Part shown: positions 1 to 64,000 of the stretch, one piece after another | Position numbering within the stretch: the first letter of the stretch is position 1 | Layout of the letters: every line of letters begins with the position of its first letter | Origin: Gammaproteobacteria bacterium | GTDB lineage: Bacteria; Pseudomonadota; Gammaproteobacteria; Steroidobacterales; JABDKV01 | Direction: 5' to 3' | DNA length: 64,000 nucleotides | Assembly (NCBI GenBank): GCA_029862165.1 | Contig: JAOTXU010000007.1 | Location: 1 to 64,000, forward strand | The notes under the pieces: generated by a model | The model's input: only the letters and a program-made list of their open reading frames with translations | What the model was told of the DNA's origin: nothing | The model's database searches: none | Translations under genes and position numbers: made by a program

Positions 1-680
1 GGCATTTACCTGCGGCTCCGATCGAGTCGCCGCAGGCAAACGACCGTCTTCTTTCTCGCCGCAGGCCTGCTATCTCGCAGTGCGTGCGTAGGAGCGGCAT
101 CCTTGCCGCGATTCTGCTGCGAGGCTACAAGCCGGCATTTACCTGCGGCTCCGATCGAGTCGCCGCAGGCAAACGACCGTCTTCTTTCTCGCCGCAGGCC
201 TGCTATCTCGCAGTGCGTGCGTAGGAGCGGCATCCTTGCCGCGATTCTGCTGCGAGGCTAGAAGCCGGCATTTGTTTGCATCTCCGGCGAGGAACGCAGT
301 CGCCGCAAACACAAGCCCATCTTCTTTCTCGCCGCAGGCCTGCTATCTCGCGGTGCATGCGTAGGAGCGGCATCCTTGCCGCGATTCTGCTGCGAGGCTA
401 GAAGCCGGCATTTGTTTGCATCTCCGGCGAGGAACGCAGTCGCCGCAAACACAAGCCCATCTTCTTTCTCGCCGCAGGCCTGCTATCTCGCGGTGCATGC
501 GTAGGAACGGCATCCGTGCCGCGACGCTTTTGTGAGGCCCAAGGCCGAGCTCCTGGTTAGGGTGGGGTGCAAGTCCCGCGTAATGCCAAAGCGGCGAGCC
601 TAGAAGCCGGGTTGTCTTGCGGCTCCGGCGAGGAACGCAGTCGCCGCAAACAAACGACCGTCTTCTTTCTCGCCGCATCG
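1..680. repeat. Mosaic tandem repeat array with REP-like palindromes
   Basis: There is no credible gene here. Two near-identical 133-bp units lie at 1-133 and 134-266, followed by a related 140-bp unit at 267-406 and a fourth that starts at 407 and diverges after about 520. Each unit carries a module ending in TTCTTTCTCGCCGCAGG and a REP-type palindrome with core GCGGCATCCTTGCCGC (around 93-109, 226-242 and 366-382, with a degenerate copy near 506-522). From 523 to 609 the array continues with an 87-bp block found again at 24809-24895, then a module whose TTGCGGC and GCCGCAA arms can pair (609-677). Minus-strand reading frames through the array repeat the same peptide, as expected of repeat DNA. 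The left edge is cut by the window, so the array may extend further. Confidence 0.85.
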
Positions 681-748
681 TACTGCACTCGATTTTTCTA
701 GAGATCACAGAAAAAAGGCGAAGCGAACATAATCAGTAATGGAAGTTT

Positions 749-778
749 TTGACATATCGAAACCGCTGTATTGATTAT
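749..778 (+). promoter_or_regulatory. Candidate sigma-70 promoter for the TPR gene
   Basis: A consensus TTGACA at 749-754 is followed after 18 bases by GATTAT at 773-778, four of six matches to the -10 consensus. It lies just past the repeat array and about 75 bases before the ATG at 854. The TTG of this -35 box is also the earliest possible start of the downstream frame, which argues that the real start is the later ATG. Confidence 0.45.
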
Positions 779-853
779 GTTGGACAAAGCGAATGCTTAA
801 TGTGTGATGGTGTTGCTGGTAGTCGTCACACGCATCGTCTACTGTTAGTTGCT

Positions 854-1099
854 ATGGCTAAACGAAACAAGCAGCGCGCATTCGCCCTTGCGATACAAAG
901 TTCGGATCATCTGATTGCCGAAAAGCACTACCGGGCTGCTGCGAACATACTTGAGCGGTACCTTGGGATTTATCCGCCGCAAGCGACCGTGTTGCGACGT
1001 TTGGGTCAAGTGCGTTTGTATCAGGGCAGGCCAGAAGACGCAGTTCCACTGCTCGCGCATGCGCTAAGAATAGAGCTCGCGATAAAAAACGCTGCCTGA
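854..1099 (+). CDS. Small TPR-type helical repeat protein
   Basis: An 81-residue basic peptide. Residues about 17-75 look like two tetratricopeptide helical hairpins: a first helix pair ending in NILERYLGIYP, then a canonical repeat with LRRLGQVRLYQGRPEDAV. TPRs are protein-binding scaffolds, so a partner-binding role is likely but no partner can be named. The start is the ATG at 854 (Met-Ala-Lys-Arg), because the upstream in-frame extension overlaps the apparent promoter and has no TPR character. No signal peptide or membrane segment is visible. It stands alone between the repeat array and the alkyltransferase-like gene 69 bp downstream. It could be a remnant of a longer TPR protein. Confidence 0.6.
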   Translation: MAKRNKQRAFALAIQSSDHLIAEKHYRAAANILERYLGIYPPQATVLRRLGQVRLYQGRPEDAVPLLAHALRIELAIKNAA

Positions 1100-1168
1100 T
1101 TCCGGCCAAACGAGCTTTTTTCCAGTTTCATAGGCTGAATTCCGGGCCGGTGCTAACATTCCGTCATT

Positions 1169-1537
1169 ATGACTGGAGCAAGAGAGCCCGCGCCGCCCAC
1201 GCTGGAAGTGAACCGGCGCATCTGGCGCACGGTGGAGCAAATACCCCCTGGCAAGGTGGCAACTTACGGGCAGATCGCCGATCTGGCTGGTTTGGGTCGG
1301 GGGGCCCGGCGCGTGGGCCGTGCCTTGCGCGACTTACCGAAACAATCCAGCGTTCCCTGGTATCGGGTGATCCGTGCCGGTGGGCAAATAGCATTTCCTG
1401 CGGACAGCGATGCGTTCAAGCGTCAACGCAGCCAGCTCGAGCAGGAGGGCGTGAGTCTGGTCAACGGACGAATCGATCTCGGGCTGTATGGCTGGCAACG
1501 CACGCTTGACGAATTGTTGTGGAAGCCGGGCAGTTGA
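1169..1537 (+). CDS. Alkyltransferase-like protein (ATL, MGMT fold without catalytic Cys)
   Basis: A 122-residue protein matching the DNA-binding domain of O6-alkylguanine-DNA alkyltransferase: PPGKVATYGQIA at about 27-38 and the helix-turn-helix with G-ARRVGRALR near 45-54. The active-site motif, PCHRV in true alkyltransferases, reads PWYRVI at 63-68, so the acceptor Cys is replaced by Trp. This is the mark of ATL proteins, which bind O6-alkylguanine, flip it out and hand the lesion to nucleotide excision repair rather than repairing it themselves. The length fits ATLs of about 100-120 residues. The stop at 1535-1537 directly abuts the ATG of the next gene, so the two are probably translated from one message, although no functional link is obvious. 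Confidence 0.9.
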   Translation: MTGAREPAPPTLEVNRRIWRTVEQIPPGKVATYGQIADLAGLGRGARRVGRALRDLPKQSSVPWYRVIRAGGQIAFPADSDAFKRQRSQLEQEGVSLVNGRIDLGLYGWQRTLDELLWKPGS

Positions 1538-2869
1538 ATGCGGCCGGCACGATCCATGTTGGCGTCTTATCTGATCAGCCCGTTGACGGGCCGTGTGTCG
1601 CGTGCCTGGCACGAATCCAAACGGCGTCTCGGTCGAAAGCCCCACACAGTTACTTTTTATCACCGCGTGTCGGATGCGTGGTCATGGTTGTTGGCACAGA
1701 GTTTGCCCCAGCTTCTGGACAACTACGACATAGAACTGAAAATTCGTCTGGTGTCGTCATTGCCCATGGATTGCGTTCCGGACCCAGAGCGACTGGATAG
1801 CTATGCCTCATACGATGCGATGCGTTTGGCGCGAGCATGGGGATTTAGTTTCCCCGATGGCGCCCAATCGCCGGCCCTAACACTGACGCATCTGGCCGAA
1901 CGCATAATACTCGCGCAATCGGAGAATCCTTTAAGCAGGCTGATCGCGGCAACCGCGGCAGTTTGGGCGGCAGATAGCAGAGCGCTGGCGGCAATGGCAA
2001 ACCAGGACGGGGCAGTGGACGAGAAAAAAGCGGTCGCGATGCTGGGCACCCACCTGCATGAGCTACAAAAAAACGGCCACTACCTGGGCGGTATGTTGTG
2101 GTTTCAGGGCGAATGGTTTTGGGGGCTGGACCGGTTGTATTTGTTCGAAAAGCGATTGCATGCCTACCGGTTGAACCATAGCGATCATACAGTGAGCGAG
2201 CGATTGTTTCGTCCGGTGATACGGCAGACCGCCGGCAGTGCAATGCCATTGGATCTTGAGTTCTACTTTTCTTTTCGCAGTCCGTATTCCTACCTTGGCG
2301 CGTCGCGCGTGATTGAGCTGGCTGACCGACTAGGTCTGAATCTCGTGCTGCGGCCACTCTTACCGATGGTGTCACGCGGCATTCCGGTGCCGTCACGAAA
2401 ACTGCGATACATCGTAAGAGATGCAGCCCGTGTGGCCAGGCATGACAAACTGCCATTTGGCCCGTTACGCGATCCATTGGGTAAGGGCGTGGAACGTTGT
2501 CTGGCGGTGTTCCATTGGGCAAATAGCAATGGTGCCGGCCGAGAATTTATGCTGGCGGCGATGCGCGCGATTTGGAGTGAGGCGGCAGATCTAACGCGCG
2601 ACAGCACAATGCAACAGCTGGGTCAGCATGCGGGTTTGACGGCTGCTCACGTCGATCAGGCATTGCATAGCGGCAATTGGCGCGCCCAGGTCGAGGCGAA
2701 CGCTGCGGCCCTCGCAGTACTTGGTTTGTGGGGCGTGCCCGCAATGTGTCTGCGTGGTCCGGATGACAAAGCTGTCACGGCGGCCTGGGGGCAGGACAGG
2801 ATGTGGGTAATTGAACGCGCCGCTCTTGGCGTAGATGTGGCAATGCCACCCCCGCGTCTGGTGGAATAG
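1538..2869 (+). CDS. Tandem DsbA-fold / HCCA-isomerase-like protein
   Basis: A 443-residue protein built of two thioredoxin-fold halves of the DsbA / 2-hydroxychromene-2-carboxylate isomerase (GST-kappa-like) type. The N-terminal half starts at about residue 37 (TVTFYHRVSDAWSW). The C-terminal half starts at about 239 and has the classic FYFSFRSPYSYLG strand and turn at 242-254, where the Ser after FxFR is the usual catalytic or glutathione-contacting position. The N-terminal copy lacks this Ser-Pro motif, so it is probably structural or divergent. Neither half has a CxxC, so a thiol oxidase role is unlikely. Single-domain relatives are about 200 residues, making this a duplication or fusion. 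Substrate unknown. It follows the ATL gene with no gap and precedes the dehydrogenase gene by 28 bp. Confidence 0.75.
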   Translation: MRPARSMLASYLISPLTGRVSRAWHESKRRLGRKPHTVTFYHRVSDAWSWLLAQSLPQLLDNYDIELKIRLVSSLPMDCVPDPERLDSYASYDAMRLARAWGFSFPDGAQSPALTLTHLAERIILAQSENPLSRLIAATAAVWAADSRALAAMANQDGAVDEKKAVAMLGTHLHELQKNGHYLGGMLWFQGEWFWGLDRLYLFEKRLHAYRLNHSDHTVSERLFRPVIRQTAGSAMPLDLEFYFSFRSPYSYLGASRVIELADRLGLNLVLRPLLPMVSRGIPVPSRKLRYIVRDAARVARHDKLPFGPLRDPLGKGVERCLAVFHWANSNGAGREFMLAAMRAIWSEAADLTRDSTMQQLGQHAGLTAAHVDQALHSGNWRAQVEANAAALAVLGLWGVPAMCLRGPDDKAVTAAWGQDRMWVIERAALGVDVAMPPPRLVE

Positions 2870-2897
2870 ACTCAGTAAAGTTAACGGAGAAGGCTTA

Positions 2898-3710
2898 ATG
2901 ACCGATTTCAACGGTAAAGGTGTAGTACTCACGGGAGCTGCAAGCGGAATTGGCCGGCTAATGGCAATCGGGATTGCCAGCGCCGGCGGCCGCGTCGCGT
3001 TGTGGGATATTGATGAGTCCGGTCTGGAAAACGTGCGTGCCGAGATCGTCGCTGCCGGAGGCCACGCTGTTCCAGTTCGATGCAATCTTTCGGACCGGGG
3101 ATCTGTTAAACAAGCCGCTGCGCAAACACTGCAGGCTCTTGGTTCCGTTGATGTGCTGATCAATAACGCCGGCGTGGTATCCGGCAAGGATCTCCTGGAA
3201 ATCAGTGATGAACAAATCGAGCTGACATTCAACGTCAACGCACTGGCTTTGTTCTGGACTACCCGCGCCTTCTTACCGGCAATGCTCGAGCGCGATTGTG
3301 GTCACATCGTCACGATCGCGTCAGCTGGCGGCATCGCCGGCACCGCAAAGCTGGTGGACTATTGTTCTTCGAAGTTTGCCGCTGTCGGTTTTGATGACTC
3401 ACTGCGAGCAGAGCTTAAGAGCCGCAAAAGCAAAGTAATGACCACCGTGATTTGCCCTTACTATATTGACACGGGGATGTTTGCTGGTGTATCGACGAGG
3501 TTTCCGGCAATACTACCCATACTCGATCCGGATAAATCAGTGCGCAGAATACTGGCTGCAGTAAGCAAGAATCGACGCCGGCTGATTATGCCGTGGTTTG
3601 TGTATACCACCTATTTGATGCGTCTAGCGCCGGTCGCATTATCTGACTGGGCACTGGATTTCTTTGGCGTCACCCATAGCATGGATCGATTCATCGGTCG
3701 TAAATCATAA
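2898..3710 (+). CDS. Short-chain dehydrogenase/reductase (retinol/17-beta-HSD-like)
   Basis: A 270-residue classical SDR. The cofactor motif TGAASGIG is at 12-19, an acidic WDID at 36-39 (the Asp usually selects NAD(H)), NNAG at 89-92, and the catalytic triad Ser142, Tyr155 and Lys159 (YCSSK). The C-terminal part, with RRILAAVSKNRRRLIMPW near 222 followed by hydrophobic segments, resembles the membrane-associated SDR16C group (retinol or hydroxysteroid dehydrogenases of lipid membranes), so a lipophilic alcohol substrate is plausible. The ATG at 2898 is preferred because CGGAGAAGG lies just upstream and the fold begins there. The next gene starts 7 bp after the stop, so this appears to head an operon with two GTPases. 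Confidence 0.85.
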   Translation: MTDFNGKGVVLTGAASGIGRLMAIGIASAGGRVALWDIDESGLENVRAEIVAAGGHAVPVRCNLSDRGSVKQAAAQTLQALGSVDVLINNAGVVSGKDLLEISDEQIELTFNVNALALFWTTRAFLPAMLERDCGHIVTIASAGGIAGTAKLVDYCSSKFAAVGFDDSLRAELKSRKSKVMTTVICPYYIDTGMFAGVSTRFPAILPILDPDKSVRRILAAVSKNRRRLIMPWFVYTTYLMRLAPVALSDWALDFFGVTHSMDRFIGRKS

Positions 3711-3717
3711 GTCCGTC

Positions 3718-5217
3718 ATGACCCTCGACCGCCATCTGCGAATTGTCCTGGCTATCGCCATCATGGTCGGTCTGGTCCTCATGCTGGTCGCCTTATTGAT
3801 GTTGACTGAATCGGCGTTGGAGGTGTGGCACCGTTTCAGGGCGGCGCCACGGTGGGTGACAGCTTTGTGGCTGGGCGGCATCGGCACCTTGACTCTGGCG
3901 ACTGGGTGGGCGGTCTGGCGTTTACTTTTCCCGCGCAAGCGTCCTGTGGCAGAACCGGAAGTATTGACCGAGGAATCGCTGCACAAACGTATCGGACAAT
4001 CGGAACAGCTCGGCATTGATGTGCATAGCGCCCGTCGCGAGCTGAGCCAGCTCGCTGAACGCAAGGCCACCGGAGATTTTCGTATTGCCATGTTTGGCGA
4101 AATCAGTACCGGCAAGAGTGCTGCAATTAAAGCGTTGTTGCCGCAAGTCGATGACATCGAGGTCAGCGCTAGAGGCGGGTCAACGCGAGAGATTACAGAT
4201 TATCTCTGGACATCAACCGCGGGCGATCGTCTGATAGTCAGCGACGTACCGGGAATTAATGAAGCAGATGGTCGTCTCGACAAGCAGGCAAGAGATGAGG
4301 CAATGCGTGCCCATGCGGTCGTGTTTATTTGTGATAACGATCTCACACGTGAGCAATTCACTTCCGTTGGGGCGCTGCGGGAACTGAAAAAGCCACTGAT
4401 CGTCGCGCTCAACAAGATCGATCGCCTATCCGGCGCTGAGTTGAATCAGGTTCAGACAAGCTTGCGTCGGCGTATCGAGCAGCTCAATGCGGAAAAAGAG
4501 GACACCATTGAATTCGTCTCAATCAGTGCAGCACCGATAGAAATGATGGTTCGTCTATCGCCTGACGGCACCGAAGAAAAGACCACGGAAGCAGGTATAC
4601 CACGTATTGATGCGTTAACAGATGCTTTGCAAACCATGATGGACCGCGACCCGGTCATGATGGAAGAGTTGCGAGATGCGAGTGTGTTCGTCTTAGCTAG
4701 GCGCAAGCTGGACGCCGCCGAAACCGAATATCGGTCCGAACGTGCGCAGGAGCTGGTCGTCAACTACACGCGTAAGGCAATCGTCGGCGCATTAGCTGCA
4801 GTTGCGCCTGGGACCGATGTGTTGATTCAAGGATATCTGGGCGCAAATTTAGTGCGCGAGCTTTGCGAGCTCTACGATGTGAGCGCGCGCGATATCGATA
4901 TACAACAATTTTTGAAGCTAAGCCAGATGCACATAGGCAAAGCCATGCCGATACTGCTCGCTGTCGGGGGCAACGCACTAAAGGCGTTTCCTGGCGCTGG
5001 GACCGTAGCGGGTGGGCTGATGCACGCGGTCGCCTACGGACTGATATTCGATGCGTTGGGTGGCTCACTTAGCAAGACACTTAAGGAGACGGGACGTTTG
5101 CGTCCAGCACCTACAGCCTCTCTGTTCAGGAAACAACTCAGTGAAGATCTGGAAAAACGTACAGCACGCGTGGCAAAACTTGCTTGGGATGCGCGTCGAA
5201 AAAACAACGACGACTGA
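3718..5217 (+). CDS. Membrane-anchored GTPase with DUF697-like C-terminus (paralogue 1)
   Basis: A 499-residue protein. Two predicted N-terminal membrane segments lie at about 8-29 and 46-71. The GTPase domain has the P-loop GEISTGKS at 127-134, DVPG at 176-179 and NKID at 232-235, so GTP binding looks intact. The C-terminal third (from about 360) contains a helical hydrophobic region resembling DUF697 (AVAPGTDVLIQGYLGANLV), a family seen in inner-membrane GTPase-associated proteins such as YcjF. The start at 3718 (MTLDRHLR) begins just before the first membrane helix; a longer frame overlaps the dehydrogenase. A second, quite different GTPase of the same layout follows and overlaps by 77 bp. 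The pair could form a heterodimeric membrane-remodelling or stress GTPase; that is inference. Confidence 0.8.
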   Translation: MTLDRHLRIVLAIAIMVGLVLMLVALLMLTESALEVWHRFRAAPRWVTALWLGGIGTLTLATGWAVWRLLFPRKRPVAEPEVLTEESLHKRIGQSEQLGIDVHSARRELSQLAERKATGDFRIAMFGEISTGKSAAIKALLPQVDDIEVSARGGSTREITDYLWTSTAGDRLIVSDVPGINEADGRLDKQARDEAMRAHAVVFICDNDLTREQFTSVGALRELKKPLIVALNKIDRLSGAELNQVQTSLRRRIEQLNAEKEDTIEFVSISAAPIEMMVRLSPDGTEEKTTEAGIPRIDALTDALQTMMDRDPVMMEELRDASVFVLARRKLDAAETEYRSERAQELVVNYTRKAIVGALAAVAPGTDVLIQGYLGANLVRELCELYDVSARDIDIQQFLKLSQMHIGKAMPILLAVGGNALKAFPGAGTVAGGLMHAVAYGLIFDALGGSLSKTLKETGRLRPAPTASLFRKQLSEDLEKRTARVAKLAWDARRKNNDD

Positions 5218-6514
5218 GCAGGGTGAGTCGGCAGGCGCGGATCATCTCGCTCTGGCCCGCGAAAGCCTCCGTGATTTGCTCCACGACAAGCGCGTTCCGG
5301 CTCCGGTGCGCGAGGCGCTGTCCGAAGATTACGCGCAGGTTGAAAGGATGCTCGAGAAACTTGAGCACGGTCACATTCACATCGCCGCTTTTGGCCGCGT
5401 CGGCGTGGGCAAATCATCAGTACTTAACGCATTGCTGGGTGAGGATCGTTTTTCGGTCAGTGCCCTGCATGGCGAGACAACGACCGCAGATTCTGGCGCC
5501 TGGTCTTCGTACGAAGGCGCGGGCGTGTACCTCATTGATACGCCCGGTATCAATGAGATTGATGGTGAAGCACGCGAAGAGCTGGCACGCGAAGTCGTTT
5601 CGCGTGTGGATCTGGTGCTTTTTGTTGCCGATGGCGATTTGACCGACACCGAATTAGGCGCGTTACGTACGCTGATCGCTCAGCAACGGCCGATCATGCT
5701 CGTACTGAACAAAGCAGACCGTTATTCGGCAGATGACATCGCGTTACTAATCAAAACACTCGGCGAGCGCACGACAGGTCTAATCGACCCGCGAAACATA
5801 GTTGCCGCGTCTGCAAATCCTGCAGAACTCACGTATGTGCAGGTCGACGCAGATGGCAACGAGCAAGCCGCTCAACGTCGGCCGCAACGCGACATCATCA
5901 CGCTCAAAGAGAGACTATGGGAGATTCTCGAAGCCGAGGGTCAGACACTGGCGGCGCTTAATGCGAGCTTGTTCGCCGGTGAACTCAGCGATCAGGTTGC
6001 GGAACGAATACTCATGACACGGCGTGTGCTTGGCGAACGCCTGATTCGCACGTATTCGGTGTCCAAAGGCGTAGCCGTTGCGTTCAATCCTGTACCTGTG
6101 GCCGACCTATTCGCGGCTGCCTTTGTAGATGGCGCAATGATCTGGCATCTGTCGAAGCTGTATGACCTGCCGTTGGGTCGGGGCGAAGCCGGCTCTTTGG
6201 CCGGCACCATCATTACGCAGTTGGCAGCGCTAATGGGGACCGTCTGGGCGATGCATTTTGTATCGTCGGCGCTGAAGGTCGGCACCGCGGGTATGTCGAC
6301 GGTCGTTACCGCCGGTGCACAGGGCGCGGTAGCCTACTACGCTACTTTTGTCGTGGGTAAGGTAGCGGAACGCTATCTCGTGCAAGGCAAATCCTGGGGC
6401 GACGGCGGGCCGAAGCAGGTTGTGCAAGAAATCCTCGACAGTATTGACCGCGATTCGATACTCTCCGAGGCCAGGGCCGACATCAAGGCCCATCTGCGAG
6501 GTACACGCTCATGA
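5141..6514 (+). CDS. GTPase with DUF697-like hydrophobic C-terminus (paralogue 2)
   Basis: About 457 residues. The P-loop GRVGVGKS is at 85-92, GETTT at 111-115 (switch I), DTPG at 133-136 and NKAD at 190-193, all intact. No N-terminal membrane anchor is present; an amphipathic KIWKNVQHAWQNLLG segment leads in. The last 150 residues are hydrophobic with Ala/Gly-rich helices (VAVAFNPVPVADLFAAAFVDG), as in DUF697. The start chosen is GTG at 5141, with AGGA nine bases upstream; ATG at 5189 is an alternative. It overlaps the preceding GTPase gene by 77 bp in another frame, and its stop overlaps the next ATG (ATGA at 6511), indicating translational coupling. Its exact role is unknown; related Era-like GTPases act at membranes. 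Confidence 0.8.
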   Translation: MKIWKNVQHAWQNLLGMRVEKTTTTEQGESAGADHLALARESLRDLLHDKRVPAPVREALSEDYAQVERMLEKLEHGHIHIAAFGRVGVGKSSVLNALLGEDRFSVSALHGETTTADSGAWSSYEGAGVYLIDTPGINEIDGEAREELAREVVSRVDLVLFVADGDLTDTELGALRTLIAQQRPIMLVLNKADRYSADDIALLIKTLGERTTGLIDPRNIVAASANPAELTYVQVDADGNEQAAQRRPQRDIITLKERLWEILEAEGQTLAALNASLFAGELSDQVAERILMTRRVLGERLIRTYSVSKGVAVAFNPVPVADLFAAAFVDGAMIWHLSKLYDLPLGRGEAGSLAGTIITQLAALMGTVWAMHFVSSALKVGTAGMSTVVTAGAQGAVAYYATFVVGKVAERYLVQGKSWGDGGPKQVVQEILDSIDRDSILSEARADIKAHLRGTRS

Positions 6515-6717
6515 AACCAGCTATTCGTTTTTTGGTGATTGCGGGCTTGTTAATTTCAATTGGCGCCTGTAGTAAAGAACCTGTCGAAGAAACGGTATGG
6601 GACGACCAGATAAAGGCGCTCGATAAGGCACGCGATGTTGAAGAGAAGTTGATGCAACGTGTGGACGATCTTGCCGAGGAACTCGAAAACAAGGACGAGG
6701 AAGAGCCACCACGTTGA
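6511..6717 (+). CDS. Small acidic lipoprotein
   Basis: A 68-residue protein with a hydrophobic signal peptide (RFLVIAGLLISIGAC) ending in a lipobox SIGAC, so Cys20 should be lipidated after signal peptidase II cleavage. The mature part is short, helical and charged, with a probable coiled coil (LDKARDVEEKLMQRVDDLAEEL) and a Glu/Asp/Pro-rich end. The residue after Cys is Ser, which by the enterobacterial +2 rule favours outer-membrane sorting. It overlaps the GTPase stop by 4 bp, so it belongs to the same transcript. Function unknown; small lipoproteins next to membrane GTPases may act as periplasmic sensors or tethers. Confidence 0.8.
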   Translation: MKPAIRFLVIAGLLISIGACSKEPVEETVWDDQIKALDKARDVEEKLMQRVDDLAEELENKDEEEPPR

Positions 6718-6733
6718 TCAGACCGGGCTTGCG

Positions 6734-7666
6734 ATGAGCAAAACACGATACGGCATCGTCATTTGTCTGCTCCTGTTTGGCGGCTGCCGCCCGGCAAGCG
6801 ACGGCCTAACAGATACCGGCCGTGTACTATTGCGCGGTCTGGCGGGCGCAAAGCTTGGCGTCGTTGCAGTGCAGGACGCCAACATTGCCTACATGGAACG
6901 TAACGCAGTGGGGCCGACGGTCGTTCTGTTGCATGGTTTTGCGTCAGAGAAAGATTCCTGGTTACGGTTTCTCAGGAAAATCCCAAAAGATTACCGCATT
7001 GTCGCGCTTGATCTGCCAGGCCATGGTTCCTCAAGTCGCGATGCTGACCGCGTCTATGACATGGACACAATGGTCGAACTCGTCGAGTCCGCGATCCATG
7101 CTTTGACTGAAGAGCCGGCGCACATCGTCGGTACCTCTTTGGGCGGAATGATCGCAACGTTGTATACATCACGAAACCTCGAGCGGGTGAGGACATTGGC
7201 GTTGTACGCACCCGCCGGCGTTTACCCACCGCATCCCAGCGAGTTTCAACTCTTGCTGGATCAGGGTGAGAATCCGCTAATAGCTTACTCCCGTCAGGAC
7301 TTCGATCGATTGATGGACATTGTTTTCTTTGACCCGCCACCGCTGGTCTGGCCGATCGGTGCCGCCATTCGACATTACGCAATTGAGCGCGCGCCGTTCC
7401 ACCAGAAAATCTGGAATGATATTTGGCCGGATCATCCGACGCTCGACGAACTTCTGCCGGGTATCGCTGTCCCGGTGCTGCTGGTGTGGGGTAAGAATGA
7501 TCGCGTGCTAGATGTCTCCAGCACGGAAGTTTTTGCAAGGCTCTTGCCGCGGGTGGAAACTGTGGTTGTGGATCGGCTGGGTCATGCAACGGTCAATGAA
7601 AAACCTGCCGAGATGGCGCGTTTGCAGCGTGATTTCCTTCAGCGCCATGCAGCGGGCAGTAACTGA
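6734..7666 (+). CDS. Lipoprotein alpha/beta hydrolase
   Basis: A 310-residue protein with a signal peptide ending in the lipobox LFGGC (Cys18), predicted to be membrane-anchored and periplasmic. The alpha/beta-hydrolase core shows the oxyanion segment LLHGFA at 65-70, DLPGHG at 93-98, the nucleophile elbow GTSLGG (Ser135), the acid Asp256 in GKNDRV and His284 in DRLGHA, giving a complete catalytic triad. Such enzymes are esterases or lipases, or related lyases; the lipid anchor and the neighbouring SDR and GTPases suggest a lipid-derived ester substrate, but this is inference. The start at 6734 is chosen because it creates the signal peptide. It lies 16 bp after the small lipoprotein gene and ends convergent with glk 13 bp away. 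Confidence 0.85.
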   Translation: MSKTRYGIVICLLLFGGCRPASDGLTDTGRVLLRGLAGAKLGVVAVQDANIAYMERNAVGPTVVLLHGFASEKDSWLRFLRKIPKDYRIVALDLPGHGSSSRDADRVYDMDTMVELVESAIHALTEEPAHIVGTSLGGMIATLYTSRNLERVRTLALYAPAGVYPPHPSEFQLLLDQGENPLIAYSRQDFDRLMDIVFFDPPPLVWPIGAAIRHYAIERAPFHQKIWNDIWPDHPTLDELLPGIAVPVLLVWGKNDRVLDVSSTEVFARLLPRVETVVVDRLGHATVNEKPAEMARLQRDFLQRHAAGSN

Positions 7667-7679
7667 AAGCGTTGCAAGC

Positions 7680-8612
7680 TTAAGTTTGCGCAATAGATGC
7701 AAGACCCAAAAGCGCTGGCGTGGGGTGTTTAACGACAGAGGTCGGTATGGCTTGCAGATACTCCGAATAACGTCCCTTGTCTTCGAATCGTCGCCGGAAA
7801 TCGGATGCCAGCATCGCATCGAGCAGAGCTGGCGCAATACCACCGGCAATAAAAACGCCACCGAGCGCGCCGACAACCAGGGCAAGATTGCCCGCCACTG
7901 ATCCCAGTAGTGCAAAAAACATGTCCAGCGTCTCATGTGCGATTGGATCACCGGCCATAGCGCGCGCTGAAACCTCGCGTGGTGTGAGATTGTCTTCGGG
8001 GTATTCCGCCAGGTGTCGTAGCGTGTTGTAAAGGACTACCAGGCCTGGACCGGAAATGACCCGTTCCGCGGAACAGTGCCCGTAGCGATCACGCAACGCA
8101 TCGATGACTTGGGCTTCCCGTTCAGTACCTGCTGCAAGTGTAGTGTGCCCCCCTTCGCCAGAAATCGGGGCCCAGCCAGTAGGTCCCGGAATCAAACCCG
8201 AAACGCCCAATCCTGTGCCCGGGCCTAATGCGGCCATGGCTGCTCCGGTGCGTGGCGCCCCGCCGCCGACAGGTGCGAGATCCTTTTCACGCAGTCGCGG
8301 CAAAGACAATGCGACAGCAGTGAAGTCGTTGATAATTTCTAATCGATCGAGTTTCAGTTCTTCGCGCAGCACGTGCTTGGAAAAATGCCAATTGCGATTG
8401 GTCATGCGTACTTCGTCGCCGGTTACCGGGGCCGCGACCGCGATCGCTGCGGAATGAGGACTGGCCGATTGTGACTTTAGATAGTCCTTTAGAGCCGCGC
8501 CCAGCGTTCGATAGCGTGCATTGTCGAAGACGCTGATCCGCACCGGGTGTCCGCCGTCGTCGACCAGCGCGCAGCGCGAGTTGGTTCCGCCTATGTCGGC
8601 AATGAGCTCCAT
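7680..8612 (-). CDS. glk: Glucokinase
   Basis: A 310-residue protein of the bacterial glucokinase family that phosphorylates glucose with ATP to glucose 6-phosphate in the cytoplasm. Seen in sequence: the N-terminal phosphate loop DIGGTNSRCAL, the catalytic region INDFTAVALSLP, and ALGPGTGLG as the second phosphate motif, followed by a GEGGHTTLA segment. The length is close to the usual 310-330. It is monocistronic in appearance, divergent from plsB (110 bp apart) and convergent with the lipoprotein hydrolase. The presence of a PPi-type phosphofructokinase at 60103-61365 suggests glucose is taken into a glycolytic route. The start ATG at 8612 matches the family N-terminus. Confidence 0.93.
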   Translation of the reverse strand: MELIADIGGTNSRCALVDDGGHPVRISVFDNARYRTLGAALKDYLKSQSASPHSAAIAVAAPVTGDEVRMTNRNWHFSKHVLREELKLDRLEIINDFTAVALSLPRLREKDLAPVGGGAPRTGAAMAALGPGTGLGVSGLIPGPTGWAPISGEGGHTTLAAGTEREAQVIDALRDRYGHCSAERVISGPGLVVLYNTLRHLAEYPEDNLTPREVSARAMAGDPIAHETLDMFFALLGSVAGNLALVVGALGGVFIAGGIAPALLDAMLASDFRRRFEDKGRYSEYLQAIPTSVVKHPTPALLGLASIAQT

Positions 8613-8722
8613 TTGTTGTCCTTTGTGGTGCGGGCAAAGGAGCGATTGTATCTGTCATGGGGTTTAGATACAGCGTTTTCCGGTACAATCGCCGCGGCGC
8701 GCTATGGGGACAATCGCGCGTT

Positions 8723-11221
8723 ATGGGGATAATCGTGCGGTCAGAGTCTATTTATTCCGACTGGTTGGGGCTGGGGCCGCCGCTGCGATGGCTGGGGCGT
8801 AAGCTGCTATTTCTGTGGGTTCGTACCAAGATCCTGCCGGCAGATGTGGCAGAAAAATACCTGCCCGCCGAAGTGCCTGTTCTGTATGTCCTGGCCAACG
8901 ATGCATTGTCCTCGCGTCTGGTCGTCGAGGAGGCATGCATCCGGCACGAGCTCCCACGTCTGTCCGAACCGCCCACGGGAAGCGGCGATGAATACCGTTC
9001 GGTGGTATTCCTCAGGAGATTGCGTGGCTGGCTACGCCGACGCGGCGAGCCGGTTCAATCTCCCAGGTTAGTGCGAATGATTGACGCCGTGCACGCTAAT
9101 CCCGCGATGGACATGAATGTCGTGCCGGTATCGGTATTTTGGGGGCGTTCACCCGATAAAGAACGAGCACCACTGAAGCTTTTGTTTTCGGAAACGTGGG
9201 CACCGGCCGGTCGAATCAGAAAGATGCTTATTGTGCTTGTTCATGGCCGACAGACGCTGGTGCAGTTCAGCGAACCTGTCTCGCTGCGCAAGTTTGTCGA
9301 TGAGGCCCACGCTGACGGATTGAACGACGAGAGGATGCTGCGCAAGCTTTCGCGAGTACTGCGGGTGCACATGCGGCGCTTACGTGTTGCAACGATCGGT
9401 CCTGATCTTTCACACCGCCGGACTTTACGGGGCCAGATACTCAGATCACCCTCCGTACGCGAGGCAATCGACCGTCACGCCACCCGTCAGGGCATAAGTC
9501 CAGAGGCCGCCGCGCATAAGGCAGGAAACTTTGTCGATGAAATCGCAGCAGACTATTCGCATGCGTTCATACGATTTATGGAGAGATTGCTAAGTTGGTT
9601 ATGGAACAGGGTTTATGACGGGATAGAAATCAATCATGTCGACGCGGTGAGGACAATCGCCGAAGAGTGCGAAATTGTCTATGTGCCGTGTCATCGAAGT
9701 CACTTTGACTATTTATTGCTGTCCTATGTGCTCTACCACGCAGGCCTGGTGCCGCCTCATGTTGCGACGGGGATTAACCTGAATATTCCGATTGTTGGAC
9801 CGTTGCTGCGGCGTGGTGGCGCTTTCTTCCTACGCCGCAGTTTTGGTGGCAACAAGCTGTATACCGCCGTCTTTCAGAAGTATCTGGCGCTAAATCTGGC
9901 CAGGGGAGTACCGATCGAGTATTTCATAGAGGGGACCCGTAGCCGTACCGGCCGGTTACTCTCGCCCAAGTCCGGAATGCTTGCGATGACAATTCGTGGG
10001 CATGTGCGCCAACCGAGCCGCCCGGTGGCATTTGTGCCGGTTTATTTTGGATATGAAAAACTGCTGGAAGGCCGCAGCTACATCGGCGAGCTAAGCGGAG
10101 ACCCAAAGAAGAAAGAGAGTTTCTTCGGTTTCTTGCGTTCGCTCGGGGCAATAAGACGAAAACTAGGAAAGGTCTACGTAAATTTTGGCCTGCCGATTCC
10201 ACTCGACGAGCTTCTGGATCAGCATAACGATGCCTGGCGCGGCGAATTGCAGACCACAGAAAAACCGGCCTGGTTAACTGCTGCGGTCGACGATGCGGCG
10301 AATCGAATCATGCGACACATTAATATGGCAGCAGCGGTACCACCGGTAAGCCTGTTGGCACTGCCGCTGTTGTCTGCGCCGAGGCAGGCGATGCTGGAGG
10401 ATGTATTGCGGGTGCAACTGGATCTGCTGCTATCGATTCTGCGGGACGCACCCTACGCTGACCGCGTTACTTTTCCTGAAATGACTGGTCGCTCGATCAT
10501 CGACTATGGGTTGGAGATGAATCTGATCAAACGCAGACCCCACCCGCTTGGCGATGTGCTGTCTGCCCAGGGCAATGATGCAATCATGCTGACTTACAAC
10601 CGCAACAACATCATGCATCTGTTTTCCCTTCCGTCGATGATTGCCTGTTGTTTTCTAAACAATCGTCGTATGCGAGTGGGCAAGATCGTCGAATTGGGCA
10701 AAATGGTATATCCGTATGTGCAGGCAGAGTTGTTTCTCCACTGGGAGCAAGAAGATCTTGAAACAGTTCTGCGACAAATACTTTCGGCGCTGGTTGATCA
10801 CGGTTTGTTGGAGTGGGAATCGGACGGCGAAGTCTGCAAACGACCGGCTGTGGATACACCGGGCGCGTTACAGTTATCACTGTTGGCCCATGGTGCCTTG
10901 CAACGACTTGAGCGTTATTACATGACGATTGCCCTGCTTCTAAAACATGGGCCCGGCCATGTGAATCAGAGCAATCTGGAAAATCTATGCCAATTGATGG
11001 CGCAACGTATGTCAATGCTCTACCAGTTCGATGCACCAGAGTCATTCGCCAAGCCGTTGTTCCGGGATTTCATCGACAGTTTGCGCAATGCCGGTGTCGT
11101 GTGGGTCGACGACAGCGGGTTATTGGATTTTGATGACCGAATTCGCGCGGTCGAAGATGACGCCAACCTGGTGCTGGGCGAGCAGATTCGTCACAGTATT
11201 CTGCAGGTGATCCATGTCTGA
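8723..11221 (+). CDS. plsB: Glycerol-3-phosphate 1-O-acyltransferase
   Basis: About 832 residues, close to E. coli PlsB (about 807). It transfers a fatty acyl chain from acyl-ACP or acyl-CoA to the sn-1 position of glycerol 3-phosphate, the first step of phospholipid synthesis, at the inner membrane. The four acyltransferase blocks are clear: HRSHFDYLLLSY (His324 region), GGAFFLRRSF, YFIEGTRSRTGR and VAFVPVYFGYE. The HxxxxD motif is intact. The start is taken at ATG 8723 (MGIIVRSES); an upstream ATG at 8657 and a GTG at 8735 are alternatives. It is divergent from glk and followed by a 249-bp gap. Confidence 0.93.
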   Translation: MGIIVRSESIYSDWLGLGPPLRWLGRKLLFLWVRTKILPADVAEKYLPAEVPVLYVLANDALSSRLVVEEACIRHELPRLSEPPTGSGDEYRSVVFLRRLRGWLRRRGEPVQSPRLVRMIDAVHANPAMDMNVVPVSVFWGRSPDKERAPLKLLFSETWAPAGRIRKMLIVLVHGRQTLVQFSEPVSLRKFVDEAHADGLNDERMLRKLSRVLRVHMRRLRVATIGPDLSHRRTLRGQILRSPSVREAIDRHATRQGISPEAAAHKAGNFVDEIAADYSHAFIRFMERLLSWLWNRVYDGIEINHVDAVRTIAEECEIVYVPCHRSHFDYLLLSYVLYHAGLVPPHVATGINLNIPIVGPLLRRGGAFFLRRSFGGNKLYTAVFQKYLALNLARGVPIEYFIEGTRSRTGRLLSPKSGMLAMTIRGHVRQPSRPVAFVPVYFGYEKLLEGRSYIGELSGDPKKKESFFGFLRSLGAIRRKLGKVYVNFGLPIPLDELLDQHNDAWRGELQTTEKPAWLTAAVDDAANRIMRHINMAAAVPPVSLLALPLLSAPRQAMLEDVLRVQLDLLLSILRDAPYADRVTFPEMTGRSIIDYGLEMNLIKRRPHPLGDVLSAQGNDAIMLTYNRNNIMHLFSLPSMIACCFLNNRRMRVGKIVELGKMVYPYVQAELFLHWEQEDLETVLRQILSALVDHGLLEWESDGEVCKRPAVDTPGALQLSLLAHGALQRLERYYMTIALLLKHGPGHVNQSNLENLCQLMAQRMSMLYQFDAPESFAKPLFRDFIDSLRNAGVVWVDDSGLLDFDDRIRAVEDDANLVLGEQIRHSILQVIHV

Positions 11222-11367
11222 ATGCCGGTGAAATCGGGCTGACTTTGATCTGCTGCATCGCAGCGTGTTGTCCCCTGCGGTGGGGTGTATTTTCCCTCTC
11301 TGGTGGACGCTTTCAGTTCGACCTGAAGCCAGACCCGGTAAAAACAGTATTTTCAGCTTCATCACGG

Positions 11368-11380
11368 CTTGTGACACAAG
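11368..11380. promoter_or_regulatory. Perfect 13-bp palindrome, possible operator
   Basis: CTTGTGACACAAG is a perfect inverted repeat (six-base arms around one base) about 90 bp before the DUF1329 gene. It is directly followed by TTATACAACTT, which includes a TATACA that could serve as a -10 box. The position suggests a dimeric repressor or activator site controlling the DUF1329/YCF48/RND genes. The regulator is not identifiable from this window. Confidence 0.35.
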
Positions 11381-11470
11381 TTATACAACTTTCCGGCGGC
11401 CAGGTCGTCCAAGACAACATACGGCCAGATACAGTGGCTGTAGTGTTCTGAGACATTGGAGAGCTATTTG

Positions 11471-12826
11471 ATGCGCAAATCAATCTTTGCTGCGACCAGC
11501 CTTCTGGCCGTTATCTATACCGGGTCCGCGCTGGCGGCCATTTCGCCTGCCGACGCTGAGCGCCTGGGCAAGGATCTGACTCCGATGGGTGCGGAGCAGG
11601 CAGGTAACGGTGGTGAGATACCTGAATGGGCCGGCGGTATTACGACACCGCCAGCAAACTACAGCCCTGGCGATCATCACCCTGATCCCTTTGCTGACGA
11701 CCAGCGGCAATTCACGATAACGGCGGCGAATTACAATGAATACGCCGACAAGTTAACGACCGGGCACGAGGCAATGCTGAAAGCCTATCCGGATTCTTTC
11801 AGGATGCACGTTTACCCGACGCGACGCAGTTTCTCCGCACCGGAGCATATCTACGAAGCCACCAAACGCATTTCCACGACCGCCGAATTGATCGAAAACG
11901 GTAATGGCGTGCGTGGCGCCCTGATGGGCGTTCCATTCCCGATTCCGAACTCTGGTATTGAAGTCATTTGGAATCACATTTTGCGTTGGCGGGCTGAGTC
12001 TGGAGAAAGGTTCTACGGTCAGGCAGCCGTTACCCGCAGTGGCAAATACACGCTCGTCCAATTCTCCGATCAAATTGCCGTGCCCTATGCCTACCCCGGT
12101 ATGACCGAAGAAGAAATGGACAACGTCATTATTTTCTTCAAGGAAAAAACAGTTGCACCAGCGCGACTGGCCGGACGTGTCCTGTTGGTACACGAAACTC
12201 TCGACCAGGCCAAAGAGAATAGAAAAGCCTGGGTCTACAACCCGGGCCAGCGTCGCGTGCGGCGTGCGCCAAACGTCGCCTTTGACAATCCGCGAAGCGG
12301 CTCTGATGGTCTTATGACCTCGGATCAATACGACATGTACAACGGTAGTCCACAGCGTTACAACTGGGAGCTGGCTGGCAAGCGCGAGATGTACGTTCCA
12401 TATAACGCGTACCAGGTTCACAGCGATAATCTGAAGTACGACGACTACATCGATCCTTTACATGCGAATCCAGAATATCTGCGCTACGAGTTGCATCGAG
12501 TGTGGGTGGTTGAGGCGACACTGAAAGAAGGCATGCGTCATCAGTACAAACGACGCACATTCTATATTGACGAAGATTCATGGCAGATACTCGCGGTCGA
12601 CATCTACGACAATCGCGATGAATTGTGGCGAGTTTCAGAAGGCCACGGTATCAATTACTATGACGTAAAGAATTTCTGGACTACGCTGGAGTTGAACTAC
12701 GATCTTCAGTCTGGTCGCTATCTCGCGTTTGGTCTCGATAACGAGTCGGGTATGTATGACCTTTCGGCATCGATACCAAAGGATGAGTTTACAACAGGCG
12801 CCTTGCGCCGCGCTGGAACGCGCTAG
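11471..12826 (+). CDS. DUF1329 family exported (LolA-fold-like) protein
   Basis: A 451-residue protein with a signal peptide (KSIFAATSLLAVIYTGSALA, cleavage after ALA) and a mature domain typical of DUF1329: ADAERLGKDLTPMGAEQAGN near the start, GGVPF-like GALMGVPFPIPNSG, and VYNPGQRRVRRAPNVAFD. DUF1329 is related to outer-membrane lipoprotein-carrier folds and is commonly encoded with an outer-membrane DUF1302 protein, a YCF48 propeller and an RND exporter, a set thought to move hydrophobic molecules. Here the latter two follow but no DUF1302 gene is present. The start at 11471 has GGAGAG upstream. Periplasmic location is inferred from the signal peptide. Confidence 0.85.
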   Translation: MRKSIFAATSLLAVIYTGSALAAISPADAERLGKDLTPMGAEQAGNGGEIPEWAGGITTPPANYSPGDHHPDPFADDQRQFTITAANYNEYADKLTTGHEAMLKAYPDSFRMHVYPTRRSFSAPEHIYEATKRISTTAELIENGNGVRGALMGVPFPIPNSGIEVIWNHILRWRAESGERFYGQAAVTRSGKYTLVQFSDQIAVPYAYPGMTEEEMDNVIIFFKEKTVAPARLAGRVLLVHETLDQAKENRKAWVYNPGQRRVRRAPNVAFDNPRSGSDGLMTSDQYDMYNGSPQRYNWELAGKREMYVPYNAYQVHSDNLKYDDYIDPLHANPEYLRYELHRVWVVEATLKEGMRHQYKRRTFYIDEDSWQILAVDIYDNRDELWRVSEGHGINYYDVKNFWTTLELNYDLQSGRYLAFGLDNESGMYDLSASIPKDEFTTGALRRAGTR

Positions 12827-12847
12827 CAAGATTGCGTTAAGATAAAT

Positions 12848-12912
12848 CCGGCGCCAGCTGCTCGTAGGGACAGCTGACGCCGGTTACTCTATAGACCGGC
12901 ATGAGCCGGTCT
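12848..12912. other. Two consecutive strong hairpins in the DUF1329-YCF48 gap
   Basis: Arms CCGGCGCCAGCTG (12848-12860) and CAGCTGACGCCGG (12871-12883) pair with one mismatch around a 10-base loop. A second, perfect 8-bp stem AGACCGGC/GCCGGTCT (12893-12900 and 12905-12912) with an ATGA loop follows at once. There is no T-run after either, so simple intrinsic termination is doubtful. They could stabilise the upstream message or reduce expression of the downstream pair, and they sit over the ribosome-entry region of the next gene. Confidence 0.55.
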
Positions 12913-12916
12913 GAGC

Positions 12917-13975
12917 ATGATGGGGGTTCACTTGCTCAGAATCATCGCCACGATGCTGGCATTGCTCGCAGTTGCGTCGACTGTCGCTGCAGAGTATCCA
13001 CAAAAACCTGCTGCGGGTGAGGCTTTTATTGCTCCATTGGCCACGCGCGCCATGTTGCTCGACGGTGTCAATACCGACGGTCGCATTGCGGTAGTCGGTG
13101 AACACGGCATCGTCCTGATCAGCGATGATGAGGGCGTGAGTTGGCGGCAAGTCCAGACCCACACGCGCGCCACCCTGACCGGAGTGCATTTTCACGACAA
13201 AGATACTGGATGGGTCGTGGGTCATGACGCGATCATTTTGCGAACGCTGGACGGGGGGACTTCCTGGCAACAGGTGCATTTCAACCCGGACGATCAACGT
13301 CCGTTGTTTGATGTTTGGTTTGCTGATGCCACACGGGGCTTTGCTATCGGCGCCTATGGTCTTTTCCTGTCGACCACCGATGGTGGCAGCAGCTGGGAAT
13401 CAAAAGAGCTCATTCCCGAACCGTGGCCCGATCTCGCCAGCACGGCGCTCGAGACGGAACCGGATGAATTCGATTTCGAGGACGATCAGTATTACGACTT
13501 CCATCTCAATCACATCGTGTCCGGGGACGCCGGTGATTTGTATATCGCAGCCGAGGCCGGCAATTTTTTCCGCTCTGGGGATGGTGGCGAGACTTGGTAT
13601 TCCATGCCGACTACTTATCAGGGATCGTTTTTCAGTGTCCTGCCGCTGCAGGCCCAAAATATCCTGTTGATGGGTCTGAGGGGCAATTTGTTCAGTTCGA
13701 CGAACGGCGGCGAGGCATTTATACAGGTGGATACACCGGTTACGGTGTTGCTAAATGATGGTGCTGTATTGAGTGACGGTACTGTTCTTATTGGTGGGAT
13801 GGCGGGCGCGCTACTGGAGAGCACAGATGACGGCGCGAGCTTCGAGTTGCGACAGCAGGCAAACCGCAAGGCGATCTCAGTGCTGTTACCCGTAAGCGAT
13901 GCAATCATAATAATTGGTGAGGCCGGTGTGCACCGCGTAACGCTTGAGCAATTGCGAAAGGGTGGCAATTCATGA
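12917..13975 (+). CDS. YCF48/BNR-type beta-propeller periplasmic protein
   Basis: A 352-residue protein with a signal peptide ending at about residue 25 (ASTVAA). The mature region holds repeated propeller blades of the YCF48/BNR kind: D-G-G-x-S/T-W motifs recur as DEGVSWRQV, DGGTSWQQV, DGGSSWES and DGGETWYS, with GWVVG and GFAIG strands between. In plants and cyanobacteria YCF48 assists photosystem II assembly, but in non-photosynthetic proteobacteria such propellers accompany RND exporters and DUF1329 proteins, probably as a periplasmic scaffold. An acidic insert (DEFDFEDDQYYD) near 180 interrupts the blades. The ATGA at its end overlaps the RND start, so the two are coupled. Confidence 0.85.
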   Translation: MMGVHLLRIIATMLALLAVASTVAAEYPQKPAAGEAFIAPLATRAMLLDGVNTDGRIAVVGEHGIVLISDDEGVSWRQVQTHTRATLTGVHFHDKDTGWVVGHDAIILRTLDGGTSWQQVHFNPDDQRPLFDVWFADATRGFAIGAYGLFLSTTDGGSSWESKELIPEPWPDLASTALETEPDEFDFEDDQYYDFHLNHIVSGDAGDLYIAAEAGNFFRSGDGGETWYSMPTTYQGSFFSVLPLQAQNILLMGLRGNLFSSTNGGEAFIQVDTPVTVLLNDGAVLSDGTVLIGGMAGALLESTDDGASFELRQQANRKAISVLLPVSDAIIIIGEAGVHRVTLEQLRKGGNS

Positions 13976-16455
13976 ACGCCAAAGTTCACGAAGTGCCGCG
14001 CGTCGTTGCCTTTTTTGAAAAAATTGTATTCGGGAATCGCCCACTGCTGATTACTGTCTTTGTAATCGTGACATTGGTAATGCTGTGGTTTGCCCGCGGA
14101 TTGCATGTAGACGCTGGGTTCACGAAACAACTGCCGACCAAGCATGAATACATGCAGACTTACCTGGACCACCAGGAAGAATTCGGTGGGGCCAATCGCG
14201 TCCTTGTTGCGTTGGTTGCCCGCGATGGCAACATGTTCAGCGAGGAATTCTTTCGGGCGCTGAAAGAGGCTACCGACGAAGTATTCTTTATTCCGGGTGT
14301 GGAACGTTCACGGGTAAGTTCGTTGTTTACACCGAACACTCGGTATATCGAGGTCACTGAAGAAGGCATTGAGGCCGGAAACGTCGTTCCGGCAGACTTT
14401 CAGGCGACTGAGGCCGGTCTGGATCGCGTCCGTGAAAATCTTCTTAAATCCAATATCGTTGGCCGCCTGGTTGCCAACGATTTCAGTGGTGCGATTATTA
14501 GCGCGCAATTGCTGGAGGTTGACCCCAACAGTGGCGAAAAACTCGATGTCGTGCGCGTATCTCATGATCTAGAAGAGAAAATCCGAGATCGCTTTGGCGG
14601 CGAAGAGTTTCCAAATGTCGATGTTCACATGATCGGCTTTGCGAAGGTGATAGGCGATGTGACCGATGGCGCGAGAGTCGTGGTCCTGTTTTTCCTTGTC
14701 GCTTTCATAGTTACGTCGCTATTGGTTTATTTTTACACACAGTCAATCAGACTGTCGATTTTTCCGTTGGCCTGTTCGCTCATCGCAGTCATCTGGCAGT
14801 TGGGCTTACTGACAGCGCTGGGTTTTGGCATCGACCCGATGGGTATCCTCGTTCCATTCCTGGTGTTTGCCATTGGTGTGAGCCACGGCGTACAGATGGT
14901 CAGCGCCGCGCGTTCGGAAATATTTGATGGAGCGACCAGCCTCGAGGCTGCGCACACCAGTTTTCAGCGTCTTTTGGTTCCAGGCGCAATTGCGCTAGCC
15001 AGTGACACCATCGGATTCATTACGATCTATTTTATTGAAATACGAATGCTGCAGGAGATGGCTATTACAGCCAGTCTCGGTGTCGCCGTGATCATACTGA
15101 CCAACTTGATGTTGTTACCTGTATTGATCTCCTACGGAAATTTCGACGACACATTCAGGCAGCGTCTGGCGGGGCGCGCCGAGCACCTACTCCCGATTTG
15201 GGAAAAGCTGACGCGTGTCGCACAACCAAAGCCTGCAGCCGTCATTATTGCCATTAGCCTGGGACTACTGGCTTTTGGACTATGGAAGGGGTCGGAGATA
15301 AAGGTCGGTGATCTGCACCAGGGCGTGCCAGAGCTACGCGCAGAGTCCCGGTATAACCAGGACACCAGGGTGATTACGGAGCGTTTTTCCATCGGCGTGG
15401 ACATCATTACGGTCATTGTGGAAACCGTTCCCGAGGGCTGTATCAACTACGACATCATGAGTTCTATTGACGACTTTGCATGGTATATGGCCAATGTCCC
15501 AGGTGTGCAAAGCGTTATCACGCTGCCGGTGGTTTCAAAGGTTGTAAATGCCGGTTGGAACGAGGGAACGCTCAAGTGGCGGGTCTTATCACGCATAACG
15601 GATAATCTGGTTCAGGCGAGCCAGTCCGTCGATACGAGCAGCGGCCTTTTGAATTCGGACTGCAGCGTCATGCCGGTAATGATGTTCAGCGAGGACCACA
15701 AAGCAGAGACTATCGCCCGCATTGTCGACGCAGTAAAAGATTATCGTGGCGCCTATGGTTCCGATGAGCTGAAGTTCAGGCTGGCGACTGGAAACGTCGG
15801 CGTAATGGCGGCGACCAACGAGGAGGTTGAGGCAGCTCAGTTTCCTATTTTGTTGGGCGTTTTTTCGGCCGTCATATTGTTATGCATTGCCACCTTTGCC
15901 ACACAGCGGGCCGCATCGTTCTTTCTTATTCCGGCGTTGATAGCGGCCGTGATCGCCTGGTTTGTTCCTGCGGCGCGGATGCTGGTCGGCGTGGCGATGG
16001 GTCTTTACACACTGTTTTGGTTAGTGCGATTCAATACAGCGCGTTCCGTTTTGTGCATCGTTTTTCCCCTAGGACTTGTATCGCTGCTGGCATATGCATT
16101 GATGGCGATGTTGGAAATCGGGCTAAAGGTTTCGACGCTACCGGTTGTGGCGCTGGGTGTGGGTGTCGGAGTTGACTACGGCATCTATATCTATAGCCGT
16201 TTCAAGTGGTACATGAGCGAGGGGATGCCGGTGGCGGAGGCCTATAACATGACACTGCGCACAACCGGCGCCGGCGTGATGTTTACGGGCGTAACGCTCG
16301 CAATCGGCGTTGTGACCTGGATATTCTCGCCACTCAAATTTCAGGCTGACATGGGGTTGTTGTTAACCTTTATGTTTCTGGTCAACATGTTGGGTGCTAT
16401 TGTATTACTGCCCGCCTTGGCCTGTTGGTTACTGCCTAAAAAATTCAAGAGATAA
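13972..16455 (+). CDS. RND superfamily exporter (MMPL type)
   Basis: An 827-residue inner-membrane protein with two halves, each a single helix, a large periplasmic loop and a cluster of five or six helices, typical of RND/MMPL exporters. Hallmarks include DPMGILVPFLVFAIGVSHGVQ in the first half and LPVVALGVGVGVDYGIYIYSRF in the second, the latter carrying the conserved Asp used in proton coupling. Two Cys in the second loop could form a disulfide. MMPL-type exporters move lipids or other hydrophobic compounds from the membrane. It is coupled to the propeller gene by a 4-bp overlap. Without DUF1302 the outer-membrane partner is unknown. The substrate cannot be read from sequence. Confidence 0.85.
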   Translation: MNAKVHEVPRVVAFFEKIVFGNRPLLITVFVIVTLVMLWFARGLHVDAGFTKQLPTKHEYMQTYLDHQEEFGGANRVLVALVARDGNMFSEEFFRALKEATDEVFFIPGVERSRVSSLFTPNTRYIEVTEEGIEAGNVVPADFQATEAGLDRVRENLLKSNIVGRLVANDFSGAIISAQLLEVDPNSGEKLDVVRVSHDLEEKIRDRFGGEEFPNVDVHMIGFAKVIGDVTDGARVVVLFFLVAFIVTSLLVYFYTQSIRLSIFPLACSLIAVIWQLGLLTALGFGIDPMGILVPFLVFAIGVSHGVQMVSAARSEIFDGATSLEAAHTSFQRLLVPGAIALASDTIGFITIYFIEIRMLQEMAITASLGVAVIILTNLMLLPVLISYGNFDDTFRQRLAGRAEHLLPIWEKLTRVAQPKPAAVIIAISLGLLAFGLWKGSEIKVGDLHQGVPELRAESRYNQDTRVITERFSIGVDIITVIVETVPEGCINYDIMSSIDDFAWYMANVPGVQSVITLPVVSKVVNAGWNEGTLKWRVLSRITDNLVQASQSVDTSSGLLNSDCSVMPVMMFSEDHKAETIARIVDAVKDYRGAYGSDELKFRLATGNVGVMAATNEEVEAAQFPILLGVFSAVILLCIATFATQRAASFFLIPALIAAVIAWFVPAARMLVGVAMGLYTLFWLVRFNTARSVLCIVFPLGLVSLLAYALMAMLEIGLKVSTLPVVALGVGVGVDYGIYIYSRFKWYMSEGMPVAEAYNMTLRTTGAGVMFTGVTLAIGVVTWIFSPLKFQADMGLLLTFMFLVNMLGAIVLLPALACWLLPKKFKR

Positions 16456-16474
16456 TACCGGCCCCGCCCGCAAG

Positions 16475-16903
16475 TCATGCATCATGTGACGGCCGTCCAC
16501 GGAGTTTCTTGCGTTCACCGCGTTTTCGTTTGTCATCGAGGCGTCTTTTGCGGGCCTTGGCCGAGGGTTTAGTACGACGTCGTTTCTTGGGCACGACCGT
16601 AGCGCGGCGAACGAGTGTGGCAATGCGTTGCAAGGCATCGCGCCGGTTTTGCTCGCGGCTGCGAAAGCGTTGTGCGGTTACGACGAGTTCGCCGCCTGAT
16701 GTAATCCGGTTGCCGGCGATCTTGATTAGACGTTGCCTTATCTCGTCTGAAAGGGACGGTGAATTGAGGACATCGAACCGCATCTGCACGGCGGTTGAGC
16801 TTTTGTTGACATGTTGACCGCCGGGACCTGACGCTCGAATAAAAGACATCGCAAATTCGGCTTGCGGAATAGTGAGGGTCGAATTGATAAGCAAGTCAGA
16901 CAC
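16475..16903 (-). CDS. arfB: Alternative ribosome-rescue factor ArfB (YaeJ)
   Basis: A 142-residue protein with the release-factor catalytic loop SGPGGQHVNKSS (GGQ at 28-30) and a strongly basic C-terminal tail (KKRRRTKPSAKARKRRLDDKRKRGERKK). ArfB lacks a codon-recognition domain; its tail enters the empty mRNA channel of stalled ribosomes and GGQ hydrolyses the peptidyl-tRNA. The length matches the family (about 140). The start is a GTG at 16903; no better in-frame codon exists before the GGQ domain. It is convergent with the RND exporter (19 bp) and lies downstream of the YdcH-like gene on the same strand. Confidence 0.92.
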   Translation of the reverse strand: MSDLLINSTLTIPQAEFAMSFIRASGPGGQHVNKSSTAVQMRFDVLNSPSLSDEIRQRLIKIAGNRITSGGELVVTAQRFRSREQNRRDALQRIATLVRRATVVPKKRRRTKPSAKARKRRLDDKRKRGERKKLRGRPSHDA

Positions 16904-16949
16904 TGGATATGATCGAGCGGTAACTAAACCCGCCTAAGCCACGTTTTTA

Positions 16950-17165
16950 TCAGGCGTTGAGATCCGGAATCAGCTGGCTTTCGAGCCTCGAGATGACGTC
17001 TTTGATCATCAGTTTGCGTTTTTTCAAACGTTTGAGTTCCAGTTGATCGACCAGGGGATCATCAGCAAGCCGGGAAATGACGTCATCGAGATCACGATGT
17101 TCGACACGCAATGCCTTGAGTCGCTCAAGGTTTCTGAATGCCTCTGTTTCGATGTTTCGATCCAT
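16950..17165 (-). CDS. YdcH-like small coiled-coil protein (DUF465)
   Basis: A 71-residue protein of helical heptads: ETEAFRNLERLKALRVEHRDLDDVISRL, then LKRLKKRKLMIKDVISRLE. The LxxLKKRKLxxKD segment is characteristic of DUF465/YdcH. The start ATG at 17165 is chosen; an upstream extension has no family similarity. DUF465 proteins are small, soluble and of unknown function; some bind other proteins through their helical hairpin. It lies 109 bp downstream of the cysQ stop on the same strand. Confidence 0.8.
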   Translation of the reverse strand: MDRNIETEAFRNLERLKALRVEHRDLDDVISRLADDPLVDQLELKRLKKRKLMIKDVISRLESQLIPDLNA

Positions 17166-17274
17166 ACTAGAGAGAGTTCGACCAGATGGTGAGTCTTGCG
17201 CGCACATTAGCCTTGGTGGATAGCTTAGCCCATAAGGTGGTATCGAGGCCAAGTCATTGATGCAGAGCACAAAA

Positions 17275-18078
17275 TTACGGCCGGAGATAACTTAGCCAGT
17301 TGCGGCAGGTGTCTCCGATCGCTAAAAAATAGGGGTTAAGAAGGGGTTCCTTGGCGTTATAACGCAGCGGATGCCCATCGGGTTGAACGACTTCGCCACC
17401 GGCTGCGGCGAGGACTGCGTGAGCCGCCGCCGTGTCCCACTCGTTGGTTGGCCCGAGTCGTGGGTAGATGTCCGCCGTGCCGTCGGCAACCAGACAAAAC
17501 TTAAGTGAGCTGCCCATCGGCAGAATTTCATAGTCACCGAGTTTTTCGAGGTAGGCATCCAGCGAACGACCGCGATGCGAACGACTGCCCACGACACGTG
17601 CAGATCCGGTATGTTCAGTGCTAACCGAAATGCTTTCCGGAGCAGCGTCCGCGACAGCTTTGAAGGCACCACCTGTTTGTGAGCCGAAGTATTCGAGCGC
17701 GCGCGCTGGCGCGTTGACCACGCCGAGCACTGGCTCGTGATTGGATATGAGAGCAATGTTTACCGTGAACTCACCATTGCGCTTTATGAATTCCTTGGTG
17801 CCGTCGAGTGGATCGACTAACCAGTAGTCTCCCCAGTTTCTGCGCTCGGCATAATCAGGTACGCCGGATTCTTCGGACAAAATGGGAAGATCCGGCGTCA
17901 AAGATCGTAGTGCTTTTTCTATGTATCGATGCGATGCCAGATCGGCTTCGGTCAGGGGTGACTTGTCATCCTTGTATTCGACATCAAAATCGCGGTTGTA
18001 CACTTCCATAATGGCCTGGCCGGCTTCACGCGCGATCTCGCGAATTCGGGGCAGTAACTTTTCAGTATCTATGTTCAT
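17275..18078 (-). CDS. cysQ: 3'(2'),5'-bisphosphate nucleotidase CysQ
   Basis: A 267-residue member of the inositol-monophosphatase superfamily. The metal-binding motifs are LSEESG (Glu ligand), DPLDGTKEF and EWDTAAAHAVL near the C-terminus. CysQ hydrolyses adenosine 3',5'-bisphosphate (pAp), the by-product of PAPS reduction and of ACP phosphopantetheinylation, to AMP and phosphate. The start at 18078 (MNIDTEKLL) fits the family N-terminus; ATGs at 18087 and 18096 are in frame and possible, as no strong ribosome-binding site decides. It lies in a minus-strand series after rhlB, separated by 57 bp. Confidence 0.9.
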   Translation of the reverse strand: MNIDTEKLLPRIREIAREAGQAIMEVYNRDFDVEYKDDKSPLTEADLASHRYIEKALRSLTPDLPILSEESGVPDYAERRNWGDYWLVDPLDGTKEFIKRNGEFTVNIALISNHEPVLGVVNAPARALEYFGSQTGGAFKAVADAAPESISVSTEHTGSARVVGSRSHRGRSLDAYLEKLGDYEILPMGSSLKFCLVADGTADIYPRLGPTNEWDTAAAHAVLAAAGGEVVQPDGHPLRYNAKEPLLNPYFLAIGDTCRNWLSYLRP

Positions 18079-18135
18079 TGGGCGCATGGTAAGCATCGAC
18101 GCAGCATATTGCTACACCACGGCAGAAGGGTTTGC

Positions 18136-19428
18136 TCATTTCTTTCGGCGGCCGTCGTGCTTAGGGCCGCGTCGAGGCTGGCGCTTTCTCGGCGGTCGTT
18201 TGTTGGTGTCGCGTCGCGGCGGGCGTGGTGGAATCTTGATGTCCAGCAACATGGCGGGATCGATGCTCTCAACCGGCAGCTTATACCCCACAAATTCCTC
18301 GATTGCAGGGAGATTCTGAGCGTAGTCTTCACAGCCGAAACTGATTGCATCGCCCTCGGCGCCAGCCCGGGCAGTGCGACCGATTCGATGCACGTAGTCT
18401 TCGGCATCATCGGGCAAGTCGAAATTGAAGACATGACTGACACCGGGTATATGCAGGCCCCGGGAGGCCACATCAGTACCAATCAGCACTGGAAGGGCGC
18501 CGCTTTGAAACTCCCTCACCAGGCGCTGTCTCTTGGATTGCGGCACATCGCCTGAAATCGCTTCTGCGTGCACGCCGTTGGCTTCAAGAAATCGCTGCAA
18601 ACGATCAGCCTCCCGTCGGCGATTGACAAACACCATCGTTCGTCTGGGATCCATACGCCGCAGCAAAGAGACGAGAAGCGGAATCTTCTCCCGGTTCGAC
18701 GGGAAGTAGATTATTTGCCGGATATTTTCCGGTGTGATTTGCTCGGGATCTATGCGCACCAGCTGCGGTTCGTTCATGTGCTCGTATGCAAGTTCCAGCA
18801 CACGATGCGACAGCGTCGCCGAGAACAGCATGTTCATGCGTTGCTCGGCCGCCGGCATGCGGCGCAATACGTATCTAATGTCTTTGATGAAGCCTAGATC
18901 GAACATGCGGTCGGCTTCATCGAGGACAGCCACCTGCGCGCAATTGAAACGAAAGACACCCTGGCGGGCGTAGTCGATAATTCTGCCGGGTGTGCCAATC
19001 AGTATATCGACACCCTGCTCAATTTTTCGCCGTTGCTTCTCGTAATCGGTACCGCCATAGGCCAACGCGAGCGCAAACCCGGTGTAGCGATTCAGAACTT
19101 CGGCGTCCTTGTGGATCTGCACGGCCAGTTCACGTGTCGGCGCCAGCATGACAGCGCGCGGATCGCATGGCCGGCGTTGTGCCAACGGTTTGGTTCGTAG
19201 CAGATGATGAAAAGTGGCGACCAGGAAGGCGGCCGTCTTGCCCGTGCCCGTTTGTGCCTGTCCGGCCACATCTCCGCCTTGTAGTGCCACTGGAAGCGTT
19301 TCAGCCTGGATCGGAGTGCAGTGGTCAAACCCGGCCTCACGGATGCCCTTGAGGACAGGCTCGGCGATACCCAGGCTGTCAAATCTGACCTGGCTGAGGT
19401 GCGTTTCGGACATTTCGTTTTCTGACAT
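18136..19428 (-). CDS. rhlB: DEAD-box RNA helicase RhlB
   Basis: A 430-residue DEAD-box helicase. Motifs in order: Q motif [13 protein letters not shown], motif I [18 protein letters not shown], DEAD ([13 protein letters not shown]), SAT, then in domain 2 [10 protein letters not shown] and [10 protein letters not shown]. The overall pattern ([25 protein letters not shown]) matches RhlB, the degradosome helicase that unwinds RNA for PNPase and RNase E. The C-terminus is a basic Arg/Pro/Lys tail for RNA binding. It is divergent from trxA-rho as in E. coli. The start ATG at 19428; a second ATG at 19413 (MSETHLSQ) aligns better with the E. coli start. Confidence 0.93.
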   Translation of the reverse strand: [430 protein letters not shown]

Positions 19429-19671
19429 CTTGTGCTATAAATACCGTGCTGGCGTTAAGCGCCGCCCCGGTCCAGAACAGCCAGGGGGCTGTGGACTGAA
19501 ACCATCCCTGACTGGAAGTCCAGCACCATTTCCCAGACTAGAAGCCGCGCCGGTCATGGGCTGCGTCTAACAAAGCTGGATTTCTTATCACAGCGAAGCA
19601 AACCCCTGATTGATTTCGTTGGCTAACGCGGCCGGTAGTGTAACCCGATCATGTGATTCGGAGGAAAAAAG

Positions 19672-19998
19672 TTGAGCGAACGAATCATCCACACAAGCGA
19701 TGACACATTTGACGATGATGTGCTGAAATCCGAGCAGCCCGTGCTTCTCGATTTCTGGGCAGAGTGGTGCGGCCCTTGCAAGATGATTGCACCCGCCCTG
19801 GCCGAGATCGCAGACGAGTATCACGGCCGTCTCAGCGTCGCCAAGCTCAATATCGACGAGAACCAAAGTACGGCACCGAAGTACCAGGTTCGCGGTATTC
19901 CCACACTTATTTTGTTCAAAAATGGCAAGGTCGAGGCGCAGACAGTCGGGGCCAAGTCCAAGACAGAACTCAAAGCATTTCTGGATACACACCTATGA
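19672..19998 (+). CDS. trxA: Thioredoxin 1
   Basis: A 108-residue thioredoxin with WCGPCK (Cys33 and Cys36) after the LLDFWAEW strand, plus the cis-Pro segment RGIPTLILF. It reduces protein disulfides in the cytoplasm with electrons from thioredoxin reductase. The start is a TTG at 19672 with a strong GGAGG ribosome-binding site ending seven bases upstream. Its stop overlaps the first possible rho start (ATGA at 19995). The trxA-rho order divergent from rhlB is conserved across gammaproteobacteria. Confidence 0.95.
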
Positions 19999-21422
19999 AA
20001 GGCTATTTAGGCGGTTCGGCCCGCGGCGGCAGGTCCAAGACATCAACGCGACCCAAGCGTTCGGGTGGTAATAAGTCTCGGCGCAGGAAGCCACCGTTAA
20101 ACGAGTTTCCGGATGACGGAGAAGAGGGCCTCGAAACAATCGAAGGCGATCTCAGCGAAAACGTCATGAATCTTACCGAGCTTAAGAAGGAGCCGGTATC
20201 CGAGTTGGTCGAAATGGCCAACTCAATGGGTCTGGACAATGCAGCCCGACTACGTAAACAGGACATCATCTTTGCCTTGCTCAAGGAGCACGCCAAAAAT
20301 GGTGAAGACATCTATGGCGATGGTGTGCTGGAAATCTTGCAGGATGGTTTCGGATTCCTGCGCTCAGCAGATGCCTCATATCTGGCAGGACCGGATGACA
20401 TCTACGTTTCACCGAGCCAGATTCGCCGTTTCAATCTGCGGACCGGCGATACGGTCTCCGGGTTGATCCGCCCACCAAAAGATAGCGAGCGCTATTTTGC
20501 GTTGCTGAAAGTGGGCCAGATAAACATGGACGCGCCGGAGAACGCGAAAAACAAGGTGTTGTTTGAGAATCTTACGGCATTATTTCCACGGCGACGCCTC
20601 AAGTTGGAGGCCGGAAACGGAAGTACCGAGGACATTACTGCCCGTATCATCGACATGATCTCGCCAATTGGTGCCGGTCAACGCGGACTGATCGTTTCAC
20701 CGCCCAAGGCCGGTAAGACGATGTTACTGCAGAATATTGCTCATTCAATTACAAACAACGTTCCCGACGTCGTGCTAATTGTTTTGCTCATTGACGAACG
20801 TCCTGAGGAAGTCACCGAAATGGCCCGCTCAGTGCGAGGCGAGGTTGTATCGAGCACATTCGATGAGCCCGCCAGCCGTCATGTGCAAGTGGCCGAGATG
20901 GTAATAGAAAAGGCTAAACGCCTGGCTGAGCACAAGAAGGACGTTGTGATCCTGCTGGACTCGATTACACGGCTCGCGCGTGCATACAACACAGTCGTGC
21001 CTTCGTCCGGCAAAGTGCTGACCGGTGGCGTCGACGCCAACGCTTTACACCGACCCAAGCGATTTTTCGGCGCTGCGCGGAACATCGAGGAAGGCGGTAG
21101 TCTGACGATTATTGCCACAGCACTAATCGATACCGGTTCACGTATGGACGACGTGATCTACGAGGAGTTCAAGGGTACCGGTAACATGGAAATTCATCTG
21201 GATCGCCGAATCTCTGAAAAACGGGTGTTCCCTGCGATAAACATAAATCGCTCGGGGACTCGCAAAGAGGAACTGCTGACCGATCCGGAAGAGTTAGCCA
21301 AGATCTGGGTGTTGCGGAAACTGCTTCACCCGATGGATGAATTGGCAGCAATCGAATTTCTCATGGGCAAACTGAAAGATACCAAGGTCAACAGCGAGTT
21401 CTTCGAGGCGATGAAGCGCTAA
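19995..21422 (+). CDS. rho: Transcription termination factor Rho with basic N-terminal extension
   Basis: Rho, the hexameric RNA-dependent ATPase that ends transcription at C-rich sites. The core beginning [14 protein letters not shown] (from 20166) matches E. coli Rho over its full length: RNA-binding GFGFLRS, the P-loop [20 protein letters not shown], and [13 protein letters not shown]. Upstream and in the same frame lies a 57-residue extension rich in Lys, Arg, Gly and Ser, then acidic ([13 protein letters not shown]). Its ATG at 19995 overlaps the trxA stop as ATGA, so coupled translation would give a 475-residue Rho. If the internal ATG at 20166 is used, the protein has 418 residues like E. 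coli. The ATGA coupling and continuous open frame favour the long form. Confidence 0.9.
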
Positions 21423-21488
21423 GGCCTCTCCCTCCCTCCAATTTTTCGACCTGCCATCTGACATAACTCTGTCTTGCCATATTCCCGT

Positions 21489-21504
21489 TGTGATTTTCAT
21501 CACG
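21489..21504. promoter_or_regulatory. CRP/Vfr-like operator upstream of the chemosensory operon
   Basis: TGTGA-TTTTCA-TCACG matches the CRP consensus TGTGA-N6-TCACA at nine of ten conserved positions. It lies about 95 bp before the kinase start at 21599. A small hairpin (ACGCCC/GGGCGT, 21552-21567) lies between. If a CRP or Vfr homologue exists in this organism, the kinase-CheY-CheX operon may respond to cyclic AMP. Confidence 0.5.
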
Positions 21505-21598
21505 GCGGTCAGACACGATTTGTCTTTAACTGTACGTACGGAGCCTTATCGACGCCCGCTTGGGCGTGGACGAGAGACGTGCAAGTGCGGGAACGACT

Positions 21599-23764
21599 AT
21601 GAGTGCAATGAAATCGGGCAAGTACAACGCGATTGTATTATCAATCGCTTTGTTTATTGTTTTCGATGCTGGCGTACTGGTGATGAATTTTTATATCGCC
21701 GATCAGTTCGCGCGCGACGCCGTGCAGGTCAATTTGGCCGGTCGTCAGCGCACTCTTTCACAGCGTTTGATCAAGGCACTTTTGCAGACCGACAATGCGC
21801 TTGGCAGCGGGAATTTCATCGAAACACCCCTGAATGAGCTAAAGGCCGGCTACCGGACGTTCGACACTACGCTCAATGCCTTCAATAAGGGTGGGACCAT
21901 AACCGGTGTCGACGGTGAGTCGGTCAGCATCGAGGCATTTTCGGACACAAGGAGCCGTCGGTTGCTAACTGACACTTTAGAAACCTGGCTGCCACTGCAG
22001 GAAGCTCTGCAACCGATGCTCGCTTTCGATTCCAAGATTGAGCGTAGCGCGGAATTGATCATGACCGATGAGGGTGCCAATCTTGAGAGCGACCTATTTC
22101 ACGCAATAATGGTTGCATCAAAGGACAATCGCGATAATCGGCTGCTAAAGCTGACAAACGATCTGGCAGTGCACCTGGAATACGAGTCAGCGCGTAGGGC
22201 CACACGACTGCGAATCATTCAGGTAACAGGAATCGGATTGGCGTTGATCAACTTTTTCGTCATTCTTTTTCACCTGATCCGCAATCTCAACAAATATGAT
22301 GCAATGATTGAGATTGCCAAGAAGGAAACCGATGACATACTCGAAACCGTCACTGAGGGATTGTTTCTACTTGACTCGGAATATCGCATCGGGTCGCAGC
22401 ACTCGGCAGCCCTGCAAGATATCTTTCGCCGGGAAAACCTGGCTGGCGTCAACCTGATCGAATTGTTGCGAGGTATTGTCCCCGAAACAACTCTGAACGT
22501 CGCTCGGGATTACATCAGTTTGTACTTTGGCGGGCGTGTAAACGAGAATCTCGTAGATGACCTGAATCCGTTGAACGAGGTTGAGGTACATTTTGCCGGG
22601 GATGGCAGCCAGTTCCAGACTCGATATCTGGGATTTCAATTTCGGCGCGTACTCGTAGACCAAGAGTTGTCACACCTGTTGGTGACCGTCAATGACATCA
22701 CTGCACGGGCAGCGCTGGAGCGCGAGCTGCAGGTCTCTCGGGCGCGATCGACAGCGCAGCTCGATATGCTGATGGATATTCTACACATCGAACCCGAGGT
22801 CCTGACAGACTTTCTTTGTGGTTCCGAGCGCTCACTTGGCAAGATCAATTCGATACTGAAGCGGTCTGCCATGGGTGTCGAGGTATACCGCGCCAAGCTG
22901 GATCAGATCTTCCGTGAGATACATGCCGTAAAAGGCGAGGCCTCTGCGCTCGGGCTCAATTCAGTAGTGGGTCTCGCCCATGATATCGAAGACCTGATAA
23001 CTGACGTGCAGGAACGGCCCACGATTAGTGGCGGCGACTTTTTACCCCTGACCATCAAACTGGATGTATTACTAGGCCATATCCAGTCAGTGCGCGAACT
23101 TGTCGCTCGGTTGGTCGATTTTAGATTGGTCTTTGATCGCAGCAAGATTGCCGAAGTCGCGGATGATCAACGTGCCGCACCACGTACCGATATGTCGGCG
23201 TTATTGCACAACTTGACTGAGCGAATTGCAGAGGAGCAAGGCAAGCGTGTCAATCTTCACTGCGTCGGCCTAGAGGGCAAGCATGTACCGGAGATGTATC
23301 GCGGCCCGGTCAAGGACATGGCGATCCAATTTATACGCAACGGTGTGACGCATGGTATTGAGGGTCCGGAAGACAGATTGGTTGCCAATAAGGGTCAGGT
23401 TGGTCGCATCGCTATGAAATTTGTTCCACTAGGTGACGGAAACTTCGAGTTTTCGTACCGCGATGACGGCCGTGGGCTGGACATGGATCTCATCCGTAAT
23501 ACGGCTGTGGACAAGGGGTTTGTAAGCGCTGATCAGATCGAAGCTATGGAAGATCGAGCCGTTATGGCGTTGATTTTCAAACGTGGATTTTCTACCTCTA
23601 CTGAAGTTAGTTCTGATGCCGGACGCGGTGTCGGCATGGACGTAATCCGCAATCTTGTTAACGAACTTAGTGGCCGGGTACGCGTGTCGACCGCGCGTGG
23701 CGAATTTACGCAGTTCAAAGTTACGTTGCCGGCAATACCGCGCGATATGGACCAGGCGGCGTAA
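21599..23764 (+). CDS. Membrane CheA-like histidine kinase (PilJ-type sensor, PAS, Hpt, HATPase)
   Basis: About 721 residues. An N-terminal membrane helix (YNAIVLSIALFIVFDAGVLV) leads to a periplasmic four-helix sensor with NLAGRQRTLSQRL, the PilJ/NarX-type signature, closed by a second helix at about 205-227. A PAS-like domain follows (ILETVTEGLFLLDSEYRIG). An Hpt domain bears HAVKGEASALGL, the phospho-accepting His. The catalytic domain is CheA-like: FIRNGVTHGIE (N box), DDGRGLDMDLI (G1), then FKRGFSTSTEVSSDAGRGVGMDV (F/G2). No CheW-like regulatory domain follows, unlike CheA proper, so it probably does not join receptor arrays but senses directly. The start ATG is at 21599. It heads an operon with cheY and cheX genes. 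Confidence 0.82.
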   Translation: MSAMKSGKYNAIVLSIALFIVFDAGVLVMNFYIADQFARDAVQVNLAGRQRTLSQRLIKALLQTDNALGSGNFIETPLNELKAGYRTFDTTLNAFNKGGTITGVDGESVSIEAFSDTRSRRLLTDTLETWLPLQEALQPMLAFDSKIERSAELIMTDEGANLESDLFHAIMVASKDNRDNRLLKLTNDLAVHLEYESARRATRLRIIQVTGIGLALINFFVILFHLIRNLNKYDAMIEIAKKETDDILETVTEGLFLLDSEYRIGSQHSAALQDIFRRENLAGVNLIELLRGIVPETTLNVARDYISLYFGGRVNENLVDDLNPLNEVEVHFAGDGSQFQTRYLGFQFRRVLVDQELSHLLVTVNDITARAALERELQVSRARSTAQLDMLMDILHIEPEVLTDFLCGSERSLGKINSILKRSAMGVEVYRAKLDQIFREIHAVKGEASALGLNSVVGLAHDIEDLITDVQERPTISGGDFLPLTIKLDVLLGHIQSVRELVARLVDFRLVFDRSKIAEVADDQRAAPRTDMSALLHNLTERIAEEQGKRVNLHCVGLEGKHVPEMYRGPVKDMAIQFIRNGVTHGIEGPEDRLVANKGQVGRIAMKFVPLGDGNFEFSYRDDGRGLDMDLIRNTAVDKGFVSADQIEAMEDRAVMALIFKRGFSTSTEVSSDAGRGVGMDVIRNLVNELSGRVRVSTARGEFTQFKVTLPAIPRDMDQAA

Positions 23765-23796
23765 GCCAACGCCTCAACCTGGCGAAAGGTGAATTT

Positions 23797-24168
23797 ATGA
23801 AACTTATGATCGTGGATGATTCAAACATTATCCGAAAGAAAATTGAGCGCTCGACAGAAATCGAGGGTCTGGAAGTTGTTGCCACTGCGGGCAACGGTGT
23901 TGAAGCGCTGGAGCAGTTTCCCAAGGTGCGACCGGATATCGTCACCATGGATCTCACCATGCCGGAAATGGGTGGAATCGAATGCGTTGAGAAGATGGTT
24001 GAAATGGATCCTAACGTGGTCATTCTGGTGATCTCTGCGTTGTCGGATAAGGCGACGGCGATCGAGGCTCTCAAGAAGGGTGCAAATGGGTTCCTGTGCA
24101 AACCGTTTTCTGAGCAGGAGTTGAACAGAGCTTTTCGCGAGCTTCTCGGGGAGGCGACAAATGGATGA
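23797..24168 (+). CDS. CheY-like single-domain response regulator
   Basis: A 123-residue receiver domain. The acidic pocket Asp7-Asp8, phospho-acceptor Asp52 in MDLTMPEM, Ser80 in VISAL and Lys102 in CKPF are all present. No output domain is attached, so it signals by protein interaction, as CheY does. It starts 32 bp after the kinase gene and its end overlaps the CheX start by 8 bp. The partner kinase is most likely the preceding CheA-like protein, and the phosphatase the following CheX. The downstream target, a motility motor or another protein, cannot be determined. Confidence 0.9.
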   Translation: MKLMIVDDSNIIRKKIERSTEIEGLEVVATAGNGVEALEQFPKVRPDIVTMDLTMPEMGGIECVEKMVEMDPNVVILVISALSDKATAIEALKKGANGFLCKPFSEQELNRAFRELLGEATNG

Positions 24169-24607
24169 GACGGATCTCAAAGTCTTTATCGAAGGAGCGA
24201 CCCACTTTTTTTCACACATGGGTGGCGAACCGGCTGAAATTGGAACACCGTATCTGGCCAGCAACTGTAACAGCGAAGTCAAAGGCTTTACCGGTATCAT
24301 CGGTGTCACCGGGAAACGACGCGGCAGTGTCTATTTCACGGCGCCGTCGGTACTGCTTAAGGTTTTGCTCATAACGCTGGGCGAAGAGAATACCAGTCAT
24401 GAGAACATGTGCGATATGGTTGGTGAGGTCGCCAACGTAATTTCAGGGAATGCGCGCAAGGACTTTGGTAGCGATTTCCTGATTTCCGTTCCTATAGTTG
24501 TTGTTGGGCGGCTGGACAAAATTGTCGTGCCACCAGAGCTGCGTTCATTCGTCGTCCCTATCACCTGGAAAAGTTACGACGCTTCGTTGGTCATAGCCCT
24601 CGAGTGA
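24161..24607 (+). CDS. CheX-family CheY-P phosphatase
   Basis: A 148-residue protein with the CheC/CheX/FliY signature GEVANVISGNARK: Glu89 and Asn92 match the E-x2-N pair that dephosphorylates CheY-P. CheX is a single-signature dimeric phosphatase of this family. It overlaps the CheY gene by 8 bp, so kinase, regulator and phosphatase are co-translated. Together they form a self-contained phosphorylation cycle without methylation enzymes, coupling protein or receptors in this window. Confidence 0.88.
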   Translation: MDETDLKVFIEGATHFFSHMGGEPAEIGTPYLASNCNSEVKGFTGIIGVTGKRRGSVYFTAPSVLLKVLLITLGEENTSHENMCDMVGEVANVISGNARKDFGSDFLISVPIVVVGRLDKIVVPPELRSFVVPITWKSYDASLVIALE

Positions 24608-25032
24608 TGAACCCATTCTTATTCCCTCCCCCCTTCGGGGGGAGGGTTAGGGTGGGGGGCAAGTCCCGCGTAATCTGAAAAGCGGCGAGCCTGGAAGCCG
24701 CAGTATTATTATCTCGCAGTGCTGTCGTAGGAGCGGCATCCTGCCGCGATTCTGCTGCGAGCCCGATTTGCAGGGTATCGAGACACGCAGATCAATACGT
24801 CGCGCAGCGACGCTTTCGTGAGGCCGAAGGCCGAGCTCCTGGCTAGGGTGGGAGGCAAGTCCCGCGTAATCGCAAAGCGGCGAGCCTGGAAGCCGTCATT
24901 CGTTTGCGGCTGCGGCGAGGAACCCAGTCGCCGCAAACAAACGACTGTCTTCTTTCTCGCCGAATCTCCGGTGCTTCGTCGCATACCATCACATCGGCGA
25001 CTGGGGGTGGGGAGCAACAAAGGAGGCTGCCC
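24608..25032. repeat. Intergenic mosaic of dispersed repeats
   Basis: No credible gene. It begins with a C-rich palindrome at 24624-24646 (CCCTCCCCCC, TTC, GGGGGGAGGG; the centre can form a cUUCGg tetraloop). A stretch with GGGGGCAAGTCCCGCGTAA follows, then a REP palindrome near 24727-24749 (GCGGCATCCTGCCGC). The 87-bp block at 24809-24895 matches 523-609 closely, and the module after it (TTTGCGGC and GCCGCAAA arms, ending TTCTTTCTCGCCG) matches 609-677. The two loci therefore share the same composite in the same order 24 kb apart. The C-rich hairpin right after the CheX stop may serve as transcript end. Confidence 0.85.
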
Positions 25033-25051
25033 CCTGTCGGGAGCAGACAGG
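25033..25051 (-). terminator. Hairpin directly after the purD stop
   Basis: CCTGTC (25033-25038) and GACAGG (25046-25051) pair around a 7-base loop immediately after the purD stop codon on the minus strand. There is no following T-run, so it is at best a weak or Rho-assisted transcript end. Confidence 0.35.
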
Positions 25052-26344
25052 TTAGTTATGGTCGCAGGTCTCCATTGCGACTGCGCGGTAGCCGATGTCC
25101 TCCCGATAGTAGAGATTGTCCCAATGGATCGAGGCGGCGCGCTGATAAGCGAGTCGTTGCGCTGTGCTAACGGTGTCACCCAAACCCACGATGCACAGTA
25201 CTCGCCCGCCATTTGTCACGACGTTATTGCCGTTGAAACGAGTTCCCGCGTGGAATACTTTTGTGTTCGGGAGGTTATCGTTCAGTCCGCTGATAATGTC
25301 GCCCTTGTCGTAATCTTCCGGATAGCCGCCAGCAGCCAGCACTACGCCCAAAGCGGCGCGCGTGTCCCACTGAACTTGTGCATCCGCCAGACGACCGTCG
25401 ATACCCGCCTCGCAGAGCGCCACGAGATCACTACGCAGGCGCATCATGATAGGTTGCGTTTCCGGGTCGCCGAAGCGGCAGTTGAATTCCAGTACCCGCG
25501 CCACGTTATCTGGTCCAACCATGACACCGGCATAAAGAAAACCAACGTAGGGTGTGCCGGCTGCACGCAGAGCGCGTACCGTCGGGCGCATGATCTCATT
25601 CATGATGTGGTCATGAATTGTCGGATCGATCACCGGTGCCGGAGAATAGGCCCCCATACCACCGGTATTTGGCCCAAGGTCACCTGCATCACGCGCCTTG
25701 TGGTCCTGGGAAGTTGCCAGCGGGAGAATCGCCTCGCCATCGACCATCGCAATAAAACTGGCTTCTTCACCATCCAGGTAGTCTTCGATGACGACCCGCC
25801 GACCAGCAGAACCGAAGCGACCGTCACCGAGCATATCGTGCACCGCCGCTTCAGCTTCAGCGATCGTGTGAGCCACGATTACGCCCTTGCCGGCAGCCAG
25901 TCCGTCCGCTTTGACGACGATCGGTGCGCCACGCTCCCGGATTCGGGCAATCGCCGGATCGATGTCCTCAAAGACCTCATAGCTGGCAGTGGGGATACGA
26001 TTGCTTTCCAGGAAGTCCTTCATGAAGGCCTTGGAGCCCTCGAGTCGGGCTGCCAGTGCCGTCGGCCCGAAACATCGCAAGCCGGCCTGAGTAAACGCGT
26101 CGACTATCCCCGACACCAGCGGCGCCTCCGGGCCGACAATTGTCAATCCGACGTTCTCTGTTTTTGCCAGCGTGATGAGATCAGCAATAGCCGTTGCATC
26201 GATGTCCACATTGCGCAGACGTGGTTCCTGTGCAGTACCGGCATTGCCGGGCGCGACCAGTACCTCACTGACAATGGGTGATTGTGCGGCCTTCCACGCC
26301 AAGGCGTGTTCCCGGCCGCCGCCGCCGATCACCAGTACCCTCAT
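25052..26344 (-). CDS. purD: Phosphoribosylamine-glycine ligase
   Basis: A 430-residue ATP-grasp enzyme. It ligates glycine to 5-phosphoribosylamine, the second step of purine synthesis. Visible motifs: MRVLVIGGGGREHALAWK at the N-terminus, VKADGLAAGKGV, DGEEASF, and GPNTGGMGAYSP for phosphoribosylamine binding. The start at 26344 is chosen because the family N-terminus begins at MRVLV and AAAGG lies nine bases before; an upstream ATG at 26362 adds six residues. It is the last gene of the dusB-fis-purH-purD run, 22 bp after purH. Confidence 0.96.
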   Translation of the reverse strand: MRVLVIGGGGREHALAWKAAQSPIVSEVLVAPGNAGTAQEPRLRNVDIDATAIADLITLAKTENVGLTIVGPEAPLVSGIVDAFTQAGLRCFGPTALAARLEGSKAFMKDFLESNRIPTASYEVFEDIDPAIARIRERGAPIVVKADGLAAGKGVIVAHTIAEAEAAVHDMLGDGRFGSAGRRVVIEDYLDGEEASFIAMVDGEAILPLATSQDHKARDAGDLGPNTGGMGAYSPAPVIDPTIHDHIMNEIMRPTVRALRAAGTPYVGFLYAGVMVGPDNVARVLEFNCRFGDPETQPIMMRLRSDLVALCEAGIDGRLADAQVQWDTRAALGVVLAAGGYPEDYDKGDIISGLNDNLPNTKVFHAGTRFNGNNVVTNGGRVLCIVGLGDTVSTAQRLAYQRAASIHWDNLYYREDIGYRAVAMETCDHN

Positions 26345-26366
26345 CAGATTTGCCTTTGCCATCCGG

Positions 26367-27911
26367 TTAGTGTCTGAAGTGCCGCATGCCTGTGAAAACC
26401 ATCGCCATGTTGTGCTCGTCGGCCGCGGCGACGACCTCGGCGTCGCGTTTGGAACCGCCGGGTTGTATGACTGAGATCGCTTCGTGCTCCGCCGCGCTGT
26501 CTATGCTATCCCGAAACGGGAAGAACGCATCGGAAGCCATCGCCGACCCCTTGATAGCCAGACCCGCATCGACCGCCTTCATTGCCGCGATACGGGCGCT
26601 GTGGACGCGGCTGGTTTGACCACAACCAATCCCGATCGTCATTTGATCTTTGGCAAACACGATGGCATTTGACTTGACGAACTTGCAGACCTTCCAGGCG
26701 AAAAGCAGGTCGCGCATTTCGTGCTCGGTCGGTGAGCGCTCCGAAACGACATCGAGCTCAGCCGGACTCACCAATTTGATGTCGCGTTCCTGAGCCAGCA
26801 GTCCGCCGTTAACCGAGTGAAATTCGACACCGGCTGCGCGATCCATGTCCCACCACCCGGTTACCAACACACGAACGTTGGGTTTGGTTGCGAGAATCTC
26901 GCGTGCCTCGTCCTGCACTTCCGGCACAATAAGAACTTCGACGAACTGTTTGAGTATTTCGGCAGCCGTACCGCCATCCAGACTGCGATTGAGTGCGATG
27001 ATGCCGCCAAAGGCCGATGTGGGATCGGTCGACAAGGCGCGTCGGTAGGCGGCGCTGGCATCCTGGTCCAACGCAACTCCACAGGGGTTAGCGTGCTTGA
27101 CTATGACACAGGCAGGTTCATAGAACTGGCGTACACACTCCAATGCCGTATCGGCATCCGCAATGTTGTTGAATGATAAGTCCTTGCCCTGAACCTGTGT
27201 TGCATCTGTTACGCAGGCCTCATCGGCTTGATTGTGAACGTAAAATGCCGCGCGTTGATGGGGGTTTTCTCCGTAACGGAGATCGCTGCGCTTCGTTACT
27301 GGCAACAGCTTTTGGTGTTGAAATATTTCGTCGCCGCCCCACTCACGCTGATTGTAGAGATAGTCGGCAACTGCCGCATCGTAAGCGGCCGTATGAGTGT
27401 AGGCCTTGACGGCGAGTTCGTAGCGTAGACGTTTGTCAAAGCCACCGGTCTTCAGCGAAGTCAGGATCAGACCATAGTCAGACGGATCGACAACAACAGC
27501 AACCGCAGTGTGGTTTTTTGCGCCTGCCCGAAGCATCGCCGGGCCACCGATGTCGATATTTTCTATCGCGACTTCCAGGGAGCAGCCTGGCTCGGAAATG
27601 ATCTGTTCAAACGGGTAGAGATTGACGGCCAGCAGATCGAAGCGCTCGAGACCCAGTTCGTCCAGAATCTGCTCGTCGATGCCCGGTCGGGCGAGCAGTG
27701 CGGCATGTATATTCGGGTGCAGGGTTTTGACCCGGCCATCCATGATCTCCGGAAACCCGGTCTGCTGCGCGACATCGGTGACACCGATGTCGTTGCGACG
27801 CAGCAATGCCGCTGTGCCGCCTGTCGATACCAGATCTACGCCGAGGGCGTCGAGGCTGCGCGCAAAATCGACGATCCCGGTCTTGTCTGAAACACTTAGA
27901 AGTGCCCGCAA
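26367..27911 (-). CDS. purH: Bifunctional AICAR transformylase / IMP cyclohydrolase
   Basis: A 514-residue enzyme doing the last two steps of IMP synthesis: formylation of AICAR with 10-formyl-THF, then ring closure. The N-terminal IMP cyclohydrolase domain begins RALLSVSDKTGIVDFARSL with STGGTAALLR and GRVKTLHPNIHAALL; the C-terminal transformylase has KHANPCGVALD and FFPFRDSIDSAAE. The start appears to be TTG at 27911, since an in-frame TGA immediately precedes it and no ATG fits. The gene begins 10 bp after fis, an order seen in other gammaproteobacteria. Confidence 0.96.
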   Translation of the reverse strand: MRALLSVSDKTGIVDFARSLDALGVDLVSTGGTAALLRRNDIGVTDVAQQTGFPEIMDGRVKTLHPNIHAALLARPGIDEQILDELGLERFDLLAVNLYPFEQIISEPGCSLEVAIENIDIGGPAMLRAGAKNHTAVAVVVDPSDYGLILTSLKTGGFDKRLRYELAVKAYTHTAAYDAAVADYLYNQREWGGDEIFQHQKLLPVTKRSDLRYGENPHQRAAFYVHNQADEACVTDATQVQGKDLSFNNIADADTALECVRQFYEPACVIVKHANPCGVALDQDASAAYRRALSTDPTSAFGGIIALNRSLDGGTAAEILKQFVEVLIVPEVQDEAREILATKPNVRVLVTGWWDMDRAAGVEFHSVNGGLLAQERDIKLVSPAELDVVSERSPTEHEMRDLLFAWKVCKFVKSNAIVFAKDQMTIGIGCGQTSRVHSARIAAMKAVDAGLAIKGSAMASDAFFPFRDSIDSAAEHEAISVIQPGGSKRDAEVVAAADEHNMAMVFTGMRHFRH

Positions 27912-27921
27912 ATCAGTCTGC

Positions 27922-28215
27922 TCAGCGGCCGTTGTCCAGCCCGTAGATTCTGAGTTTCTTTCTCAAAGTGCCGCGGTTGATGCCCAGCACGGTTGCCGCC
28001 TTGCTTTGATTGCCACCGGTGTATTCCATTACTGAGCGAAGTAACGGTTCCTCGACTTCACGCAACACCAGATCATAAAGCTCTACCGGTTGATGGCCGT
28101 TTAAGTTCGCGAAATAGCCGCCCAGTGCTTCTTGTGTGAGGTCACGAAGTGGTTTGCCAGCGCTGATCCTTCGCGCCGTGGCAATCATGTGACCATTGGC
28201 TGATTTGTTTCCCAC
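27922..28215 (-). CDS. fis: DNA-binding protein Fis
   Basis: A 97-residue nucleoid protein and transcription regulator. The C-terminal helix-turn-helix [26 protein letters not shown] is nearly invariant in Fis; the N-terminal part with [18 protein letters not shown] forms the dimer core. Fis bends DNA, activates rRNA promoters and adjusts supercoiling in growth. The start is GTG at 28215; an ATG at 28188 is an alternative. It follows dusB as in E. coli (dusB-fis), where the two are co-transcribed. Confidence 0.96.
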
Positions 28216-28247
28216 CTGCTGAGAATCCCCATATCGTGATTTTTTGT

Positions 28248-29240
28248 TTATGCCGCCGATGCCCTGTCATCGACACGCTCGAAATAGTTGCGGGTCAATT
28301 GCATCTGCTGATCAGCCGTTTCTACCCGTACCACATTGGCGCGGTAGGTAGATGCGTCCTTGCGATTCCTGCAATACCAACCGAGATGCTTTCTTGCCAC
28401 GCGCACCCCGACTTGCTCACCGTAGAAACGATACAGCTCATCGAGGTGGGTCAGCATGATATCACGGAGTTCTGCGTTGGTAGGTATGGCTGATTTGGAA
28501 AACTTCGTGTCTTGCGAAAGTGTCGCAGCGATCTCCCTGAAAACCCAAGGCCTACCTTGAGCGGCCCGTCCAATCATTAGCGCGTCGGCTCCCGTGTGTT
28601 GCAATACGTCACGAGCGCGCTGCGCAGAATCGATATCGCCATTGGCGATTATCGGGATGCTGACGACCCGCTTGACATCGGCGATGGAATCGTATTCTGC
28701 CTGTCCGCGAAACATGCAGGCACGAGTGCGGCCGTGTATTGCGAGAGCTTGTATGCCGGCTTGCTCAGCGATTTTTGCAACGCGCACACAATTTTTTTCG
28801 TTTTGCGACCAGCCGGTGCGAATCTTTAACGTGACGGGGACGTCCACGGCTCTTACTACGCAATCGAGTATGCGTTTGACGTGGTCTTCATCACGCAACA
28901 ATGCCGAACCAGCAACCTTGTTACACACTTTCTTGGCCGGGCAACCCATGTTTATATCGACGATCTGTGCGCCGCATTCCACATTGAGACGAGCAGCATT
29001 CGCCACCATCTCAGGATCGCCGCCTGCGATTTGTACGATACGCGGTTCGGGTTCGCCGCTGTGATCGAGCCTGCGTCGGGTTTTGGCAGACTTCCACAGG
29101 CGCGTGTCCGCACTGATCATCTCGCCGGCCACCATTCCTGCCCCCATGCGCCGGCACAGTTGACGGAAGGGCTTATCGGTTACACCGGCCATCGGCGCCA
29201 GCGCCAGGGTGTTGTCGAAATTGTAAGGTCCTATACGCAT
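28248..29240 (-). CDS. dusB: tRNA-dihydrouridine synthase B
   Basis: A 330-residue FMN-dependent TIM-barrel enzyme that reduces uridine to dihydrouridine in the tRNA D-loop. Motifs: [39 protein letters not shown] (catalytic Cys in the KVCNK segment), LKIRTGW, AIHGRTR and ANGDIDS, with [16 protein letters not shown] closing the phosphate-binding site. The start at 29240 ([10 protein letters not shown]) matches DusB; a longer frame upstream runs into the DUF3426 gene. It is directly followed by fis. Confidence 0.95.
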
Positions 29241-29247
29241 CAGGGAC

Positions 29248-30585
29248 TTAGCTTGCCGGCTCGTTGGCGCAACGTAGTGTGCCCACGCCGTCTGGCAGAC
29301 ACATGTCAAAATCAAAACCAACCACATCGGTGCCCGGATCGGCAATATTCAGGACCACTCTCAATCGCTGCCCTGGCTCAAGCAAACGGCCGATCAAAGT
29401 CCGGTCAGCCAGATACTCCGGTGGCGCAAAATCGCGAATACCAGTCGGGTCACCCCAACGATCACGCAAGGTCAAACGGACCATCGGCGCCGGTTGGGGC
29501 TGCTTGGCGCCATTGGTAATGATGGTCACGAATCGCAACGCGATGGCAGCACTTTCTCCGGCAACTACTTCCGATGGCATCTCAAACAATCGCGCCTGAC
29601 CGACCACCTTGTAGTCTCTGATTTGCCAGTTTGGTCGCAAATTGACACCCACTACTTTGTACAGTGAGCTGACGGCCGGACCCAGTCTGGGATGAATCAT
29701 CAGATCACCGCGGTTCCGGTGAATGATCTGTCCGGCCAGCAACAACGCCATCAACACGCTGCCACCCGCCCAGGCTGCCGCAACGGCGCGGTTCTTTGAC
29801 CCGCCAAGATAGTGTTTAAGATCACGGGCATCTGCAGCATCAATAGCGTCGTTGGCACGTATTGCTTTCGATCGGGTTGGTCTAGCTGTGTCGAATCTGG
29901 CAATTTTGTGTTTTGTTGTGCTGACGGTCAGAGCGCATGGATCGCGCGCCGCTTCGCCGCCCTCAAGTTTTTCCGGTAGCATTCCGCGTTGCTCGTGATC
30001 CAGTGGTGTCAGCTCCGGCAGAGGCAACGAGAACAACACAGACGCATCAACTTTTTCAGCATCGGATTCATCCTGTACTGTTGTGTCGTCGGCGGCCGTC
30101 AGGTGCTCTAATTCGTCAACGCCGAAGAAGATTTCGAAGTTGTCGTCCTCACCTTCTAGTTCAGAAGCGGGCGTATCGTCATGTTCCGTAGCCGAAAATT
30201 TGCTGTCAGCGTATATTTCTTGCTCTTCGTCTTCTTGCGGCGGTTCGTAGCTGTCATCGAGCAAAATCTCTTCGTCATCGTCGTCATCATCAATTACGAC
30301 AAACGCATTCTCGTCTTCATCGAGTGAATCACGCTCTTGACTGAGCGACTCGACCACACGCTTGGCGACTTCGACTTCGGTTTCTGGGGCGACTGGATCG
30401 ACAATGTCAGGCGCTGGTTCCACCGCGACCTCTGCATCGTCGGCTACCTCAGGCGTGTCACGCAGGCTGTTCAGTGCATCGAAGGAGACGCTGCATTGGC
30501 CACAGCGCACAAAACCTCCGGCAACAGCCAAATCGGTTGCCGTGATCTCAAATAGCGCTTCGCATTCAGGACACTGTGTGTACAC
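29248..30585 (-). CDS. Zinc-ribbon / DUF3426 membrane protein
   Basis: A 445-residue protein. The N-terminal MJ0042-type zinc ribbon is CPEC (Cys5, Cys8) and CGQC (Cys28, Cys31). An unusually long acidic region follows, including VVIDDDDDDEE, then a membrane helix (AAAWAGGSVLMALLLAGQII) and a C-terminal DUF3426 domain (NWQIRDYKVVGQARLFEMPSEVVAG) expected to be periplasmic. The GTG at 30585 overlaps the end of prmA by 20 bp. Proteins of this type lie between prmA and dusB in several gammaproteobacteria; their function is unknown. Confidence 0.82.
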   Translation of the reverse strand: MYTQCPECEALFEITATDLAVAGGFVRCGQCSVSFDALNSLRDTPEVADDAEVAVEPAPDIVDPVAPETEVEVAKRVVESLSQERDSLDEDENAFVVIDDDDDDEEILLDDSYEPPQEDEEQEIYADSKFSATEHDDTPASELEGEDDNFEIFFGVDELEHLTAADDTTVQDESDAEKVDASVLFSLPLPELTPLDHEQRGMLPEKLEGGEAARDPCALTVSTTKHKIARFDTARPTRSKAIRANDAIDAADARDLKHYLGGSKNRAVAAAWAGGSVLMALLLAGQIIHRNRGDLMIHPRLGPAVSSLYKVVGVNLRPNWQIRDYKVVGQARLFEMPSEVVAGESAAIALRFVTIITNGAKQPQPAPMVRLTLRDRWGDPTGIRDFAPPEYLADRTLIGRLLEPGQRLRVVLNIADPGTDVVGFDFDMCLPDGVGTLRCANEPAS

Positions 30586-31450
30586 GAGTACCGCGTATAC
30601 CGTTTAACCGCACCCAGCCGGCGTGGACGGTTGGTTTTTGCATATGGAACCAGGGCTCATAGGCCTGCCGGACCTGGTCTGCCTGATCGTCGAGGATACC
30701 CGAAAGCACGACCGTTCCGCCCGCTTTGACTGCCGCGGCCAGGGTGCCGGCCAGCGAGATCAGTGGTCGCGCCAGAATGTTTGCTATAGCGATATCCACG
30801 GGTTCCGAACAGTAGTCTTCGGGCCGGACAACCATAAATTGTGCTGCCAGGCCGTTGTTGGATGCGTTGTCGCGCGTGGCGATCAGCGCCTGATCGTCGA
30901 TATCGAGCGCGTAGACTCGTTTTGCGCCCAGCGCCGCCGCAGCCAGACCCAGAATCCCGGAACCACAGCCATAATCGAGAACTGTGCGCCCTCTTAGTGC
31001 GGTACCCGCCAACCACTTTAAGCAAAGTGCGGTTGTTGCATGACGACCGGTGCCAAACGCCAGTCCCGGGTCGAGGTGCACCACGCATTGCGCCTCCGAG
31101 GGCGTTTGCCCGTGCGGGCAAACCCACAGCCCGTGACCAAAAAACATCGGCTCAAATTCGTCCAGCCAGGCACGAGCCCACTCGCGGTCTTCCAGCCGTT
31201 CCCACAAAGGTAGCGCAACTCCCGCACTGGTCAGAGCGCGACTGACTTGATTGCAGTCAACGTCTTCCGGAAACAACGCGATTAGCCGCATCTGGCTCCA
31301 CAATGGTGTTTCGCCTGGAGCCGGCTCCAATACTGGTTGATCACCGGCGTCTTCCAGGCTGACCGAGAGGGCGCCCAACTCGACGGCACATCGCTCAACA
31401 AGCTCGTGGTCGTTTGAGTTGACCTCTACGATCAGTCTTTGCCAGGGCAT
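30566..31450 (-). CDS. prmA: Ribosomal protein L11 methyltransferase
   Basis: A 294-residue SAM-dependent enzyme that methylates L11. The N-terminal substrate domain (PWQRLIVEV) leads to a Rossmann domain with HLDPGLAFGTGRHATTALCL, VLDYGCGSGILGLAA and IANILARPL, all highly conserved in PrmA. The length matches the family. It lies 19 bp after accC on the same strand and overlaps the DUF3426 start. Confidence 0.95.
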   Translation of the reverse strand: MPWQRLIVEVNSNDHELVERCAVELGALSVSLEDAGDQPVLEPAPGETPLWSQMRLIALFPEDVDCNQVSRALTSAGVALPLWERLEDREWARAWLDEFEPMFFGHGLWVCPHGQTPSEAQCVVHLDPGLAFGTGRHATTALCLKWLAGTALRGRTVLDYGCGSGILGLAAAALGAKRVYALDIDDQALIATRDNASNNGLAAQFMVVRPEDYCSEPVDIAIANILARPLISLAGTLAAAVKAGGTVVLSGILDDQADQVRQAYEPWFHMQKPTVHAGWVRLNGIRGTRVHTVS

Positions 31451-31469
31451 TCGCAGGAACTACGGAGCG

Positions 31470-32816
31470 TCAAAGGCCGAGCCTTTTTTCTAAATAGTGG
31501 ATTTCGATTGCGCCGTCAACGAACCGCGAATCGTCACAGAGATCCTGTAACAATGGCACATTCGTGTGGATGCCGTCGACGACTACTTCGCTTAGAGCGC
31601 TGCGCATACGGGCTAACGCAAGATCACGGGTTTCTGCGTGAGTGATCAGTTTGGCAATGAGCGAATCGTAATACGGCGGAACGGTGTAGCCGGAATAAAG
31701 ATGTGAATCCACACGCACGCCCGGACCGCCCGGTGGATGCCATCGGGTAACCGTGCCGGGTGCGGGGATGAACTTTTCCGGGTCTTCGGCGTTGAGACGA
31801 CACTCGATCGCATGACCACGCAACGTGATGTCTTTTTGCTGCCAGGGAAGGGCTTCTCCATCAGCTATCAGCAATTGTGTGCGGACTAGGTCGATCCCGG
31901 TAATCATTTCGGTAACCGGATGCTCAACCTGTATGCGTGTATTCATCTCGATAAAGTAAAAGCCGCCGTTCTCGTACAGAAATTCAAGGGTTCCCGCGCC
32001 GCGATATTCAATTTCCCTGCAGGCTTCGACACAAATTTGACCGATTTCGTCACGCTGCTGCGTCGTGATGCCGGGCGCCGGGCTTTCCTCAATGATTTTC
32101 TGATGACGACGCTGCATGGAGCAATCGCGCTCACCCAAATGAATGACGTTGCCGTGGTGGTCGGCTAAAACCTGGAATTCGATATGCCGCGGTCCCGCCA
32201 GGTATTTCTCCATGTACACTGTTGCATCGCCAAAAGCCGCATCGGATTCCTGGCGGGTCAGTGAGATGGCATCTTCCAATGCGGATTCTTGATGGACCAC
32301 ACGCATCCCGCGTCCCCCACCACCATGAGCAGCCTTGATCATGACCGGAAAACCGATATCGCGCGCCAACGCCAGGTTTTGGCCGGGATCGCGCCCCATG
32401 GCGCGATCTGAGCCGGGCACGCACGGCAGGCCTAAGCGTTTCATCGTTTCTTTCGCGGATATCTTGTCGCCCATCGCCCGAATTGTTTCCGGTTTCGGCC
32501 CGATGAAAACAAACCCGCTTTGCTCAACACCCTCGGCGAAGTCGGCATTTTCGGCGAGAAAACCGTAACCCGGGTGAATAGCATTAGCATCAGTGACTTC
32601 CGCAGCACTAATGATGGCGGGCATGTTGAGATAACTGGCCGACGAGGGTGGCGGCCCGATGCAGACGGATTCATCGGCCAGCAATACGTGAGTTTGTTGA
32701 CGATCGGCGGTTGAGTGCACGGCGACGGTGCCTATTCCCAACTCGCGGCAGGCACGCAGCACTCTCAATGCAATCTCGCCACGATTAGCAATGACAACTT
32801 TACGCAGCGTCGTCAT
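31470..32816 (-). CDS. accC: Acetyl-CoA carboxylase, biotin carboxylase subunit
   Basis: A 448-residue ATP-grasp enzyme that carboxylates the biotin on AccB, the first half-reaction of malonyl-CoA formation for fatty acid synthesis. Motifs: [34 protein letters not shown] (ATP lid), [20 protein letters not shown], and [16 protein letters not shown] with the catalytic Arg. The start ATG shares one base with the accB stop (TAATG), so the pair is translated together in a fixed ratio. Length typical. Confidence 0.97.
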
Positions 32817-33298
32817 TATTCGATGAGGAACAGCGGTTGTGCGTACTCCACAGGTTCGCCATTGCGCGCCAGAACTGCTGTGACGCGGCCGGTTTTGTCC
32901 GCTTCGATCTGATTCATCATTTTCATAGCTTCAATAATACAAAGCGTCTGTCCGACGCTGACATTGGTGCCGATATCAATAAACGGATCGGATCCGGGCG
33001 TTGGCGACGCATAAAAGGTGCCAACCATAGGTGCCTTTACAGTATGTGTGTCAGGTTCTGCATGCCCAGCCGGTAGCGGCGAAGCGGGCTCTGTAGTCGC
33101 CGCGTTGGGAGCAGGCTCGATCGCTGCGATTGCGTGTGCGGTAGGTGCCTGGACGCCAGGCGGCATCGCCGTAGTAGCGAACTCGCTCTTGGAAAAGCGA
33201 CTGATCCGTACGCCTTCTTCGCCTTCAGTAATTTCGATTTCCGCAATTCCGGATTCCTCGAGCAACTCAATAAGTTTTTTTACTTTGCGAATATCCAT
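32816..33298 (-). CDS. accB: Biotin carboxyl carrier protein of acetyl-CoA carboxylase
   Basis: A 160-residue carrier. The N-terminal [22 protein letters not shown] binds the carboxylase; an Ala/Pro/Thr-rich linker (about 41-85) joins the biotinyl domain with EAMKMMNQ, Lys126 being the biotin site. Start, linker and C-terminus all match the family. It lies 3 bp after aroQ on the same strand and overlaps accC, as in E. coli and Pseudomonas. Confidence 0.97.
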
Positions 33299-33301
33299 TA
33301 A

Positions 33302-33745
33302 TCACTCCGATTCGAGGTGACGTATCGCTGCCTGTAATGCCAGCTCATAACTCAGTGCGCCAAAGCCTGCGATGGTCCCGACCGCGATATCGCTTAACAG
33401 AGAGCGACGGCGAAAACTCTCTCGCGCCTGGACATTGCTGAGATGCACCTCGACGAACGGAATCTGGACTGCCAGAAACGCGTCGCGTAACGCAATACTG
33501 GTATGCGTAAAGGCGCCGGGGTTAATAATGACAAAACGGGTATCGTTACTGGCGCAGGCCTGCACAGTGTCAATAAGTTCATGTTCGGCATTACTTTGCA
33601 GGGCATGCACAGTGTGGCCGGCACGATCAGCCGCAGCCATCAGCGTTTGTTCTATCTGCTCCAGCGTTGTATGGCCGTAGCGTTGGGGTTCACGGCTGCC
33701 GAGCAGATTCAGATTGGGTCCGTTCAAAAGCAGGATCTTGGACAT
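33302..33745 (-). CDS. aroQ: Type II 3-dehydroquinate dehydratase
   Basis: A 147-residue dodecameric enzyme of the shikimate path that removes water from 3-dehydroquinate. Motifs: [20 protein letters not shown] with the catalytic Arg/Tyr loop, [16 protein letters not shown] with the catalytic His, and VEVHLSN. Length is typical. The start ATG at 33745 (MSKILLLNG) is favoured by GGTGG before it; the ATG at 33757 would add four residues. It stands first in the aroQ-accB-accC run. Confidence 0.95.
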
Positions 33746-33818
33746 TTCCGCCACCATTCGCAGAAGATGGCGGCAAGTTTAGCGCTTTTCCCCGCAATTT
33801 TGTCATTGCGATAGCCGT

Positions 33819-33881
33819 GAAAAGGGGGTCAGAAAAGGGGGTCAGAGTACTTTTCCCCAGAAAAAGTACTCTGACCCTTTT
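33819..33881. repeat. GGGTCAGAGTAC inverted repeat (REP-like hairpin)
   Basis: A 13-bp direct repeat GAAAAGGGGGTCA (33819-33831 and 33832-33844) leads into a long hairpin: AAAAGGGGGTCAGAGTAC with TTTT to 33854, pairing with AAAAGTACTCTGACCC and TTTT (33862-33881) apart from two bulged G. The right arm ends inside the stop codon of the tlpA-like gene. Palindromes with this core are scattered through many proteobacterial genomes and behave as REP-like elements; it may also work as a transcript end for the minus-strand genes. Confidence 0.75.
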
Positions 33882-34428
33882 ATCGGGAAAGGCGGGTCAG
33901 TGCGGCGTTGAGATCGTCACGGGTGATCTCACCGGCGTGCAGATCGATGATATTGCCACCATGATCGGTGAAAACTGTCAGTGGCAGTGCAATGACTTCA
34001 GCACCAAACGCTTCCGCCGTATCGATGCCTTCCTGCTCCCCGACGAGAATCGGGTAGTTGAAGGCCGTTTTCGCCGCAAAATCCCTGACCGCTGCGGGAT
34101 CGTCAATAGCGATTCCGATGATCTGGATATCCTGTGCCGCAAGCGCCTCCTGCATGTCAATCAATACCGGGATTTCTCGCAGACAGGGCGCGCACCAGGT
34201 AGCCCAAAAATTCACGATTAGTGCTTTGCCGTCCCATTCGGTAACAAATCGCTCATTGCCGGCTATGTCGGGCAGGGAGAAGATAGGTCGTGTGCGCACT
34301 GTTGTCGACAGCTCGGTCACAGACCTCTCATTAGTCGCCACAGCCTGTCTGGTTTCATAAAACATGAAACCTGCAACTGCGGAGGCGGCGAACAGGGCAC
34401 ACAGCAGAATCCCGTTTCTGGCCGTCAT
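33880..34428 (-). CDS. TlpA/ResA-like thiol-disulfide oxidoreductase
   Basis: A 182-residue membrane-anchored periplasmic thioredoxin. An uncleaved N-terminal helix (GILLCALFAASAVAGFMFY) is followed by a thioredoxin domain with WATWCAPC (Cys79, Cys82) and the cis-Pro segment ALPLTVF. Proteins of this type reduce apo-cytochrome c or other periplasmic thiols and receive electrons from DsbD. The gene begins next to dsbD, with the dsbD stop directly before its ATG, so the electron donor and acceptor are co-expressed. The stop codon is formed by the right arm of the repeat hairpin. Confidence 0.9.
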   Translation of the reverse strand: MTARNGILLCALFAASAVAGFMFYETRQAVATNERSVTELSTTVRTRPIFSLPDIAGNERFVTEWDGKALIVNFWATWCAPCLREIPVLIDMQEALAAQDIQIIGIAIDDPAAVRDFAAKTAFNYPILVGEQEGIDTAEAFGAEVIALPLTVFTDHGGNIIDLHAGEITRDDLNAALTRLSR

Positions 34429-36630
34429 TTACTTTGTAGCCCCCTGCACGATTTTCTTGAAGTCTTCGGCATTCATGTAACCGATAACGCGGTAATTCTT
34501 CTTCTCCAGACCATCGGTACCAAAGAAAGCTATGGTCGGCGGGCCATAGATACCGAAATGCTCGAGCAAAGCCCGGTCCTGTGCATCATTCGCGGTCACG
34601 TCGGCCTGCAGGAGAGTCGTATGCGACAACGCAGTCATGACGGCGGGATTGTGAAACGTGGTCTTTTCCATCTTCTTGCATTCCACACACCAGTCGGCAT
34701 AGAAATCCAGCATGGTTGTGCGGCCGGCGGCACTGGCCAGCCTGACTTCTTCCTGCAAATCCGCCACGCTCTTAATGTGTTTGAACTCGAGCTGGGCCAT
34801 TGAACCGGACGAGCTGAAACGCGTACCGTGTAGCGGTCGCAACGGATCGTTGCCACCGGTTGCTGCACCGACGATGAGCAGGATGCCATAAACAACAGCA
34901 ATAATACCGGCACCCTTGGCCAGCTTGTGACGCGTATCGGAATTCTCCGCCAGCGGCTGGAAGGCACCCAGAAACATGCCACTCATTAAGACCAACGCGG
35001 CCCACAGGAACATCGTGATCTGATCGGGCAGAATGCGTGAGAGCATCCAAATCGCGATACCCAGCATTAACACACCAAAGGCGCCGCGTATCGCCGTCAT
35101 CCAGGCGCCGGCACGTGGCAGCAAGTGACCTGCCGAAGCGCCAAACACCAGTAGAGGTGCGCCCATGCCTAAGCTCATCGTAAACAACGCCAGCCCACCA
35201 CGCACCGGGTCTCCACTTTGTCCGAGTACAATTAAAGCCGCGGCCAGCGGGGCGGCGACACATGGGCCAACAATCAAGGCCGACAAGACGCCCATGATGC
35301 CGACCCCCAACAAGGTGCCGCCACTCTGTTTATTGCTCATGTCGCTGAGCTTGTTTTGCAAAGCAGCCGGCATCTTGAATTCGTAGGTTCCGAACATCGC
35401 CAGTGCAAGCGCCACGAATATCAGACTGAATACAATAATGACTGCCGGCTGCTGAAATATAGCTTGCAGATTCTGGCCCAGCAAAGCCGCGGCAACACCG
35501 GCAACCGTGTAAGTAATTGCCATTGCTATTACGTAAATCGCAGAGAGTGTAAACGCCCGTCGCGTTGTAATGTCCGGACCTTGACCGACTATTATGCCGG
35601 ACAATATTGGCACCATCGGAAACACACAGGGTGTGAACGCCAGCAACAGGCCCAGCCCGAAGAAACTAGCTGCCACCAGACTGAGATTGCCGCTGCGAAT
35701 GAGTTCGGCAAGCCTGTCTTGTTCGGCTACGGGTTCATCGGCGAGCAGATCGGCGGGTGGTTCAGTGCTGGCCGCCGGAAGTATCACAACCGTGTCACGG
35801 GTCATTGGCGGATAACAAATTTTGTCTTCGGCACACCCTTGAAAACCTATAGTTATTTCAAAGTCACCGGCTTCGGGTCCGGCGCGCGACAGGGGCACCT
35901 CCAGCGCAGCCTGGTTGTAATAGACTTCCGTATCGCCGAAAAACTCGTCTGTCTTTGGCACGCCTGGCGGTAGCCTCGGCGCGCCAAACTGTACGCGTTT
36001 ACTGGCAGTGTTAAAGCTGAACTTGTCGCGATAGAGGTAATAGCCTTCGGCGATATCGAACACCACGGACAATGTGTAGTCGTCGGACATCTCAGCGATA
36101 AATGGAAAAGCCGCTTCCGGCGGCAAAAATTGATTGTCCGTAGGGTCTTGCCCGTCCTGTAGCAGTGCCATCAGATCGACACCGCCAGCAGCACCGCCCG
36201 TAGTGGCCACGCGTACCGGGAGAGAAACCTCTGCGGTCCAGGTCTGTGGCGGATAACACAAGCCAACATCAGCGCAGCCTTGTGACTTGATTTCCAGCGT
36301 CATTTTTTTCGGTGCAAGGTCCGACCGGGAATAGGGCAGACGGACTCGCAAAGCGTCCCGATATACTTCTGACTCGCCAAAAAATTCGTCTGTTTTCTTT
36401 TTGCCCGGTGGAATCACCGGCTCGCCGAGCGTTACCCCGGTAGTGCGGCTCGCAAACGCGAAACGATGCCGATAGAGGTAATAACCGGGTAGAACACGCC
36501 AATCGACACGTAACTCATCGGCGCTCGCAGTCACATCATAAGTGAAGGCCTGATCGGGTGGCAGGACATCGACCGCCGTCACGACTGCGGTTGGCAGGAT
36601 CAACAATAAAGTGCATAGGATCGTTCGCAT
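34429..36630 (-). CDS. dsbD: Thiol:disulfide interchange protein DsbD with duplicated N-terminal domain
   Basis: A 733-residue protein against about 565 in E. coli. After a signal peptide (1-19) come two consecutive alpha domains: the first with CADVGLCYPP (Cys119, Cys125), the second with CAEDKICYPP (Cys266, Cys272), each with its YYLYR and KTDEFFG landmarks. The membrane domain has Cys335 in FTPCVFP and Cys457 in GPCVAAP, and the C-terminal thioredoxin domain has WCVEC (Cys648, Cys651). DsbD carries electrons from cytoplasmic thioredoxin to the periplasm; the alpha domain hands them to DsbC, CcmG or TlpA. The extra alpha domain keeps both Cys, so it is likely active. Starts 1 bp after the cutA stop region; followed by tlpA. 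Confidence 0.93.
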   Translation of the reverse strand: MRTILCTLLLILPTAVVTAVDVLPPDQAFTYDVTASADELRVDWRVLPGYYLYRHRFAFASRTTGVTLGEPVIPPGKKKTDEFFGESEVYRDALRVRLPYSRSDLAPKKMTLEIKSQGCADVGLCYPPQTWTAEVSLPVRVATTGGAAGGVDLMALLQDGQDPTDNQFLPPEAAFPFIAEMSDDYTLSVVFDIAEGYYLYRDKFSFNTASKRVQFGAPRLPPGVPKTDEFFGDTEVYYNQAALEVPLSRAGPEAGDFEITIGFQGCAEDKICYPPMTRDTVVILPAASTEPPADLLADEPVAEQDRLAELIRSGNLSLVAASFFGLGLLLAFTPCVFPMVPILSGIIVGQGPDITTRRAFTLSAIYVIAMAITYTVAGVAAALLGQNLQAIFQQPAVIIVFSLIFVALALAMFGTYEFKMPAALQNKLSDMSNKQSGGTLLGVGIMGVLSALIVGPCVAAPLAAALIVLGQSGDPVRGGLALFTMSLGMGAPLLVFGASAGHLLPRAGAWMTAIRGAFGVLMLGIAIWMLSRILPDQITMFLWAALVLMSGMFLGAFQPLAENSDTRHKLAKGAGIIAVVYGILLIVGAATGGNDPLRPLHGTRFSSSGSMAQLEFKHIKSVADLQEEVRLASAAGRTTMLDFYADWCVECKKMEKTTFHNPAVMTALSHTTLLQADVTANDAQDRALLEHFGIYGPPTIAFFGTDGLEKKNYRVIGYMNAEDFKKIVQGATK

Positions 36631-36631
36631 A

Positions 36632-36961
36632 TTATTTGGCTACGTTTTCGGCCACCCAGGCCAGATATCCCGGCAATCCGGCACTGACAGTGACTGCCAC
36701 AATCTCTGGAAGTTCATAAGGATGCAGACGGCGGAGCGTACTTTCCAGACTGGAATAGGCCCCCGATGTCGTCTTGATGATCAGCAGGGTCTCTTCGTCG
36801 CGCTTCATCTGGTTTTCCCACCGATATGTCGACACGAGCCCGGACAGCTGGCTGACACAGGCGGCGAGCTGTCTTTCGACAAGCTCAGCGGCAAGCCGGC
36901 TGGCGGTGGGCGCGTCCGGGCACGTGCAATAGACCAGCAATGTGTCGTCAGGAGCACTCAT
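36632..36961 (-). CDS. cutA: Divalent-cation tolerance protein CutA
   Basis: A 109-residue trimeric protein of the CutA family: LLVYCTCPDAPTASRLAAELVERQLAACVSQL, STYRWENQ and the C-terminal HPYELPEIVAV are all conserved. First linked to copper tolerance in E. coli, its molecular role is still unclear. Placement before dsbD on the minus strand matches E. coli, where cutA precedes dsbD. It is divergent from groES with the CIRCE-controlled promoter between. Confidence 0.94.
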   Translation of the reverse strand: MSAPDDTLLVYCTCPDAPTASRLAAELVERQLAACVSQLSGLVSTYRWENQMKRDEETLLIIKTTSGAYSSLESTLRRLHPYELPEIVAVTVSAGLPGYLAWVAENVAK

Positions 36962-37032
36962 ATAGACAGCGGGGTTTGGCCAGGACGATCGCGCAGCTTA
37001 GCCTCCGTCTGGGGCGGTGTCATGGAAAAGGG

Positions 37033-37060
37033 TTGACTACAGCCCGTTCATGACTAGAAT
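37033..37060 (+). promoter_or_regulatory. groESL sigma-70 promoter
   Basis: TTGACT (37033-37038) and TAGAAT (37055-37060) are separated by 16 bases; both are five-of-six matches to the consensus. The transcript would begin within the CIRCE element that follows at once. No clear sigma-32 box was found. Confidence 0.7.
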
Positions 37061-37086
37061 TAGCACTCGTTTGAGGCGAGTGCTAA
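37060..37086. promoter_or_regulatory. CIRCE operator (HrcA binding site)
   Basis: TTAGCACTC (37060-37068), nine bases, GAGTGCTAA (37078-37086): an exact match to the CIRCE inverted repeat. HrcA binds CIRCE and represses groESL until heat stress raises demand for GroEL. It sits just after the -10 box and 54 bp before groES, as usual. hrcA is not in this window. Confidence 0.97.
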
Positions 37087-37140
37087 CAGCTAGCGCTCGA
37101 CATGAAAACCTAACTATCTGATTTTGTAGGAGAATATCTG

Positions 37141-37431
37141 ATGAAACTGCGTCCACTGCACGATCGCGTCATCGTTCGACGCGTCGAGGAGGAGACCAAA
37201 TCACCGGGTGGGATCGTGATTCCCGACACCGCAGCCGAAAAACCCAGCCGAGGCGAAGTGATCGCCGTGGGTAATGGCAAGGTACTCGATAATGGTGATG
37301 TGCGTCCGCTGTCGCTTAAGAAGGGCGACAAGGTGCTGTTTGGTAAATACAGCGGTACCGAAGTAAAGGTCGAAGGCGAGGAGATCCTCGTCATGCGTGA
37401 AGATGACGTCATAGCCGTCCTAGACGACTAG
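37141..37431 (+). CDS. groES: Co-chaperonin GroES
   Basis: A 96-residue co-chaperonin that caps Gro[20 protein letters not shown], the mobile loop [20 protein letters not shown] and [17 protein letters not shown] are conserved. A strong AGGAGA precedes the ATG. It is the first gene of the HrcA-controlled groESL operon; groEL begins 21 bp later. Confidence 0.98.
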
Positions 37432-39102
<1,671 letters not shown>

Positions 39103-39164
39103 GCCACCTGTGTTTTGCGGCCACGCCGCGATTCCCAACTAAGGAGCGGCTTCGCGCTGCGAAC

Positions 39165-39194
39165 AAAGCCCTGGCACTTGCCGGGGCTTTTTTT
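39165..39194. terminator. Intrinsic terminator after groEL
   Basis: AAAGCCCTGGC (39165-39175) pairs with GCCGGGGCTTT (39180-39190; one G-T pair) around a 4-base loop, followed by further T residues. It lies between convergent groEL and the DUF2914 gene; the leading A-run could let it act on both strands. Confidence 0.85.
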
Positions 39195-39211
39195 ATGGGC
39201 GCGCTCGGAAG

Positions 39212-40234
39212 TCAGGGATTGAAAGTAAACGGCAAACTATAGATGACGGTGTCGTCGTCTAGTAGGACCTGTGCGTGCCAGGATCCCGACATAGTAGGAA
39301 TAAAGGTCTTGCTGGAATAAACACGCCAGCTCCAGGCTTCGCCGACTTTGAATGGCACCTCCGCCACGACGCGTTTGTTATACAACCAGCGATGACGCAC
39401 TCGTTGTCCGGCAAGATCGCGCAGCTCGGTGAAGAAATAATACTTTTGCTCGTCCGCGCCGTTGCCGAGGATAAAGGATCCCAGATCATCGACGGGTTCG
39501 CGCTGCGAGACGGCTGTAGCGAGATTACCGCGGGCCACGCGACCATCAAGCACCAGGCCTTCAGGCACGTCGCTTACCCGAGAGCCGACAGACGACAAGC
39601 CGGGATCAACTCCTGTGGAGACGGGTTGTGCACCGCTGCGGGTTGGTGGCCGTTCAGGTGGCAGGTTTTGGGTCCGTGGTTCGGGTACTTTGGGTGCTTC
39701 AACGGTTGCAGGCACTGCGGGTTTTGGCGTCTCAGCGACCTGCGTTACGACCTTGTCTGCTGCGCGATCCGCTATTGCCTGTGTCTCAGGCAGCGTAACA
39801 GCATCTACTGGCTGTGCATCCAATTCGTTGTCATCTTTAAACGGGCTCGGCAGATTGTCGGCCGGTCGTTGCACTGACTCGTCCAGCTGTGCTGCGGCTG
39901 CTGCCATTTCCGGAGCCGGATCGCCACGCAAAAATAGCCAGCCCAACGCGCTCACTACTATTAGTGAAACCGCCGCACCGGCAAGGACGGGTATTTGTGA
40001 CGACGATGGGTTGGCCGATTCAATGCGGCCGTCGCGAATCACGAACTCGGGATCCTGACTTGCGACACGGGAATTGGCCGCCTTCCCGGCAGCCACCGAT
40101 TTTTTTGCGTCATCTACGGACATTTCCGGATAAATTCCCAAAGTTTTCCAATGCTGTTTTTCGTTGTCATCGTATACGCAAGTCCAGGTCTTGACACCAT
40201 TTGGCAGAACTGGCGTCCCGCCTTCATCAATCAC
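39212..40234 (-). CDS. Integrase-arm-like (DUF4102) / transmembrane / DUF2914 protein
   Basis: A 340-residue protein. Residues about 10-65 resemble DUF4102, the arm-type DNA-binding domain of P4-like integrases: LPNGVKTWTCVYDD, TLGIYPEMSVDDAKK and a closing SQDP. A membrane helix follows (IPVLAGAAVSLIVVSALGWL, about 81-101), then a Pro/Ala-rich linker with PPERPPTRSG, and a C-terminal DUF2914 domain (KYYFFTELRDLAGQRVRHRWLY, then GEAWSWRVYSSKTF). No integrase catalytic domain is present. The start is GTG at 40234; upstream codons give no ATG before an in-frame stop. It is convergent with groEL and divergent from glnE. The combination suggests a DNA- or protein-binding cytoplasmic end linked to a periplasmic sensor; function unknown. 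Confidence 0.75.
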   Translation of the reverse strand: MIDEGGTPVLPNGVKTWTCVYDDNEKQHWKTLGIYPEMSVDDAKKSVAAGKAANSRVASQDPEFVIRDGRIESANPSSSQIPVLAGAAVSLIVVSALGWLFLRGDPAPEMAAAAAQLDESVQRPADNLPSPFKDDNELDAQPVDAVTLPETQAIADRAADKVVTQVAETPKPAVPATVEAPKVPEPRTQNLPPERPPTRSGAQPVSTGVDPGLSSVGSRVSDVPEGLVLDGRVARGNLATAVSQREPVDDLGSFILGNGADEQKYYFFTELRDLAGQRVRHRWLYNKRVVAEVPFKVGEAWSWRVYSSKTFIPTMSGSWHAQVLLDDDTVIYSLPFTFNP

Positions 40235-40451
40235 AACATCAACCGACTCGACTTGCGCCCCTCGATGACCGTTTCACGTGATGATATGGAATAGTCTTCT
40301 ACAGTCACAGCAGACAGCCCCCACACGCCGGTGTGGGCGGGCATGGCCTAAATATGGATCACCGGGAAAGACGGATCAAGCGCCATACCTGGTTTTGGCG
40401 GCATACCCGAACTTGCAACAGGCTCAGCGCCGCGGTGTGATAGGCCTGGAT

Positions 40452-43298
40452 ATGGCCCACAAACACCCGGAATCAGCTTCGATAGCACCAGTTCCGCTGG
40501 AACTCGCGGATCATGTAGCGTCTCGTATCCAGGCTTGGTCTAGTGCATCCGGTCAGCACGATGCCAGCGACGTGATTCCGGGCATGGCACGGGTATTCGC
40601 ATGTAGCGATTTCGTGGCTGCGCACTGTATTCGAGAACCTACGTTTATTGACGAGTTGAATCGAACACAGGGTGTTTGCGAAACGGCCAACGCCACCCTG
40701 GCCGACCCGCCGGAAGATGAAATTGAATTCATGCGTGCGCTGCGTCGGCTGCGCAACCAGGAAATGGCACGTATCGCCTGGCGTGATCTGTGCGGCCAGA
40801 ACACGCTTGACGAGACATTCGCCGATCTGTCGCGGTTGGCCGACAGCTGCATAGTCGCCGCTCTGAAGTGGTCGCAAGACGCGGTCGAGAAGAAACACGG
40901 TGTGTTGCTGGATTCTGCACATCAACCGCAGTCGTTGGTCGTCGTGGCCATGGGCAAGCTCGGCGGAAGCGAGCTCAACTTTTCGTCCGATATTGATCTT
41001 GTGATGCTCTACCCGGAGGCAGGTGAAAGCGATGGTGCGCTGCCGCTGAGCAGCGACCGTTATTTTGCGCGTATCGGTCAGGGTCTCATCAAGGTTCTGG
41101 ATCAGATTACTGAGGATGGTTTTGTGTTTCGCGTCGATAGCAGATTGCGTCCTTTTGGCACAACCGGTGCGCTTGCATTGAGCTTTGCCGCTTTTGAGAT
41201 TTACCTGCAACAACATGGTCGCGAATGGGAGCGCTACGCCTATGTCAAAGCACGTCCATTAACCGGCCGTGAGGCCGATAGGCAACAGTTTCTGGATCTC
41301 GTGCGGCCATTTGTTTACCGCCGTTATCTGGACTATGGAGTGTTGGAATCGTTGCGGGAAATGAAGGCTTTAATCGCATCGGATGTAGGCCGGCGTGAAC
41401 GCCGCGACGATATCAAGCTCGGCCCAGGCGGCATCCGGGAAGTCGAATTTATTACGCAAACATTTCAGTTGCTGCGTGGTGGAACCGACCCGGTATTGCG
41501 CGAGCCATCGCTACGCGTGGCGCTGCGATACTTGGCGCAACGCCGCAGTCTCGCTGCAGACGCAGCCGACCAGCTGGATCGCGCATACGAGTTTCTCCGT
41601 CGGGTCGAGAATCGTTTGCAGTTTTGGCGCGACGAACAGACACACCACCTTCCGGAAGACGCTGTCGGACAGTCGCGTATCGCTTTTTCCATGGGCTACA
41701 AGGATTGGGCGGGTTTCATGGTGGAGCTTAACCGACATCGCCATCGGGTCAGCCACCACTTTGAGTCGGCGATATTGGGTCCCCGTGTAGATCAAGTGGA
41801 TGTGCTGAGGGCGGCGTGGAAGGCCGACCCGGGTAGTGACGCGGCAACGACGGAGCTTGCCGGGCTTGGTTTTGATGTGACCAGTGGCGTGCAGAAACAA
41901 CTCAAGGTCTTGCGCGACAGTGCGCAATATCGGCATCTTGATTCGCGTGGCCGGCAACGCCTGGATCTGCTGATCCCCAGAATCCTGCGTCTTGCGGCGA
42001 CACAGGAAAACGCGGACGAGGTCGTTAGCCGGCTGCTAAATATTGTGGTTGCCATGGGGCGCCGCAGCGCATATTTCGCGTTGCTCACTGAGAACCCGCC
42101 TGTCCTGAAAAGGCTGATTCATCTGTCTGCCATCAGTCCCTGGTTGGCACGGCGTGTTGCTCAGCATCCGATCTTGCTGGATGAGTTGATTGATCCACGT
42201 GTATTCGAGATTCCCCCGACTCGCGCCGATTTCGTAGCTGACATGTCACAGCGTTTTTCTGTCATCGCCGAGGATGACCTGGAGAGCGAAATGGAGGCCT
42301 TGCGCATGTTTCAGCAGGCGGCGGTATTTCGTGTCGCCGTATCCGACCTTTCGGGTGTCCTGCCATTGATGAAAGTCAGTGACCGTCTAACCGAGATCGC
42401 CGAGCTGGTCTTGGAAAAGACGATCGAGCTGGCACGGGGTGAGATGTACCGCCGGCACGGAGCGCCGCAGTGTGGTGAGGAAAACGACTTGCGCATTGCG
42501 AGCTTTGCGGTGGTCGGCTATGGCAAGCTTGGCGGATTGGAATTGGGCTATGCGTCGGACCTGGATCTTGTTTTGTTGCACGATTCCGCTGGCGGTCTGC
42601 AGCACAGCGACGGCGAAAAATCGCTGGACAACACGCGATATTTTGCACGATTGGGTCAGCGGATTTTGCATATATTGAGTACCACGACGGCCGCCGGTGT
42701 TCTGTATCAGGTCGATACGAGGCTGCGACCCAGCGGTAAGGGTGGGCCGATGGTGAGTTCCATCGCGGCATTTGAAAATTATCAGAGGGAATCTGCATGG
42801 ACCTGGGAGCACCAGGCCTTGTTGCGAGCACGGGCCGTTGCCGGGGACCACGTGGTGCGCGAGGCATTCGAGACGGCACGTTGCGACTTGTTGGCACGCC
42901 GTCGCGATCCACAGACATTGAGGGAGGAGGTACTGGCCATGCGACAGCGCATGCGACGGGAACTGCCCGGTGGCGATCCGGGTCGCTTTGACATCAAACA
43001 GGATAGCGGCGGTTTGACCGATATCGAGTTCATGGTTCAGTACTGGGTCCTGGCAAACGCTGCGGTACATCCAACGCTGGTCCGCTGGAGTGACAATATT
43101 CGGCAACTCGAAAGTCTGGTGGCCGCAGGCGTCGTGCAGGCGGAAACCGCACAGGAACTTACGGACATTTACCGCGGCTATCGTCAACGTGTGCATCGTC
43201 TTGCTCTGGCCGATAAGGCTGCCGTCGTGCCAGAGGAGGAATTCATCACCGAACGGGCACGGGTTTCGAGCGGATGGAGAGACGTTTTCGGAGAATGA
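40452..43298 (+). CDS. glnE: Bifunctional glutamine synthetase adenylyltransferase/deadenylase
   Basis: A 948-residue enzyme with two nucleotidyltransferase domains: the N-terminal one with MGKLGGSELNFSSDIDLVMLY removes AMP from glutamine synthetase, and the C-terminal one with YGKLGGLELGYASDLDLVLLHD adds it, under control of PII. Both keep the G-G-S/L and D-x-D metal residues. A central helical domain joins them. The start is the ATG at 40452 (MAHKHPES); upstream codons in frame show no conservation. Length matches the family (about 950). It is divergent from the DUF2914 gene. Confidence 0.96.
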   Translation: MAHKHPESASIAPVPLELADHVASRIQAWSSASGQHDASDVIPGMARVFACSDFVAAHCIREPTFIDELNRTQGVCETANATLADPPEDEIEFMRALRRLRNQEMARIAWRDLCGQNTLDETFADLSRLADSCIVAALKWSQDAVEKKHGVLLDSAHQPQSLVVVAMGKLGGSELNFSSDIDLVMLYPEAGESDGALPLSSDRYFARIGQGLIKVLDQITEDGFVFRVDSRLRPFGTTGALALSFAAFEIYLQQHGREWERYAYVKARPLTGREADRQQFLDLVRPFVYRRYLDYGVLESLREMKALIASDVGRRERRDDIKLGPGGIREVEFITQTFQLLRGGTDPVLREPSLRVALRYLAQRRSLAADAADQLDRAYEFLRRVENRLQFWRDEQTHHLPEDAVGQSRIAFSMGYKDWAGFMVELNRHRHRVSHHFESAILGPRVDQVDVLRAAWKADPGSDAATTELAGLGFDVTSGVQKQLKVLRDSAQYRHLDSRGRQRLDLLIPRILRLAATQENADEVVSRLLNIVVAMGRRSAYFALLTENPPVLKRLIHLSAISPWLARRVAQHPILLDELIDPRVFEIPPTRADFVADMSQRFSVIAEDDLESEMEALRMFQQAAVFRVAVSDLSGVLPLMKVSDRLTEIAELVLEKTIELARGEMYRRHGAPQCGEENDLRIASFAVVGYGKLGGLELGYASDLDLVLLHDSAGGLQHSDGEKSLDNTRYFARLGQRILHILSTTTAAGVLYQVDTRLRPSGKGGPMVSSIAAFENYQRESAWTWEHQALLRARAVAGDHVVREAFETARCDLLARRRDPQTLREEVLAMRQRMRRELPGGDPGRFDIKQDSGGLTDIEFMVQYWVLANAAVHPTLVRWSDNIRQLESLVAAGVVQAETAQELTDIYRGYRQRVHRLALADKAAVVPEEEFITERARVSSGWRDVFGE

Positions 43299-43322
43299 CC
43301 TGGTCGGGTCTATAATGCGGGC

Positions 43323-43571
43323 ATGGGCAACAGAGATGAACAAATGACCGCAGCACAAGATGAGTCCGGCGTATTGCCGCCCAATACGTCGAACTACTAC
43401 GAAGTGACCCGCAGTGACTTGCCGCTGCATTGTCCTTTGCCTGGTATGAGTTTGTGGAACTCTCACCCGAAGGTCTATTTGCCCATTGAAAAAACCGGCG
43501 ATGCAAAATGCGCCTATTGCGGCGCCGTGTTTCGGCTGGTCGAGCGCGAGACAGACATTGATGTGGCCTGA
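43323..43571 (+). CDS. Zinc-finger (CHCC) domain protein
   Basis: An 82-residue protein with the zf-CHCC pattern: LPLHCPLPG (Cys), WNSHPKVYLPI (His), then CAYCGAVFRL (two Cys). Such domains are known from the complex I subunit NDUFS6 and from small bacterial proteins of unknown role. A perfect TATAAT (43311-43316) ends only seven bases before the first ATG, so if used, the message would be leaderless; the ATG at 43344 is an alternative. It precedes hldD by 21 bp, as in several gammaproteobacteria where it neighbours LPS or NADH genes. Confidence 0.85.
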   Translation: MGNRDEQMTAAQDESGVLPPNTSNYYEVTRSDLPLHCPLPGMSLWNSHPKVYLPIEKTGDAKCAYCGAVFRLVERETDIDVA

Positions 43572-43592
43572 TTTCAGGTCAGAGTGTCCGTA

Positions 43593-44567
43593 ATGATCGT
43601 AGTCACAGGTGGCGCCGGCTTCATCGGCAGTAATATCGTCAAGACGTTAAATGATCGCGGCGAGAACGATGTAATTGTTGTCGACGACCTAAGTGATGGT
43701 CAAAAGTTTTCAAATCTTGCTGACCTGACTATCGCCGACTATCTCGACAAGGATGATTTTCTCGACATGGCCAGTCACGGTCACGATCCGGCCGGACGTT
43801 TGCGAGCGGTCATTCATCAAGGTGCCTGTACAGATACAACAGAATGGAACGGGCGCCACATGATGCGTGAGAACTTCGATTACTCGAAGAAGCTTTTGCA
43901 TTACTGCGTCGAGCGACATATCCCCTTTATTTACGCATCTTCTGCCTCAGTTTACGGTTCCGGCCCGGGGTTTTCGGAAGATCCGGTGCATGAGCGGCCA
44001 CTTAATGTGTACGGTTACAGCAAGTTATTGTTCGACCAGTACATACGACGTCATTTCCACGAAGCTGATAGCCAAATTGTTGGTCTGCGTTATTTCAATG
44101 TGTACGGGCCTCGTGAGGCGCACAAAGGCGGCATGGCCAGTGTCGCCTGGCATTTCAACTGTCAGGTGTCCGAGCAGGGCGAAGCACGGCTGTTTGTGGG
44201 CAGTGATGGTTACGAAGCCGGGGAGCAGCGTCGCGACTTTATTTACGTAGCCGATGTTGCTGCAGTAAACCTGTGGTTCATGGACCATCCCGGTCAGTCG
44301 GGTATATTTAATGTAGGCACGGGTGCCAGTCAGAGCTTCAACGATGTCGCCCGCGCGGTGATCAAATGGCACGGTCGTGGTGAGATTCGTTATATCGCCT
44401 TCCCAGGCGATCTCGTCGGGCGTTATCAAAGTTATACGCAAGCGGACGTGTCAGCATTGCGCAACGCCGGGTATCGGGAGCCATTTAGTACCGTCGAGCG
44501 CGGGATCCGCACTTATCTGGACGAAATTGGGCAGGCCGAGGCTAAGGTGACGACGGCTCGACCATGA
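43593..44567 (+). CDS. hldD: ADP-L-glycero-D-manno-heptose 6-epimerase
   Basis: A 324-residue NADP-dependent epimerase that converts ADP-D-glycero-D-manno-heptose to the L-glycero form used for the LPS inner core. Motifs: [16 protein letters not shown] (Rossmann), YASSASVYG (catalytic Ser) and NVYGYSK (Tyr-Lys), [10 protein letters not shown]. The start ATG at 43593 aligns with E. coli; a GTG at 43584 is less likely. Its ATGA stop overlaps the waaF start. Confidence 0.95.
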
Positions 44568-45574
44568 GCCATAGCGTTCTGATCGTGGGCCCGTCGTGGA
44601 TCGGCGACATGGTCATGGCACAGTCATTGTGTAGGACCTTGCGGCAACGCGATCCGGATGTCGTAATTGATATTCTGGCGCCGGGTTGGTCTCTACCGGT
44701 CATCGCGCGGATGAATGAAATTCGCGCGGGAATAGAGTTGCCCTTTACGCACGGAGAGTTCAATTGGCCGGGACGCCACCGGCTGGGCAAGTCCTTGCGT
44801 GATCGCGCATACGATCAGGCCATCGTCCTGCCACGTTCTTTCAAGTCATCACTGGTCCCGTTTCACGCCGGCATTCCGCTACGCACCGGATATCGCGGTG
44901 AAATGCGTTTTGGATTAGTCAATGATATGCGCGAGCTGAACAAAACGCGTCACCCGACGACGGTCGCACGTTTTGCGGCTCTGGGTGTAGCCGAGGCCGA
45001 GGCGTTGCCGGATCCATTGCCACAACCACGTTTGCGTATCGATATCGAGAATTTGCAAGCTGTCCTGGATCGATTGGAATTAAGCAGACCTCCAAAATTG
45101 CTGGGCATGATGCCCGGTGCCGAGTACGGACCGGCCAAGCAATGGCCGGTTGAGAGTTTTGTGCAACTGGCAAAATTGCTGAATGAACAGGGTGTGGCCG
45201 TTTGGGTGTTCGGATCGGACAAAGACCGGGTTTTGGGTGACAGAATCGCCGCTGCGACAGGAGCGGATACCGTCAATCTCTGTGGCAGGACTACGTTGAC
45301 GGACGCTATCGATCTGATTTCTCTGGCCGACAACGTAGTCAGCAACGATTCCGGTCTGATGCATATATCCGCCGCTGCTGGTGCGAGAGTTATTGCGATT
45401 TATGGTTCGTCCAGTCCGAACTTCACGCCGCCATTGACTGACCGGTCAGAAACCCTGTGGTTGGGTATTGAATGCAGCCCCTGTTTCGAGCGCACCTGCC
45501 GCTTTGGACACTACCGCTGTCTGCGTGACATTACTGCGCAAACAGTACATGAGACGATCTTTCCTGCAGGCTAG
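44564..45574 (+). CDS. waaF: ADP-heptose:LPS heptosyltransferase II
   Basis: A 336-residue GT9 enzyme that adds the second heptose to the LPS inner core. [15 protein letters not shown] at the N-terminus, [15 protein letters not shown] and [26 protein letters not shown] are typical of WaaF. It overlaps hldD by 4 bp and is followed by kdkA. The heptosyltransferase I gene (waaC) was not seen here. Confidence 0.94.
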
Positions 45575-45689
45575 AATTTTTGCATATGGGTACCGACACA
45601 AGCATGAGCGTTTGTTTGAATATGCAACTCAAGGCGCTGCAGACAGATTTCAGGTAGATTCAGGCCGGGTCGAATGCAGGCGAGACGCG

Positions 45690-46418
45690 GTGGACGGCGA
45701 AATCATTCAGAAAAAACCGGATCGCTACGACGGTCGCATCATAATAGATGCCCGCGTAGCACACTTCGACGAGCAGATGTTCACGCCGGAATACTGGCGT
45801 GAACGTAACTGCGTTAGCGGAACGGCGGGCGGGCGTGGTCAAGTGTTATTCGTGGATAACGGTCATGAACAATGGGTCTTGCGTCACTATCATCGTGGTG
45901 GGGCCATGACTCTGCCGCTGAAGGATCGTTATTTCTGGGCCGGCGCCGAGAGGACACGATCGATGATGGAATGGCGATTGCTCGCCGAGTTATACGCGCA
46001 GGGTTTGCCGGTTCCGCAGCCGGTCGCGGCGCGCTATGTTCGTGATGGCGTCTTCTATCGCGCCGATTTGCTAACCAAGCGTATTCCAGGCACACGCGCG
46101 TTGTCCGAAATTGCCGCCGAGCGCCTCCCCGGTGTCGACGAATGGCGCGCCATCGGTGCCTGCATTCGGCGATTACACGATGAGGGTGTCTATCACGCCG
46201 ATCTTAATGCACACAATATCCTGTTAGGCGATCAATACGATCAAATCTATGTCGTGGACTTTGACCGAGGCCGTCGGCGCCCGGGCAGTCGTTGGAAGAT
46301 ACGGAACTTAAGGCGTTTGAATCGATCGTTACACAAGATCGGCGTAAGCCTGTCCACGCCCGAGTTTGAGGAAATCCAGTGGCCGTCGCTGCTACAAGGC
46401 TACGGCAGTCAGGCATAA
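45690..46418 (+). CDS. kdkA: 3-deoxy-D-manno-octulosonic acid kinase
   Basis: A kinase-fold enzyme that phosphorylates the single Kdo of lipid A-Kdo, as in Haemophilus and Vibrio. Motifs: WVLRHYHRGGAMTLPL (nucleotide loop), RYFWAGAERTRSM, VYHADLNAHNILL (catalytic Asp) and VVDFDRGRRR (metal Asp). Starting at GTG 45690, with AGGCGAG before it, gives 242 residues as in the family; an in-frame ATG at 45549 would overlap waaF and give 289 residues. It converges with the acyltransferase gene with a 10-bp overlap. Confidence 0.9.
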   Translation: MDGEIIQKKPDRYDGRIIIDARVAHFDEQMFTPEYWRERNCVSGTAGGRGQVLFVDNGHEQWVLRHYHRGGAMTLPLKDRYFWAGAERTRSMMEWRLLAELYAQGLPVPQPVAARYVRDGVFYRADLLTKRIPGTRALSEIAAERLPGVDEWRAIGACIRRLHDEGVYHADLNAHNILLGDQYDQIYVVDFDRGRRRPGSRWKIRNLRRLNRSLHKIGVSLSTPEFEEIQWPSLLQGYGSQA

Positions 46419-47326
46419 AAATCGGGATTTTCCGGGACATTCTTGAATCGCCTGTGTATCCACAGATATTGTTCCGGTACGCGTTGTACATGTTCTTCAA
46501 TCATCCTGTGAAACAATTTAGTGTCGGCGATTTCATCGTCGGACGGAAATTTGTCCATCTCGGCGCCAATGACGATCCTGTAGCCTGATCCATCGGGCAT
46601 ACGCCACGGCAGGAAAGGCAAAACCGGAGCACCGGTCATTCTTGCCAGTCGCGTTGTGGCCGTATTGGTTTGCGCAGGGATTTTGAAGAACGGCACGATT
46701 TGCGCGCCCTTGCCACTGTGGGACTGATCGGGTGCGTACCACACGACACCATTTTTCTTTAGCGTGCGGACTATCTGTCGCAAATCTTCCTTGGGAATTG
46801 CGCTATCCGTACTGCGTTCGCGGCCCCGCTGCATTACTTCCTGTAGTAATGGGTTACGAAAACGCCGATAAACCGGGTTTAGGCGAACCTGCATTGCGAG
46901 CATGCGGCTGCATATTTCGAGGCACGTGAAATGAGCGCTAAGCATGATCGCACCGCGACCTTTTTCCAGTGCCGCATGCAGATATTCAGTTCCCTCCGCA
47001 TGACACAGCGGTGCGAGACGCGCATCCTTGGCCCACCACGCCAGGCCTGTTTCAAACACGGCCATGCCGAGAGACTCAAAATGTTTTTTTAGGAGAGTCT
47101 TGCGCTGCGGATCGTCAAGTTCGGGCCGACACTTTTCAATGTTTCGCAAGGCGATGTGGCGGCGTTCGGCCAGCAACGGTAATGCGGCACGTCCCAGCAG
47201 CCGTCCTACGGCCATCAGCGGACGATAGGGCAGCAAACAAAGCAAGCGGACCAGACCCAACAGCAGCCACGTCGGCCAATATCGGGGACCGAGGAAATTG
47301 CTCAACGGTGGACGTGATTCGCTCAT
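46409..47326 (-). CDS. Lipid A biosynthesis acyltransferase (LpxL/HtrB family)
   Basis: A 305-residue inner-membrane acyltransferase of the LpxL/LpxM family that adds a secondary acyl chain to Kdo-lipid A. A membrane helix near the start (WPTWLLLGLVRLLCLLPY) is followed by LSAHFTCLEICSRML (the HxxxxE/D catalytic motif) and YAPDQSHSGKGAQIVPFF. Whether it is LpxL- or LpxM-type cannot be settled. The start ATG at 47326 (MSESRPP) is chosen because the upstream frame lies over hldE. It is convergent with kdkA and divergent from hldE. Confidence 0.92.
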   Translation of the reverse strand: MSESRPPLSNFLGPRYWPTWLLLGLVRLLCLLPYRPLMAVGRLLGRAALPLLAERRHIALRNIEKCRPELDDPQRKTLLKKHFESLGMAVFETGLAWWAKDARLAPLCHAEGTEYLHAALEKGRGAIMLSAHFTCLEICSRMLAMQVRLNPVYRRFRNPLLQEVMQRGRERSTDSAIPKEDLRQIVRTLKKNGVVWYAPDQSHSGKGAQIVPFFKIPAQTNTATTRLARMTGAPVLPFLPWRMPDGSGYRIVIGAEMDKFPSDDEIADTKLFHRMIEEHVQRVPEQYLWIHRRFKNVPENPDFYA

Positions 47327-47442
47327 CGCGCGAATGGTAACAGCCGTGTAGTAACCGGCCGAATCTCGAACCGTTGAACGCTGAAAAAAGGGGATCGTCG
47401 TCATTTCTGGTAACATGCCGCCGTTCGGGACGGGGGCGAGAA

Positions 47443-48870
47443 ATGTCTTTAAAAGTACCCACTTTTGCTGGTCGACGTGTGGTCGTTGCCGGTGACGTAA
47501 TGCTAGACCGTTACTGGCTGGGTCCGGCATCCCGGATCTCGCCTGAAGCGCCAGTCCCTGTGGTGCTGGTACGCGACGTTGACGACCGACCGGGTGGGGC
47601 AGCCAATGTTGCGCTAAATCTCGCCGCGCTGGACATTGCGCCAATTCTGGTCGGTGTTACAGGTCAGGATGAGGTCGCAACGATCCTCGCGGAACAGCTG
47701 CAACAAAACAGCGTGGAGTGCGTCTTTGGACAATCCGAGGCGCCGACGATCACCAAGTTGCGCGTGCTTAGCCGAAATCAGCAGCTCATCAGACTGGATC
47801 ACGAGGAGGATTTTGGCGTAGGCCGCGACGTATTTCCTGAAGAAGCTTATGCCAGTGCCTGTCAGGATGCCGACGTCGTTGTGCTATCTGATTACGCAAA
47901 AGGAACATTGCGCAATCCAGGTGCGCTGATTAAAACCGCACTTGGTGCCGGCGCCGCTGTGTTGGTCGATCCCAAGGGTTCGGATTTTGCCCGCTATCGG
48001 GGTGCGACGCTGTTGACACCCAATTTTGGCGAATTCGAGGCGGTCGTTGGTCGTTGTGACACGGATGATCAAATCGTGGAGCGGGGTGGACGGTTGCGTC
48101 GCGAGATGGCGTTTGCGGATTTGCTGATCACCCGCGGCAACAAAGGGATGACCCTGATACGTGGAGACGGAGAGGCGGTCCATCTCCCCGCCGAGACCCG
48201 AGAGGTTTACGATGTGACCGGTGCCGGCGATACGGTAATCGCGACGCTGGCGGGGGCAATGGCAACTGGTTTGGATATTGCAGAAGCGGCAGTGCTGGCA
48301 AATATCGCTGCCAGCCTGGTTGTAAGAAAACCGGGTGTTGCGACGGTTAGTCGGTCAGAGTTACGGCTGGAGTTGCACCGGCGTGGCATCGGCGGACGCG
48401 GGATGCTGGAGGAAGCCGAACTCACCGAGTTTGTGCGTGAGGCGCAGGCACACGGCGAGCGCGTGGTCATGACCAACGGCTGTTTCGACATTCTGCACAC
48501 CGGGCACGTCGCCTATCTGGAAGAAGCAAAGTCGCTCGGCGACCGTCTGGTGGTTGCGGTCAACGATGATGATTCTGTCACACGTCTCAAAGGAGCCGGC
48601 CGTCCGATTGTGCCACTGGAAGACCGCATGGCAGTGTTGGCCGGGCTCGCGGCGGTGGATTGGGTCGTCGCTTTTGCCGATGACACACCGCAGGAATTGA
48701 TTTGTCGCGTGTTGCCCGATGTGCTGGTCAAAGGCGGCGATTACAAAGCGGAACAGATTGCCGGCGCCGACTGTGTCGAGCAGGCAGGTGGTACGGTCGA
48801 GGTGCTTGTCTTCCGTGAAGGGCGGTCAACGTCTTCGATTATCGAGCGTATCCGCAGAGCCGCAAAATAA
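47443..48870 (+). CDS. hldE: Bifunctional heptose 7-phosphate kinase / heptose 1-phosphate adenylyltransferase
   Basis: A 475-residue enzyme making ADP-D-glycero-D-manno-heptose. The N-terminal ribokinase-like domain shows VVAGDVMLDRYWLG, GGAANVALNLAAL and DVTGAGDTVIA (catalytic Asp); the C-terminal nucleotidyltransferase has TNGCFDILHTGHVAYLEEA and VNDDDSVTRLKG. The start ATG at 47443 has GGGGGCGAG just upstream. The product feeds HldD (43593) and WaaF, so three steps of heptose synthesis lie within 5 kb. waaA begins 1 bp after its stop. Confidence 0.96.
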   Translation: MSLKVPTFAGRRVVVAGDVMLDRYWLGPASRISPEAPVPVVLVRDVDDRPGGAANVALNLAALDIAPILVGVTGQDEVATILAEQLQQNSVECVFGQSEAPTITKLRVLSRNQQLIRLDHEEDFGVGRDVFPEEAYASACQDADVVVLSDYAKGTLRNPGALIKTALGAGAAVLVDPKGSDFARYRGATLLTPNFGEFEAVVGRCDTDDQIVERGGRLRREMAFADLLITRGNKGMTLIRGDGEAVHLPAETREVYDVTGAGDTVIATLAGAMATGLDIAEAAVLANIAASLVVRKPGVATVSRSELRLELHRRGIGGRGMLEEAELTEFVREAQAHGERVVMTNGCFDILHTGHVAYLEEAKSLGDRLVVAVNDDDSVTRLKGAGRPIVPLEDRMAVLAGLAAVDWVVAFADDTPQELICRVLPDVLVKGGDYKAEQIAGADCVEQAGGTVEVLVFREGRSTSSIIERIRRAAK

Positions 48871-48871
48871 C

Positions 48872-50146
48872 TTGCCACGTTTCGCTTACGTACTGCTTTC
48901 ATATCTGCTGGCGCCTTTCGTCGCGGCATTTTTGTTTCTGCGCGGTTTTCGTAATCACGCGTACTGGGATCGGTTTGGCGAAAGATTTGGTTATGGGAGT
49001 ACTGTCCTCGACCGACCCAGTATCTGGGTGCATGCTGTTTCAGTCGGCGAGGTACAGGCCGCAACCTCGCTCGTACGGGAGTTGATGCGGCGGTATCCAG
49101 GCACACCGCTCGTGCTGACCACCGTAACGCCGACCGGTGCGGCCCGCGTCGAGGCATTGTTTGGCGAAAGTGTTTTGCATCTTTATGCGCCATACGATCT
49201 GCCTGGTGCGGTGCGTCGGTTTTTTGATCGTGCAAAACCAAAACTCGCGATCATCATTGAAACAGAATTATGGCCCAATCTCTATCACGAATGTGGCAAG
49301 CGGCGCGTGCCACTGGTGCTTGCCAGCGCGCGAGTCTCACCTTTATCAGTCAGCAAATACCGCCGTTTTGTGGGCTTGTTTCGGGAAGCGTTGTCGCACG
49401 GAATCGTTATCGCCGCACAAAGTGAAAGTGACGCCGAGCGTTTTCGCTCGCTGGGTGCCAATCCCGCGCGGACCCACGTGACCGGTAATATAAAGTTCGA
49501 CTTTGAGCCCGCAAGCGACTTGTTGTCGCGCGGCGTCGCCCTGCGTGCCGAACACGCCCCGGATCGACCCGTTTGGGTCGCCGGCAGTACTCACGAAGGC
49601 GAAGAAGAGCAAATCCTGGATGCGCTGCAGCTCGTGCGTAGGACATATCCGGCGACGTTACTAATGCTTGTGCCGCGCCACCCGGAACGCTTCAATGTCG
49701 TCGCAACAATTCTGGCCGAACGTGGTTTGACTGTTATTACTCGTAGTAGCGGATTACGTTGTACGGCTGAGACTGACGTTTTCTTGATTGACACGCTGGG
49801 CGAATTAACATTGATTTACGCAGCCGGCGATATTGCGTTCGTTGGCGGTAGTCTGGTGCCGATCGGCGGGCACAACCTGCTCGAACCCGCTGCCTTGGGG
49901 AAGCCTATCCTTACCGGCCCACATACGTTCAATGCAGAAGACATTGCGCCGATGTTTATCGACGAAGGGGCGGCGTTGCGGGTAAGCGACGCGACGGATC
50001 TGGCGGCCAGACTCGTCGAATTGATCGGCAATCCGGCCGATGCAAAAAAATTCGGTGAGCGAGGCAGACTGGTTGTCCGAAAAAACCGCGGCGCTTTGGG
50101 GAGGCTGTTAGATCTTATCGATCCGTTATTGCAAAAAAGCCAATGA
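48872..50146 (+). CDS. waaA: 3-deoxy-D-manno-octulosonic acid transferase
   Basis: A 424-residue GT30 enzyme, E. coli WaaA being 425. It adds Kdo to lipid IVA at the inner membrane. The N-terminal membrane helix (FAYVLLSYLLAPFVAAFLFL), WVHAVSVGEVQAA, IIETELWPN, ARVSPLSVSKY, GSTHEGEEE and VGGSLVPIGGHNLLEPAALGKP are conserved. The start appears to be TTG at 48872, immediately after the hldE stop. With a KdkA encoded nearby, it may add a single Kdo that is then phosphorylated; the sequence alone does not decide. Confidence 0.94.
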   Translation: MPRFAYVLLSYLLAPFVAAFLFLRGFRNHAYWDRFGERFGYGSTVLDRPSIWVHAVSVGEVQAATSLVRELMRRYPGTPLVLTTVTPTGAARVEALFGESVLHLYAPYDLPGAVRRFFDRAKPKLAIIIETELWPNLYHECGKRRVPLVLASARVSPLSVSKYRRFVGLFREALSHGIVIAAQSESDAERFRSLGANPARTHVTGNIKFDFEPASDLLSRGVALRAEHAPDRPVWVAGSTHEGEEEQILDALQLVRRTYPATLLMLVPRHPERFNVVATILAERGLTVITRSSGLRCTAETDVFLIDTLGELTLIYAAGDIAFVGGSLVPIGGHNLLEPAALGKPILTGPHTFNAEDIAPMFIDEGAALRVSDATDLAARLVELIGNPADAKKFGERGRLVVRKNRGALGRLLDLIDPLLQKSQ

Positions 50147-50153
50147 AGCTACC

Positions 50154-51521
50154 TCAATTGAGCCAATCGTTGATCTCGACTACGTCGGCTTCCGTCAGAG
50201 TACCCGCCGCCTGCTTGAGTCGCAGCAAATTGATAATGTAATCGTATCGACTCCGTTCCAGGTTGGTACGCGCGGACAACAAGTCACGTCTGGCATCGAG
50301 CACATCTACCGTGGTGCGGGTGCCTACTTCAAAACCCGCTTCGGTCGCCTTTAACGCAGTCTCCGCGGATTCAAGTGCTTTTTCCAACGCGTTGATAGTG
50401 GAGATGTCAGAGGCCACACCGACATAGGCATCGCGTGTCTGACGCTCCGTTTCGCGCGCGACACGCTCCAGTCTTTGGCGTGCGGCACTGTGTTGGTGAA
50501 CGGCTTCGCGAACCTGTGATGAGACACGGCCACCGCCATAGAGCGGGAAGTTCAGCCGCAATTCGATCCGATCCGTCGACGTGTCGCCCTCTAAGGGCGT
50601 CGGTCTCAAGAGATTATCGAGCGAAGTGCCGTCCAAATCGAATTCCTCTCTCCCTGCGACCAGGTCCAATGTTGGCAAATGTCCGGCCCGCTGTACTTTG
50701 ACGGAGTCCTTGGCGATCTGCACGCCCAACCGGCTGGAAAGCAGATTCAGGTTCTGCTCCATTCCGCGCTTAACCCAGGCTTCCTCATCGGCCGGTTCGG
50801 GCAGCACCAATGGCAAAGAGGTGTCGGGATTTTCCAGATCCTGGGCATAGGCGCCGGTTATTTCGCGCAGGTTTTCATGCGCGTTTGTCAGAACCCGCTT
50901 GGCCAGAATCTCGGACGCTACCGCCTGATCGTATGCAGCTCGTGACTCCTGCACGTCGGTAATGGCAATGAGGCCCACCTCGAAGCGTGTTTCTGATTGT
51001 TCGAGCTGACGCGCAATAGCTTCCTTGTTACCCCGTGCGGATTCGAGTTCGTCACGTGCCGAGAGCACATTGAAATAACGTTCGGCGACACGCAGTACGA
51101 GATCCTGTTCGGCCGAGTTGTAGTCCACATCGGCTTGGCTCACGATCTTGTCAGCCTGACGCAAGCTCAGCCATTGATCCCAGCGGAATACCGTCTGTGT
51201 CAGTTGCAGTGTCAGTATAGTCCGATCGTGGTCATCGTCGGTTGGGAACCCGCTGGTGCCCGCCACACTGAACTGAGGTCTGGTGCCTTCCTCTGCCCGA
51301 TCCATCCGAATGGCATTAAAACTGAGTTGGGGCAACAACAACGACCTGGCCTGTGGTCGGGTTTCCATAGCCACCTGCCTGTTGGCATCGGCTTCCCGCA
51401 GCAGCGGGTCGCTTGCCAGCGCCTGACGGTACACCTCGAGGAAGTCGGCGGCCCAGACTGGAGACGAGGTTAGAAATAGCATAATGAATGCGGCAGGTGC
51501 GCAAAACCGGGAAAAATTCAT
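50154..51521 (-). CDS. tolC: TolC family outer-membrane efflux channel
   Basis: A 455-residue protein with a signal peptide (SRFCAPAAFIMLFLTSSPVWA) and two OEP repeats. Typical features: DFLEVYRQALASDPLLREADANRQVAMETRPQARSLLLPQL, then in the second half VQRAGHLPTLDLVAG, GGRVSSQVREA and TRTTVDVLDARRDLLSARTNL. TolC trimers form the periplasm-spanning exit for RND, ABC and MFS pumps. It could be the outer-membrane partner for the window's RND exporter but lies 34 kb away. Its ATG at 51521 (MNFSRF) is one of two close starts. It ends 8 bp from waaA. An AT-rich palindromic region lies upstream. Confidence 0.93.
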   Translation of the reverse strand: MNFSRFCAPAAFIMLFLTSSPVWAADFLEVYRQALASDPLLREADANRQVAMETRPQARSLLLPQLSFNAIRMDRAEEGTRPQFSVAGTSGFPTDDDHDRTILTLQLTQTVFRWDQWLSLRQADKIVSQADVDYNSAEQDLVLRVAERYFNVLSARDELESARGNKEAIARQLEQSETRFEVGLIAITDVQESRAAYDQAVASEILAKRVLTNAHENLREITGAYAQDLENPDTSLPLVLPEPADEEAWVKRGMEQNLNLLSSRLGVQIAKDSVKVQRAGHLPTLDLVAGREEFDLDGTSLDNLLRPTPLEGDTSTDRIELRLNFPLYGGGRVSSQVREAVHQHSAARQRLERVARETERQTRDAYVGVASDISTINALEKALESAETALKATEAGFEVGTRTTVDVLDARRDLLSARTNLERSRYDYIINLLRLKQAAGTLTEADVVEINDWLN

Positions 51522-51560
51522 GGCTAACATCCTGAGTTAGTGCAATGCAACATAATAAGT

Positions 51561-51576
51561 GATATAGTGTTATATC
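51561..51576. promoter_or_regulatory. AT-rich palindrome upstream of tolC
   Basis: GATATA-GTGT-TATATC is a perfect inverted repeat within an AT-rich island (about 51550-51590). It overlaps a second inverted pair TTATA-TCTGAC-TATAA (51570-51585). It lies 40 bp before the tolC start on the minus strand, so it may be a promoter with a repressor site (MarR or TetR type). The regulator is not visible here. Confidence 0.4.
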
Positions 51577-51613
51577 TGACTATAACAGTAAACACGCGAT
51601 ATTTGTACTCTGA

Positions 51614-51943
51614 TCAATATGACGGAACAGACGGATCAATTTCTTGAGACCAGGCCTCGATACCACCATCCAGGTTAAAGACCCTGTCAAAACCTGCTTG
51701 GTTCAAAAAGCGTGTGATTACCCCGCTGCGCTGGCCGCTATGGCACATGACAACGAGGTCCTTGCCGTCGCTGGCGGCTCGCAGCTCATCCAGTCGATCG
51801 GGGACATCGTTCATGGGGATCGCAAGGGCATTACAGATGCAGGCCGTGCCGACTTCCCAGGGTTCACGCACGTCCAGCACGCAGGCGTTACCTGCTGTCA
51901 GGCGGGATGCGAGTTCCTGCACCGACATGTTTTGAATTGCCAT
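51614..51943 (-). CDS. Rhodanese-like sulfurtransferase
   Basis: A 109-residue single rhodanese domain: CVLDVREPWEVGTACI, and the active-site loop VVMCHSGQRSG, where the Cys carries the persulfide. GlpE-type proteins of this size move sulfane sulfur to cyanide, thioredoxin or sulfur-relay systems. It overlaps the methyltransferase gene by 1 bp (TGATG), so they are co-translated. Residues WSQEIDPSVP form the usual C-terminus. Confidence 0.92.
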   Translation of the reverse strand: MAIQNMSVQELASRLTAGNACVLDVREPWEVGTACICNALAIPMNDVPDRLDELRAASDGKDLVVMCHSGQRSGVITRFLNQAGFDRVFNLDGGIEAWSQEIDPSVPSY

Positions 51944-52593
51944 CAGAATTGGAATTTCGGTGTCCGGCTGAAGTTTTGCAACGGTGGCAAAACGGTTTCA
52001 AACAGACTCTCAGTAAGCCAGGTGTCTGCCCCGGTGCGAGTGACGAGCAAAGCCTCCATGTTAGGTTCAGATCCGACAACGATGAACAGCCTTCCACCCG
52101 GTTTGAGAGCCTGTGCAAAGCGTTTTTCGCGCTGGGGTACCGAGCCGGTTACGGCGATGACGTCGTATTTGTCTGTGATGCTGAGTTGTGCTGCATCGGC
52201 AGTTTCCACCTTGATGCTGTTCATCCCCAGTTGGGCATGAACGGCCGCGGCGTTATCGGCCAGGTTGCCGTGAATCTCGATGCTGTGGACGCGCGCGCCG
52301 AGAGCTGCAAGACAGGCTGCAGAAAAGCCACTGCCAGTACCGACGTCCAGTGCCTGATCACCAGGTTTAACGGACAGTGCCTGCAGCATTCGACCCTCGA
52401 TGTTGGGCGTAAGCATCACTTGGCCCTGGGCAAGCGGAATCATGGTGTCTGCGAAGGCCAGCTTCCGGTAGTCGGCAGGGACAAATTGCTCGCGAGGAAC
52501 TTCCGACATCACAGACAAAACGCGCGGATCCAATACCTCCCAGGCCCGAATCTGCTGTTCGATCATCTGCTCACGGGCGTGTTGAACATCCAT
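51943..52593 (-). CDS. Protein-L-isoaspartate O-methyltransferase family protein
   Basis: A 216-residue SAM-dependent protein of the PCMT family: AREQMIEQQIRAWEVLDPRVL, PREQFVP, LDVGTGSGFSAACLAALG and VTGSVPQ. True PCMTs repair isoaspartate; many short members next to tolC (as here) lack the usual active-site features and have an unknown role. The family motif A-x-T-G is replaced by AVTGSVP, so repair activity is uncertain. The gene is divergent from thiC and is followed by the rhodanese gene. The pcm-rhodanese-tolC order is common in gammaproteobacteria. Confidence 0.85.
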   Translation of the reverse strand: MDVQHAREQMIEQQIRAWEVLDPRVLSVMSEVPREQFVPADYRKLAFADTMIPLAQGQVMLTPNIEGRMLQALSVKPGDQALDVGTGSGFSAACLAALGARVHSIEIHGNLADNAAAVHAQLGMNSIKVETADAAQLSITDKYDVIAVTGSVPQREKRFAQALKPGGRLFIVVGSEPNMEALLVTRTGADTWLTESLFETVLPPLQNFSRTPKFQF

Positions 52594-52710
52594 CGTCTTC
52601 TCGCGTAAGCCGGTGTCGGTGGGGAAGGTTACGTCAGTTTGGCCGGACCAGACAAGCAGTCCAGGCAGAAGCTTATGTGAAACCTAATCGCCAATAACAG
52701 CTGCTTGTAA

Positions 52711-54696
<1,986 letters not shown>

Positions 54697-54703
54697 TGGA
54701 AGA

Positions 54704-56992
54704 GTGCCAGGCACAATTGAAATAATCCTTATTGTCACCGGCCTGGTTGCCCTGGTGTTGACGTGGTTTGTCACACGCAGAAGTTTTGTTCATCGCATCG
54801 CGCGTCTCAATGATGAGCTCGGCAACATCGTCGCACATAGCGACGTTCACCAACGGGTTACCGAGACCAGCCGCGACGACGCACTCGGCCGGCTCGAAAG
54901 AGCGGTGAACGATGTTTTCGATTCGATCGACAGCCGCGAGCGAGCCGAGGATAGCCGCGAAAAACTATTCCACAATCTCGCAGAGGGTGTGCAGGAAGCC
55001 ATCGTCGTGATGCGCAAGAAAGTAATCTATGCCAATCCGCGTGCTGCAGCCATGCGCGGCGTTCGACAACGCGATCTAATCGGTAAATCTGCGCTGGAGC
55101 TCATTCATCCTGATTACCGCGAGCGTGTTGCAGACTTGTTCGACAAGTGCCTGGCGCAGCAGGCGGTCCCGGAACGCGTTGAAATCAAGCTGCTCAACCG
55201 GGAGGGCAACGGCGTGTGGGTTGAAGGCTCCACCTCCCTGATCGATTATGAGGGCGAGCCCGCGTTGTTATTTGCAGCATTCGATATTTCCAAGCGGAAG
55301 CGATCTTCCGAAGCTCTCTTGCGAGACAAAGTGCACGTCACTTCCACATTGCAGTCGATTTCACACGCAATCATTGCCACGGACATCGACGGCCGTATCG
55401 ATTACATGAATACGGCCGCGGAGACTTTGATGAGCTGTGAATTCGATGAGGCGCGTGGTCGTGACTTGCTCGACGTGATCAATCTGGTCGATGAAGCCGA
55501 CCGCAAGCCCGTGCAGGACCCCGTGGCGCAATGTTTGAGTCAGCGGCGCAAGGTGAGTTTGGGCCGGGGCGCTCTGATGATTGCCGGTGGAGAGGAATAC
55601 TCCGTTGATTTGAGTGTGTCACCAATAGGCGAGGGCCCGGAGATGACCGGCGTTGTGATCTTGATGCAGGACGTCTCTGAGATGCGTGGTATCGCGCGCC
55701 GGATGACCTACCAGGCCAGTCATGATGCGTTGACCGGCCTTTTTAACCGACGCGAGTTTGAGCGTCGTGTTGAAGAGGCGCTGAAAACAGTGCAGAGCAA
55801 TGGCATGGGGCATGTTGTGGCCTACCTCGATCTGGACCGTTTCAAGGAAGTTAACGATACCTGTGGGCATATGGCCGGTGACAACATGCTGCGCGAGGTC
55901 TCTGCTTTAATCCGCGATCAGGTGCGTGATTCGGATTCGGTGGCACGATTGGGGGGTGACGAATTCGGCATGCTGCTATTTGGCTGTCCGCTGGAAAAAG
56001 CGCGCCAAATCGCCGATGACGCGTGCACTGCTGTCGAGGACTATCGGTTTGTCTGGCGCGATCGTATTTTCCAGATTGGTGTCAGCATAGGATTGATCGA
56101 AATCGGACACGAAAGCGGCACGGTCGTCGACGCGCTTATGGCTGCAGACTCGGCTTGCTACATCGCCAAACAGAGTCGTAGCCGCGTACATGTTTATTCT
56201 GCTCGTGATGAAGCCGTTGCGCGACACCGGGGAGAAATCGCCTGGTTGCAGCGGTTGCAGATAGCGCTCAGGGACAATAAATTCGAACTTTACGCCCAGC
56301 CGATCGTTTCCGTCGATGGTAATGTCCGGGACGGCCCGGCCTTCGAAGTGCTGCTACGAATGCAGGGCGAGGGTGGCCGCGACATAGCGCCAGGTGAATT
56401 CATGCAGGCGGCGAAGCGTTACAAGCTAATGCCACGTATTGATCGCTGGGTTATCGAGACCACGTTTAATGCGTTGAGCAGCGGTGGCTTGCGTCTGCCC
56501 GACAATCGCAGTTGTAGCATCAATCTCTCGGGTCAGACAATTGGCGACGGTCAATTCCTCGAGTTCGTCGTGGAATGCCTGGATACGACCGGTGTGGCGC
56601 CAGAACAAATATGCTTCGAGCTGACCGAGTCGTCGGTCATTACCAATATCGGTCATGCCCGCCGTTTCATCGAAGTACTGCATGGCATGGGCTGTCAGTT
56701 CGCTTTGGACGATTTTGGCAGCGGTCTCGGTTCTTTGGCCAACCTACGCGAGCTGTCCATGGATTTCATCAAGATCGATGGCTCGTTCTTGCGCAACCTG
56801 GATACCGACAAAGTCAGTCAGGAGATGGTCGTGACCATGATCCGGCTTGCCCGCACGCTCGATATCCGGGTCGTGGCCGAACAGGTCGAAAATCGGAAAT
56901 CTCTCGAGGCTGTTCGCGGCCTCGGCGTGGATTTTGTCCAGGGATATGCCATCGGCCGCCCTAAACCGTTGCCGGTCGCGCACGCAGCCTGA
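54704..56992 (+). CDS. PAS-GGDEF-EAL cyclic-di-GMP enzyme
   Basis: A 762-residue protein. A single N-terminal membrane helix (IIEIILIVTGLVALVLTWF) is followed by a short coiled segment, two PAS domains (about 90-205 and 210-330), a GGDEF domain with RLGGDEFG preceded by an RxxD inhibitory site (RDSD), and an EAL domain with FEVLLR, NLSGQ, ELTES, DDFGSG and KIDGSF all present. Both the cyclase and phosphodiesterase active sites appear intact, so either activity or a switch between them is possible. The start is GTG at 54704, 8 bp after thiC, with GGAAGAG nearby. Confidence 0.9.
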   Translation: MPGTIEIILIVTGLVALVLTWFVTRRSFVHRIARLNDELGNIVAHSDVHQRVTETSRDDALGRLERAVNDVFDSIDSRERAEDSREKLFHNLAEGVQEAIVVMRKKVIYANPRAAAMRGVRQRDLIGKSALELIHPDYRERVADLFDKCLAQQAVPERVEIKLLNREGNGVWVEGSTSLIDYEGEPALLFAAFDISKRKRSSEALLRDKVHVTSTLQSISHAIIATDIDGRIDYMNTAAETLMSCEFDEARGRDLLDVINLVDEADRKPVQDPVAQCLSQRRKVSLGRGALMIAGGEEYSVDLSVSPIGEGPEMTGVVILMQDVSEMRGIARRMTYQASHDALTGLFNRREFERRVEEALKTVQSNGMGHVVAYLDLDRFKEVNDTCGHMAGDNMLREVSALIRDQVRDSDSVARLGGDEFGMLLFGCPLEKARQIADDACTAVEDYRFVWRDRIFQIGVSIGLIEIGHESGTVVDALMAADSACYIAKQSRSRVHVYSARDEAVARHRGEIAWLQRLQIALRDNKFELYAQPIVSVDGNVRDGPAFEVLLRMQGEGGRDIAPGEFMQAAKRYKLMPRIDRWVIETTFNALSSGGLRLPDNRSCSINLSGQTIGDGQFLEFVVECLDTTGVAPEQICFELTESSVITNIGHARRFIEVLHGMGCQFALDDFGSGLGSLANLRELSMDFIKIDGSFLRNLDTDKVSQEMVVTMIRLARTLDIRVVAEQVENRKSLEAVRGLGVDFVQGYAIGRPKPLPVAHAA

Positions 56993-56998
56993 TTCGGC

Positions 56999-57026
56999 TT
57001 AACTTCCTGAAGAATTCACGTAGAAT
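56999..57026 (+). promoter_or_regulatory. Candidate promoter of hppA
   Basis: TTAACT (56999-57004) and TAGAAT (57021-57026), spaced by 16 bases, lie about 115 bp before hppA. The leader also holds a small hairpin (TGAGTG/CACTCA near 57055). Confidence 0.4.
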
Positions 57027-57139
57027 ACCGCCGCTGTGCATTCGCCGTTGAGTGAGTAGGGCACTCACGACCGTTTCACTGGGGCCAGCATTATCTGATT
57101 ACGCAGTTCCGGTCCCCACTGTTTTCTTGAGGACGTTTA

Positions 57140-59152
57140 ATGAATACCAGCTATATACCGGTGATCATGGGAATCGTGGGCTTAGTCGCGGCCCTGCTGA
57201 TATACCAGATAGTCCGGCGATATCCGGCCGGCGAGGGCGAGGTGGCCGATATCGCCGAGCAAATACATGCGGGCGCCATGACCTTCATACGCCGCGAGTA
57301 TTTCTTGCTGTGGATTTTCACGGCCGTTGTTGCGGTGATTCTGTATTTCACGCCGGATCTCGGTAGTCATACCGCCGCCGCTTTTCTGGTCGGTGCCTTG
57401 TGTTCTTCGGTGGCCGGTGGAATCGGCATGTACACGGCGACGCGTGCCAATGTGCGCACGACCGTTGCAGCGCACGATCACGGTGCGGCAACCGCGTTGA
57501 GTATTGCCTTTTACGGCGGATCGATTATGGGGCTGACTATTGCGGCAATGGGGCTGCTGGGACTGGGCGGTTTGTATATTTGGTTTATCAGCTCGGCCCA
57601 GGATCTCCACAACGCACATCATCTGCATGGTTTTGGCATGGGAGCGTCTACGGTAGCGCTATTTTCACGTGTCGGTGGCGGTATCTTTACGAAAAGCGCC
57701 GATGTTGGGGCTGATTTGGTCGGCAAGATTGAAGCCGGTATTCCCGAAGACGATCCACGTAACCCGGGCGTGATTGCCGACAACGTCGGTGACAATGTAG
57801 GCGATGTGGCCGGTATGGGCTCGGATATCTTTGAATCCTATTGCGGGTCGATGATCGCGACGATCGCAATCGCGTCCACGATGACCGGGGCCGCGGCACT
57901 GGGAGGCCGTGCCGGGTTGATGGGTTTGCCGCTGCTGCTCGCGTCGATAGGCCTGGTTTGTTCGTTGCTGGGCATACTGATCGTGCGCCTGGCATCGGGT
58001 CGACAACCCGAAGTCGCGTTGCGCATGGGTACGTTCGGCGCCGCGGTGTTGTTTATTATTGCAGCTTACTTTTTTATCGACAGTACCGGGATTAGCAACG
58101 GTGTCTGGAAATGTGTGCTGGCCGGCGCAGTCGGCGGCATCATTATCGGTCTGATTACCGAATATTACACGGGTGGTCCACCGGTACGTAAGATCGCGAA
58201 GGCTGGCGAAACCGGCCCGGCGACGGTGATGATTTCAGGTCTTGCAGTCGGTATGCAGTCGGTAACCGTTCCCTTGTTGACTATCTGCGGGATTATTTAT
58301 GTTGGCAATATGTTTGCCGGTCTATACGGCGTTGGTATCGCCGCGGTCGGCATGTTGGCAACCGTCGGCATCACGATGGCTATCGATGCCTATGGCCCGG
58401 TTGCGGATAATGCGGGTGGCATAGCTGAGATGGCTGGTTTGGGTGAAGACACTCGCAAGATCACCGATTCCCTGGATGAGGTAGGTAACACCACTGCAGC
58501 GATTGGCAAAGGCTTTGCTATCGGCGCAGCAGCTCTCGCAGCTCTGGCCATAATCACGGCCTATATTGAAGTTGTGTCGCACGACAATCCTGACTTCTCG
58601 CTGGAGTTGTCCGACCCGACCGTTTTGATAGGTGTATTCCTGGGCGGTATTTTCCCGTTCCTGGTCAGCTCGATAACGATGACCGCTGTAGGTGACGCTG
58701 CATTCGAGATGATCCACGAGATCCGTCGGCAGTTTAAGGAAATTCCCGGTCTGCTCGAAGGCACGGCGAAACCGGACACAACCCGTTGTGTGGATATCGC
58801 CACGACGGCAGCACTCAAACGCATGGTGTTGCCGGGCGTGCTCGCCGTCGGTTCACCTGTAGTAGTCGGTCTGGCATTGGGTCCGCAGGCGCTTGGTGGC
58901 ATGCTCGGTGGTGCCTTGCTGGGTTGTGTGCTGATGGCTTTGTTTATGGCTAATGCCGGCGGCGCCTGGGACAACGCGAAAAAGTATGTCGAGAAGGGCA
59001 ACCTGGGTGGCAAGGGCTCGGAGACGCACAAAGCGGCCGTAGTCGGTGACACGGTGGGGGATCCCTTCAAAGATACCTCGGGGCCGTCGATGAATATTCT
59101 CATCAACGTCATGGCGATCGTCTCGCTGGTCATCGCGCCGATCCTCGTGTAG
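57140..59152 (+). CDS. hppA: Membrane-bound pyrophosphatase (K+-stimulated, H+ or Na+ pumping)
   Basis: A 670-residue protein with about 16 helices. It couples PPi hydrolysis to ion export. The catalytic loop motifs are [35 protein letters not shown] and DNAGGIAEM. In the segment [14 protein letters not shown] the Ala in TTAA and the following Gly match K+-dependent enzymes (K+-independent ones have Lys, TTKA). K+-dependent members can pump H+, Na+ or both; the ion is not settled here. Near the PPi-type phosphofructokinase it suggests a PPi-based economy. Gene ends just before the repeats. Confidence 0.93.
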
Positions 59153-59328
59153 CTATCTCCCTCCCCCCTCCGGGGGAGGGCTTAGGGTGGGGGGCAAGTT
59201 ACGCGTAATGCTTAGCGGCAAGCAGGAACGCAGTCGCCCGCTATCTCCCTCCCCCCTCCGGGGGAGGGCTTAGGGTGGCGGGCAAGTTACGTGTAATGCT
59301 TAGCGGCAAGCAGGAACGCAGTCGCCGC
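59153..59328. repeat. Two tandem 88-bp repeats with C-rich palindrome
   Basis: An 88-bp unit occurs at 59153-59240 and 59241-59328 with few differences. Each starts CTATCTCCCT, has the palindrome CCCTCCCC...GGGGAGGG (59159-59180 and 59247-59268), then GCAAGTTACGCGTAATGC-like sequence and ends with GGAACGCAGTCGCC. The palindrome and GCAAGTxxCGCGTAAT match the block at 24624. The first hairpin, just after the hppA stop, may also act as a transcript end. Confidence 0.85.
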
Positions 59329-59645
59329 AAAAACAAGACCGTCTCCTCTCTCGCGGCTCGCCGTGAACACGAACCGTCTTTTCCCTTGCCGCAGGTCTAC
59401 GGACTTGCCGACGTTACGCCCGGTAAGTCGTCGGGGACCATTGCGCTTCCTCAGAGGGTTTGTCGCGGGATGTCGTTGTACGCGTTGCGGCATGGCTCGG
59501 AGGAGCGGCCTCCCATTCCCTCCCCCCTCCGGGGGGAGGGTTGGGGTGGGGGGTAAGTCACGCGTTGTAGCGTGCATCCGCGACCACAGATGGACAATCA
59601 GCGGGGCGTGTCCGATGATTATGGCTGCATGCGAGCAGCAATATC
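59329..59645. repeat. Remaining repeat remnants before the GFA gene
   Basis: No credible gene. The stretch has remnants of the dispersed modules (CGCAAAAACAAGACCGTCTCC) and a third C-rich palindrome at 59518-59540 (CCCTCCCCCC and GGGGGGAGGG) followed by a TAAGTCACGCGTTG copy. Short frames on both strands are repeat artefacts. Confidence 0.7.
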
Positions 59646-60065
59646 ATGACTCACGTAGTAACGGGGGCGTGTCACTGCAAAAACCTGTCGTTTGAGCTTT
59701 TGACACAAATGGCGCCCGAAGACATTCGCGCGCGAGCATGCGATTGTCGCTTTTGCCAAATACACGCCGCAAAGAACTGGTCCGATCCTGAAGGTTCGGT
59801 CACCATTCGAATCGCGGATGAGCGAAAATTGCAGAAGTATCGTTTTGCACTGCGGACCGCAGACTTCTGCATATGCCGTGTGTGTGGCACCTATCTTGGC
59901 GCCGTACTCTCAGATGATGAGGGTACCTGGTCAACGGTCAATTTGCGGCTGAGTACGCTTGCCGTGGACGAAGTGCCCGCGAGCTTTGGTGGTGAAAACA
60001 CTATCGATCGAATCGCGCGGCGCAAACGTGTTTGGACGCCAACAAGTATTATCATCGGCGTTTGA
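59646..60065 (+). CDS. GFA/CENP-V family zinc protein
   Basis: A 139-residue Mss4-like zinc protein: GACHCKNLSFELL, CDCRFCQIHAA and CRVCGTYLGAV supply the two zinc sites. The family includes Gfa, first described as a glutathione-dependent formaldehyde-activating enzyme, and many proteins of unknown role. It lies between two repeat-rich or intergenic parts, apparently alone, and is convergent with the phosphofructokinase gene (37 bp). Start ATG at 59646. Confidence 0.85.
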   Translation: MTHVVTGACHCKNLSFELLTQMAPEDIRARACDCRFCQIHAAKNWSDPEGSVTIRIADERKLQKYRFALRTADFCICRVCGTYLGAVLSDDEGTWSTVNLRLSTLAVDEVPASFGGENTIDRIARRKRVWTPTSIIIGV

Positions 60066-60102
60066 CTACCCCGTAGGGAGGCTGGCGGCTGTCGCCATAC
60101 TC

Positions 60103-61365
60103 TCAGAGTTGGAATCGGGTTTTGAGTCTTTTTCTGACGGATTTGTTTTTGAGCGTGACGTACTTTGGCAGCCCATTCTGGTAAGGCGGTGGTGCTTCGC
60201 CGCGGATTAGCGGTGCCAGGTAACGCCGCCCGCGCGCAGTGATGCCGAAACCGTCCTTGGTGATGTAGCTGCGCGGCATCATCTTTTCTTTGTTTGCGAC
60301 ATTCGCCAGCTTTGCTGTCGCGATTTTCCAGCGATAGGGTTTGTCCGAGATGCGTTTGATGATTGGCATCACGGCGTTCTCGCCCCGCACAGCGAGTTGC
60401 ACTGCCGCTTTGCCGACGGCATAGGCTTGTTCAACGTCGACTTTTGATGCCAGGTGTCGTGCCGAGCGTTGCAGGTAATCGGCAACGGCATAGTGGTATT
60501 TATAGCCGTGTTCGTCCTTGATCATTTGTGCGACGATCGGTCCGACACCGCCGAGTTGTGCGTGACCAAATGAGTCTTTAGTGTCGGCTTCGGCGAGAAA
60601 TCTTCCGTCCGGAGCGCGAACGCCCTCGGACACAACGATGACACAATAGGAATAACGTTCTACAGAATCCTTGACTCGCCGCATGAACGCCTTGCGATCA
60701 AACGGAATTTCCGGAAAAAGAATTATGTGGGGTGGCTCACCCGGTTTCTCACCGGCCAGGCCACCGGCCGCGGCGATCCACCCAGCGTGCCGGCCCATCA
60801 CCTCAAGCACAAAGACTTTGGTCGAGGTACGCGACATCGACAAGACATCCAGTGCTGCCTCGCGGGTGGAGACGGCAACGTACTTGGCGACCGAACCAAA
60901 GCCAGGGCAGCAGTCGGTAAGCGGCAGGTCGTTGTCCACGGTCTTGGGTACGCCGACACAGGTGATCGGGTGACCCAGCTTTTGGCCGATTTGTGAGACC
61001 TTGTGAGCGGTATCCATGGAGTCGCCACCGCCGTTGTACAAAAAATAACCAATATCATGCGCGGCGAAGACCTCAATCAGGCGTTCGTACTGGGCTTTGT
61101 TCTCTTCCAGACCCTTGAGCTTGTAACGGCAAGAGCCAAAGGCTCCACCAGGTGTATGACGCAATGCGGCGATTGCCGCCCGGCTGTCCTGGCTGGTGTC
61201 AATCAGATCCTCGGTCAGCGCCCCGATGATGCCGTCACGGCCAGCATATACCTTTGCTATCTTGTTTTTGTGCTTGGCCGCGGTCTCAATCACGGCGCAG
61301 GCCGTCGCGTTTATGACCGATGTGACGCCGCCGCTCTGGGCGTAAAACAGATTCATGGCCTTCAT
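60103..61365 (-). CDS. pfp: Pyrophosphate-type 6-phosphofructokinase
   Basis: A 420-residue PFK. The donor-site motif reads GGGDS (112-116): an Asp stands where ATP enzymes have Gly. The motif PKTVDND (140-146) has Lys where ATP enzymes have Gly (PGTIDND). These two changes mark PPi-dependent PFKs. MGRHAGW and the fructose 6-phosphate site are present. It interconverts fructose 6-phosphate and fructose 1,6-bisphosphate with PPi, reversibly. The start ATG at 61365 has a strong GGGGGA before it. It is divergent from adk. The activity should be tested, since motif rules have exceptions. Confidence 0.9.
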   Translation of the reverse strand: MKAMNLFYAQSGGVTSVINATACAVIETAAKHKNKIAKVYAGRDGIIGALTEDLIDTSQDSRAAIAALRHTPGGAFGSCRYKLKGLEENKAQYERLIEVFAAHDIGYFLYNGGGDSMDTAHKVSQIGQKLGHPITCVGVPKTVDNDLPLTDCCPGFGSVAKYVAVSTREAALDVLSMSRTSTKVFVLEVMGRHAGWIAAAGGLAGEKPGEPPHIILFPEIPFDRKAFMRRVKDSVERYSYCVIVVSEGVRAPDGRFLAEADTKDSFGHAQLGGVGPIVAQMIKDEHGYKYHYAVADYLQRSARHLASKVDVEQAYAVGKAAVQLAVRGENAVMPIIKRISDKPYRWKIATAKLANVANKEKMMPRSYITKDGFGITARGRRYLAPLIRGEAPPPYQNGLPKYVTLKNKSVRKRLKTRFQL

Positions 61366-61517
61366 TCGTCCCCCGATATTTCTGTGCTTTTTTTGATGCC
61401 GCCAGAGCATAGCCGAAAGCCCTGGCGCATACACTGGTTTGACGACAACCTGAGCACCCTGTAGCGTTACCGCGCTCCGGCGGCGGCGCGTCGGTGTAAT
61501 TTTATTGGAGGGCGCAG

Positions 61518-62750
61518 ATGCGGCTCGTATTGTTGGGGGCGCCCGGATCGGGCAAGGGTACCCAGGCCCAGAAACTGGTAAGCAAGTTCTCGGTGCCACA
61601 GGTATCGACAGGCGACTTGTTGCGCGAATCTGTGGAGGCCGAGACTACGTACGGTGTGCTGGCCCGCGACGCCATGGACGCCGGTAACCTCGTATCTGAT
61701 GAAATCGTGCTCGGCATCATCCGCGAGCGCCTGAGCGAGAAGGATGCGGCCAAAGGCTTCATCCTGGATGGTTTCCCGCGCAACATTTCCCAGGCCCAGG
61801 CATTGGACGAGCTGCTTGATGAACTGGAGGTCCCGCTGGACGGGGCCGTTCTGATGGAAGTCGACTATGAAGCCCTGATGCAGCGTCTGACCGGGCGCCG
61901 CACTTGTACCAGCTGTGGTGCGGTATTCAATGTCTTTACTTCCCCTGCCGCGCTGGACGATCGCTGCGACAGCTGTGGGGGTCGCTTGCGTCATCGCGCC
62001 GACGACAACGAAGATACGATTAACAATCGCTTACGGGTTTACGAAAACCACACGCGACCGGTAATTGCCTATTATGAATTTAATGGTTTGTTGAATCGGC
62101 TCGATGGTGTCGGCAACCCAGACGATGTGTTCAGACGCCTGGTTGATATCGTCAGGCCGTTGCGAAATCGCCGCCGACGCCGCATGGCAGCACGCGCATC
62201 GTTAACACGTAAATCAGAGCCAGTAGTTGAGCCGGAAGTGAAGTCCGGGCGTAAGCCAAAGGCCGCCAAGCCGGCTGTCAAGAAGGCTGCTAAAAAAGTG
62301 GCGAAGAAAAAAGTCGCCAAAAAGAAAGTCGGCAAAAAGAAGGTCGGCAAAAAGAAGGTCTCGAAGAAGAGGGCCGCAAAAAAGAAAGTCTCGAAGAAGA
62401 GGGCGGCCAAGAAGAAAGTTGCCAAGAAGAAGGCGACGAAGAGAAGAGTGCTCAAGAAGAAAAAAACCAAGAAAAAGGTGAGTCGTAAGAAGACATCTCG
62501 TAAAACTACGAGGAAAAAGACGTCAAAGCGGAAAACTTCGAAGAAAAAGGCCTCCAGGAAAAAGGCCTCGAAGAAAAAGACCACGCGTAAGAAGATGAAA
62601 AAGCGTCCAGCGAAAAAACGTGCGAAGAAGAAATCGTCGAAGAAGCGCAAGGCGACATCAAGGAAGACAACCAGGAAGAAGACCAAGAAGCGTGCGACGA
62701 AGAAAAAGGCAAAGAAGAAGAAGGCGAAAAAAAGGCGGTCGCGGCGCTAG
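61518..62750 (+). CDS. adk: Adenylate kinase with zinc lid and long Lys/Arg/Ala-rich C-terminal tail
   Basis: A 410-residue protein; normal Adk has about 215. Residues 1-215 form a full adenylate kinase: P-loop GAPGSGKG (7-14), STGDLLR, DGFPRN (84-89), lid with four Cys (130, 133, 150, 153) in the zinc-binding pattern, and DDNEDTINNRL. From about 245 to 410 the sequence is almost only Lys, Arg, Ala, Ser, Thr and Val, in repeats such as KKKVGKKKVSKKRAAKKK, like histone H1-type or AlgP-like tails. The DNA there is A/G-rich repetitive (62250-62747). There is no stop or frameshift at the join. The tail probably binds nucleic acid or polyphosphate; role inferred. GGAGGGCGCAG before the ATG gives a good ribosome site. 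Convergent with rnd. Confidence 0.93.
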   Translation: MRLVLLGAPGSGKGTQAQKLVSKFSVPQVSTGDLLRESVEAETTYGVLARDAMDAGNLVSDEIVLGIIRERLSEKDAAKGFILDGFPRNISQAQALDELLDELEVPLDGAVLMEVDYEALMQRLTGRRTCTSCGAVFNVFTSPAALDDRCDSCGGRLRHRADDNEDTINNRLRVYENHTRPVIAYYEFNGLLNRLDGVGNPDDVFRRLVDIVRPLRNRRRRRMAARASLTRKSEPVVEPEVKSGRKPKAAKPAVKKAAKKVAKKKVAKKKVGKKKVGKKKVSKKRAAKKKVSKKRAAKKKVAKKKATKRRVLKKKKTKKKVSRKKTSRKTTRKKTSKRKTSKKKASRKKASKKKTTRKKMKKRPAKKRAKKKSSKKRKATSRKTTRKKTKKRATKKKAKKKKAKKRRSRR

Positions 62751-62786
62751 ACCGCTCCCACTAGAGTAGTCAGGCGGTGTCCGCTA

Positions 62787-63878
62787 TCAGTCGCCGATCC
62801 CGGCGAGCAACTGCTCACCGATGATTTCCCGGCGCCACCCGCGCAGCGGCGCGGCATTCGGATCGCGGCGGACCACCGCCGTCACATCGCGGCGGGACGC
62901 CAGAGTGGCCGCGCTGACGCCGATATCCGCAGCAACACGGCGAACCCGATCCATCAGCGCAATCACGCGTTTCCGCTGTTGCGGGCTCAGGGGGGCCGGC
63001 AAATCCGGTACGGGATCTTCGCAGCGCTGCGCGGCAGAGACTATATCAAGCAACTTCGACGCCTTTCGAAATAGTGGCCGTGGTAGCCCCTTAATTTTCT
63101 CCAGCGCATTCTCCGAATCCGGCAGCGCTGTGGCGATCCTTAGCAAGACGTCATCGCGCAGTATCCAGCCGCGTGGTCGATCCAGATCGATCGCGCGGTC
63201 TTCACGCCATTGCGCGAGCAAGCGTGCCGCGTGATATTGAGGGCCACTGAGAGCTCCGAGCCCGCCCAGGCGTTTCCATGCCATAGCCGGTTCCACAGTA
63301 TAAAGTGCAGGATTGATTAATCGCTCACAGTCTTCCTCTAGCCAGCTCGTTCGTCCTTGTTCGCGTAGTTGTTCGCTTAGTTCCTCGTATATCGGTATCA
63401 GATATCGTGCATCGTCCAGAGCGTATTGCAACTGCTGCTCGCTAAGCGGTCTGCGGGACCAGTCGGTCCGTGTATGGCTCTTGTCTAATTCTACTGACAA
63501 CAATTGCGAAGCAATTGCTGCCAGACTCCCCTGGTCACCCAGGCCACATAGATCGGCGGCAATTTGAGTATCAAACAGCGGCCCCGGGGCCCGACCGGTC
63601 AGCTGGACAAAGATCTCGAGATCCTGGCGCGCTGCATGCAGCACCTTTGTTATAGTTGCATCGAGCAAAACAGATGTCAGCGACGACAAGTCATCCAGTG
63701 CGATAGCGTCTACACATGCCGCGGTAGTGTGGGTGGCCAATTGAACGAGACACAGGCGGGGGTAATAGGTATGTTCACGAACAAATTCCGTATCGACCGC
63801 AACAAACTCCTGGCCGCGTAGTTTCCGGACAAGTTTTGACAAACCTTCCCGCGTATCGATCAGTGGTGTTGTGGTCAT
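62787..63878 (-). CDS. rnd: Ribonuclease D
   Basis: A 363-residue 3'-5' exonuclease for tRNA and small RNA ends. The DEDD residues are visible: VAVDTEFVREHTYYPRLCLVQLA (Asp-Glu), LHAARQDLEIF (Asp), and LQYALDDARYLIPIYEEL (Tyr-Asp). An HRDC domain follows (AMAWKRLGGLGALSGPQYHAARLLAQWREDRA). Length and start match E. coli RNase D (375). Convergent with adk, 36 bp apart. The 122 bp beyond its start to the window end hold only promoter-like sequence. Confidence 0.95.
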   Translation of the reverse strand: MTTTPLIDTREGLSKLVRKLRGQEFVAVDTEFVREHTYYPRLCLVQLATHTTAACVDAIALDDLSSLTSVLLDATITKVLHAARQDLEIFVQLTGRAPGPLFDTQIAADLCGLGDQGSLAAIASQLLSVELDKSHTRTDWSRRPLSEQQLQYALDDARYLIPIYEELSEQLREQGRTSWLEEDCERLINPALYTVEPAMAWKRLGGLGALSGPQYHAARLLAQWREDRAIDLDRPRGWILRDDVLLRIATALPDSENALEKIKGLPRPLFRKASKLLDIVSAAQRCEDPVPDLPAPLSPQQRKRVIALMDRVRRVAADIGVSAATLASRRDVTAVVRRDPNAAPLRGWRREIIGEQLLAGIGD

Positions 63879-64000
63879 TCAGAAAATACTAATGTGGATC
63901 GGCGAGCTTAACATGCAGACAACCGGCACCAGGCGTGTGATGCATCGCTAATGCAGGCGCTGATTACACTAATTTACCCTTTCCTGTCCATAGTAGCTCA

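Follow-up and report, generated by a model that had tools for sequence, protein, structure and literature searches.

An integrase-arm-type domain on a one-pass membrane DUF2914 protein of a gammaproteobacterial order

The protein encoded on the minus strand at positions 39212-40234 of the window (the whole 64,000-nucleotide stretch of DNA analysed here) combines an N-terminal relative of the integrase arm domain, a single membrane helix, a Pro/Ala-rich linker and a C-terminal DUF2914 domain, and no recombinase follows the arm. This arrangement, which an earlier note had read from the DNA letters, is confirmed. On balance, we favour the view that the protein is bitopic, with a head exapted from an integrase arm domain, which would not be fitted for integrase-style DNA binding and would most likely bind protein, in a plan resembling that of RodZ. 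The features concerned are as follows:

37453..39102, plus strand: groEL, the convergent neighbour (PF00118)
39212..40234, minus strand: the whole open reading frame (ORF) as called, 340 aa with a GTG start, comprising the arm-like domain, one membrane helix, the linker and DUF2914
39215..39565, minus strand: C-terminal Ig-like beta-sandwich with DUF2914 (Pfam core 39224-39406; predicted structure with a pLDDT of 94.9)
39545..39931, minus strand: Pro/Ala-rich linker, aa 102-230 (20 P and 18 A per 129 residues), probably disordered and presumably periplasmic
39932..39988, minus strand: membrane helix, aa 83-101 (hydropathy, hydrophobic 19-mer)
40064..40210, minus strand: arm-type (PF13356-like) domain, aa 9-57, supported by the Pfam match and, for relatives, by the alignment and the model
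about 40258..40308, minus strand: out-of-frame remnant of the family N-terminus, its frame being alignable with the opening residues of intact relatives
40278..43298, plus strand: glnE, the divergent neighbour (PF03710); these are the coordinates of the called ORF, the real start of which may be internal

Identity, topology and integrity of the protein

In the Pfam search, DUF2914 (PF11141) was found at aa 277-337 of the window protein (E 1.1e-14; 54.3 bits for a cut-off of 23.6), and PF13356 at aa 9-48 (E 9.5e-5; 22.9 bits, or 24.4 bits in the genome-wide search), which is under the Pfam cut-off of 27. From the following lines of evidence, the PF13356 match is not due to chance. First, PF13356 was matched by 13 of the 14 aligned members of the family (best E 1.9e-11), and intact members passed the cut-off, such as L008 (39.1 bits) and the paralogue in the same genome (31.5 bits). 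Second, the profile of the N-domains retrieved from the PDB the integrase arm domains 3ju0 (E 4e-10) and 3jtz (E 6e-10), and nothing else below 0.5. Third, the AlphaFold2 model of the N-domain of the intact relative L005 (88 aa, pLDDT 87.4), which was used for the fold test in place of the window copy, aligned best with 3jtz (Z 11.2; 77 aligned residues, rmsd 2.7), 3ju0 (Z 10.6) and 3rmp_C (Z 10.4), the next row being an AP2 DNA-binding domain (Z 4.6), while lambda Int scored Z 3.7. Thus, the predicted fold of the family N-domain is that of an integrase arm. The earlier note had named a model devoid of the DUF4102 fold as the result that would speak against it; the model of L005 has this fold, and the N-terminus stands as a genuine DUF4102/PF13356 relative by both sequence profile and predicted structure.

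The integrase catalytic domain was absent among the Pfam families matched by the 14 aligned members (PF00589 and PF22022 were not listed), and both families were found in the two integrases scanned. HTH_25 (PF13413) was not among the Pfam matches of the window protein, whose Pfam listing contained no winged-helix domain at E values up to 10. NCBIfam returned GltJ alone (E 0.12), over the helix and the linker. We dismissed the single PADLOC hit of L008, to PD-T4-6, a weak match (5.8e-5) on residues 95-267, which are mostly helix and linker. All 12 N-domains tested matched PHROG 3423, a group of unknown function with 157 positions (best 3.5e-12), and only two of them matched the integrase group phrog_1. 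No relative was found in the viral contigs scanned with L008. Using the family N-domain of L012 as the query of phage and plasmid collections, the named matches were mostly integrases; these matches gave no evidence of a stand-alone phage arm protein, as the two phage ORFs that bear no integrase name have the length of an integrase (387 and 409 codons including the stop, from annotated coordinates).

Concerning the topology, lysines and arginines are more numerous over the 15 residues that precede the helix than over those that follow it in 13 of the 14 members, the window copy being tied at 1:1, which fits an N-terminus located inside. In addition, many DUF2914 relatives of the class are short proteins with, by eye, a signal peptide at their start, which fits a periplasmic DUF2914. 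From these sequence features, we infer that the N-terminus lies in the cytoplasm and the C-terminus in the periplasm. The DUF2914 domain was modelled as an Ig-like sandwich, the best PDB matches of which were generic (6ej8 at Z 10.6 and many others at 8-10), and no function was read from this fold.

The window copy itself has a damaged N-terminus. The GTG at 40234 is not the ancestral start, as the genes of the relatives begin about 25 codons further up (26 in the comparison with L005), and intact relatives carry the conserved L.P..RRYD motif of the family; in the window, the corresponding stretch falls partly in a different frame. At the gene start (window 40200-40310, minus strand), the window DNA falls short of that of two relatives by 7 and 3 bases, and this copy lacks, or has in altered form, the helix and strand with which the family domain begins. 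The second copy of the same genome, on contig 46 (G000:C46:23831-24718), is intact and passes the PF13356 cut-off, as mentioned above. Since the N-terminus of the window copy is broken, this contig-46 paralogue is the likelier functional copy. The frame change may be due either to decay or to an assembly error. Separate from what the family does is the question of whether this paralogue, through decay or mis-assembly, has no function of its own, the function of the family resting on the intact copy; we regard such a loss as possible but doubtful. It would account for the base shortfalls and the frame change that remove the first helix and the L.P..RRYD motif, and for a PF13356 score under the cut-off here and over it in the other copy. 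However, no stop codon interrupts the 353 codons of the remaining frame, DUF2914 is well preserved, the C-domain shares 72% and 52% identity with those of the first two relatives of the alignment, and the assembly is unfinished, so the frameshift may be an error.

A small family found in one order, and its genomic setting

The genome that harbours the window (3.34 Mb, 49 contigs, 94.5% complete) has two matches to DUF2914 and two to PF13356, which correspond to the same two proteins; no integrase with a PF13356 arm was found in this 94.5% complete assembly. A profile of 12 N-domains (A3) was searched against 396 genomes of the order, 169 of which had a match at E ≤0.001, mostly with integrase-like scores. 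The membrane form is set apart by its score, with 18 matches reaching at least 80.7 bits versus 69.2 bits for the best integrase; the truncated window copy scored 63.2 bits. Altogether, the family comprises 19 proteins, two of which occur in the genome of the window, and is present in 15 of the 396 genomes (families f1, f4, f5, f9 and f12). The succession of arm, helix, linker and DUF2914 occurs in 16 of the 19 proteins. In the three genomes of genus g13 (G015, G028 and G423), the arm protein ends directly after the membrane helix and DUF2914 was found nowhere in the genome. The persistence of the arm and helix without DUF2914 in these three genomes suggests that the head is kept on its own. 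The loci of genus g13 with the arm and helix only are as follows:

L014:1417-1800, plus strand
L131:1366-1782, minus strand
L134:1366-2913, minus strand

Conversely, among the 24 genomes of the order with DUF2914, the arm is present in 16/16 one-pass forms with a readable N-terminus, the N-terminus being unreadable in G035 (contig edge) and G443 (run of N). The remaining DUF2914 forms of the order are, by eye, multi-pass DUF5924-like proteins (eight genomes of genus g20 and a partial ORF in G471), together with a single large protein in G525. At L204:1-2301 (plus strand), a large ORF matches DUF2914 twice and, by eye, contains repeats of the ankyrin-like type.

Outside the order, no arm-profile match exceeded 56.8 bits in the 369 genomes of the class, apart from the genome of the window, and the open frames listed were mostly of integrase length. 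The scan of named organisms returned two loci only, both from metagenome-assembled genomes of Gammaproteobacteria bacterium. The layout is thus rare, as had been anticipated: it occurs in 15 of the 396 genomes searched within the order and was found in none outside it among the 369 class genomes. The suspicion that it may be undescribed also holds as far as titles and abstracts go, in which we found no description of an arm domain on a membrane DUF2914 protein, nor any paper on the biology of DUF2914.

The gene neighbourhoods of both copies look like the result of vertical inheritance. In the glnE-linked clade, glnE is divergent in 6/6 loci compared (the window, L108, L110, L112, L113 and L114), and groEL lies on the opposite side in 4/6, both genes being named from the Pfam matches in the window; at L120, the DUF2914 gene runs off the contig and glnE was not seen. 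The contig-46 copy adjoins msrA, a HAD hydrolase gene and an M23 peptidase gene, and msrA and the HAD gene also occur in the relatives L109 and L121. These neighbours (glnE and groEL; msrA, HAD hydrolase and M23 peptidase) point to no clear process, and the promoter and terminator scan found nothing above chance for the gene, the sole terminator-like site being located behind groEL.

Loss of the basic charge of the arm and the proposed function

We compared 16 family arms with those of 45 arm-bearing ORFs found in the order and the class; 31 of these 45 ORFs, those with a simple catalytic pattern, were used for residue counts, and the other 14 for charge and tree only. The net charge of the arm core ranges from −4 to +3 in the family (n=16, mean −0.6) and from +5 to +14 in the integrase-type arms (n=45); it is +6 to +9 in the six nearest integrases. 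By net charge, the family arm is therefore not a strongly basic domain like that of integrases. The family no longer has a basic residue at most of the integrase-basic positions: a lysine or arginine occurs at position 14 in 7/16 family arms versus 30/31 integrases, at position 17 in 4/16 versus 28/31, at position 24 in 0/16 versus 23/31, at position 44 in 0/16 versus 23/31, at position 46 in 0/16 versus 21/31, at position 48 in 2/16 versus 24/31, at position 52 in 2/16 versus 29/31, and at position 73 in 0/16 versus 20/31. Other positions have become basic in the family, namely position 22 (15/16, the family residue being R22, versus 6/31), position 55 (K/R in 15/16 versus 9/31) and position 56 (K/R in 11/16 versus 0/31), and all 16 family arms have R or H at position 54 and K or R at position 41. 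In a tree of the 16 family and 45 integrase-type arms, the two groups fall on the two sides of one branch (support 99/97), the alignment being short and the bootstrap not fully settled.

Judging from their alternation with the core residue W43 and from the general structure of arm domains, positions 44, 46 and 48 are presumably on the face of the sheet that arm domains insert into DNA. We rejected positions 44 and 46, taken by themselves, as an argument for a loss of DNA binding. Since hydrophobic residues at these sites also occur in some true integrases (L139, L143 and L150), it is the net charge that carries the argument. Because of its near-neutral charge, the arm is unlikely to hold DNA as integrases do. 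Hence, the proposal that the protein is a membrane-tethered DNA- or nucleoprotein-binding protein is retained in part: there is a membrane tether ahead of DUF2914, but binding to DNA or nucleoprotein is not supported, the arm being near-neutral or acidic and not basic at most integrase-basic positions.

By analogy with the helix-turn-helix (HTH) head of RodZ, we propose that the head most likely binds protein. In this mechanism, an arm-type domain would have been taken over from a tyrosine integrase to become the cytoplasmic head of a one-pass inner-membrane protein; this head would most likely mediate protein interaction or self-association, and the Ig-like DUF2914 domain, carried in the periplasm by a long flexible linker, would reach an envelope partner. 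The kept or gained basic cluster (R22, 41 and 54-56) speaks against a protein-binding head, and makes another mode of nucleic-acid binding possible. The same conserved residues (R22 and 54-56), together with a predicted true arm fold and the succession of a cytoplasmic DNA-binding-type head, one helix and a periplasmic sensor-like domain, would fit a membrane-bound transcription regulator of the ToxR/CadC plan, in which the arm would bind specific DNA and the periplasmic DUF2914 would sense an envelope signal. We consider such a regulator unlikely, owing to the charge of the family arms (all 16 below the lowest of the 45 integrase-type values), the loss of most integrase-basic positions, and the retention of the arm and helix without DUF2914 in three genomes, a poor fit for a sensor that is needed. 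ToxR and CadC share with the family the one-protein layout of a cytoplasmic head and one membrane helix, whereas the family head has an arm fold, not a winged helix, with a charge that argues against DNA binding.

The preferred protein-binding reading draws on the likeness to RodZ, which, as described in PMC6946637, is a 337 aa protein with a cytoplasmic transcription-factor-type fold, one helix, a disordered periplasmic linker and a beta-rich end domain. In addition, the HTH of RodZ is reported to bind MreB and RodZ itself, not DNA, and the shape function of RodZ to be retained without most of the periplasmic part (PMC6946637). The family differs from RodZ by a head of the arm fold instead of HTH_25 and by DUF2914 as the end domain. 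A replacement of RodZ was rejected, as 15/15 family genomes, that of the window included, have an HTH_25 protein over the cut-off. The arm-DUF2914 protein is therefore RodZ-like in plan but not RodZ, since the genome has a separate HTH_25 protein of the RodZ type.

Apparently exchangeable heads on DUF2914 and meaning of the finding

DUF2914 was found in 100 of the 369 genomes of the class. Reading the best 30 loci plus another 47 matches whose open frames reach at least 200 aa, we obtained a sample of 77 ORFs, none of which has an arm domain (0/77). These proteins, the function of which is unknown (PF11141), share with the family the C-terminal domain over the cut-off, but carry a signal peptide, a multi-pass part of the DUF5924 type, or a head that is either RMF-like or short and basic. 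Multi-pass proteins account for 7/77, and in L050, the one of them that was scanned, DUF5924 was confirmed. A short basic/beta N-terminus of the LKIKI type precedes, as a sequence pattern, the membrane helix in 8/77 (L045, L068, L072, L077, L084, L091, L095 and L098). An RMF-like head occurs on 4/77, all one-pass; PF04957 was matched under the cut-off in 4/4 (E 4e-5, 0.0028, 0.01 and 0.035), and the joint profile of the four heads had ribosome modulation factor as its first PDB match (E 2.5e-6). Judging from these profiles, the four proteins are possible membrane-anchored relatives of RMF:

L056:664-1692, plus strand
L088:2993-3766, minus strand
L103:1688-2605, minus strand
L105:3046-3876, minus strand

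From the occurrence of signal-peptide, multi-pass, RMF-like and LKIKI-type forms, DUF2914 seems to be an outer module, the inner heads of which can be exchanged. Extending this, one-pass DUF2914 proteins might be modular couplers of the envelope to the cytoplasm, in which a periplasmic Ig-like module and lineage-specific heads (arm, RMF-like or short basic peptide) borrowed from DNA- or ribosome-binding proteins would pass the envelope state to ribosomes, the nucleoid or a scaffold, a speculative idea that we hold rather improbable in this general form. The RMF-like and LKIKI-type heads could also mean that DUF2914 anchors heads of the translation-machinery type, the arm being one of them, and thereby tethers ribosomes or RNA to the membrane, which we judge quite improbable for the arm family, as nothing links it to ribosomes, PF04957 was matched in 0/15 of its genomes, and the RMF-like heads were found in other genomes only.

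What the finding means is best seen against the IntSXT/P4-like integrases (PF13356/DUF4102; 3jtz, 3ju0 and 3rmp). The family resembles their arm in whole-domain fold, sequence profile and the core W, G, P and A positions, and differs from them in that it has no core-binding or catalytic domain, a membrane helix follows the arm, the positive charge is lost, and the arms form a separate branch. In PMC8138268, the arm-binding domain of tyrosine recombinases is described as a strong predictor of a role in the mobility of phages or ICEs. Here, the arm domain stands on a membrane protein of the host, in a conserved chromosomal lineage where no mobile-element setting was seen, and with its positive charge removed. 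An annotation made from the arm domain alone would mislead. The unstudied DUF2914, for its part, gains a testable logic, that of an outer module with exchangeable inner heads.

Follow-up and report, generated by a model that had tools for sequence, protein, structure and literature searches.

The window, the whole 64,000-nucleotide stretch that was analysed, contains an adenylate kinase (Adk) gene whose reading frame runs on from the enzyme core into a long basic tail (Table 1). The core is complete, as the original prediction had claimed: residues 1–213 match PF00406 (E = 1.5e-53) and the lid profile ADK_lid (PF05191; E = 6.3e-11, 42.4 bits against a cut-off of 26.6), and the protein scores 276 bits against NCBIfam NF001380, whose cut-off is 251. 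The four-cysteine zinc LID is formed by C130, C133, C150, and C153, and the catalytic motifs (columns K13, R36, R88, R123, R160, and R171) show no variation among 31 aligned Adks, some tailed and some untailed. AlphaFold models residues 1–230 with a pLDDT of 86–97, and the best PDB fold matches are the Zn-LID Adks 1zin/5g3y. These two structures and the NF001380/TIGR01351 Adks share the core, the catalytic motifs, and the four-Cys LID with the window protein, but they end near residue 217 without a tail. We found neither a stop nor a frameshift after the core, and the frame is open to residue 410.

Table 1. Genes and features at the adk locus of the window.
Feature	Position	Strand	Evidence
H+-pumping pyrophosphatase hppA	57140–59152	+	PF03030, E 7.9e-254
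Phosphofructokinase, PPi-type by inference, divergent to adk	60103–61365	-	PF00365
adk Shine-Dalgarno GGAGGG, 5 bases before ATG	61507–61512	+	sequence
adk ORF, 410 aa, ATG start	61518–62750	+	open across all 410 codons
Adk core, residues 1–213, P-loop GAPGSGKGTQ, long LID with Cys130/133/150/153	61518–62156	+	profiles, alignment, AlphaFold, PDB matches
Helical extension and linker, residues 214–252	62157–62273	+	helix predicted as far as residue 232, no structure beyond it
H1-like Lys/Arg/Ala/Ser/Thr-rich tail, residues 253–410	62274–62747	+	composition; pLDDT about 50
adk stop codon TAG	62748–62750	+	sequence
Ribonuclease D-like gene (DNA_pol_A_exo1 and HRDC), convergent to adk	62787–63878	-	domain matches

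This Adk is the sole PF00406 match in the genome of the window (assembly 94.5% complete), and no E. coli-type Adk was found in that genome at 1e-50. Because its motifs are intact and it is present as a single copy, the gene product is predicted to be a working zinc-LID Adk with the activity ATP + AMP = 2 ADP, and the enzyme is probably essential. About half of the genomes with a tailed Adk contain further Adk-like matches, which in some cases are plainly another Adk, untailed and of the E. coli type, and the tailed copy is therefore not everywhere the only Adk supply. The tailed Zn-LID type and the untailed E. coli type occur together in genomes G089, G130, G169, G179, G289, and others, and two Adk types in one genome would permit a division of labour.

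AMP and PPi are the two products of tRNA charging, and the divergent phosphofructokinase–adk pair would fit a locus for the handling of both. Many members of the clade have this pair, whether or not their Adk is tailed, and it is thus uninformative on the tail itself. A link between the tail and this PPi cluster (pfp and hppA as neighbours) was suggested by raw counts of 33/46 versus 1/47, in which the untailed set included non-Gammaproteobacteria; when all gammaproteobacterial loci are considered, pfp is also found beside adk at 18 untailed loci, no association emerges from independent pairs, and we rejected the link.

The extension past residue 214 is 196 residues long, with 57% Lys plus Arg, 2% Asp plus Glu, and a net charge of +109. 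Its basic part proper begins at about residue 253 and spans 158 residues, so that the predicted basic tail is present but is somewhat shorter than the roughly 165 residues first estimated. Segments of 100 residues within it reach a net charge of +63 with 46–52 Lys, against +24 at most for the next unrelated reading frame of the window, making the tail an extreme outlier. AlphaFold gives it a pLDDT of about 50 and no secondary structure, and it is accordingly predicted to be disordered. At the DNA level it contains only diverged 15/30-bp repeat units (71–87% match), which rules out a fresh expansion by slippage. The tail is Lys/Ala-rich and disordered in the model, with acidic residues scarce, and the original description of it as H1- or AlgP-like is borne out by these figures. 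This likeness to histone H1-like proteins of the AlgP and HC type is one of kind and need not reflect homology, and by analogy the tail is predicted to bind DNA.

To place the tail among relatives, we surveyed 370 gammaproteobacterial genomes, retrieved the loci, and built a core tree of 166 Adk rows. Tailed Adks make up 97 of the 166 rows and come from about 40 family-level groups of Gammaproteobacteria; comparable tails are found in the same genus (G002, G003), in the same family (G004), and in more distant relatives. These tails span 84–316 residues, mostly with 26–58% Lys plus Arg, whereas the untailed gammaproteobacterial Adks stop at 213–223 residues. Mapped on the core tree, the tail label requires at least 9 changes, compared with a mean of 52.8 for shuffled labels. 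The pattern is that of one deep, large, mostly tailed clade with losses, together with separate events such as L016/L019, although gain and loss are not strictly separable on this quickly built tree because its root was not inferred. As the losses indicate, some lineages can do without the tail. Five loci (L067, L068, L126, L130, and L167) have a further charged, possibly coiled-coil segment past the basic tail. An assembly join or sequencing error as the source of the architecture is refuted, since it is shared by relatives whose genomes were assembled independently. As judged from these comparisons, the tail is real, old, and common to many related bacteria.

The view that no standard Adk carries such a tail, which would have made the window gene a one-off, does not survive this survey, nor does it fit a separate family of tailed Adks in Alphaproteobacteria. 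NF010381/PRK13808 scores above its cut-off in 3 of 150 genomes of the phylum (G450, G519, and G555), all of them alphaproteobacterial-type and from one family. These Adks resemble the window protein in having a C-terminal Lys/Ala-rich tail; unlike it, they have a short LID without the zinc domain, and their tail is shorter, at about 90 residues. The window protein scores 189.5 bits against NF010381, below the cut-off of 426, and is therefore not a member. Because the alphaproteobacterial tail sits on another Adk subtype, tails on Adk arose more than once.

Similar tails are found on other proteins of the same bacteria. The genome of the window encodes, on contig C43 (L002:1078–1761, minus strand), a DksA whose N-terminus is extended by about 110 Lys-rich, H1-like residues, with a weak match to HC2, and N-terminally extended DksA proteins are widespread in the order (L201–L205, L208, L209, L211, L212, and L214). 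The same genome has, on contig C22 (L217), a topoisomerase TopA with a Lys-rich C-terminal tail, as do L197–L200, all outside Actinobacteria. In one genome (G009, L213), ribosomal protein S2 is prolonged at its C-terminus by a Lys-rich stretch, and stand-alone H1-like ORFs are present in the same order. Two of these carriers, S2 and TopA, are nucleic-acid-binding proteins, and the partner of DksA is RNA polymerase.

Basic tails of this kind have experimental precedents: in AlgP, HupB, and actinobacterial TopA they are important for binding DNA, associating with the nucleoid, or positioning granules (PMC9239181, PMC5676037, PMC7398561). The KPAA tails of AlgP and PhaF are one precedent, with AlgP associating with granules (PMC9239181), while the HupB tail is required for nucleoid association (PMC5676037), and Lys repeats stabilise the enzyme–DNA complex of Streptomyces TopA (PMC7398561). 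AlgP and PhaF of Pseudomonas resemble the window Adk in that their tail is disordered, rich in Lys and Ala, and comparably long, but their tails are built of KPAA units on a carrier domain that is no enzyme and have known partners (DNA, granules), whereas the window tail consists of KKxxKK units on an enzyme. Actinobacterial TopA and mycobacterial HupB likewise have a basic tail on a conserved core, in their case shown to promote DNA binding; their carriers bind DNA already, whereas the carrier here is an enzyme of nucleotide metabolism. The like tails on DksA, TopA, and S2, together with the AlgP, HupB, and TopA experiments, lead us to prefer a nucleic-acid tether: we consider it slightly better than an even chance that the H1-like tail makes this Zn-LID Adk bind polyanions, most likely nucleic acid, independently of their sequence.

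In one family (f74; L248–L265 and L079), the tail may also be made by itself. In all 19 tailed adk genes retrieved from this family, which represent 5 genera, the Lys-rich tail opens with an in-frame ATG; about 8–9 bases upstream of it lies AAGGAG (17 genes) or AAGGAA (2 genes), and the surrounding linker diverges. We predict that a free H1-like protein is nested in adk of this family, and the nested start points to the tail as a self-contained module. An example is residue 287 of L112, and L075 is similar. Strong internal start sites are otherwise rare across the 97 tailed genes, most of which have no Shine-Dalgarno sequence there; the candidate in the window gene, M223, also lacks one and was rejected. 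The suggestion of an in-frame fusion with a small neighbouring histone-like gene gains from these internal starts and from unfused neighbours elsewhere. A stand-alone H1-like gene of the MAKKKTAKKK type lies on the same strand 150–260 bp downstream of untailed E. coli-type adk in L059, L062, L064 (= L218), and L219, and the downstream sequence of L057 and L061 likewise has a stand-alone H1-like gene. Such neighbours are rare, however: these unfused loci, about five, came to light by their Lys-rich patterns, which biases the set, and among 30 unselected E. coli-type adk loci just 2 have an H1-like neighbour, so we discarded this arrangement as the general ancestral state.

Several alternatives to the nucleic-acid tether were weighed. 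The tail might be a functionless low-complexity expansion, tolerated because it does no harm to the enzyme, and its variable size, its imperfect 15/30-bp repeats, and its repeated loss would all fit such an origin. We regard this as improbable in view of the selection acting on it. Between close pairs, ω is about 0.09–0.38 in the tail and 0.02–0.08 in the core. Amino-acid changes that take a single base preserve the charge class in 81% of cases for L001–L004 and L001–L005 (the window gene and its congeners), where a mutation model expects 47–48%, and in 94% versus 62% for L084–L093, figures that the uncertain gapped alignments of repeats may flatter; in the gap-free pair L118/L122 the tail ω is 0.38 and the charge class is kept in 65% versus 52%. 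Purifying selection acts on the tail and probably maintains its length and positive charge more than its exact sequence. Acidic residues are few although Glu is one base away from Lys, and both the persistence of the tail across a deep clade and its independent acquisition in Alphaproteobacteria also speak against a neutral expansion.

Polyphosphate (polyP) had been named among the possible targets, along with nucleoid, ribosome, and RNA. The tail would then bring Adk to polyP granules and couple AMP/ADP phosphorylation to polyP, as with AlgP, whose association with granules (PMC9239181) is the precedent; the genome of the window has PPK1 and two PPK2 matches. Among near-complete genomes (51 with a tailed and 29 with an untailed Adk), however, PPK1 and PPK2 are both absent from 14 of the 51 tailed ones, including the single-contig G179 and G132, and from 1 of the 29 untailed ones, the opposite of the predicted direction. 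Tailed Adks are thus not confined to polyP makers, and we rejected polyP as the general target, to which we give little credence; it may be a partner in some species, that of the window included. Nucleoid, ribosome, or RNA anchoring stands as the best reading of the targets named earlier, and it may couple the ATP/ADP balance to those sites as had been suggested. It is also conceivable, though unlikely, that the H1-like tail, serving as a nucleoid protein, is itself the functional unit, with Adk as its expression partner, and that the tail acts fused and in some lineages also free, by way of an internal start or proteolysis. The start and Shine-Dalgarno sequence kept in 19/19 genes of f74, the similar case of L075, and the unfused genes that follow untailed adk at L059, L062, and L064 favour this view, against which stand the missing Shine-Dalgarno sequence at M223 of the window gene and in most tailed genes, and the 2/30 frequency of such neighbours in unselected E. 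coli-type loci.

Returning to the nucleic-acid tether, a tail that is real, old, and shared probably anchors Adk to DNA or RNA. Since polycations attach to polyanions of every kind in vitro, the true partner is not readable from sequence. The module would probably have originated early in the large gammaproteobacterial clade, either as an H1-like segment that became fused to Adk or as one that grew de novo, and would then have been kept for its length and positive charge and lost several times. The disordered tail would hold Adk on nucleoid DNA and/or on ribosomal and transfer RNA, near polymerases, ligases, and aminoacyl-tRNA synthetases, where ATP is consumed and AMP and PPi are released. 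Nucleic-acid binding, the cellular location, and a benefit for AMP/PPi recycling are what we infer for the tailed enzyme. The full combination, in which Adk is anchored to nucleic acid throughout the clade, ATP/AMP exchange takes place at the nucleoid or ribosome, and one family additionally makes a free H1-like protein from the nested start, is a tentative proposal that we would place somewhat below even odds.

In the tailed Adk, a known enzyme and a tail of a known kind are newly combined in a conserved and apparently undescribed architecture; in the literature searched, which left subscription journals mostly outside, we found no description of a tailed Adk or of the nested H1-like start. 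The nested start is a simple case in which one gene apparently gives both an enzyme–histone fusion and a free histone-like protein. The adenylate energy charge is set by Adk, usually regarded as a 24-kDa protein that diffuses freely. If the proposed tether is true, it would mean that in dozens of bacterial families the energy charge is managed locally, at the nucleic-acid machinery.
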